Of a stretch of 33,269 nucleotides of DNA, positions 1-33,269 are shown in pieces. Positions within the stretch are counted from its first letter, which is position 1, and each line of letters starts with the position of its first letter. A program made the position numbers and the translations under genes. The notes beneath the pieces were generated by a model, which saw only the letters and a program-made list of their open reading frames with translations, was not told the DNA's origin and did no database searches. The stretch covers positions 1-33,269 of the forward strand of contig JAMPXY010000012.1 of the NCBI GenBank assembly GCA_023700945.1, in the 5' to 3' direction. The DNA comes from Alphaproteobacteria bacterium (GTDB lineage Bacteria > Pseudomonadota > Alphaproteobacteria > Micavibrionales > Micavibrionaceae).

Positions 1-2
1 GT

Positions 3-623
3 ATTTCTATGACCGGAATGGAATCTTCTTGCCACATGACCGAAAAAACTGTGGCGGTTGATATTGGCTTGCGTTTTGATGCTGAACTCGGCCCTAAAGC
101 AACCCACTGGAATGCTGAAAGTCGCAGTTTTGCCTATCCCTATTTTGTTGCAGTGACAACACCCTCAGGTGAAATCCTCTCCAAGGAAGTATTTGCTGCT
201 ACCATTCGGTTTGACGCTAACGAGACCGCAATCACCCAAGAAGAAAGCATGCGTCAGATTATCCCCCTACGGGATGACATGGACACTTCAGGCTACGAAA
301 TCATGATTGGTTTCCAACTGACGGATGACGAACTCAACTATAATCGTGCCCACACATCGCAGAACCTTCCACTCCCGGCTACGGAAGCTTCCTCGGCGCC
401 AGAGTCAATCATGGCCACAACTGCAACTCCTGATGATACAACCCAAGCCGAGGTTTCTGCCGTTGAGCCTGCAGCTGCCGATACCAGTATGGTTCCAACT
501 GATCCAATTCCTGTTACTCCAGCAGCAGCCACACCGACCTCTGCCGCCCCGGCGATCACCGCCCCGCAACAACAGATCATTCGTATTAAAGCTGATGGCA
601 GCGTAGAATCTCAGACGAATTAA
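3..623 (+). CDS. Predicted envelope protein, 5'-truncated by the window edge
   Basis: The frame is open to the left edge, and no ribosome binding site can be seen before the first in-window ATG (position 9), so the true start probably lies upstream. The first ~115 visible residues form a compact beta-rich domain containing FVAVTTPSGEILSKEVF and, further on, YEIMIGFQLTDDELNYNR. The segment before it (SSCHMTEKTVAVDIGLRF) reads as the middle of a domain rather than an N-terminus. I recall similar blocks in Rhodospirillales lipoproteins, where they follow a lipobox, but no signal peptide is visible here. The last ~85 residues are a low-complexity Pro/Ala/Thr tail ending in IIRIKADGSVESQTN, which could span the periplasm or cell wall. 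The stop is one base from the convergent ung stop. Function unknown; the envelope location is inferred. Confidence 0.7.
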   Translation: MSMTGMESSCHMTEKTVAVDIGLRFDAELGPKATHWNAESRSFAYPYFVAVTTPSGEILSKEVFAATIRFDANETAITQEESMRQIIPLRDDMDTSGYEIMIGFQLTDDELNYNRAHTSQNLPLPATEASSAPESIMATTATPDDTTQAEVSAVEPAAADTSMVPTDPIPVTPAAATPTSAAPAITAPQQQIIRIKADGSVESQTN

Positions 624-624
624 A

Positions 625-1335
625 TTATTTATCCTGCTTGATAGACAGCCAGTTTATCGGCTGACGACCTGCGCGAGTGAGATAATCATTGGCTTGCTGG
701 AAATGACCACACCCCAGAAACCCGCGATGGGCCGACAAAGGTGAGGGATGCGGCGCCTGCAGTACCAGATGACGTGCGCGGTCTATAAAAGCTCCCTTTT
801 TCTGGGCATAAGACCCCCACAACATAAAGACCACATGATCATGATGATCGTTGACCAACCGAATGACCGTATCAGTAAAACGCTCCCATCCCTTATTCTG
901 ATGTGACCCGGCCAATGACTGCCTGACCGTCAGAGTGGCATTCAAAAGCAACACCCCTTGCTGCGCCCATGATGTCAGATCTCCCATACGCGGCATGGTC
1001 TGGCCATACTCGGCCTCAAGTTCCTTATAAATGTTTTTTAAGCTCGGCGGCAGCGGCACACCTTTGCGCACCGAAAATGAAAGTCCATGTGCCTGACCTT
1101 CTCCATGGTAAGGATCCTGCCCGAGAATCACGACCCGCACCCTGTCAAAGGTTGTGCTGTTCAAGGCATTAAAAATTTCAGACCCTTGAGGGTAGACAGA
1201 GTACCCGGCATCTTTCTCCGCCTTTAAAAAAGAACGCAATTCCTGCATATAAGGCTGATCGAATTCTGTTCTCAGGTAATCAAGCCAGCTTTGCTCAAGT
1301 TTAATGGCTCCATCAGATTTTATGGCCATATTCAT
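625..1335 (-). CDS. ung: Uracil-DNA glycosylase, family 1
   Basis: It removes uracil from DNA in the first step of base excision repair. The 236-residue length is normal for family 1. The catalytic water-activating loop GQDPYHG lies at residues 72-78 with D74 as general base, and the HPSPLSAHRGF minor-groove loop with catalytic H196 is at 196-206. The LLLNATLTVR block (129-138) that carries the uracil-binding Asn is also present. Its start ATG overlaps the stop of the upstream epimerase gene in an ATGA, so the two are probably translationally coupled; the second ATG two codons on is a possible alternative start. It converges on the truncated protein at the left edge with one base between the stops, leaving no room for a dedicated terminator. 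Confidence 0.97.
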   Translation of the reverse strand: MNMAIKSDGAIKLEQSWLDYLRTEFDQPYMQELRSFLKAEKDAGYSVYPQGSEIFNALNSTTFDRVRVVILGQDPYHGEGQAHGLSFSVRKGVPLPPSLKNIYKELEAEYGQTMPRMGDLTSWAQQGVLLLNATLTVRQSLAGSHQNKGWERFTDTVIRLVNDHHDHVVFMLWGSYAQKKGAFIDRARHLVLQAPHPSPLSAHRGFLGCGHFQQANDYLTRAGRQPINWLSIKQDK

Positions 1336-2597
1336 GCTCTGATCTTCATTTTAACCTTGCGAAAATTGTTCGAAAGGCTACGGCGCCATGTGTAAATCTG
1401 CACACCAATACCTGAACGCAAAGACACTGTCTCACCGCGACCATGAATCACAGCACGCGTTTCCATGATACCAAAGTAAACATGATACGGGGTGGTGCCG
1501 GGCATATAATCAGTAGCCGGGGACAAATCACGATTGAGCCATTCAACCCAAAAACCGCGTTCTTGCATATAACACTCGCGAAACACCCGCACCATGTCGG
1601 CCATACGTGCCTTAATCGCATCACGATCAGATGCAGCATCAATCATCAGGGCGTTGGCTTTCAGGGCCTCAGCAAAAGGCCAGATGCGCTTAGTGTCTGT
1701 CAACACGAGACCCGCCGGGTTCAATACGTCAAAAATCCCCCCATAGATTTGATCCCAACCATATTGATTGGCCCAGTCCAGCAGTCGCAAACAGGTATGA
1801 TCATGCCGCGCAGGGTCTTGACGCAATAGAGCATGCTTTTTCAGCAACCAGACCCACTCAAAATAATGCCCCGGCTCTACCCGCTGGCCCGTTTTAGGAT
1901 CAGGCAAAAGATCATCTGTAAAAAATTCACATAAGTGATTATGTTCCGGCTTGTAAAAATACATCATAAACAAGTCAACCAGATGGTCTGACATCTTGCC
2001 ATACGCAGGGTCATCCCATGTCTGTTCAGCAAATAGACAAGCCTCGAGTAAATGCATATGGGGATTTTGTCGCCGTGTACGATTAATCGGTCGCAACTGA
2101 ACATCCAGTGCCTCCGCATAGCCTGGCCTGCCCGGCAACGTGAAGTTTTTCTGAATGAAATCAAGCATGGCCCGTGCATGGACGCGGGCACGTTCATCTT
2201 GGGTGGCGCGAAAATAATGCGATAACCCAAAAATGACAAAAGTCAGAGAATAGAGGTCATACGTATTATCTGCTGGCTTGCCGTTATCACCCAGACTAAA
2301 ACGCCAACCGCCCGTTTCAGGCATGTAGTATTTTTCAAGCAACGCCTCAAAATGCTTCTTTAAATCCGGCCTGAATTGTTGCGGTCTTTGCAGATGGGCA
2401 TGGCTATACATGGCGAGCTGTCGACACTGAGTCAGCAAACGGCGATTCCCCACCAGACGGGGTTTAAATCCCTTGCCCAACCGTTCATAAAAACCACCTG
2501 TAGCGGGATCGGGAAATGCCTCATACCATTTAACAACCCAACGCTGTAACAAGCGCTGGGCCAGATACTCAACATTTGTATGTGTACTATGATTCAT
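1332..2597 (-). CDS. N-acylglucosamine 2-epimerase / mannose isomerase family protein
   Basis: This 421-residue protein belongs to the AGE superfamily of (alpha/alpha)6-barrel sugar epimerases and isomerases. The family's His-bearing blocks are all present: NPHMHLLEA (H180, H182), EPGHYFEW (H244) and PYHVYFG (H372), with the usual aromatic and Arg residues around them. The family includes GlcNAc 2-epimerase, mannose isomerase and sulfoquinovose isomerase; the sequence does not settle the substrate, although a free sugar such as mannose is plausible. It sits just upstream of ung, with an ATGA stop/start overlap, and is divergent from the deacetylase gene with only 17 bp between predicted starts. 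No Shine-Dalgarno is visible before the ATG, but a TATAGA element lies six bases upstream of it, so the mRNA may be leaderless. Confidence 0.88.
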   Translation of the reverse strand: MNHSTHTNVEYLAQRLLQRWVVKWYEAFPDPATGGFYERLGKGFKPRLVGNRRLLTQCRQLAMYSHAHLQRPQQFRPDLKKHFEALLEKYYMPETGGWRFSLGDNGKPADNTYDLYSLTFVIFGLSHYFRATQDERARVHARAMLDFIQKNFTLPGRPGYAEALDVQLRPINRTRRQNPHMHLLEACLFAEQTWDDPAYGKMSDHLVDLFMMYFYKPEHNHLCEFFTDDLLPDPKTGQRVEPGHYFEWVWLLKKHALLRQDPARHDHTCLRLLDWANQYGWDQIYGGIFDVLNPAGLVLTDTKRIWPFAEALKANALMIDAASDRDAIKARMADMVRVFRECYMQERGFWVEWLNRDLSPATDYMPGTTPYHVYFGIMETRAVIHGRGETVSLRSGIGVQIYTWRRSLSNNFRKVKMKIRA

Positions 2598-2603
2598 CTA
2601 CTA

Positions 2604-2611
2604 TCTATAAA
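2604..2611. promoter_or_regulatory. Candidate overlapping divergent -10 elements
   Basis: In the 17-bp gap between two divergent genes, TATAAA (2606-2611) reads rightward and TATAGA (complement of 2604-2609) reads leftward. Each ends only a few bases from the predicted ATG of the deacetylase and the epimerase, and neither ATG has a Shine-Dalgarno. That suggests leaderless transcripts from a shared, mutually exclusive promoter. Both -35 boxes are poor, so this is tentative. Confidence 0.3.
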
Positions 2612-2614
2612 ACC

Positions 2615-3538
2615 ATGCATACTCTTACCTTATATATAGCCCGTGAAGGACTGAAACACCAGACCGGGCACAATCACCCCGAATGCCCCGAGCGCCTGCA
2701 GGCGATTTATTCCCTGCTGGACAAAAGCCCCTTCATGGCCCTGCCACAAATCCCAGCCCCGGAGGCTGAACTGCGTTGGATTAAGCGGGCACATGACCCC
2801 CGGTATCTTGAACGTCTGGAAAACGCTATTCCTGATTATGGGCAAATTCATATTGATAACGATACCATCCTGTCGCCCGGTTCATGGACTGCGGCCCTGA
2901 CGGCCGCGGGCGCCGTCTGCCAGGCCGTAGATGATGTGATTGCCGGAAAAACCTTGCGTGCCTTTTGTGCCACCCGGCCGCCCGGCCATCACGCCTTCCC
3001 CGACCATAGCGAAGGGTTTTGCCTGCTCAATAATATCTTTATCGGAGCGTTGCATGCCCAAAGTCTGGGCTGCGCACGTGTGGCCATCGTTGATTTTGAC
3101 GTTCATCACGGCAACGGTTCGGATGCGATGACCCGCCAGCATGAGAATATATTCTATGCCTCAACCCATCAGTGGCCCCTCTACCCCGGCACCGGCCAGC
3201 CTGAGGATAATATCCCCAACCGGGTATTGAATGTTCCGATGAGTGCCGGAGAAGGTTCGCTGCCGTTCCGGCACATCTACGAGCAGAACATCTTGCCAGC
3301 GGTCAGACACTTCCAACCTGATTTACTGATGATTTCCGCCGGATTTGATGCCCATAAAGACGATCCTCTCGCACAGATCATGCTGGAAACCGCTGATTTC
3401 GGCTGGATCACGACTGAATTGGCAAAATTGGCGCAGGAATGCTGCGGCGGGCGACTGGTTTCCGTGCTCGAAGGCGGCTACAACCTTGCCGCCTTGAGCG
3501 ATTGCGTTTCAAGCCACCTGAAAAACCTGATGGCCTAG
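2615..3538 (+). CDS. Histone deacetylase-like (acetoin utilization/APAH-type) amidohydrolase
   Basis: This 307-residue zinc-dependent deacetylase belongs to the HDAC superfamily, close to class II-like bacterial enzymes. The active site is complete: RPPGHHA with the His pair 125-126, DFDVHHG with Zn ligands D162 and H164, SAGFDAH with Zn ligand D245, and LEGGYN with Y289. Substrates of bacterial members include acetylpolyamines and possibly acetylated proteins, and cannot be assigned here. The start at 2615 places the canonical N-terminus (HTLTLYIAREGL, then GHNHPECPERL) at the beginning; an upstream in-frame start would run back into the divergent epimerase gene. In alphaproteobacteria this gene often precedes xseB-ispA-dxs, and it does here, with a small gene on the opposite strand between. 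Confidence 0.92.
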   Translation: MHTLTLYIAREGLKHQTGHNHPECPERLQAIYSLLDKSPFMALPQIPAPEAELRWIKRAHDPRYLERLENAIPDYGQIHIDNDTILSPGSWTAALTAAGAVCQAVDDVIAGKTLRAFCATRPPGHHAFPDHSEGFCLLNNIFIGALHAQSLGCARVAIVDFDVHHGNGSDAMTRQHENIFYASTHQWPLYPGTGQPEDNIPNRVLNVPMSAGEGSLPFRHIYEQNILPAVRHFQPDLLMISAGFDAHKDDPLAQIMLETADFGWITTELAKLAQECCGGRLVSVLEGGYNLAALSDCVSSHLKNLMA

Positions 3539-3550
3539 CAACCTAATCGT

Positions 3551-3718
3551 CTAGTGACGGGTTGCCGTTGTGGACAAGCGGCGCAGACGCGGGCGTGCAC
3601 TCAAAATGCGGCTGATTTCGCGTTCACGGCTTTCCATACGGGCGCGCGCCACACGGCGGGCCAGCGGGTCGGTGTCCTGAATGAGCGTATCGGCGGTTTG
3701 ATTCTGTTGCGAATTCAT
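3551..3718 (-). CDS. Small basic protein of unknown function (55 aa)
   Basis: A short gene on the minus strand. It starts ATG at 3718 and ends TAG at 3551-3553. A strong Shine-Dalgarno, AGGGGAGG, lies at 3726-3733, seven bases before the ATG, and a TACAAT -10-like element (complement of 3755-3760) lies further upstream, although no -35 is recognisable. The product begins MNSQQNQTADTLIQDTDPLA and is then very Arg-rich (RRVARARMESREREISRIL...RLRRL), so it should form a basic amphipathic helix that could bind nucleic acid or membrane. It faces the deacetylase gene tail to tail with 12 bp between. I do not recognise a family. The quality of the ribosome binding site is the main reason for calling it. 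Confidence 0.6.
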   Translation of the reverse strand: MNSQQNQTADTLIQDTDPLARRVARARMESREREISRILSARPRLRRLSTTATRH

Positions 3719-3864
3719 ATTAAAGCCTCCCCTTTAGTCATAATCTCTAACTTTATTGTAACCCGAACCCCCTGTTTCTGGCCTTGCAAAGTCGGAAAGT
3801 CTGGATTCGCAAGGCTGCATAGCTCTTTTGCTGTGCAACAACGGCGCATAAACCCTTGAAAGAC

Positions 3865-3893
3865 TTGAGAGCAAGGCGCTTTTGCCATACAGT
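3865..3893 (+). promoter_or_regulatory. Candidate sigma70-type promoter for xseB-ispA-dxs
   Basis: TTGAGA (3865-3870) and TACAGT (3888-3893) are separated by 17 bp. They lie about 40 bp upstream of the xseB start, in the only sizeable non-coding gap before the operon. This is a match by eye only. Confidence 0.4.
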
Positions 3894-3932
3894 GCAGCGG
3901 TTTAACAAAAGAAGGCATCCGGAGCCCTGACC

Positions 3933-4181
3933 ATGGCGAAAGCACAAGCAGCCGTCGAAACACTTAATTTTGAGTCAGCTTTGGCTGAACTCGATGTGAT
4001 TGTGCGTGACCTCGAAACTGGAAAGACCAGTCTGGAAGAATCCATCAGCGCCTATGAGCGGGGGATTGCCCTGCGCAATCATTGTGAACAAAAACTGCGC
4101 GAAGCGCAGGCCAAAATCGAAAAAATTACTGTCAATTCCGACGGCTCTGTGTCCGTCAAACCGTTTGCAGAACAGGAGTAA
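3933..4181 (+). CDS. xseB: Exodeoxyribonuclease VII small subunit
   Basis: It is the small subunit of exonuclease VII, which degrades single-stranded DNA from both ends as a complex with several XseB per XseA. The 82-residue length and the helical core are typical: LNFESALAELDVIVRDLETG followed by LEESISAYERGIALRNHCEQKL. The catalytic large subunit xseA is not in this window, so the complex is encoded at two loci. Its stop is five bases before the ispA ATG, and the ispA Shine-Dalgarno (CAGGAG) lies inside the last codons of xseB, so the two are translationally linked. The xseB-ispA-dxs order is widespread in proteobacteria. Confidence 0.95.
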   Translation: MAKAQAAVETLNFESALAELDVIVRDLETGKTSLEESISAYERGIALRNHCEQKLREAQAKIEKITVNSDGSVSVKPFAEQE

Positions 4182-4186
4182 GTTCT

Positions 4187-5098
4187 ATGGCACCTTCATC
4201 CCGCGAAGCCAGTATCAGCCTGCAAGAACAGCTGACCGAGACTGTCGAGATCATGCAAAAGACGATTACCCGTCTGTTGCCGGAAACCGATCTGCCGGAA
4301 GCTCCCCTGTTTGAAGCTATGCGTTATGGCTCGCTCAATGGCGGCAAGCGTCTGCGGCCGTTTCTGGTGATCCAGTCAGCCAAGCTGTTTAATGTTGATC
4401 CCAAACGCTCGCGTCGTGTCGCCGCCGCGCTGGAGTTTGTCCATTGCTATTCCCTGATGCATGACGATTTACCGGCGATGGATAATGCCGATACACGCCG
4501 TGGCAAGCCGGCGGCTCACAAGGCCTTTGATGAAGCCACTGCCATTCTCGCGGGTGACGCCCTGCTAACCCTCGCGTTCGAGATTCTAGCCGATTCCGAC
4601 ACCCACGAAGATCCGCGTGTGCGGGTTGATCTGGTGGCAGCCCTAGCCCAGGCATCGGGCGGCCATGGGCTCTGTGGCGGCCAGATGCTCGATCTGATTG
4701 GGGAGCGTTCCTCCTTTGATCTCGGCACGATCAGCCGCCTGCAACGGATGAAAACCGGCAAGTTGATGTCCTTTGCCTGCGAGGCCGGGGCCATCCTAGG
4801 CAAGGCCGGAGAACCACAGCGCAAGGCTTTACTTAACTATGCCAATGATTTAGGCCTCGCCTTTCAAGTAACTGACGATATTCTTGACGTTGAATCGAAT
4901 GTCACAGCGCTTGGCAAGGATACCGGCAAAGACCAACAGGCCGGAAAATCAACCTTTGTCTCCACCATGGGCAAGGAACAAGCCCGCGCCCGCGCCGAAA
5001 TGCTGGCGGCTCAAGCCAAGCGCCATCTGGCCATTTTTGAAGGCCGGGCGGAAATGCTGGAAGATCTCGCTGATTACGTGCTAAAACGCCGGGCATAA
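4187..5098 (+). CDS. ispA: Farnesyl diphosphate synthase (polyprenyl synthetase family)
   Basis: It condenses isopentenyl diphosphate with dimethylallyl and geranyl diphosphate to give farnesyl diphosphate, the precursor of quinone tails, undecaprenyl phosphate and hopanoids. The 303-residue protein has GGKRLRP (52-58) for diphosphate binding, the first Asp-rich motif DDLPAMD (93-99, the longer DDxxxxD form typical of bacterial short-chain synthases), and the second motif DDILD (230-234), followed by the K(D)TGKD region. It lies between xseB and dxs on the same strand, so DXP synthesis and prenyl chain elongation are co-transcribed. Geranyl diphosphate synthase activity cannot be excluded by sequence. 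Confidence 0.95.
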
Positions 5099-5139
5099 CG
5101 ATCTTCCCGTCACAGGGGCGGACTCAAGGCTGCATAGAC

Positions 5140-7056
5140 ATGATAAAAGCAAAAACCACACAAGACTATGGCTACGGCCAGCAGTCCCGGCTGCTCGATG
5201 GGATCACGATCCCCACCGATATGCGCACCCTGACCGACGAAGAGCTACACCAGTTGGCCGATGAAGTTCGCCAGCAGACCATTGATGCTGTTTCACAAAC
5301 CGGCGGCCATCTCGGGGCTGGCCTCGGGGTTGTCGAGCTGACCGTAGCCCTGCACGCCGTTTTTGATACACCGCATGACCGCCTGATCTGGGATGTTGGA
5401 CACCAATGCTACCCACATAAAATTCTGACCGGGCGCCGTGACCGGATCACCACCCTTCGTCAGGGCGGCGGTCTCTCCGGCTTCACCAAGCGCAGCGAAA
5501 GTGCCTACGACCCCTTTGGAGCCGCTCACAGCAGCACCTCTATTTCAGCGGGGCTTGGCATGGCTATAGCCCGCGATCTTGCAAACGGCCATAACAATGT
5601 GATTGCCGTGATTGGTGATGGTTCGATGAGTGCCGGGATGGCCTATGAAGCCCTCAACAACGCCGGGGCAATGAAGAGTCGCTTGCTGGTGATCCTCAAC
5701 GATAATGAAATGTCGATTGATCCCCCCGTGGGTGCCTTGAGTAAATACCTGACCAGACTGGTATCCTCCAACAGATATATGGGTGCCCGTGAGGCTGGCA
5801 AGAAGGTGGTTGGCGTTCTGCCACCACCGCTACGGCATGCCGTCAAACGTGCCGAAGAAACCGCCCGCATGGCGATGGGCACGGGCACTCTGTTCGAAGA
5901 GCTGGGATTTTATTATATCGGCCCGGTTGATGGCCATAATCTGGATCAGTTACTCCCGGTTCTGCGTAATATCCGCGACAGCGATCATGGCCCGGTTCTG
6001 CTGCATGTCAGGACAAAGAAAGGCAAGGGTTATGCCCCTGCTGAGAGCTCCGCAGATAAAATGCATGGCGTCGTCAAATTTGATGTGGTTACCGGTAACC
6101 AGCATAAAATCAAATCACATATCCCGACTTATACTAAAATCTTCGCCCAGAGTTTGATTGATCAGGCACGCCACGATGACAAAATTGTTGGAATCACTGC
6201 CGCCATGCCGTCCGGCACAGGCCTGGATCTGTTCGGCTATGAATTTCCCGATCGTATGTTCGATGTTGGCATCGCCGAGCAACATGCTGTAACTTTTGCC
6301 GCCGGGATGGCCACCGAAGGCTACAAGCCATTTTGCGCAATATACTCAACATTCCTCCAGCGTGCCTACGATCAGGTGGTGCATGATGTCTGCATCCAGA
6401 ATTTGCCGGTACGTTTTGCGATAGATCGTGCCGGTCTGGTTGGCGCCGATGGCGCCACACATGCCGGAGCGTTTGATACCGCTTACCTCGGTTGCTTGCC
6501 AAATATGGTCTTGATGGCTGCCGCCGATGAAGCCGAACTGATGCATATGGTAGCCACTGCCGCTTCTTATAATAACGGCCCGATTGCCTTCCGCTACCCG
6601 CGCGGAGAGGGTGTTGGTGTCGATATGCCGTCACAAGGTGAAATCCTGCCGATTGGCAAAGGCCGCATCATTCGGCAAGGGACCGATATCGCCATCTTGT
6701 CTTACGGCACCCGCCTGCAAGAATCCCTGAAGGCAGCTGACATGCTCGCAGCGCAGGGTATCTCCGCCACCGTAGCCGACGCACGCTTTGCCAAGCCTCT
6801 TGACGAAGACTTGGTGACAACACTGGCTGATAATCACAAGGCCCTGATCACGATTGAAGAGGGTGCCCGGGGCGGGTTTGGTTCTTTCGTGCTTGAATTC
6901 CTCAATCAGAATGGAAAACTTGATCACGGCACACTTAAATTCCGCACGCTAACCCTGCCAGACGTCTTTCAAGATCAGGACAGCCTTGAAAGGCAGTATG
7001 AAGAATCAAAATTGCATGCCATACATATCGCACATGTTGCATCTGGTCTTGTCTAA
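5140..7056 (+). CDS. dxs: 1-deoxy-D-xylulose-5-phosphate synthase
   Basis: It is a ThDP-dependent enzyme that joins pyruvate and glyceraldehyde 3-phosphate to make DXP, the entry step of the MEP isoprenoid pathway and a precursor for ThDP and PLP. The length of 638 residues is standard. [17 protein letters not shown] (from residue 85), the ThDP/Mg motif starting GDGSMSAG at 159 and ending in the LNDNEMSI loop, and the [17 protein letters not shown] segment with the catalytic Glu are all present. The first ~25 residues before the helix starting [13 protein letters not shown] are slightly longer than in many homologues. The gene follows ispA by 41 bp, and its stop TAA shares one base with the ATG of the downstream HAD gene. 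Confidence 0.97.
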
Positions 7057-7754
7057 TGACCTTACAACGCCCGACCATTGTTCTGTTCGACATGGATGGC
7101 ACCACGGTGCGGCATTTGCACCCTATGTTACTGCATGTGCTCGAAACCCTTGATGACGCCAGCCATAAAACCGCCCGTTTTTTTTCTAAAACCTTTCGCA
7201 CTAAAATTGATGCGCCACCTCTGGTGGAAACCCGCCACGGCAAACGCCCCAAGTTGCTGGTCCATCGGGCCATGCACAAAATCCGGCGCAAGGATGTCGA
7301 TGAAATGGTTGAACCCTGCCCCGGCATCTATGACATACTGGATTTCCTGAAAAGCCAACATGTACGCATGGGGATTGTCAGTAATGGTCTGGGCAAGGGT
7401 TATGGCCACGACATTCTGAAGACCTTTGATCTGGAACCCTATTTCGATGTCGCCATATTCCGTGAAGATATCAGCCGTTCCAAACCGTGGCCCGACCCTC
7501 TGCTGCAGGCCTTAAACGGCCTCTCGGCCCCACCCGGCAAAGATGATGTCGTCTGGTATATCGGCGACCGGCGCAAGGACATTCAAGCGGCGATCGCCGC
7601 CAGACCCCATTTACCCTGTCCGGTTATCCCGATTGCCTACGGCCTGAATGCCGCGATTGCCGTGCTGGAGAACAATGTCGGTAACGACAATATCATCATG
7701 GGCTGGCCTGATTTGCTGCCACGCCTGCGACAAAGTTTGCTCACGCTTCACTGA
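7056..7754 (+). CDS. HAD-superfamily phosphatase (phosphoglycolate phosphatase-like)
   Basis: This 232-residue haloacid-dehalogenase-type hydrolase has all four HAD motifs. Motif I is LFDMDGT with nucleophile D12 and acid/base D14. Motif II is the SNG in GIVSNGLG. Motif III is the Lys in SKPWPDP, and motif IV is GDRRKD. A ~60-residue helical cap with a basic stretch (RHGKRPKLLVHRAMHKIRRKD) sits between motifs I and II. The substrate is unknown, and phosphoglycolate or another small phosphate ester is likely. The start overlaps the dxs stop as TAATG, so translation is coupled to dxs. Its 3' end overlaps the convergent sppA by 7 bp. The position after dxs is often taken by tlyA in related genomes, which I mention from memory. 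Confidence 0.88.
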   Translation: MTLQRPTIVLFDMDGTTVRHLHPMLLHVLETLDDASHKTARFFSKTFRTKIDAPPLVETRHGKRPKLLVHRAMHKIRRKDVDEMVEPCPGIYDILDFLKSQHVRMGIVSNGLGKGYGHDILKTFDLEPYFDVAIFREDISRSKPWPDPLLQALNGLSAPPGKDDVVWYIGDRRKDIQAAIAARPHLPCPVIPIAYGLNAAIAVLENNVGNDNIIMGWPDLLPRLRQSLLTLH

Positions 7755-9634
7755 AGATTAAGATTTTCCCGAGTCATATAATGAGCGTTGCTATAGGACG
7801 ACAGCAAGGGTGTCAGCCATTGTGCCAAGGCAGCCTGTGCCGAAAGTCCTTCACCCACACGCACCTGCATATCCAGCAGTTCCGTAAGCTTTTCAAACGG
7901 CGTCTTTTCACGAGGAATAATAAGAATCCCAGCTTCACGACGACTGCGCAGACCCGCCAGTATTGCAGCGTGGTCAAGAGCATCATTCAGCGTCCCGATT
8001 TCATCAACCAGACCTATGGAGAGTGCAGTTTGCCCTGTCCAGACCCGACCTCTGGCGATCTCATCCACCCTCTCGACGGGCAACTTTCGCCCTTCAGCAA
8101 CACGGGTAATAAACGCCGCATAAATTGAATCCATCATCGCATTCATACGTTCACGTCCAGCCTCAGAATAAGGCTGGTTGGGTGAATAAAGATCGGCGTT
8201 GCTACCTATCTGGATATCATCCCAATGAACGCCTATTTTCTTCCACAACTCGGCAAAAACAAATTTTCCTCCTGCCACGCCAATTGAGCCCGTGATCGTC
8301 ATCGGCATCGCATAAATCCTATCAGCCGATGCGGCAATCCAGTAGCCTCCCGAGGCCGCCGTCCCCCCCATGGAAACCACAACCTTCTTGCCATTCTGCT
8401 GGGCAAAGGCCAACGCCCGGCGGATTGTTTCCGAGGCCGTCGGTGAGCCTCCAGGACTATCGATCCGGACGACAATCGCCTTGATGTCATCCTTGCGGGC
8501 GGCTTCCTCAATTTCCTTCGCCAGATCCTTGGCGCTAGCCATCGGGCCACCGTAATAGGCTGAATAGCCCGATGAGGACATGGCAATATCATCATCGGAT
8601 ACAATTGTGCCAACTGCATAAACGAGAGCAATCTTAACGGGCTTTAGGGCCAATTCTCCTTGTAATGAATGCTTATGAAGATCATCCATATAACGGCTGA
8701 GGCGTACAAATTTCATAGCCTTAACATCGTCAGAGCCAGTGACTGTCACACGAATATCCTTTTTCAGGACATCAAAATAATCCAGCTTGTCGATCAGGCC
8801 TGAATGTAGGGCTTCCTGATCGGTTAGCACGGCCTTATTCATGAATTGCAGAAAATTTCCGGCATCAAGCTTACGGTCAACTTCAATATCCGTAATCATG
8901 GCCGTACTGATATCACTTAAGATAAGGTTTACAGACTCTCGCGTATTTTTATTCATTTCTTTTTCAGAGAAGGTGCTGAAGACATCCTTATATTCCTTAC
9001 GGGCAAAGAACTGCGGTTCAACCCCAAGCTTATCCAGCAGATGGCGTGCATAAGGCATCTCGGCGCGCAACCCGCCAATCGCCAATGACCCTACAGGCTG
9101 CATCCATATCTGGTCCGCGGCGCTGGCCAGATAATAATTCCCCAGTCCGGCATCCATCGATTCAGCGTAAAACCATGCGGGCTTGCCACTGGCGCGGAAA
9201 CGTCTGATTGCCCCACGCAATTCCTGCATCTGGGCGAGGGATAAAGAGGCCCCGCCAGAGGATAGCAACACGCCCTTCACCCGATGATCCGTTTGAGCAT
9301 GATCAATTGCATCAATGATATGACGAAAATGCGGTTTCATCCCCAGACTATAGGGCGAAGGCGTACTGTAATCAGAAAATTCACCTTCAAGCGAGAGTGA
9401 CAATACCATTTTATCAGGTAAGGCCTGCACTGTGGATTGACCGGAAATCAGTGAAGCCATAAAGCCACTGGCCAGAATTGAAAGCAACAACATGGCCCCC
9501 ATAGCCATGCAGAGCCGTTTCAATCCGCGATACAAGAAACCACCTACCCTGTGTACAAACGGCGTCTTTTTTTGCTTGGGCTGTGGCAACGGCGAAAAAA
9601 GTGGCCGCGTGCGAAACCAGTAACGATGATTCAT
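7748..9634 (-). CDS. sppA: Signal peptide peptidase SppA, 67-kDa (double-domain) type
   Basis: It is an inner-membrane serine protease that degrades cleaved signal peptides. The 628-residue length and two tandem ClpP/crotonase-like domains place it in the long E. coli type. A basic N-terminus precedes one membrane helix at about residues 41-64. The catalytic dyad is split between domains as expected: K216 in [10 protein letters not shown] of the first half and S428 in [11 protein letters not shown] of the second. [14 protein letters not shown] and [15 protein letters not shown] are further family blocks. It lies 9 bp downstream of aroC, and its Shine-Dalgarno AGGAG (complement of 9641-9645) overlaps the aroC stop codon, so the two are coupled. 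Its end overlaps the convergent HAD gene. Confidence 0.95.
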
Positions 9635-9643
9635 CTTGTTCTC

Positions 9644-10714
9644 CTAAAGGCACTGGGCCTTATGACGCAACCAGTGATCGGCCAACACACAGGCCATCAT
9701 TGCCTCGGCCACAGGGGTACCGCGAATTCCTACACAAGGATCATGACGCCCCTTGGTAATAATCTCGGCATTCTCACCCTGCCGGGTGATTGTTTGCACG
9801 GGTGTCAGGATCGAACTGGTCGGCTTAAAGGCCACTCGCACAATAATATCCTGCCCCGTAGATATACCGCCGAGAATTCCCCCGGCATGATTACTTAAAA
9901 ATAGGGGCTGCCCCTCTGGCCCTATACGTATCTGGTCGGCATTTTGTTCGCCGCCCCAGCCGACACAATCAAACCCGGCACCGATCTCTACACCTTTGAC
10001 AGCATTGATCGACATCATAGCCTTGGCCAGATCAGCATCCAGCTTGTCATACACGGGAGCACCCCAGCCTGCAGGTACACCTGAGGCATGCACTTCGACC
10101 ACCGCCCCTGCACTCGATCCCGCCTTGCGCCGCTCATCAAGAAAAGACGTCCATTGCTCAACTATAGCGGCATCCGGCGACCAGAACGGATTTTGCTCGA
10201 CTTGTGACCAGTCCCAGTGAGCAGGGTTGATTTTATGCGGACCGATTTGTACCACCGCCCCCCGGATTGTAACCCCCGAAATAATTTTACGCGCAATCGC
10301 CCCGGCAGCCACCCGCATCGCCGTTTCACGTGCCGACGAGCGCCCGCCACCGCGATAATCGCGCAGGCCATATTTGGCTTCGTAGGTAAAATCAGCATGA
10401 GCCGGACGAAATTTATCCTTGATATCACCATAGTCCTTGGAACGTGCGTCTTCATTTTCGATCAGCAGGCCAATCGGCGTCCCGGTTGTCTGCCCCTCAA
10501 AAACACCGGAGAGAATTTTAATCGTGTCCGGCTCCTGACGCTGAGTGGCAAAACGGTTTTGTCCCGGCTTGCGTTTATCGAGCCACTGCTGAATATCAGC
10601 CTCAGACAGAGCTATGCGCGGCGGTACGCCATCGACTACGCAGCCAATCGCGGAACCATGGCTCTCGCCCCAGGTTTGATATTGAAACAATGTACCGAAA
10701 CGATTTCCTGACAT
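9644..10714 (-). CDS. aroC: Chorismate synthase
   Basis: It converts 5-enolpyruvylshikimate 3-phosphate to chorismate with reduced FMN as cofactor, the last step of the shikimate pathway. At 356 residues it is of normal length. The signature blocks are present: [17 protein letters not shown] near the N-terminus, the [18 protein letters not shown] block, [15 protein letters not shown], and the C-terminal [17 protein letters not shown] with its conserved Arg. The ATG at 10714 is preceded by GATAGG eight bases upstream. It begins a two-gene unit with sppA. The unlinked pairing of chorismate synthase with a signal peptide peptidase probably reflects compaction rather than shared function. Confidence 0.97.
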
Positions 10715-10754
10715 GGGGTAAACCTATCACAAGCAAGGGAAATTCAAGAATAGT

Positions 10755-10783
10755 TTGACAGTTATATCACATAAAATTATGAA
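10755..10783 (+). promoter_or_regulatory. Candidate sigma70 promoter for the NPPY methyltransferase
   Basis: A perfect TTGACA (10755-10760) is followed after 17 bp by TATGAA (10778-10783), in an AT-rich stretch about 27 bp upstream of the methyltransferase ATG. It is one of the best -35 matches I noticed in the window. Confidence 0.5.
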
Positions 10784-10810
10784 TAATAAACCCTCAACAA
10801 AGTGAAGAAT

Positions 10811-11617
10811 ATGAGCCAACCCTGTGGCCTTTCCCCAGCTATAGCCCCTGCCTTCACCCGGGCAACCCTTGACCGGAATATGACGGTGAATACCACATCT
10901 TTTGAAAGAGCGCTGGCCCAGCTTGACCTGAGCGATATGGCTGTACTGGATTTTGGTTGCGGTACAGGCAATCTTGTTCGGCTGCTACGTCACACAAATG
11001 CCAAAATCATCTATGCGTTTGAGGTTATGCCCGAACATCTCGCTCCAGATATTCTAGACTGGGTCGATGACCCCACAGCGACACCTCGCCTTATATTAAA
11101 TCCTGCAGACTTCAAAATTTACGCTGACGCCGCCGACGGAGACCTGACGGCTTATGATTATTTCCGCCTGCTGGGGCAACATGAAAAATTTGCGATTATC
11201 TCTAACCCGCCTTACTTCCTTTATAATCGTATCCTTTCATTAACTGGCAACAATCTGGCGGCAGAGAATCAAGATTACAGACAGCTGGCAGAAAAATTCG
11301 CAGGGGCGCTGATGATCACCAGCAAAGGGCGGCTGCACAACCATCCTCACTGGGATATACTGGCTATCCTAGAGGGATCTGATTTCAATCCCCCGGCTTA
11401 CGGGCAGCAATATCTGATACAAACAGGGTTTGCGGACCGCACCCCCATCACCCGTGAAAATCAGCCACACATAACAGGGAAGCCACAATTCTATCCGCCG
11501 ATCACAAACCGCGAGCCCTTGGCAGACGCGACAGACCACTACCCTGAAATGTGGGCACAGCTAGAGAAATTGGCACAGCGAAAATCCAAAAACCGCCCAA
11601 AATCTCACCCAGCCTAG
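10811..11617 (+). CDS. SAM-dependent methyltransferase with NPPY motif (RsmA/Erm-like N6-adenine class?)
   Basis: This 268-residue class I methyltransferase has a SAM-binding motif I of DFGCGTGN (47-54), an acidic end to strand 2 (FEVMPEH), and a catalytic motif IV of SNPPYFLYN (NPPY at 132-135). NPPY marks enzymes that methylate planar amino groups, such as adenine N6, cytosine N4 or glutamine in protein. The segment TLDRNMTVNTTSFERAL before motif I recalls the RsmA/Erm layout (FLxDxNV...), so an rRNA adenine target is possible, but the C-terminal ~130 residues match nothing I know. The ATG at 10811 is preferred; a GTG at 10802 is in frame. It stands alone between divergent aroC and convergent fabI, and its TAG stop overlaps the fabI stop. 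Confidence 0.72.
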   Translation: MSQPCGLSPAIAPAFTRATLDRNMTVNTTSFERALAQLDLSDMAVLDFGCGTGNLVRLLRHTNAKIIYAFEVMPEHLAPDILDWVDDPTATPRLILNPADFKIYADAADGDLTAYDYFRLLGQHEKFAIISNPPYFLYNRILSLTGNNLAAENQDYRQLAEKFAGALMITSKGRLHNHPHWDILAILEGSDFNPPAYGQQYLIQTGFADRTPITRENQPHITGKPQFYPPITNREPLADATDHYPEMWAQLEKLAQRKSKNRPKSHPA

Positions 11618-12468
11618 GCGGCTTTCTCATCCCCTTTGGGGGCAATAGATTGCAACAGTTCAGCGGTTTCGCCAGCACTATCAACCGCGGCCATGCCTAT
11701 GATGTTATAGCCCGCATCCACATGCATGATCTCACCAGTCACACCACTACCAAGATCGGAGAGCAAGAACAGGCCCGAACTGCCGACATCCTCAATCGTG
11801 ACATTACGACGCAACGGTGCATTGAGTTCGTTCCATTTCAGGATAAAACGGAAATCGCCGATACCACTCGCGGCCAGTGTCTTGATCGGTCCTGCCGATA
11901 TTGCATTTACCCGGATATTCTGCGGACCGAGATCGGCTGCCAGATAACGTACCGAGGCTTCAAGGCCAGCCTTAGCCACACCCATCACGTTGTAATGAGG
12001 CATCACGCGCTCAGCACCATAATAAGAGAGTGTCAACAGGCTGCCACCCTCGCTCATCAACGGCATGGCGCGCTGGCACACAGCGGTGAAGGAATATATC
12101 GATATGTCCATCGTACGCTGAAAATTAGCCCGCGTGGTGTTAACGTAAAGACCATCAAGTTCGTTTTTGTCAGAGAAGGCAATCGCATGGACAACAAAGT
12201 CAATCTTGCCCCACTCTTTCTCTATGGCCGTGAAAACTGCGTCCAGTGCCGCATCATCCGTGACGTCGCAAGGCAGGACCATCTTTGATCCCACACTTTC
12301 TGCCAGCGGACGCACACGCTTCTCCAGCGCCTCCCCCTGAAAGGTAAACGCCAATTCGGCACCCTGATCGGAGACAGCTTTGGCAATACCCCAAGCGATA
12401 GAGCGGTCATTGGCGACCCCCATAATCAAACCACGTTTACCGGCCATCAGTTTCTGATTATCGCTCAT
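11614..12468 (-). CDS. fabI: Enoyl-[acyl-carrier-protein] reductase (NADH), FabI type
   Basis: It reduces enoyl-ACP in the last step of the type II fatty acid elongation cycle and is the target of triclosan in FabI-type bacteria. It is a short-chain dehydrogenase of 284 residues with the atypical FabI nucleotide-binding start GVANDRSIAWGIA (17-29), LPCDVTDD, and the active-site pair Y159/K166 in the FabI-type Y-x6-K spacing (YNVMGVAK), with Y149 nearby in LSYYGAERV. The first residues before MAGKRGL may be an extension, and the second Met (residue 8) is an alternative start. It is transcribed alone. An AT-rich upstream region contains several TATAAT-like runs without a clear -35. Confidence 0.96.
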   Translation of the reverse strand: MSDNQKLMAGKRGLIMGVANDRSIAWGIAKAVSDQGAELAFTFQGEALEKRVRPLAESVGSKMVLPCDVTDDAALDAVFTAIEKEWGKIDFVVHAIAFSDKNELDGLYVNTTRANFQRTMDISIYSFTAVCQRAMPLMSEGGSLLTLSYYGAERVMPHYNVMGVAKAGLEASVRYLAADLGPQNIRVNAISAGPIKTLAASGIGDFRFILKWNELNAPLRRNVTIEDVGSSGLFLLSDLGSGVTGEIMHVDAGYNIIGMAAVDSAGETAELLQSIAPKGDEKAA

Positions 12469-12678
12469 GCTTATTAGGGCTTTCCTGATTGTCTTTGCAT
12501 TATGAAAACTTATAATATAAATCCAGCCGTATCCTACACATTTACAGCCTTGCGTCCAGAGATTTCCCTATTATCCCTGCCCAGCTTTGAGAAATATTAA
12601 CTCCTTGCTGTTAGAGTAAGATCGTAAAAAACTCTTTCTTTTCAATGAGTTTACTTAAACCAGAATCAAGGTTCTTTC

Positions 12679-14253
12679 ATGAGTTTGCAACTCGAAGCCG
12701 TGGCGCAAGCCTGCGAACAGATCACCAAGCAAGTAAAGGACAATTACAAAGTCCTGACCGTGCATTTCATTATCCATCATGACGGACAAAGGAATGAAGC
12801 GCTTGGTATCACCGCGCAGGAAATTGTTCACCATCCTGCAGCCCAGACCGCTATGAGAATTATGCAACAGCCCCGACTGAGTGAACAATCATCGCTGCTC
12901 GGGATTGCAGTAGCGCGCACCCATATGTTTATGGGACTAGCTTGGCGCGATCACCTGCTCGCGCTCTGTAATATCAATATTGACCATTTCGAAAATCTGA
13001 GAGATGTCCGTCAGCAAGCCTGGCACCTAACATGGCATGCGTTGGATGGTTACTTCTATCATGAAGATCCCGATGGCCGCACAGGATCATCAACCGATGT
13101 GATCGTCAGGCGGCGCAATGCCCTTGAAATGGCCCGGGCCAACCTACAGGCAGACACAATGAGTGCTGTGATGTGTGGACTACAGGGAGACCGTGAAGCA
13201 CTGCGCAAGATTGGCGTTTACCGGGCAGTAAACGCCCTAACCCCGCGGTCATCACACATGCCAGAATTCTATCCTTACGCAATTGCTGTCGAATCTACCG
13301 AATATGCATTTTCAGAACTCGGACGTAAGCTACCCTCCAAGAGACAAATGATTCCGGCCGCCCTGAAAATCGCCCGTGAGGTTGATATGGCTATCGATGA
13401 TCAGGCCCTAATGAACTGGCTGACCTTCTGTGAACCAGCGCAAGATATGGCTTGGCGAGGATTCAGCAAGGGTGACATCCTTAGCGCCGCGATCAATACC
13501 AGCCCCGACACCTTTGTCAGAACAACTGGCCATCTGATACAAGAATTAACTGCAATTAAAGCCTCATCATTCATTGATATCGGGCAAAATTATAGTCCTT
13601 ACGCCGATGATGACATCAACGAAAAACTCCATGAAAAACTGATCGACCATATTTTTGAAGATATCATCGCCAAGGGCCTGTCACTGCACAGCCCCGACCC
13701 CTTCATCAAATTGGCAGACAAGCAAAACGAAGAGCTGAGCGAAGGTCGTGTAATGGGGTGGTGTGCCGCAGCCCTGCAGGCAGCAGCACGAATTCTCGAA
13801 CGCACCCCCGAAGGAGATCGCCGTACCGAACAATTGGTCAGACGTGAATTTCATGAACATAAGGACGATGCTAACTGGGAAACCCTCCGCGACCTCAGCG
13901 ATCGCGTCATCCAGCATCAACGTGACGGTGAAATCATTACGCTTTCACGGCTAGCCGAAATAGCTGGAGAAGACAAAGCTGCAAAGACTGTCCAGAGCGC
14001 GATTCAAAACACCATCAACAATCCTGAATATCAGGCTAAACTAGAATACCTGAATGCGCCCGCCCCACAAATGGCTGGGCCACAGCCCCGGGCACCAGCG
14101 CCGGCGGCAGCTCCACGCATGGCCATGAGTGCTCCCGGCCCCCGGGGGCCGGGTATGGGCGGCAGCACACGGCCCCAGATCTTGCAACAGGCCGTCCGCA
14201 CCCATGACGTCGATAGAAAAAAAGGCGATCAGGACCAACAAGGCCGCAGCTAG
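12679..14253 (+). CDS. Conserved hypothetical protein with Pro/Ala/Gly-rich C-terminus (524 aa)
   Basis: I do not recognise a family. The first ~460 residues are mostly helical and His/Trp-rich, with no signal peptide or membrane segment, so it is probably cytoplasmic. The N-terminal block has several His and Trp residues (VHFIIHHDG at ~28, ARTHMFMGLAWRDHLL at ~79, WHLTWHALDGYFYHED at ~116). These could bind metal, but there is no HExxH or other standard motif. After ~460 comes a low-complexity tail of Pro, Ala, Gly and Met, closing with charged residues. An AAGG eight bases upstream supports the ATG. The gene has its own upstream gap and ends at a strong bidirectional terminator, so it is a single-gene unit. 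Codon use looks like that of its neighbours. Confidence 0.82.
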   Translation: MSLQLEAVAQACEQITKQVKDNYKVLTVHFIIHHDGQRNEALGITAQEIVHHPAAQTAMRIMQQPRLSEQSSLLGIAVARTHMFMGLAWRDHLLALCNINIDHFENLRDVRQQAWHLTWHALDGYFYHEDPDGRTGSSTDVIVRRRNALEMARANLQADTMSAVMCGLQGDREALRKIGVYRAVNALTPRSSHMPEFYPYAIAVESTEYAFSELGRKLPSKRQMIPAALKIAREVDMAIDDQALMNWLTFCEPAQDMAWRGFSKGDILSAAINTSPDTFVRTTGHLIQELTAIKASSFIDIGQNYSPYADDDINEKLHEKLIDHIFEDIIAKGLSLHSPDPFIKLADKQNEELSEGRVMGWCAAALQAAARILERTPEGDRRTEQLVRREFHEHKDDANWETLRDLSDRVIQHQRDGEIITLSRLAEIAGEDKAAKTVQSAIQNTINNPEYQAKLEYLNAPAPQMAGPQPRAPAPAAAPRMAMSAPGPRGPGMGGSTRPQILQQAVRTHDVDRKKGDQDQQGRS

Positions 14254-14274
14254 ACTTTTCTACACCTCTCATAA

Positions 14275-14301
14275 AAATGCCCCGTCATTGACGGGGCATT
14301 T
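14275..14301. terminator. Bidirectional Rho-independent terminator
   Basis: A perfect 12-bp stem (AAATGCCCCGTC and its complement) with a three-base ATT loop lies between two convergent genes. Runs of A and T at each end give a short U-tract in both directions, so it can serve both the 524-aa gene and the glycine-zipper lipoprotein gene. Confidence 0.85.
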
Positions 14302-14322
14302 ATCTCTCTGGCTCGTGCAACC

Positions 14323-14799
14323 TTATTTCACAATTTCCCAACTACCGTCGGGCTGCTGACACACAGTGCCGTATGCGTTTTCACGCTGCCCCCCCACTGT
14401 AACAGTGGTTTGATATTCACGGCAATAACGGCCTGTATTGGTCCGGCCATCACGAGTGGGAGTAATCGTACCACCATGGCCACTTTCAGGGTTGTTCCAG
14501 CTAATAGTCTCACCCACTGGCGCCGTATGGGCTTGCTGAGTTGCCTGCTGCATGTACATCTGATCAGCGCGATCAAGTGATTGACCAATACTGCTACCTG
14601 CAAGAGAACCCAGCAAAGCGCCTGCCCCCGTCGCCCACAAACGGCCGGAACCGCTACCAACTTGAGAACCCAGAACACCGCCCACCACTGCACCACTGGC
14701 AAGGCCGATATTCTCTTTACTGAATGTACCGCCTGTCTGCGTGCAGCCACTCATGGCTAATCCGGCAGCCAGTACCGACACAAGAATAAATTTTTTCAT
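14323..14799 (-). CDS. Glycine-zipper lipoprotein, 17-kDa surface antigen-like
   Basis: This 158-residue predicted outer-membrane lipoprotein has a short signal peptide ending in a lipobox-like AMSGC with the lipidated Cys at 19. Next comes a glycine zipper, at about 33-68, of small residues with Gly every fourth position (GAVVGGVLGSQVGSGSG, then GAGALLGSLAGSSIG), as in the Rickettsia 17-kDa antigen and related 2TM proteins. The C-terminal domain has two Cys (YCREYQTTV and TVCQQPDGSW) that may pair. The ATG has a GAGG five bases upstream. Such proteins are thought to stabilise the envelope, but the role is not established. It is divergent from pdxH. Confidence 0.88.
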   Translation of the reverse strand: MKKFILVSVLAAGLAMSGCTQTGGTFSKENIGLASGAVVGGVLGSQVGSGSGRLWATGAGALLGSLAGSSIGQSLDRADQMYMQQATQQAHTAPVGETISWNNPESGHGGTITPTRDGRTNTGRYCREYQTTVTVGGQRENAYGTVCQQPDGSWEIVK

Positions 14800-14896
14800 T
14801 TGACCCTCAGCTCCTTCGTGATGGGGATATTGACAATACCATTTAGCAAATCAACTATGGCTCTATGAAGGCAAAAAAGAGATTTTAGAGTAAATT

Positions 14897-15523
14897 ATGC
14901 AAGAAAATGATTTGATAAGAGCACTGGAAAGTCCCGCTGCAGCCCCGTTAACCCCGTGGGAACTTTTCGCCACGTGGCTGGATGAGGCTGGCACAACCGA
15001 AATAAATGACCCAAATGCCATGTGTCTGGCTACAACAGATGCCAATGGCCGGCCCTCTGCACGGATCGTGCTGTTGAAAGATTTTGATGAACGCGGATTT
15101 GTTTTTTATACCAACCGGGAAAGCCGTAAGGGTCAAGCCCTGTCCTTGCACCCCCAAGCAGCGCTTTGTTTCCACTGGAAGACACTGGGACGGCAAGTCC
15201 GGGTTGAGGGGCGCGTTCTGATGGTCGATGATCACGAATCCGATGCCTATTATGCCAGTCGCCCCAAAGGGAGCCGAATCGGGGCCTGGGCCTCCCGGCA
15301 ATCGCGACCACTGGAAAGCCGCAGCACCCTCGTCAGCCGGGTCGAGGAACTGGAAAGGCAATATAGCCAAACCGATAATATCCCGCGCCCGCCACACTGG
15401 GGCGGCTATCGCATGACCCCTGATTATATTGAATTTTGGCACGACGGCGAATTTCGCCTGCATACCCGGCTTGTCTATAATCTGACTGAAAAAGGCTGGG
15501 AGCGATCGCTGCTCTACCCTTGA
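14897..15523 (+). CDS. pdxH: Pyridoxamine 5'-phosphate oxidase
   Basis: It is an FMN-dependent oxidase that converts PNP and PMP to PLP, the active form of vitamin B6. The 208-residue length is typical. The FMN-binding region RIVLLKDFDERGFVFYTN, the segment CFHWKTLGRQVRVEG, the GSRIGAWASRQS motif, and the C-terminal domain with PPHWGGYRMTPDYIEFW and a GWERSLLYP ending are all visible. The terminal residues usually read RLxP, so LLYP is a slight variant. Neighbours on either side do not suggest an operon partner beyond htpG, which follows after 31 bp on the same strand. dxs, which supplies the precursor of PLP, lies elsewhere in the window. Confidence 0.96.
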   Translation: MQENDLIRALESPAAAPLTPWELFATWLDEAGTTEINDPNAMCLATTDANGRPSARIVLLKDFDERGFVFYTNRESRKGQALSLHPQAALCFHWKTLGRQVRVEGRVLMVDDHESDAYYASRPKGSRIGAWASRQSRPLESRSTLVSRVEELERQYSQTDNIPRPPHWGGYRMTPDYIEFWHDGEFRLHTRLVYNLTEKGWERSLLYP

Positions 15524-15554
15524 AAATCAGCACCAATCAGGCCATATTCTGGCT

Positions 15555-17486
15555 ATGACAACAGAAACACTCTCTTTCGGGGCGGATGTATCGCGACTGC
15601 TGGATATTGTCGCCCATGCCCTTTATTCAAATCGTGACGTCTTCCTTAGGGAGCTGGTCTCAAATGCGGCTGATGCCTGTGACCGTCTACGCTATGAATC
15701 GATTACCAAGCCCTACCTGAGCGTGGATGATCCCGCCCTCAAGATCCGGATTTACCGTGACCCGCCCAGCCGGGTTCTGACGGTAGTGGATAACGGCATC
15801 GGCATGGATCGCGAAGAGTTGATCAAAAATTTGGGTACCATTGCGTGGTCAGGCACGGCTGCCGTCATGGAACAGCTAGGACAGTCCGCCTCCGCACAAG
15901 ACAAACTGAGCCTGATTGGCCAGTTCGGAGTTGGTTTTTATGCAAGCTTTATGGTTTCAACCAAGGTACAGGTTGTCAGCCGCAAGGCCGGTGAAGATCA
16001 GGCCTGGGTCTGGGAGTCTGACGGCAAAACCGGCTTCACAGTTCGAGAGGCTAGTGCCGATGAATCCCGCCAGCTGATCGCCAGCCGCGGAACCGCCATC
16101 AATATGACCATCGATGACAACAGCAGTGAATATTTGCTCGAAGAAAAACTGCGTCAGGTGATCGTCCAATATTCAGATCATATTGATGTACCAATTTACC
16201 AGGGACGCGGTGACGGTACGGACGCCGACAATGGCGCTGCCCAGATACCGGTCAACAAGGCCTCGGCGCTGTGGATGCGCCCCAAAAACGATATTAATGA
16301 AGAGCAATACATAGAATTTTATCATCATATTGGCCACGGTATGGATAAGCCGATGATGACGTCGCACTGGCGGGCTGAGGGCAAGATTGAATTTACTGCT
16401 CTGCTCTTTGTCCCCACACTACGTCCATGGGATCTTTACGACCCCAGCCGCAAGAACGCCACGCGCTTGTATGTCAAACGGGTTTTCATCACCGATCAGT
16501 GTGATGGGTTGATGTATCCGTGGCTGCGTTTTATGCGCGGAGTGATTGATACGGAAGACCTGCCGCTTAACATCAGCCGCGAAATGTTGCAGCATAATCC
16601 GGTAATCCAGAAAATTCGTACAAGTGTTGCCAAACGTATTCTGGGTGACTTTGATAAGCTGGCTCAAGATAACCCTGTGCAATACGGTGCCTTCTGGGGA
16701 CAATTTGGTGCCGTCCTCAAGGAAGGGCTTTATGATGCCCCCGAACACCGACTCGACCTGTTGAAGGTTGTCCATTTTTATTCGACCGAAACCGACGGAG
16801 GACTTGTTTCTCTGGCCGACTACGCTAACCGGATGAAACCCGGGCAGGAATACATCTATTACATTAGCGGTGAAAATATCGATAATCTGCGTAACAGCCC
16901 GCAGATTGAAGGTTTTAAGGCCCGTGGCATCGAAGTGTTATTATTTACTGATACAATTGATGATTTCTGGCTGCAATCTGTGCTGGACTATGAAGGTAAG
17001 GCCTTCAAATCAGTAACCAAGGGTGATGTGAATTTATCCAAGTTCTCATCTGCTGACAAAAATGACTTACAGGGTGACAAGTCCCACGAACCTGCCCAGA
17101 ATGAAAGTCTGCGCCGCCTGCTAGCGATTGTGCAGGAAACCTTAAAAGAGGATATTGGTGAGGTTCGTTACTCGCACCGCCTCACCAGTTCTCCCGCCTG
17201 TCTGGTCGCTGCCGACAATGAAGTCGACCTCCGTATGGAGCGAGTTCTCAGGGTACATCAAAAATACGACACCCCTTCGAAACGGGTACTGGAGATTAAC
17301 CCGGATCATGCCCTGATCAAGCAAATGGCCACACTGGCACAGGCGGGAGGTACGGGTGAAGAGATGGCTGACGCCGCCCATCTGCTGCTGGATCAGGCCC
17401 GAATCATTCAGGGTGAACCCATCCCGGACCCGACCGACTTTGCCCGGCGCCTGTCATACTTCATGGAAAAGAGTCTGGCCGCGTAA
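15555..17486 (+). CDS. htpG: Molecular chaperone HtpG (Hsp90)
   Basis: It is an ATP-driven chaperone of the Hsp90 family that acts on late folding intermediates. The 643-residue protein has the GHKL ATPase N-domain: LRELVSNAADACDRLR with catalytic E33 and N37, DNGIGM with D79, NLGTIAWSGT, and GQFGVGFYASFMV. The middle domain carries NISREMLQHNP, whose Arg contacts the ATP gamma phosphate. The C-terminal dimerisation domain ends without the MEEVD tail, as expected in bacteria. NAADA replaces the usual NASDA in the ATPase motif, a conservative change. It is 31 bp downstream of pdxH and converges with the kinase gene, separated by three bases. No sigma32 promoter could be seen in the short gap. 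Confidence 0.96.
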   Translation: MTTETLSFGADVSRLLDIVAHALYSNRDVFLRELVSNAADACDRLRYESITKPYLSVDDPALKIRIYRDPPSRVLTVVDNGIGMDREELIKNLGTIAWSGTAAVMEQLGQSASAQDKLSLIGQFGVGFYASFMVSTKVQVVSRKAGEDQAWVWESDGKTGFTVREASADESRQLIASRGTAINMTIDDNSSEYLLEEKLRQVIVQYSDHIDVPIYQGRGDGTDADNGAAQIPVNKASALWMRPKNDINEEQYIEFYHHIGHGMDKPMMTSHWRAEGKIEFTALLFVPTLRPWDLYDPSRKNATRLYVKRVFITDQCDGLMYPWLRFMRGVIDTEDLPLNISREMLQHNPVIQKIRTSVAKRILGDFDKLAQDNPVQYGAFWGQFGAVLKEGLYDAPEHRLDLLKVVHFYSTETDGGLVSLADYANRMKPGQEYIYYISGENIDNLRNSPQIEGFKARGIEVLLFTDTIDDFWLQSVLDYEGKAFKSVTKGDVNLSKFSSADKNDLQGDKSHEPAQNESLRRLLAIVQETLKEDIGEVRYSHRLTSSPACLVAADNEVDLRMERVLRVHQKYDTPSKRVLEINPDHALIKQMATLAQAGGTGEEMADAAHLLLDQARIIQGEPIPDPTDFARRLSYFMEKSLAA

Positions 17487-17489
17487 GGT

Positions 17490-18494
17490 TTACGCTGCCG
17501 CTCTCTTCAGAAAATCTGCATATTTCATGTTCGGGCGCGGGCCCATGTGGCTAATGACTTCGGCCGCCGCCATTGATGCCAACCGTCCACAGACGTCTAA
17601 AGAATTCCCGCGGGTATAGCCATACAAAAATCCGGCAGCATATTGATCACCTGCTCCGGTCGTATCCACAACTTTGCTAACCGGCTCCGCCGGAACCTCG
17701 ATAATTTTATCACCCGCAATAATGACGGATCCCTGCGCGCTACGCGTGATCACAATAATCTCGCATACCCCTTTCAGGGCATCGACGGTCTCTTCAAAAT
17801 TTGAGGTTTCGTAAAGAGACATCGCCTCATGTTCGTTGGCAAATAAGATATCGACATGATTTTCAACAAACACCTGAAAATCTTCACGGTGACGATTGAC
17901 GCAGAACGGATCAGACAACGACAGCGCTACCTTGCGCCCGGCCTTATGTGCCAGCTCCGAAGCAACACGGAAAGCCTCCTTGGCCTGCGGCGGATCAAAC
18001 AGATATCCCTCCATGTAGGTAATTTTTGCGGATGAGACAAGGTCCTCGTCAATATCAATCTGCGACAACTCAACTGCCGCCCCGAGGTAGGTATTCATGG
18101 TGCGCTGTCCATCAGGGGTCACCAGAATGAGGCAACGCGCAGTCGGCGCGCCAATCGCCAAGGGCTGGGTATTGAAAACAACCCCTTGCGCCTTCAGGTC
18201 ATGACGAAAAACATCCCCCAACTGATCCTGCGCGACCTTGCCAATATAGGCACCCTTGCCCCCAAAAGATGCAAACCCAGCGATGGTGTTGCCCGCCGAT
18301 CCCCCGGACGATTCAATTCCCGGCGGCATCTGGCCATATAGCTCAACTGCACGCATCTCATCAATCAAAGTCATACTGCCCTTGACCATGCCATTCATTT
18401 TTTGCTGATGCTCTATGAAAGCCTCATCCGTCTGAGCCAATACGTCGACAATAGCGTTACCAATTGCCAGAAGATCGAATTTGGGATCTTTCAT
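17490..18494 (-). CDS. PfkB-family sugar kinase, adenosine-kinase-like
   Basis: This 334-residue ribokinase-fold kinase has the N-terminal GNAIVDVLA, the SGGSAGNT motif (63-70) that binds the sugar, and the C-terminal DTTGAGD (277-283) with catalytic D283. I recall alphaproteobacterial relatives annotated as adenosine kinase, which phosphorylates adenosine to AMP in purine salvage, and MKGSMTLID-like and YLGAA elements fit that group. Substrate proof is lacking, and sugars such as fructose are alternatives. An AAGGAA lies eight bases before the ATG. It is divergent from a TetR-type gene across a 66-bp gap that holds a palindrome, so the regulator may control it. Confidence 0.85.
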   Translation of the reverse strand: MKDPKFDLLAIGNAIVDVLAQTDEAFIEHQQKMNGMVKGSMTLIDEMRAVELYGQMPPGIESSGGSAGNTIAGFASFGGKGAYIGKVAQDQLGDVFRHDLKAQGVVFNTQPLAIGAPTARCLILVTPDGQRTMNTYLGAAVELSQIDIDEDLVSSAKITYMEGYLFDPPQAKEAFRVASELAHKAGRKVALSLSDPFCVNRHREDFQVFVENHVDILFANEHEAMSLYETSNFEETVDALKGVCEIIVITRSAQGSVIIAGDKIIEVPAEPVSKVVDTTGAGDQYAAGFLYGYTRGNSLDVCGRLASMAAAEVISHMGPRPNMKYADFLKRAAA

Positions 18495-18521
18495 ATCTAT
18501 ATTCCTTCACAGAGAAAAACA

Positions 18522-18537
18522 GGATAAGTTCTAATCC
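18522..18537. promoter_or_regulatory. Candidate operator palindrome between kinase and TetR-type genes
   Basis: GGATAAGTTCTAATCC is a 16-bp imperfect dyad (six of eight pairs match: GGAT-AG-CT-ATCC). It lies in the middle of the divergent gap, within 30 bp of both starts. Size, symmetry and position fit a TetR-family operator, but there is no experimental support and only one copy is visible. Confidence 0.4.
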
Positions 18538-18560
18538 AAATAAAGAAGTATTGGAATACC

Positions 18561-19154
18561 ATGGCAGGCAAAAAAACACAGAAATCAGAAGTTAATATTC
18601 GTGAACGGGCTATAGAGGCAACCCTGGCATTAGCCGCACGAGATGGCTGGGATGCGGTTACCCTCCCTGGAATAGCCCGTCATGCCAAAATCAGCCTGAG
18701 TGCCCTGCATGAACATTTTGATGACCGTTATGATATTTTGGCTTGCTATGCCCGCATGGTGGATCAGCGTGTTTTAAACGCCATCAGCCCTGCTGTTGAA
18801 CAAAGCAATCACCGCGACCGTTTGTTTGATATTTTAATGGAGCGTTTTGATGTGCTGAATGAAAACCGAGAGGCTTTGCTCTCGATCATCCAACATCTGA
18901 AATGCGAACCCCACCAAATTCTAACCAGCCTGCCTTACCTTGGCCGTTCGATGCGCTGGATGCTTGAAGCAGCCGGACTCCCGACTACAGGCCTGCGGGG
19001 GGCTGGTCATATTGCAGCGCTCTCTGCGGTCTATATTGCCACCCTCAGGACATGGGCTGGCGATGACAGCCCGGATATGAGTCAGACTATGGCCGCGTTA
19101 GACCGTCATCTGGGTCAGGCTGAAAGACTGGCTGATATGCTTGGGATTATTTGA
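18561..19154 (+). CDS. TetR/COQ9-like transcriptional regulator
   Basis: This 197-residue protein has a good N-terminal TetR-type helix-turn-helix: RERAIEATLALAARDGWDAV, then IARHAKISLSALHEHFDDR, where the recognition helix is SLSALHEHF. The C-terminal helical domain carries WAGDDSPDMSQTMAALDRHL, which resembles the COQ9 and short alphaproteobacterial TetR regulators found near ubiquinone or cell-envelope genes. The ligand is unknown. The ATG has a weak GGA upstream. The 16-bp palindrome just upstream is a candidate autoregulatory site. It converges on hemA with 19 bp between the stops and no obvious terminator. Confidence 0.85.
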   Translation: MAGKKTQKSEVNIRERAIEATLALAARDGWDAVTLPGIARHAKISLSALHEHFDDRYDILACYARMVDQRVLNAISPAVEQSNHRDRLFDILMERFDVLNENREALLSIIQHLKCEPHQILTSLPYLGRSMRWMLEAAGLPTTGLRGAGHIAALSAVYIATLRTWAGDDSPDMSQTMAALDRHLGQAERLADMLGII

Positions 19155-19173
19155 CATCGCCGCCGCCAACCAC

Positions 19174-20394
19174 TCAGGCGCGAGCGTACTGATAAACGTG
19201 ATTTTCAGCCCATAACTTTTCGAGCACATCACACAGATAATCAACATCCGCCAAGGTATGGGCGGCACTGGCCGTCAGGCGCAAACGCTCCGTGCCCTTG
19301 GGCACAGTCGGGTAATTTATCGGCTGTACATAAATGTTATATTTATTTAACAGCATATCCGTCACCATCTTGCAGCAGGTAGCATCCCCCACAATCAATG
19401 GCACAATATGACTTTCGCCCTTCAGGTACGGTAATCCTGCCGCCTCAAGGCGGGCCTTAAAATGGCGCACATTACGGCGTTGACGTTGGCGTTCAATATC
19501 CGACATCATCAAATGCTCCACACTGGCTTTGGCGCCGGCCAGCACCGCAGGCGGCAAAGAAGTAGTAAAAATAAACCCCGCAGCAAACGAACGAATGGCA
19601 TCAATTGTGCCCTTGCGTCCGGCAACGTAACCACCCACCAGACCATAAGCCTTACCAAAGGTGCCCTCGATGATATCGATGCGATCCATCACACCCATTT
19701 CCTCAGCTAAACCGGCCCCGCGCGGCCCATACAGCCCAACGCCATGCACTTCATCAAGATAAGAGAGCGCCTCGTATTTTTCTGCAAGATCAGCTATGGC
19801 ACCAATCGGCGCAATGTCACCTTCCATCGAGTAAACCGATTCAAAGGCAATAATTTTGGGACGCGCCGGATCATCACCCGCCAGCAATTCTTCCAGATGT
19901 GCTAGGTCATTATGACGAAAAATTCGTTTTTCAGCGCCACCATGACGAATACCTTCAATCATCGAGGCATGATTGAGTGCATCCGAATAAACAATACAGC
20001 CGGGCAAGAGTCGGGTCAGAGTGCTTAAGGCCCCCTCATTGGCGGTATAACCCGAGGTAAAGACCAAACCAGACTCTTTGTTATGCAAGCGAGCAATCGT
20101 CTGCTCCAGCTCCACATGGTAACGTGTTGTTCCGGAAATATTCCGGGTGCCCCCGGCACCGGCACCCGTGCGGTCAACAGCAGCCTTCATGGCTTCCAGG
20201 ACGTGGGCATTCTGCCCCATACCCAGATAATCATTGCTGCACCAGATGGTGACTTCCCGCACACTGCCGTCAGGGGCGTAGTACAGGGCCTTAGGGAACT
20301 TTCCCGCTATTCGCTCAAGCGTGGCAAAAACGCGGTAGCGCCCCTCGGTCTTGAGGGTATCTACGCGCTCCTGAAAGAAAGCTTCATAATCCAT
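19174..20394 (-). CDS. hemA: 5-aminolevulinate synthase
   Basis: It is a PLP enzyme that condenses glycine and succinyl-CoA to 5-aminolevulinate, the first step of the C4 (Shemin) heme route used by alphaproteobacteria. The 406-residue product starts [14 protein letters not shown], which matches the usual N-terminus; an in-frame TTG at 20427 would add 11 residues but is unlikely. Key residues are visible: [11 protein letters not shown] (51-61), DEVHGVG with D214 and H217, and PLP-binding K248 in GTFGKAYG. The block [13 protein letters not shown] is typical of ALAS rather than glycine C-acetyltransferase. Its gene is divergent from a ribokinase across a gap containing a hairpin. Confidence 0.96.
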
Positions 20395-20450
20395 AGCCGA
20401 CACTCGAGTATAATAAGACAACACCAATAACGGTGGGCAGAGTACCCAAT

Positions 20451-20475
20451 GCCCCTTCTTATTACAATAAGGGGC
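20451..20475. repeat. Inverted repeat in the hemA/ribokinase divergent region
   Basis: A 7-bp stem (GCCCCTT / AAGGGGC) with an 11-base loop that can add two more A:T pairs after one mismatch. It is not followed by a T-run on either strand, so it is a poor terminator; a regulatory or operator role for either gene is possible. Confidence 0.35.
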
Positions 20476-20581
20476 TGCACGCCTTCTCCACCATGACTTT
20501 AATCAATTTAATTGCTTTTCAGTACCCAGGTAACCAAAATGTGAGTTAAAATAAGGAGATACACGGGGAGACTTATTGAGA

Positions 20582-21517
20582 ATGATTATCGTTTTCGGCT
20601 CTATCAATATGGACATCTTTATGCCGGTCGAGCATCTGCCCGTGCCCGGCGAAACCGTCTTATCACCCGGCTATGAAATGTCTCCCGGCGGCAAGGGTGC
20701 CAATCAGGCGCTGGCGGCCGCCCGCTCCGGTGCCAAAGTGGCGATGATTGGCCGGGTCGGTGACGACGGCATGGGTGCCCGGGTTCTGAATAATTTGCGT
20801 CGCGCCGGGGTTATGACGTCCGGCATAGTCCAATCCGAGCAGTCAACCGGCTGTGCTGTGATTGCCCGCGATGCCAACGGTGAGAACCAGATTTTAGTGG
20901 CCCTAGGGGCCAACGCCGACGTTATTCACGACCAGATCCCTGATGAAATTCTAGGCAATCGCAATATGGTGGTGATGCAAAACGAAATCCTGCCTGAGCA
21001 AAACTGGATGATCATTGAGCGGGCTGCGGCCTTGGGCGCCACGACCATTCTCAATCTGGCTCCGGCCATACATATCCCCGAACATATCCTGAAAAAACTG
21101 GACTATCTGATCGTTAATCAGATTGAAGCCCGACAGATTGCAGCCGCAATGAATCTCGAGGCCGAAAACCATGAATCACAGATCGCAGGTGCCCTCTCCC
21201 GCATGGGGGACCTGACTTGTATCGTCACTATGGGTGAACGAGGATCATTTGCCATTACGCCTGATGGACAGGAAATTCATGTCCCGGCGCTTGAGCTTGA
21301 GCAGTTTGTCGATAAAACCGGGGCAGGCGATGCTTATTGCGGAACATTTGCCGCAGCCTTGCATGCCGGATTACCGCTGACCGAGGCCCTAAAGCGTGCA
21401 GCCGTTGCTGGATCACTCACCTGCCTGAATAAAGGTGCCCAGCCGTCTTTCCCCTACCTTGGCGACATAGAAGAAAACCTCGCCAAGCTGGGCGAGGTTT
21501 CCGTGAAAGCGATCTAA
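20582..21517 (+). CDS. rbsK: Ribokinase (PfkB family)
   Basis: This 311-residue ribokinase phosphorylates D-ribose at O5. The N-terminal GSINMDIF, the sugar-binding SPGGKGANQA (34-43) and the C-terminal DKTGAGD (244-250) with catalytic D250 are all present, as is NQIEA of the VNQ(N)E motif. Start choice is uncertain: the ATG at 20582 gives the usual MIIVFGSIN N-terminus, but a TTG at 20576 has GGGGAG five bases upstream and would add two residues. No ribose transporter or repressor gene is visible nearby, so ribose may come from nucleoside breakdown, or the true substrate could be another sugar. Its 3' end encodes a strong hairpin. Confidence 0.9.
   Translation: MIIVFGSINMDIFMPVEHLPVPGETVLSPGYEMSPGGKGANQALAAARSGAKVAMIGRVGDDGMGARVLNNLRRAGVMTSGIVQSEQSTGCAVIARDANGENQILVALGANADVIHDQIPDEILGNRNMVVMQNEILPEQNWMIIERAAALGATTILNLAPAIHIPEHILKKLDYLIVNQIEARQIAAAMNLEAENHESQIAGALSRMGDLTCIVTMGERGSFAITPDGQEIHVPALELEQFVDKTGAGDAYCGTFAAALHAGLPLTEALKRAAVAGSLTCLNKGAQPSFPYLGDIEENLAKLGEVSVKAI
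21475..21500 (-). terminator. Terminator embedded in the ribokinase 3' coding end
   Basis: A 10-bp stem (AAACCTCGCC / GGCGAGGTTT) with a 6-base loop lies inside the last ribokinase codons. Read on the minus strand it is followed by TTTTCTTCT, so it fits a Rho-independent terminator for the convergent gene whose stop is at 21531. Confidence 0.65.
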
Positions 21518-21530
21518 ATCCTCAAGCGCC

Positions 21531-22277
21531 CTAAGGTTTCATACCGGGCAGATTGGCAGGCTGTGGCAATGTCAGAGTCGACAGGTCCTGATAGATCTGC
21601 AAGCCGACTGGCAGGGTGAACTGCACCTTACCCGCTGAGGAAATATAGGGTTTACCATGAGCACCCTTTTGTTCTTGCAATCTTACAACCGTAACAACAC
21701 CGGTCTGATCCTCTTGTGCCGTGATATCGTGGCACACAGGCTTGACATCGTTGGGTAAGGGAAAACCAAAGACACGGGCAAAGTTATTAGCACCTTCAAT
21801 ACGCGGAGCCTTCGGATCAGTGCCATAACCCCATTTATGTAAGCTTGCGAGATGAATATTGGTCGCCGCCAGTGCCTCATACAGACGGGTTGGGGTATCC
21901 TCATGATAGAATAGTACCACCACCGGACGGCTGCTGAACTGGGAAGACAAGGCATCAGCAATTTTTGCCGCACGCACATCTTCGCTTTCGAGCGCTGCAA
22001 TTTCAGTCGCACTGGCATTCTTGGCTGCCATAATATTGGCCATACTGTAATTAGAATTTACCGCCACCAGAAAGGCATCATAAGGTGATGCCACCTGATC
22101 ATTGATAAACTGAAAACCAGCGAGGGTCGTAGGAACCGTGCGTTCCGCAGGATAGGCATAGGTACCATTGGTGCAATGGATATTATGAACACCCATCATA
22201 TCCAGCACGCGGGAGGCAGCATGGGCTGTATCAAGGACATCGTGGCCCTTCAGTTTCACCAGAATCGGAAACGTCAT
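21531..22277 (-). CDS. RfaE/HldE-type nucleotidyltransferase-like protein lacking the HxGH motif
   Basis: This 248-residue soluble protein has several blocks of the cytidylyltransferase-like domain of heptose-1-phosphate adenylyltransferase in the right order: CTNG (35-38), FLVAVNSNYS (69-78, compare VGVNSDAS), LESEDVRAAKIADAL (96-110) and EDTPTRLYEAL (126-136). The catalytic HxGH, expected just after the TNG, is missing; that segment reads TNGTYAYPAERTVPTT. A second half (~140-248) with WGYGTDP, PRIEGANN and CHDITAQEDQTG matches nothing I know. It could be an inactive or altered transferase. The assignment is from motif comparison by eye. The gene ends 13 bp from the ribokinase stop, and a TTGTCA -35-like box lies upstream of its start. 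Confidence 0.6.
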   Translation of the reverse strand: MTFPILVKLKGHDVLDTAHAASRVLDMMGVHNIHCTNGTYAYPAERTVPTTLAGFQFINDQVASPYDAFLVAVNSNYSMANIMAAKNASATEIAALESEDVRAAKIADALSSQFSSRPVVVLFYHEDTPTRLYEALAATNIHLASLHKWGYGTDPKAPRIEGANNFARVFGFPLPNDVKPVCHDITAQEDQTGVVTVVRLQEQKGAHGKPYISSAGKVQFTLPVGLQIYQDLSTLTLPQPANLPGMKP

Positions 22278-22383
22278 GTAAACACTCTTGCTTTTAAAAT
22301 GCGCAGGACGTGTTGATATGACAATTTAGAAAAAAAAGCAAGAGACAAAGAAATTATTGAGTTATATCAATATATTAAAGCAA

Positions 22384-22406
22384 ATCCCCCGGGCCAGCCG
22401 GGGGAT
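22384..22406 (-). terminator. Rho-independent terminator of the response-regulator operon
   Basis: A 9-bp GC-rich stem (ATCCCCCGG / CCGGGGGAT) with a 5-base loop, followed on the minus strand by TTTGCTTTAAT. It sits 26 bp beyond the YjfB-like gene stop and should end the three-gene minus-strand operon. Confidence 0.75.
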
Positions 22407-22432
22407 AGCTTACGGGACCAAGCCCAGAGGCA

Positions 22433-22609
22433 TCATGCCTGCATGTTGAGGGTGGCGCCCCGTGACGAAGACACAGGAACATTTGAGATCGCTTGCTCAA
22501 GAATGGAGGCCAGCTGCTGCTCCATGCTTGCAGCCTGCTTTACCATCTCCAGCGAAATCGCTTGCCTTGTCAACGCAGCCTGAGCTGCAATGCCAGCAGG
22601 AACTTCCAT
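22433..22609 (-). CDS. YjfB-like putative motility protein (58 aa)
   Basis: This 58-residue helical peptide resembles the short YjfB motility family: an Ala/Gln-rich N-terminal half (PAGIAAQAALTRQ, then EMVKQAASMEQQLASILEQA) followed by a short NVPVSSSRGATLNMQA tail, like the hydrophobic ends of other members. The family function is unproven, and it often lies near flagellar or chemotaxis genes. The ATG at 22609 has GAGG five bases upstream, so I prefer it to a GTG two codons earlier. It is the third gene of a minus-strand operon with the 171-aa protein and a response regulator, ending at a terminator. The small size makes the family call tentative. Confidence 0.6.
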   Translation of the reverse strand: MEVPAGIAAQAALTRQAISLEMVKQAASMEQQLASILEQAISNVPVSSSRGATLNMQA

Positions 22610-22656
22610 AATCACCTCGTATCTGATCAGGGTATAACAAACAGATTAACAGTCTC

Positions 22657-23172
22657 TTACTTTTTAGCCGGGGCATGTCGCCGATTATAACGCTGGCAGG
22701 CCTCATGCAGTTCAGCAATCAACAGACGTCCTTCTTTTCCGCCATTTCCACGTAGCTGGCTGGACATGATGATATGGAGAGTTTTGCGATGAATATTTAC
22801 AATCTCATAGGCATCATCATTAAAGCTCTCCAAATTTTCGAGAAAATCGAGGGCAATATCAGCAACATCGCTCAGCAACGGAAATTTGAACATTGCTCCG
22901 TTCGCCTTCAACTCCATAATCGGACCGATCACCCGCCCCACTGACTCCTTCGTACGATTATCTTCGACCCGCACTACCTCAAGGGATTTATCAAGGCGCC
23001 CAAGAATAGCCATAGCAAAGTTGGTGAAATCGACATCATTTTTTTGAATGAAACTCTCGGCACGTTCCATCACCGCAGGATCTATCCCGCCATACCCGGC
23101 TTTTGTACGCAGGGTATTCGGAGGGTTGTAAAATTTGGCTTTAGAGCTTTTTTTCTTGGTTTTCTCAGTCAT
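22657..23172 (-). CDS. Helical protein of unknown function in a response-regulator operon (171 aa)
   Basis: I do not recognise the family. This Lys-rich, mostly helical 171-residue protein has a basic N-terminus (MTEKTKKKSSKAKFYNPP) and a helical core with LGRLDKSLEVVRVEDNR and the segment around LLSDVADIALDFLENLE. The C-terminal half has H128 and H133 in IVNIHRKTLHIIMSSQLRGN, followed by a conserved-looking LLIAELHEACQRY, which loosely resembles the His helix and following turn of an Hpt phosphotransfer domain. It follows the response regulator by 17 bp, so it may be its partner. The Hpt idea is an inference from spacing of a His helix and not a family match. Confidence 0.7.
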   Translation of the reverse strand: MTEKTKKKSSKAKFYNPPNTLRTKAGYGGIDPAVMERAESFIQKNDVDFTNFAMAILGRLDKSLEVVRVEDNRTKESVGRVIGPIMELKANGAMFKFPLLSDVADIALDFLENLESFNDDAYEIVNIHRKTLHIIMSSQLRGNGGKEGRLLIAELHEACQRYNRRHAPAKK

Positions 23173-23189
23173 AACACTATCGGGAGTTA

Positions 23190-23780
23190 CTATTTATCAT
23201 GAAGGCTGGGTCCCACATTGCGTACATGCTCCTGCAGGTCTTTCAAAATGCGTTCGGTTTCGGAAGGATCAATCATATCAAGTTCAACATCCATAACATC
23301 ATCATCACGGCGACGCTGACCAACATAATCACCCTTGCGGCGACGGCGATCAGGTCCAAAAAACTGCCCGGAATCAACAAACTGACGCGGACGCTCAATC
23401 AGTTGCTCCACGCGGGTAAACAGATCCTTGGCGGTGAAGGGCTTCACCAGAAATTCTGTTACCCCGACATCACGGGCCTGCTCTACCCGAATACGGTGAC
23501 TGTAACCTGTCATCATAATGACAGGTACAAACTTGTTGGGAGAACGCGGATCACGCCTGATCATACGGATAAGTTCCAAACCATCAAATGGCTGCATCTG
23601 CCAATCGGTCAAGACGATATCGGGCTTGTAGCGGCAAAACTGGTTGAAAGCATCTTCCGGATTATCTGCTGTGTAAATAGCGGTAAATCCAAAAATTTTC
23701 AGCAACGACGACACCAACGACAACATCGGCTTCATGTCATCAACAACCAAAATCGATACTGCCTTAAATTGATAAACCAT
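23190..23780 (-). CDS. CheY-like response regulator with basic/acidic C-terminal tail
   Basis: The first ~125 of its 196 residues form a receiver domain: acid pair D14/D15 in LVVDDM, phosphoacceptor D59 in VLTDWQM, T91 in MMTGYS, and K113 in LVKPFT. The remaining ~70 residues form no recognised output domain: a basic stretch (GPDRRRRKGDYVGQRRRDDD) is followed by an acidic helix with METVELDMIDPSETER-like character, so output is probably by protein-protein contact. No sensor kinase is in the window. It is first in a minus-strand operon with a helical protein and a YjfB-like peptide, and it is divergent from the ThDP enzyme. Confidence 0.92.
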   Translation of the reverse strand: MVYQFKAVSILVVDDMKPMLSLVSSLLKIFGFTAIYTADNPEDAFNQFCRYKPDIVLTDWQMQPFDGLELIRMIRRDPRSPNKFVPVIMMTGYSHRIRVEQARDVGVTEFLVKPFTAKDLFTRVEQLIERPRQFVDSGQFFGPDRRRRKGDYVGQRRRDDDVMDVELDMIDPSETERILKDLQEHVRNVGPSLHDK

Positions 23781-23851
23781 ATTTCAACTGCCTGAAATTT
23801 TCATTCTGAGACTCTCATGAATGACCGCCTAAAACAATGGGAAATTTGGGC

Positions 23852-23880
23852 TTTAGATACAATAGCCGACATGGCATAAT
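23852..23880 (+). promoter_or_regulatory. Candidate promoter for the ThDP enzyme
   Basis: TTTAGA (23852-23857) and CATAAT (23875-23880) are spaced by 17 bp, about 45 bp upstream of the ThDP-enzyme start. The -10 matches consensus at five of six positions and the -35 at four. Confidence 0.4.
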
Positions 23881-23925
23881 GCGCTCACATAACAGACGTA
23901 ACTAATATAACAGGGGTTTAAGGCG

Positions 23926-25623
23926 ATGAATGCGTCCCGCTCAATTTCAGACAATATTATTCCTGCCAGCATCCGCTCCAAAGGCACCGGTGCTCAACTT
24001 CTGGTCAGGACGCTGGCCGCACACGGTACAAGCCATATTTCCTGCGTCGCCGGGGAAAGTTATCTGGCAGTATTGGACGCCTTATTGGATCACCCGGACA
24101 TCAAGGTAACCACCTGTCGGCAAGAAGGGGGCGCCGCCTTCATGGCCGAAAGCTGGGGTAAACTCACCGGCGCGCCGGGCATCTGTTTTGTCACACGCGG
24201 CCCCGGCGCTTGCAACGCGTCGATCGGTGTCCACACTGCCATGCAAGATTCAACACCCCTGATTTTATTCATGGGGCAAGTGGGTCGTGCCGATAAAGGT
24301 CGCGAAGCCTTTCAGGAAATTGATGTCCGCACTGTCTTTGGTGGACTGGCGAAATGGGCGACAGAAATAGACAACCCGGCCCGCGTGCCTGAAATTGTCG
24401 CCCGCGCCTACAAAGTTGCCACCACCGGCAGACCCGGACCAGTGGTGATTGGCTTGCCCGAAGACATGCTGACAGAAATTGCAGAGGCGACCATCCCCGC
24501 CCCAACCCTGCCGGTGTTACCGACCTTGACCAAAAACGGATGCGCCCAGATCAAAGCCCTGCTGCAAGACGCCCGGCAACCACTGGTGATCATCGGCGGC
24601 AGTGGCTGGACAGATAAAGGGATTGAGGATTTTGCCAGCTTTGCCAGCGCAGCGCAGCTACCGGTAGCAGCCTCTTTTCGTCGCCAGGATCTCTTTAACC
24701 ACAAGCATAAATGCTATGTTGGCGAACTAGGCACCGGCCCTAACCCCAAACTTATTGAGAAAATCAAACACGCCGATCTGGTACTAGTCGTGGGTGCCCG
24801 GCTCGATGAAATCTGTACACAGGGCTACACCTTGTTTGATGCCCCTGTGCCACAAATGAAAATGATTCACATCCACCAGAGCCTTGATGAAATTGGCAAG
24901 GTCTACCAACCCACGCTGGGGCTCGTCGCCGATGTCAACGAAACGGCCGCCGCTCTGGCCAGTCTCGCCCATGGTCTGGACGGGCGCTTGTGGGCCGGCT
25001 GGCGCGATGAGTTGCGAACGCTCTATCAGTCATGGACGACGATTGACCTTACCGCCCAACCTCGCTGGAAGGGTGCCAACATGACGGAGATATTCTCCTT
25101 CCTGCGCGACCAGCTACCTGAGGATGCCATCATCACAACAGATGCAGGAAATTTCAGCGGTTGGGCTCAGCGTTATCTGCAATATGGTCGCCCTGGCCGC
25201 CTGCTCGCCCCGATTAACGGTGCTATGGGTTACGCCGTGCCCTCGGCGATTGGCGCCTCACTGGCCGCTCCAGACAAGACCGTGCTGGGCTTGTGTGGCG
25301 ATGGTGGTTTTATGATGACGGGACAAGAACTAGCAACCGCCATGCATCACGGCGCACACCCGGTCATCATGGTCTGTAATAATGCCATGTACGGCACCAT
25401 CCGTATGCATCAGGAAAAACATTACCCCGGCCGGATCAGCGCCACCGCCTTGACCAACCCCGATTTCGTGGCCTTGGCGGCAAGCTACGGTGCCTTTGCC
25501 GCCCGGGTTGAAACAGCCGCCGAGTTTCCTGCGTTATGGGAGCGTGCGCGCAGCGCCGGGAAAATTGCCTTACTTGAAGTCAAGATGGATCCGGCTCAAC
25601 TGACCACTAACGCCAAAATCTAG
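23926..25623 (+). CDS. Thiamine-diphosphate-binding enzyme, acetolactate synthase-like
   Basis: This 565-residue three-domain ThDP enzyme resembles the acetohydroxyacid synthase large subunit. The activating Glu is E67 in CRQEGGAAFMAE, the middle FAD/nucleotide-like domain is present (LVIIGGSGW, VLVVGARLDE), and the C-terminal ThDP/Mg motif is GDGG (458-461) with NNAMYG (485-490). It lacks a partner ilvN gene, so a role in branched-chain amino acid synthesis is not supported. Other ALS-fold enzymes (oxalyl-CoA decarboxylase, benzaldehyde lyase, sulfoacetaldehyde acetyltransferase, catabolic decarboxylases) are alternatives. The N-terminal ~15 residues are a short extension. The substrate cannot be assigned. 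It converges on the RNase gene, separated by four bases. Confidence 0.85.
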   Translation: MNASRSISDNIIPASIRSKGTGAQLLVRTLAAHGTSHISCVAGESYLAVLDALLDHPDIKVTTCRQEGGAAFMAESWGKLTGAPGICFVTRGPGACNASIGVHTAMQDSTPLILFMGQVGRADKGREAFQEIDVRTVFGGLAKWATEIDNPARVPEIVARAYKVATTGRPGPVVIGLPEDMLTEIAEATIPAPTLPVLPTLTKNGCAQIKALLQDARQPLVIIGGSGWTDKGIEDFASFASAAQLPVAASFRRQDLFNHKHKCYVGELGTGPNPKLIEKIKHADLVLVVGARLDEICTQGYTLFDAPVPQMKMIHIHQSLDEIGKVYQPTLGLVADVNETAAALASLAHGLDGRLWAGWRDELRTLYQSWTTIDLTAQPRWKGANMTEIFSFLRDQLPEDAIITTDAGNFSGWAQRYLQYGRPGRLLAPINGAMGYAVPSAIGASLAAPDKTVLGLCGDGGFMMTGQELATAMHHGAHPVIMVCNNAMYGTIRMHQEKHYPGRISATALTNPDFVALAASYGAFAARVETAAEFPALWERARSAGKIALLEVKMDPAQLTTNAKI

Positions 25624-25627
25624 CGCT

Positions 25628-27589
25628 TCAGGGAGCTGGCTTGAGCGGTTTGATGCTGGCACGCAATGATGGCTCAGAGGGGATCAGGGTCAATTCCCAT
25701 GTGGCCTTGGCTGGATTAACGTTATGAATTTGGCCGAGCAGCGCCTCTCCACGATGATAGCGTTTTAGCTCAAGCCCCGCCCCGTCTCGCAGCACTAGTT
25801 CAGCCTTGCCCCCATCAATCCGCCACGGTGTATTTTGCAAATCAGTCGCTGTATAACGCTGGCGCACACCTGATTGCAACACAGCAACCTCAATAAAATC
25901 ATTACCAATTTCATTGATAAAAACGCGAACAGGAGCAGCTTCCAATCTCTTCAGATCGGGGATTGCATGATATTTTTCGTAGTCGTGATTAACATCGCGT
26001 TCAATCCGACGGCGATCGTTGAAATGGGCAGCACTCTCATCAAGCCTTGCCAGCTCCTCATCGCTGATACCAATACCCCTGGTGCCCAATACCTTGTGCG
26101 CCGCCCTTAGATTTATAATATCTGGATAGCGCCTAATCGGTGAGGATACATGGGCATAGTAAAGCTGCCCCAATCCAACATGTCCCAAACTCTGTGATGA
26201 ATAATAAGCCCTTTGCGGCAAAATCATCCCGCCTGCGACACCGGCTTGCGCCGGTTCAAAATTGCGTGAAAGGAACGGCACCTGACCCGCCAGCAGAAAT
26301 TTCGCCACCAGTGCATTGGTTTGCACCATCAAAGTCTCGATGATCGACTTGCTGGCAAAACTAACCGGATTCTCTTTTAGCAGAACCTGCAACTCTGCAT
26401 TCAAACCACGGCGACGGCGTGTATCATGAATATCCCGGATCAGGTGAAAGCGCGGATCATCCCGTTCCATGAAGTCATAGAACTGGCCATAGGTTAATTG
26501 CTCGCGCGAACGGATAATCCCGGCAAAAACATCGTACCCCCTCATATTGCAATCCCAATCGAGACGCTGACGGACGACAAGCGCTGGACGGTCGGCGCTG
26601 GCCACCAGCGAGCATTTATTCGTACTTAAAATTGGGGGTAGCATGTGACTGGTGCGATCTTTGAGATAGAAGGTAATGCCACGCCTATAGGCCTCACGGT
26701 CAACAGCCGTATTGTAATGCACCAGTGCCGGGACATCGGCTATCGCGGTATAGAGCGAGTAACCATCACGCTCAATTTCCGTGGCGAAGGCATCATCAAG
26801 ATCGGTCGATCCCAACGGGTCAACTGTATAAAAATCAAGGTGACGCAGATCAATCCTCTGCTCAGTGCGCAATTTACGACGATTTAAATTATGGGCTTCC
26901 TTTAAAACATCGTCAGGGTGAGCATGGGCAATCTGATGTTTGGTAGCAATAATAACGCTGATCGGGGTTCCGCTATCTTTATCGCGGCGTTGATCACCCA
27001 CCACGGTTAAGACAGGATTGCGAATGTCGAAATCGGGCGGAAATTCTGCTAGAAACTGATGGGCAGCCTCTGCACCGGGGGGATCAGTCAGCGTAAAGAC
27101 ACCCTTTATCGAACGATCCAGCGGCGCAAAAGCTCCCGATTTTTGATTAAAAGTGCCGGTTAGACGATAAGGCCGCCCCGGATGCATATGCGCCAGAAAA
27201 CGTGCCCGCAAGGCTGGCCCCTCACCCCGCCCTAGCGCCACCACAATCCGGTCACCTTCCTGCAACTTATTCTTGGCCATATCCGCATGCGATAGCGTCG
27301 CCGTAACCCCAAGATCAGATGGTAATTGGCTGATCGTGATCGGCACACGCCTGTGTCCCGGCGCAGCCCCGACTGTGGCATAGGCAACATCCGACCAGGG
27401 CACCGTCGCCAGATAGCCGCGACGACCGCTTGCCATCGCCCGCTTCTCCGCCAGCAATTCCTTTAGGAATTGGTCAATTACAGAAACTTGCGCGGCCTCT
27501 ACCCCCGACAGATTCAAAAGCGCAACACGGCTTAGTGGTGACGGGTTCATTGCCAGCCACTGCAGTATTTGCTCTTTATTGACGCTCAC
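25628..27589 (-). CDS. rnr: RNB-family 3'-5' exoribonuclease (RNase R-like, divergent)
   Basis: It is a processive exoribonuclease of the RNase II/R family that degrades structured RNA. The catalytic Asp cluster DPLGSTDLDDAF is intact (D257, D263, D265, D266 with the preferred start), and YAHVSSPIRRYPDI with the conserved Arg is present. The N-terminal cold-shock-like part and the C-terminal S1-like part (from ~590) are divergent, and there is no Lys-rich RNase R tail; the protein is short at 653 residues. Start choice: the frame is open to a TTG at 27721 overlapping the phhB stop, but the added 44 residues look non-coding and hold a promoter-like pair, so GTG 27589 (or GTG 27613) is preferred. 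The name is from family, not proof of RNase R over RNase II. Confidence 0.85.
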   Translation of the reverse strand: MSVNKEQILQWLAMNPSPLSRVALLNLSGVEAAQVSVIDQFLKELLAEKRAMASGRRGYLATVPWSDVAYATVGAAPGHRRVPITISQLPSDLGVTATLSHADMAKNKLQEGDRIVVALGRGEGPALRARFLAHMHPGRPYRLTGTFNQKSGAFAPLDRSIKGVFTLTDPPGAEAAHQFLAEFPPDFDIRNPVLTVVGDQRRDKDSGTPISVIIATKHQIAHAHPDDVLKEAHNLNRRKLRTEQRIDLRHLDFYTVDPLGSTDLDDAFATEIERDGYSLYTAIADVPALVHYNTAVDREAYRRGITFYLKDRTSHMLPPILSTNKCSLVASADRPALVVRQRLDWDCNMRGYDVFAGIIRSREQLTYGQFYDFMERDDPRFHLIRDIHDTRRRRGLNAELQVLLKENPVSFASKSIIETLMVQTNALVAKFLLAGQVPFLSRNFEPAQAGVAGGMILPQRAYYSSQSLGHVGLGQLYYAHVSSPIRRYPDIINLRAAHKVLGTRGIGISDEELARLDESAAHFNDRRRIERDVNHDYEKYHAIPDLKRLEAAPVRVFINEIGNDFIEVAVLQSGVRQRYTATDLQNTPWRIDGGKAELVLRDGAGLELKRYHRGEALLGQIHNVNPAKATWELTLIPSEPSLRASIKPLKPAP

Positions 27590-27664
27590 AGATGTCCCAG
27601 ATTTATTAGCCACGAAGTAGCCTGCCCTTTTCGTACGCCCCAGATTATGACTTATGTATATTCG

Positions 27665-27694
27665 CGTATAGCGGATCAGCGCCCTGTCTGGCAA
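27665..27694 (-). promoter_or_regulatory. Candidate promoter for the RNB exoribonuclease
   Basis: On the minus strand TTGCCA (27694-27689) and TATACG (27670-27665) are separated by 18 bp. This implies a transcript start near 27657 and a leader of about 70 bases to the GTG at 27589, which argues against the longer TTG-initiated frame. Confidence 0.4.
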
Positions 27695-27717
27695 GTTTAA
27701 AGTGGGGCAACGCCGCC

Positions 27718-28008
27718 TCAAGCGGCATATTTATCCATGTCTGTTGCCATGCGAAAATCCAGCTCTGTCAGTCCCTTGGCATCATGAGTGGTTAATCTGA
27801 CCTCGACCCTGTTGTAGACATTAAACCATTCCGGGTGATGATTGATTTTCTCCGCCAGCAATGCTGCCCGGCTCATAAAAGCCCAGGCCGCACTGAAATT
27901 ACGAAAACCAAATTTCTTGCTGATTGCCAGACCATCGTCGGACAAAACCCAGCCGGGCAAAGCAGCCAGACGTGCAGTGACATCCTCAGGAGCAAGTTTG
28001 TCGGGCAT
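27718..28008 (-). CDS. phhB: Pterin-4a-carbinolamine dehydratase
   Basis: It dehydrates 4a-hydroxytetrahydrobiopterin made by pterin-dependent hydroxylases and also has roles in other organisms. At 96 residues it is typical. The family signature is clear: [20 protein letters not shown], the pterin/His segment [22 protein letters not shown], and [10 protein letters not shown]. The start at 28008 has GAGAGG seven bases upstream; an earlier ATG at 28086 would add 26 residues that overlap the divergent zincin gene. A phenylalanine hydroxylase partner is not visible here. A perfect TATAAT lies on the same strand at the complement of 28034-28039, upstream of the ATG. Confidence 0.95.
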
Positions 28009-28033
28009 TGTGATACCTCTCGTTTCAGCGTAG

Positions 28034-28039
28034 ATTATA
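28034..28039 (-). promoter_or_regulatory. Consensus -10 element (TATAAT) for phhB
   Basis: A perfect TATAAT reads toward phhB, 25 bases upstream of its ATG, in the divergent gap with the zincin-fold gene. No good -35 lies 16-18 bases further upstream, so activator help or a weak promoter is possible. Confidence 0.4.
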
Positions 28040-28112
28040 AGCGAATCAATCATTTCTGATCTGACATGGTATTGATATGAGGTCAAGAACCGTGGAACGG
28101 CAAGACATTATT

Positions 28113-28523
28113 ATGAGTTTCTCCACACCGCCTTCAGCTGACGATCTGGAGGCGATGGCGAAGTCTATTCTGACCCATATGCCTGAAGAAATTCTTGAGC
28201 TTTGTGAAGACTTGGCCATCCGCATCGATGATCTGGCCGACGAAATGATCGAGAGCGAACTTGAACTGGATGACCCGTTTGAATTGATCTGTCTCTACCG
28301 CAGCGGCAGCGAAATTGCGCCGGGCGTGACGCGTAAAGTTGCCAATGACGATGATCTGCTGGTTATTTTTCGCCGCCCCCTGCTGGACCTGTGGTGTGAA
28401 ACGGCAGAAGATCTCAATGTCCTGCTGCGTCAGGTCATGATTGAGGAACTGGGACAAAACTTTGATTTCTCCGAAGACGAAATCAGTGAAATGTCACAGC
28501 GCCATTATCAAGGTCTGTTTTAG
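28113..28523 (+). CDS. Zincin-fold (DUF1025-like) protein with lost HExxH motif
   Basis: This 136-residue protein fits the short metallopeptidase-like family (PF06262-type) found across alphaproteobacteria: acidic N-terminal helices, then the conserved IFRRPLLDLWCETAEDL, then the active helix. In the family I recall, that helix carries HExGHHFG. Here it reads MIEELGQNFDFSEDEI: the first His is E111, the catalytic Glu E112 is kept, and the second His is Q115. The following His is N116. It therefore should not bind zinc in the normal way. The frame is intact and otherwise well conserved, suggesting an altered role rather than decay. The ATG at 28113 is preferred to one at 28077. It is divergent from phhB and converges on the macro-domain gene. 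Confidence 0.75.
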   Translation: MSFSTPPSADDLEAMAKSILTHMPEEILELCEDLAIRIDDLADEMIESELELDDPFELICLYRSGSEIAPGVTRKVANDDDLLVIFRRPLLDLWCETAEDLNVLLRQVMIEELGQNFDFSEDEISEMSQRHYQGLF

Positions 28524-28534
28524 ACAATCCTCAC

Positions 28535-29065
28535 TTAAAAATCATAATTTTGATTAGCGAGCAAATTCAACCGCTCGGCAAAAGCATTAAGGGTTTCCTT
28601 GCGGTTGCAAACGATCCTGACTTCCTCAAGCTGTTCCGGCATACGTTCGCGCAACGCTTGAATAGCCAGACGGGCAGCCCGCTGCACCGGAAACTTCCCC
28701 TTGCCCGCCCCCAGTGCCGGCAACGCCAGCGATGTAAGTTTCATACGTTCGGCCTGTTCGAGCAGGCTGCGATAACAACGCAAAAGATCGCGGTCTTCCC
28801 CGGAGGTCCCGCTGCCCCATAAGGGCGTCATTGCAAACAAAACATGTTTGACAGGCAGATCCAGCCCCGGCAAAGCAAAAACATCCCCGGCCCGCGGACG
28901 GTAAATATTCTCAAGAACAAGTTCATCCAGCGCAGGCCCGGCCGCCTGAAAAATCGACTGGTTAAGGCTGCCCCCGGTATAGAGCGTAACAGGCAGCGCC
29001 GTGACAATCGCATCAATACCAGTTTGCTGAGTGATATCGCCCTCAATCAGCCTTATTCGGCTCAT
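28535..29065 (-). CDS. Macro-domain protein with altered ADP-ribose loop
   Basis: This 176-residue macro domain is of the kind that binds ADP-ribose or O-acetyl-ADP-ribose. The start of the domain (LIEGDIT), the GGSLNQSIFQAAGPAL loop, the central strand VKHVLFAMTPLWG and the LPALGAGKGKFP segment (compare PAISTGxYGYP) are present. The usual NAAN pair is replaced by TALP in DAIVTALPVTL, and the second loop reads GGSL in place of GGGV. Catalytic Asn residues used by hydrolysing members are thus missing, although ligand binding may remain. An ATG at 29119 would add 18 residues and overlap the transporter gene start; I prefer 29065. Neither start has a clear Shine-Dalgarno. Confidence 0.75.
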   Translation of the reverse strand: MSRIRLIEGDITQQTGIDAIVTALPVTLYTGGSLNQSIFQAAGPALDELVLENIYRPRAGDVFALPGLDLPVKHVLFAMTPLWGSGTSGEDRDLLRCYRSLLEQAERMKLTSLALPALGAGKGKFPVQRAARLAIQALRERMPEQLEEVRIVCNRKETLNAFAERLNLLANQNYDF

Positions 29066-29117
29066 TAAATGGTGATAGGGATTGGAAGGATCGGTGGCGT
29101 CTGGTACAAACTCAGTC

Positions 29118-30842
29118 ATGATAAAATATGCAGTTTATGTGTTGTGTCTGGCGATACTGCCCTTATGCACGGGTATTATGCCTGCACGGGCGGAAATTCT
29201 CTATGGGCTTGCTATGAATGACACGCCCAAATATACACCTGACGCCCCCCATCTTGACTATGTAAATCCAGAAGCCCCCAAGGGTGGGACCCTGACCCAA
29301 TCAGCTCTCGGCAGTTTTGATTCTCTCAACCCGTTTAACATCAAAGGCACCGTGGCACAGGGCTTGAGTCTGGTGCACGACCGCCTGATGCAACGCGTAT
29401 GGGATGAACCCTTTACCCTCTACCCACTGATCGCCGAAAAAGTCGATGTCCCGGCAGACCGCTCCGCTATCACTTTTTATCTTGATCCACAGGCACGGTT
29501 TCAGGATGGCACCCCGATCACTGCCGATGATGTCCTGTTCTCCTTTCAAACATTGAAGGAAAAAGGCCGACCCAACATGCGCCGGGTTTATGCGTTGGTC
29601 AGCCATGCAGAAAAGCGTGATGACCGCACCATACACTTTGCCTTAGGCGCAGGTTATGACCGTGAAACTGTCATGATTCTCGCTATGATGCCTGTACTCT
29701 CCAAGGCCTGGTGGGAAAACCGTGTTTTTGATGCCACCACCCTCGAGATACCCAACGCCAGCGGCCCCTATCACATCACCCAGATCGACCCCGGTCGTAA
29801 AATTTCCTATCAACGCAACCCTGCTTACTGGGCAGCAGATCTGCTAGTGAACAAAGGCCAGTATAATTTTGATAAGATGGTTTTCGATTATTACCGTGAC
29901 GATACGGTTGCCTTCGAAGCCTTCAAATCAGGTGAGTTTGATCTGCGGCGCGAATGGGATGCGGGCAAATGGTCCAAGGGATATGATTTCCCTGCCCTGA
30001 AAAACGGCACCGTGAAAGCAGAGACACTAGCCCATGGCCGCCCCGAGAAGGTCCGCTCACTAATCTTTAATACAAGACGCCCCCCGTTTGATGACATACG
30101 TGTACGTGAAGCGTTATCGCTAGCACTAGATTTTGAATGGATAAATACCAATCTGTTTCACGGTCTGCATAAGCGCGTCGATAGCTATTACCCCAATTCC
30201 GAATTGGCAGCCAAAGACTGGCAGCCCCCTTCGCACAAAAACCCGGAGGAAAGCCGTGCCCATTTGCGCAAAGCCGATCAATTACTCAAAGAGGCTGGCT
30301 GGGTTATCAATAACGGCCAGCGCGTCAAAGAGAATGACCCCAAAGCTCAACTGACTTTTGAAATCATGCTGGGTGCACCGGATGACGAAAAGGTTGCGCT
30401 CGCCTTCACCCGAAATTTAAAAAGACTCGGCATCACTCCGAATGTGCGGGTACTGGATGCCGCCGCCTTTACCGGACGGCTCAATGATTACGATTACGAC
30501 ATGGTTTTACATTTCTGGTTATCAACCCTCTCCCCCGGGACCGAACAAATTCTTTATTACGGCTGCGAGGCAGCCCGGCAAAAAGCCCGCTGGAATTTTC
30601 CCGGCATCTGCGATCCCCAAATTGATGAACTGGCCCTCTCGATTGCCGCTGCCCCCAGCCGCGCCGACATGGTGCGCCGAGTACAGGAACTCGACCGTCA
30701 TTTGCTCGCCGGGCATTACATGATCCCTCTCAACTACCCCGGGGTTGATTATGTGGCTTATCAAGCCCGTCTGCGCCGCCCGGACACCCTGCCGCTCTAT
30801 GGCATGGTGCTGGAAAGCTGGTGGTCCGACCCCCTTCAATAG
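29118..30842 (+). CDS. Extracellular solute-binding protein family 5, YejA-like
   Basis: This 574-residue periplasmic oligopeptide-binding protein belongs to the SBP family 5 (DppA/OppA/NikA), closest to YejA. A signal peptide occupies the first ~25 residues with an ARA cleavage site before EILYG. The domain has GGTLTQSALGSFDSLNPFN, the DGTPITADDVLFSF motif and the GPYHITQIDPGRKISYQRNP block. No permease or ATPase genes (yejB/E/F or opp) are adjacent, so it may feed a transporter encoded elsewhere. The ATG at 29118 gives the signal peptide directly; a TTG at 29082 would lengthen the N-terminus without sense. Its start overlaps the alternative start of the macro gene in a CATG. Confidence 0.9.
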   Translation: MIKYAVYVLCLAILPLCTGIMPARAEILYGLAMNDTPKYTPDAPHLDYVNPEAPKGGTLTQSALGSFDSLNPFNIKGTVAQGLSLVHDRLMQRVWDEPFTLYPLIAEKVDVPADRSAITFYLDPQARFQDGTPITADDVLFSFQTLKEKGRPNMRRVYALVSHAEKRDDRTIHFALGAGYDRETVMILAMMPVLSKAWWENRVFDATTLEIPNASGPYHITQIDPGRKISYQRNPAYWAADLLVNKGQYNFDKMVFDYYRDDTVAFEAFKSGEFDLRREWDAGKWSKGYDFPALKNGTVKAETLAHGRPEKVRSLIFNTRRPPFDDIRVREALSLALDFEWINTNLFHGLHKRVDSYYPNSELAAKDWQPPSHKNPEESRAHLRKADQLLKEAGWVINNGQRVKENDPKAQLTFEIMLGAPDDEKVALAFTRNLKRLGITPNVRVLDAAAFTGRLNDYDYDMVLHFWLSTLSPGTEQILYYGCEAARQKARWNFPGICDPQIDELALSIAAAPSRADMVRRVQELDRHLLAGHYMIPLNYPGVDYVAYQARLRRPDTLPLYGMVLESWWSDPLQ

Positions 30843-30879
30843 CCATAACTACAAAATGGGGACAGTTTACAAAACAGCA

Positions 30880-30908
30880 TTGAGCCGCCGGGCCGCTCTT
30901 GGTATGTT
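30880..30908 (+). promoter_or_regulatory. Candidate promoter for the downstream lipoprotein
   Basis: TTGAGC (30880-30885) and TATGTT (30903-30908) are spaced by 17 bp, about 40 bp before the lipoprotein ATG. Both boxes are four of six or weaker, so this is a weak call. Confidence 0.25.
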
Positions 30909-30948
30909 TTAACACGTTGTTTTTCACAGATTCTCCGGGCGGTACCCC

Positions 30949-31494
30949 ATGATCTCTTACAAGTTAACTTCTCTGGTTCTGGCAGGCGCGGCCCTGATCA
31001 CACTGGCAGCCTGCTCATCAACCCCTACGCAATCGCAACTGATGAATGATGCGCATTACTGGCAACGTTCCAGTACCAGCGAAGCCATCTTCACCCGTGG
31101 CCCCAAAGCCCAGCAATTGCTAAACCGTGATACTGCCCGCTGCGTCACTGAGTTGCGTGAGCTTGATCGTCTGGGCTTTATCCGTACCCATACCCCCGGC
31201 GATACTACAGCCGCAGGGGCCCCAGATCCCAACACCCCTTCAGGCGCTCTGGCACAATGGGAAACTCCGAGCCGTGATGGCTATCTCTATGCTGAACATA
31301 GTGACTATCATGACTATGAAACCTGCATGATGGCCAAAGGCTGGGAGCGGATCGAACATGTCCCCTATGACGTAGCCAAGGAAGCACGCGGCGATTACAT
31401 TGCCGCCATAAACCAGCAAGCCCAACGCTCAAAGACTGGTGAATATGAGGCTGTTGCCACGCCAGAAGGCCAATGGGACGGGCTCAACCAATAA
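30949..31494 (+). CDS. Predicted lipoprotein of unknown function (181 aa)
   Basis: A signal peptide of about 21 residues ends in a lipobox LAAC with lipid-modified C22, so it is probably an outer- or inner-membrane lipoprotein. The mature part has pairs of Cys (DTARCVTELREL and YETCMMAKGWERI) that may form a disulfide, and a short Trp/Tyr-rich region (DGYLYAEHSDYHDYE). The fold around the CMMAKGWE block resembles small alphaproteobacterial lipoproteins of unknown function. The 106-bp gap from the YejA-like gene carries only a weak candidate promoter, so it may be an independent unit. It ends at a strong terminator. Confidence 0.8.
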   Translation: MISYKLTSLVLAGAALITLAACSSTPTQSQLMNDAHYWQRSSTSEAIFTRGPKAQQLLNRDTARCVTELRELDRLGFIRTHTPGDTTAAGAPDPNTPSGALAQWETPSRDGYLYAEHSDYHDYETCMMAKGWERIEHVPYDVAKEARGDYIAAINQQAQRSKTGEYEAVATPEGQWDGLNQ

Positions 31495-31515
31495 CCAGCG
31501 TTCTGATAAATAAAC

Positions 31516-31542
31516 AAAACCCCTGCTTCGGCAGGGGTTTTT
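31516..31542. terminator. Bidirectional Rho-independent terminator with UUCG loop
   Basis: An 11-bp stem (AAAACCCCTGC and its complement) with a TTCG tetraloop, followed by T-runs on both strands, lies between the lipoprotein gene and the convergent glycosyltransferase gene. It should serve both. Confidence 0.92.
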
Positions 31543-31557
31543 GCTTAGGTCAAACAC

Positions 31558-32523
31558 TCAGGCTGCACGTGGCTCATGCCGTTCCCAAAAATGACAGATC
31601 GCATGATAAACCGCCTCGACCTCCAAGGAGGTCATGAGCGACCCCACGATTTTGCTGTCATAGCCAGGGAAATCAATCAATTCATCATAGTTTTGCGGAG
31701 TTGAGGCATAGGCCGTATGCGGCCCCCAAGGCCGGTACAGATGCGGCCAGCTTGGCCCAAACAGGCCAAAGGTCGGCACCCCGCCTGCTGCCGCACAATG
31801 CATCAAGCCGGAATCATTACCCACATAAAAAGAACAACGCTGCAAAGTCGCAGCTACCGTCCCGGGATCAACCTTGGCAATCACATCAATTTGCAGAGCT
31901 TCAGGAACACTGCTTAAAACCCGATAAGCTATGTCTTCTTCGCCGGGGGCGGCAAACACCGCCACCCGTGCGCCCGGCAAAATCCCGTCAGGAGCCGTCA
32001 GCAGAGAGATCAAGGCACAAAACCGTTCAGCAGGCCAGGTCTTGCCCGCCCAATTGGCGGTGGGCCCCACTCCCAAAACCGCACCACCCGGCGGTATCAA
32101 CTGATAGGCCGTTTCGGCCTGCTCTGCTGTTGGCCATATATGCGGGGCAGGAACCGTTGACAATGACATCACCGCTGCATTTTGCTCAACCTTATGCAGG
32201 CGCTGATCAATCCGCGCCCCGAAAATGTAACGAGCCTTGGCGCGGATCAACCGTGACACCGCGCTATTGCGCAGATCAATCACGATATCCCAATTTGTGG
32301 GCCAGACTTGTTGCCACAAAGACAGCCAATGCCGGTTATGCTTTTGTTTTTTGAGAGCAATCACCTCTTCCAGCCCCGGCACCCCGGCAAACAGGCTGGC
32401 CGCCAAGGGGCCGCAGACCACAGTAATTCGGGCCCCGGGATAAACCTCAACCACATGCCGCAGCAAGCCGGTTGATAAAACCGCATCGCCAAGTCTGCTG
32501 GATGTGATAAAAAGAACCTTCAT
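31558..32523 (-). CDS. Glycosyltransferase family 9 (heptosyltransferase-like)
   Basis: This 321-residue family 9 glycosyltransferase resembles ADP-heptose:LPS heptosyltransferases, which build the inner core of lipopolysaccharide. The N-terminal SSRLGDAVLSTGLLRHV and the C-terminal donor-site block GNDSGLMHCAAAGGVPTFGLFGPS with its conserved Asp are clear, and the middle has VGPTANWAGKTWPAERF. The start at 32523 gives the canonical MKVLFITSSRLGDA; the frame is open upstream to 32631 but that extension has no family features and overlaps ygfZ. The sugar and acceptor are not determinable. It is divergent from ygfZ with 18 bp between starts and converges on the lipoprotein terminator. Confidence 0.92.
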   Translation of the reverse strand: MKVLFITSSRLGDAVLSTGLLRHVVEVYPGARITVVCGPLAASLFAGVPGLEEVIALKKQKHNRHWLSLWQQVWPTNWDIVIDLRNSAVSRLIRAKARYIFGARIDQRLHKVEQNAAVMSLSTVPAPHIWPTAEQAETAYQLIPPGGAVLGVGPTANWAGKTWPAERFCALISLLTAPDGILPGARVAVFAAPGEEDIAYRVLSSVPEALQIDVIAKVDPGTVAATLQRCSFYVGNDSGLMHCAAAGGVPTFGLFGPSWPHLYRPWGPHTAYASTPQNYDELIDFPGYDSKIVGSLMTSLEVEAVYHAICHFWERHEPRAA

Positions 32524-32541
32524 AGGGAATTGATACGTGAT

Positions 32542-33269
32542 ATGCCGGATGAAACCAAGCCTTTCTTTGTCACCCTGCCCGCCCGCGCCGTCATCCGGAT
32601 TGCAGGACCCGAAGCCTTTGCCTTCCTGCAAAACCTGATCAGCAACGATATGGCCCTGCTGGAAACTCAGCCGATCCTCTATGCCTGTCTGCTGACTCCG
32701 CAGGGCAAATTCCTGTTCGATTTCTTTATTAGCCGCGATGGCGATGATGCCTTTCTGCTGGACTGCGAAGGCGGAGACCGGGCACAGGCCTTGTTGCAGA
32801 AGCTGACAATCTACCGCCTGAGATCAAAGGTGGAACTAACCCTGTCTAATGGACACCCCGTATATGTGATCCTCGGTAGCAATCTTCCCCCCGATCCACG
32901 CCATCCCGCACTCGGGCACCGCACCTTCCTCAAACCGGCAGCTATGGAAGAACGCCCGTTCACAGAATGGGATCGCCTGCGTATCACCTGCGGCGTCCCT
33001 GACGGCAGCCGCGACATGGTGCCGGAGAAATCCACACTGATCGAAAGCCGGATTGATGTCTTTCATGGTATATCTTTCACCAAGGGCTGCTATATCGGAC
33101 AGGAAATCACCGCCCGCATGCACCACCGCGGACTGGCCAAGAAACATCTGCTTCCGATCAAAATCACCCTGCCTGCCCCAGCCCCGGGGGATGAATTATT
33201 TAATGATCAGGGTCACTATATCGGGGAAATTCGTAGCGTTGTTGGGGATGATGCCTTGGCGCTTATTAA
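32542..33269 (+). CDS. ygfZ: Folate-binding protein YgfZ/CAF17 family, 3'-truncated by the window edge
   Basis: This frame is open from an ATG at 32542 to the right edge, giving about 242 of the expected ~280-300 codons. The YgfZ signature KGCYIGQE lies at residues 181-188 with its conserved Cys, and an N-terminal GcvT-like folate-binding region (GPEAFAFLQNLISNDM, then LLTPQGKFLFDFF) precedes it. YgfZ helps maintain or repair [4Fe-4S] enzymes such as MiaB and is linked to tetrahydrofolate. Homologues are broadly present in proteobacteria. The frame lacks a stop codon in the window, so the 3' end is missing rather than mutated. It is divergent from the family 9 glycosyltransferase. Confidence 0.92.
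   Translation, partial: MPDETKPFFVTLPARAVIRIAGPEAFAFLQNLISNDMALLETQPILYACLLTPQGKFLFDFFISRDGDDAFLLDCEGGDRAQALLQKLTIYRLRSKVELTLSNGHPVYVILGSNLPPDPRHPALGHRTFLKPAAMEERPFTEWDRLRITCGVPDGSRDMVPEKSTLIESRIDVFHGISFTKGCYIGQEITARMHHRGLAKKHLLPIKITLPAPAPGDELFNDQGHYIGEIRSVVGDDALALI

Follow-up and report, generated by a model that had tools for sequence, protein, structure and literature searches.

Introduction

Enzymes of the HldC and HldE type attach a nucleotide to a sugar of the LPS core, and elsewhere in their superfamily CTP:glycerol-3-phosphate cytidylyltransferase (2b7l), NadD, PanC and FAD synthetase all carry a catalytic HxGH-type motif. The consequences of losing this motif have been described for the FAD synthetase of Corynebacterium, in which it is present and where Ala at either HxGH histidine abolishes activity; the mutants bind ATP very weakly without Mg2+, whereas with Mg2+ H28A shows a large effect and H31A a small one, and the affinity for the acceptor FMN is hardly altered (PMC3509593). 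In HldC, the roles of the substrate motifs were assigned by docking, without a substrate complex (PMC7993394). A non-exhaustive literature search found no known relative in which HxGH has been lost.

Here we analyze a gene, referred to below as X, located on a contig of 33,269 nucleotides (JAMPXY010000012.1, the window) from an alphaproteobacterium of the family Micavibrionaceae. The original prediction, made from the letters alone, had described its product as an RfaE/HldE-like nucleotidyltransferase without HxGH, had linked it to a ribokinase gene converging on it from 13 bp away, as in a divided HldE, and had proposed two checks, namely structure prediction against RfaE/HldE folds and a survey of the conservation of the ribokinase neighbour.

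Results

Gene X and its distribution

The open reading frame of X and the positions discussed below are collected in Table 1. Compared with its counterpart in a sister genome, which belongs to the same genus, the X protein shows 85% identity and a dN/dS of ~0.03 (with dS near saturation), a value similar to that of its neighbour genes. Hence, X is a real, conserved protein-coding gene, and the same ratio rules out a pseudogene. Searches against Pfam, NCBIfam and PADLOC yielded no accepted match, and the absence of a PADLOC match also applies to X as a defence gene. The lowest identity (77%) among the six genes compared with the sister genome was found for a 171-aa protein (window 22657-23172, -), which is without a Pfam match and stands directly after a response-regulator gene (23190-23780, -).

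Table 1. Features of the X locus and of the encoded protein, with their positions in the window
Feature	Position	Strand	Remarks
X (HldC/HldE-C-like protein without HxGH)	21531..22277	-	ORF and translation, 248 aa
Ribokinase-family (PfkB) gene	20576..21517	+	Convergent neighbour of X, judged outside the unit
TNG, residues 36-38	22164..22172	-	Predicted sugar-phosphate site in HldC; N37 and G38 invariant (n=12)
VPTT, residues 48-51	22125..22136	-	hhalign places the HldE HxGH here; P49 invariant
NSN, residues 74-76	22050..22058	-	NSD in most relatives
K86	22020..22022	-	Probable counterpart of HldC Lys69, with ~2 residues of uncertainty in register
R102	21972..21974	-	Aligned with Arg of EDR in HldC/HldE; invariant
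EDTP, residues 126-129	21891..21902	-	ExTP motif; P129 invariant, T128 in 11/12
KWG, residues 148-150	21828..21836	-	Counterpart of HldC KGG; K148 invariant
Family-specific C-terminal part, residues 155-236	21570..21815	-	Stands where HldC has its C-terminal helix, which bears the STT ATP motif

Within the order, X occurs in 12 of 142 genomes, always as one copy, and these genomes belong to 7 of 54 genera in three families. Profile searches of 385 genomes sampled from the class and 398 sampled from the phylum found the window copy only, and a phage, plasmid or viral origin was rejected, as no match was obtained in phages, plasmids or IMG/VR. The family is therefore small, patchy and, among the genomes sampled, restricted to Micavibrio-type bacteria. 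Concerning its history, within two genera the SucA proteins are 82-85% identical and the X proteins only 33-35% (SucA 85% and X 35% in one pair), and the X of genome G060 is nearer to the window copy, with 51% identity. These identities suggest a transfer of X between genera; a tree test holding such same-genus pairs together was still compatible with vertical inheritance (p 0.15 and 0.24), and the pattern may come from fast evolution as well as from replacement by transfer.

Relationship to HldC and HldE

The original prediction was built on four stretches, TNG (residues 36-38), VNSNYS (73-78), ESEDVRAAKIADAL (97-110) and EDTPTRLYEAL (126-136), said to follow the order of the HldE adenylyltransferase domain. 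This order is confirmed by hhalign, which aligned the 12-member X family with 25 HldE C-terminal domains at Prob 96.2 and a score of 61.9 over 111 columns, far above the maximum of 22.2 obtained in 100 column shuffles and the 13.5 of the reversed alignment. Against the HldE domain of the same genome alone the family profile reached a probability of 44, and against the NadD, the RibF and the neighbouring ribokinase of that genome all values were <0.3, i.e. no match. The best result of a PDB profile search with X was HldC (5x9q), in the same register and with an E of only 0.85, while a TIGR02199 search of the window genome found the true HldE and a RibF-like gene, but not X.

Two AlphaFold models were compared with known structures, one led by the window protein (pLDDT 86.5) and one led by the relative from genome G077 (pLDDT 92.8). 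In both, the top VIA-align match is HldC 5xf2, with Z 10.9, 3.4 A, 136 residues and 19% identity for the former, and Z 12.1, 3.1 A, 135 residues and 21% identity for the latter; the rows that follow it have Z 8.5 and 8.8, respectively, and the majority of rows in both lists are further members of the nucleotidyltransferase superfamily. CTP:glycerol-3-phosphate cytidylyltransferase (2b7l), FAD synthetase, NadD and PanC share the common superfamily (HIGH) fold with X (Z 7-9), and are more distant from it than HldC. Foldseek alone gave no match at E <= 0.001 for either model, and since its scores are weak, the assignment is based on profile, structure alignment and motif order together, according to which X very probably shares the HldC-type nucleotidyltransferase fold and ancestry. 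The profile comparison and the two models thus uphold the proposal of an HldE/RfaE-type nucleotidyltransferase-fold protein without HxGH, the suggested comparison with RfaE/HldE folds having placed HldC best in both cases.

X resembles HldC in the fold over ~135 residues, in TNG, NSD and ExTP, in the Lys of KGG and in the Arg of the EDR stretch, and differs from it by the absence of HxGH and STT, by insertions before and after NSD, by an identity of only 19-21% and by an additional C-terminal segment of ~80 residues. With the HldE C-terminal domain (RfaE domain II, TIGR02199) it shares the motif order and the profile-profile match given above, but it is not hit by TIGR02199, is without the kinase fusion and has likewise lost HxGH and STT.

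Motifs lost and retained

The absence of HxGH, already noted for the window protein, extends to the whole family, with H-x-G-H present in 0/12 members and S-[ST]-[ST], which corresponds to the C-terminal STT ATP motif, also in 0/12. At the site of the lost HxGH, V48-P49-T50-T51 is adjoined by a conserved A53-G54-F55; the invariant P49, A53 and F55 may have a structural role or help to form a new active site. The HldC structural matches stop at residue 175 of X, and in the models the C-terminal part shows mostly pLDDT >80 to about residue 230.

The HldC substrate motifs TNG, NSD, KG, ExTP and KGG are largely found in X, with the G of KG lost and KGG changed to KxG. N37, G38, N74, P129 and K148 are invariant in the family (n=12), and S75, K86, T128 and G150 are kept in 11 of the 12 members. 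At least 90% conservation is reached by 9 of the 13 predicted substrate-motif columns, versus 37/248 overall (hypergeometric P 7e-6), a P value that is only indicative since the test assumes independent columns and the motifs were chosen from the paper once the alignment had been seen. It should be noted that a division of the active site into two half-sites is not clean, as K69 of HldC is said to contact the nucleotide phosphate as well.

Genomic context

In 8 of the 12 genomes X closely follows a TCA-cycle gene of its own strand, this being sucA in four (G060, G061, G009 and G082, with an overlap or a gap of up to ~100 bp), acnA in three genomes of one genus and fumC in one (G137). Directly after X comes sucB in G060 and G061, while one hypothetical protein stands between them in G009, and one hypothetical protein plus two further genes in G082; in the genus of G060 and G061, four genomes lacking X have sucA followed directly by sucB. 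The sucA-linked copies look like operon members. In the one genome scanned, a strong terminator-like hairpin parts acnA from X, and the window X is preceded by a terminator-like site, so the acnA-linked and window copies are probably separate units. The window copy is away from any TCA gene, the sucA of its genome being on another contig, and of the two copies that belong neither to the window genus nor to the eight TCA-linked genomes, one stands beside a fragment of an ABC-transporter ATPase (recognised only by eye) and the other beside an RNase R/II-like gene. TCA genes thus make up 3 of 6 distinct contexts, which is unlikely to be due to chance, a statement to be read with the TCA category having been chosen after the data were seen and genomes of the same genus not being independent.

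Other loci of these regions are recorded here as separate observations. In many genomes of the Micavibrionales, one or two copies of a protein of ~180-200 aa with a SLPYRxGxWxS-like stretch immediately precede sucA, for example on G000:C81 (L098 168-776 and 780-1358, +). In some genomes sucA or X is followed downstream by a protein of ~331-345 aa with C-x-x-C near the N-terminus (L055:7634-8671, -; L058:4152-5147, -; L090; L099), with Pfam matches in 0/2 examined. In G043 an RNase R/II-like gene is located upstream of X, and the window holds an RNase R-like gene (25628-27721, -) that scores 209 bits versus an RNase R cut-off of 598. The window also contains a sugar-kinase-like gene (17490-18494, -), PfkB-like by eye (DTTGAGDQYAAGF), within ~3 kb of the ribokinase gene of Table 1.

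Discussion

Two readings would explain X through known enzyme families. The only hint from the family searches, Pfam Hydrolase_6 (E 0.0077, 16.7 bits, weakly matched in 2 of the 12 members), would make X a HAD hydrolase, for which the probability is practically negligible, as the score is below the 27-bit Pfam cut-off, DxD, the nucleophile motif of HAD enzymes, is missing from the N-terminal stretch of X (KLKGHDVL), and the models do not support it, their matches being HldC and its superfamily with no HAD among the matches listed; this candidate was rejected. The ribokinase gene does converge on X at 13 bp and is a clear PfkB member (E 6.8e-56), and the two genes are adjacent in the sister genome as well, which would fit a split or repurposed HldE pair. 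This link, advanced in the original prediction, can hardly be credited: the genes are on opposite strands, and the survey of the neighbour found the pairing in 2 genomes of the window genus only and in 0/10 other members. In addition, among NCBIfam families the kinase matches best the ribokinase TIGR02152, which at 264 bits is below cut-off and still far above the 61 bits of rfaE_dom_I (HldE kinase), and the window genome has a separate complete HldE elsewhere, with the kinase and an intact TNGCFDILHYGH. An HldE-type match exists in all 12 X-carrying genomes, and no heptose-7-phosphate kinase was found fused or adjacent to X, its neighbour being the convergent ribokinase-like gene.

More weight is due to the idea that X is still an enzyme, with a chemistry rebuilt around the invariant R102, K148, Y151 and T153 and the new C-terminal segment, whose substrate would be a sugar phosphate or a related metabolite, with an NTP possibly still held in an unusual manner. 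Many invariant polar residues within KxGYGT and the retained motifs, the strong purifying selection, and the conservation and good model confidence of the C-terminal segment are consistent with it; however, none of the 12 members retains either signature nucleotide motif and the studied homologue needs HxGH for activity (PMC3509593), so we regard a rebuilt enzyme as rather unlikely. A role of X as regulator or partner of TCA-cycle enzymes, acting on the products of sucA, acnA or fumC or reading a linked metabolite, is suggested by its recurrent same-strand position in three of the distinct contexts and by the direct sucA-sucB succession in X-less genomes of the same genus. Against it stand the terminator-like sites upstream of the acnA-linked and window copies, the remoteness of the window copy from TCA genes and the choice of the category after the data were seen, which together leave such a partnership improbable. 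A combined version, in which the X family are pseudo-nucleotidyltransferases that respond to a sugar phosphate, possibly a precursor of LPS heptose, by adjusting the TCA enzymes beside whose operons they are repeatedly placed, appears more doubtful still.

The reading we prefer, to which we give about even chances as a whole, is that X derives from an HldC/HldE-type sugar-1-phosphate nucleotidyltransferase, has since lost nucleotidyl transfer and binds a sugar-phosphate-like ligand. The nucleotide side would be gone, with a helix start bearing conserved P and A-G-F in place of HxGH and the new C-terminal segment in place of the STT tail, while the predicted sugar-phosphate side (TNG, NSD, K, ExTP, KxG) would have been retained under purifying selection. 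By analogy with the HxGH mutants of FAD synthetase, nucleotide transfer by X is not expected, although it could hold a sugar phosphate. The gene itself, its fold and ancestry and the family-wide pattern of lost and retained motifs are observed, and the inactivity, ligand class and role of X are inferred. X is likeliest a protein incapable of nucleotide transfer whose ligand is a sugar phosphate or something similar; a heptose- or hexose-phosphate-like compound might be bound as sensor, carrier or partner, with no nucleotide sugar made. Repurposing from an HldE/RfaE-type protein, as originally put forward, is plausible. Since the defining HxGH and STT were searched for and are absent, X should not be classed as an HldC enzyme. 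It fits best as a degenerate, uncharacterised branch of the HldC-type nucleotidyltransferases that is restricted to one lineage.

Binding of a heptose or hexose phosphate without turnover would make X a ligand-binding protein descended from HldC, of which a limited literature search found no example. That a conserved branch of the superfamily under selection has lost HxGH throughout offers a natural test of what the remaining half of the active site can do, and the TCA-gene neighbourhood offers a concrete place to seek the role of X.
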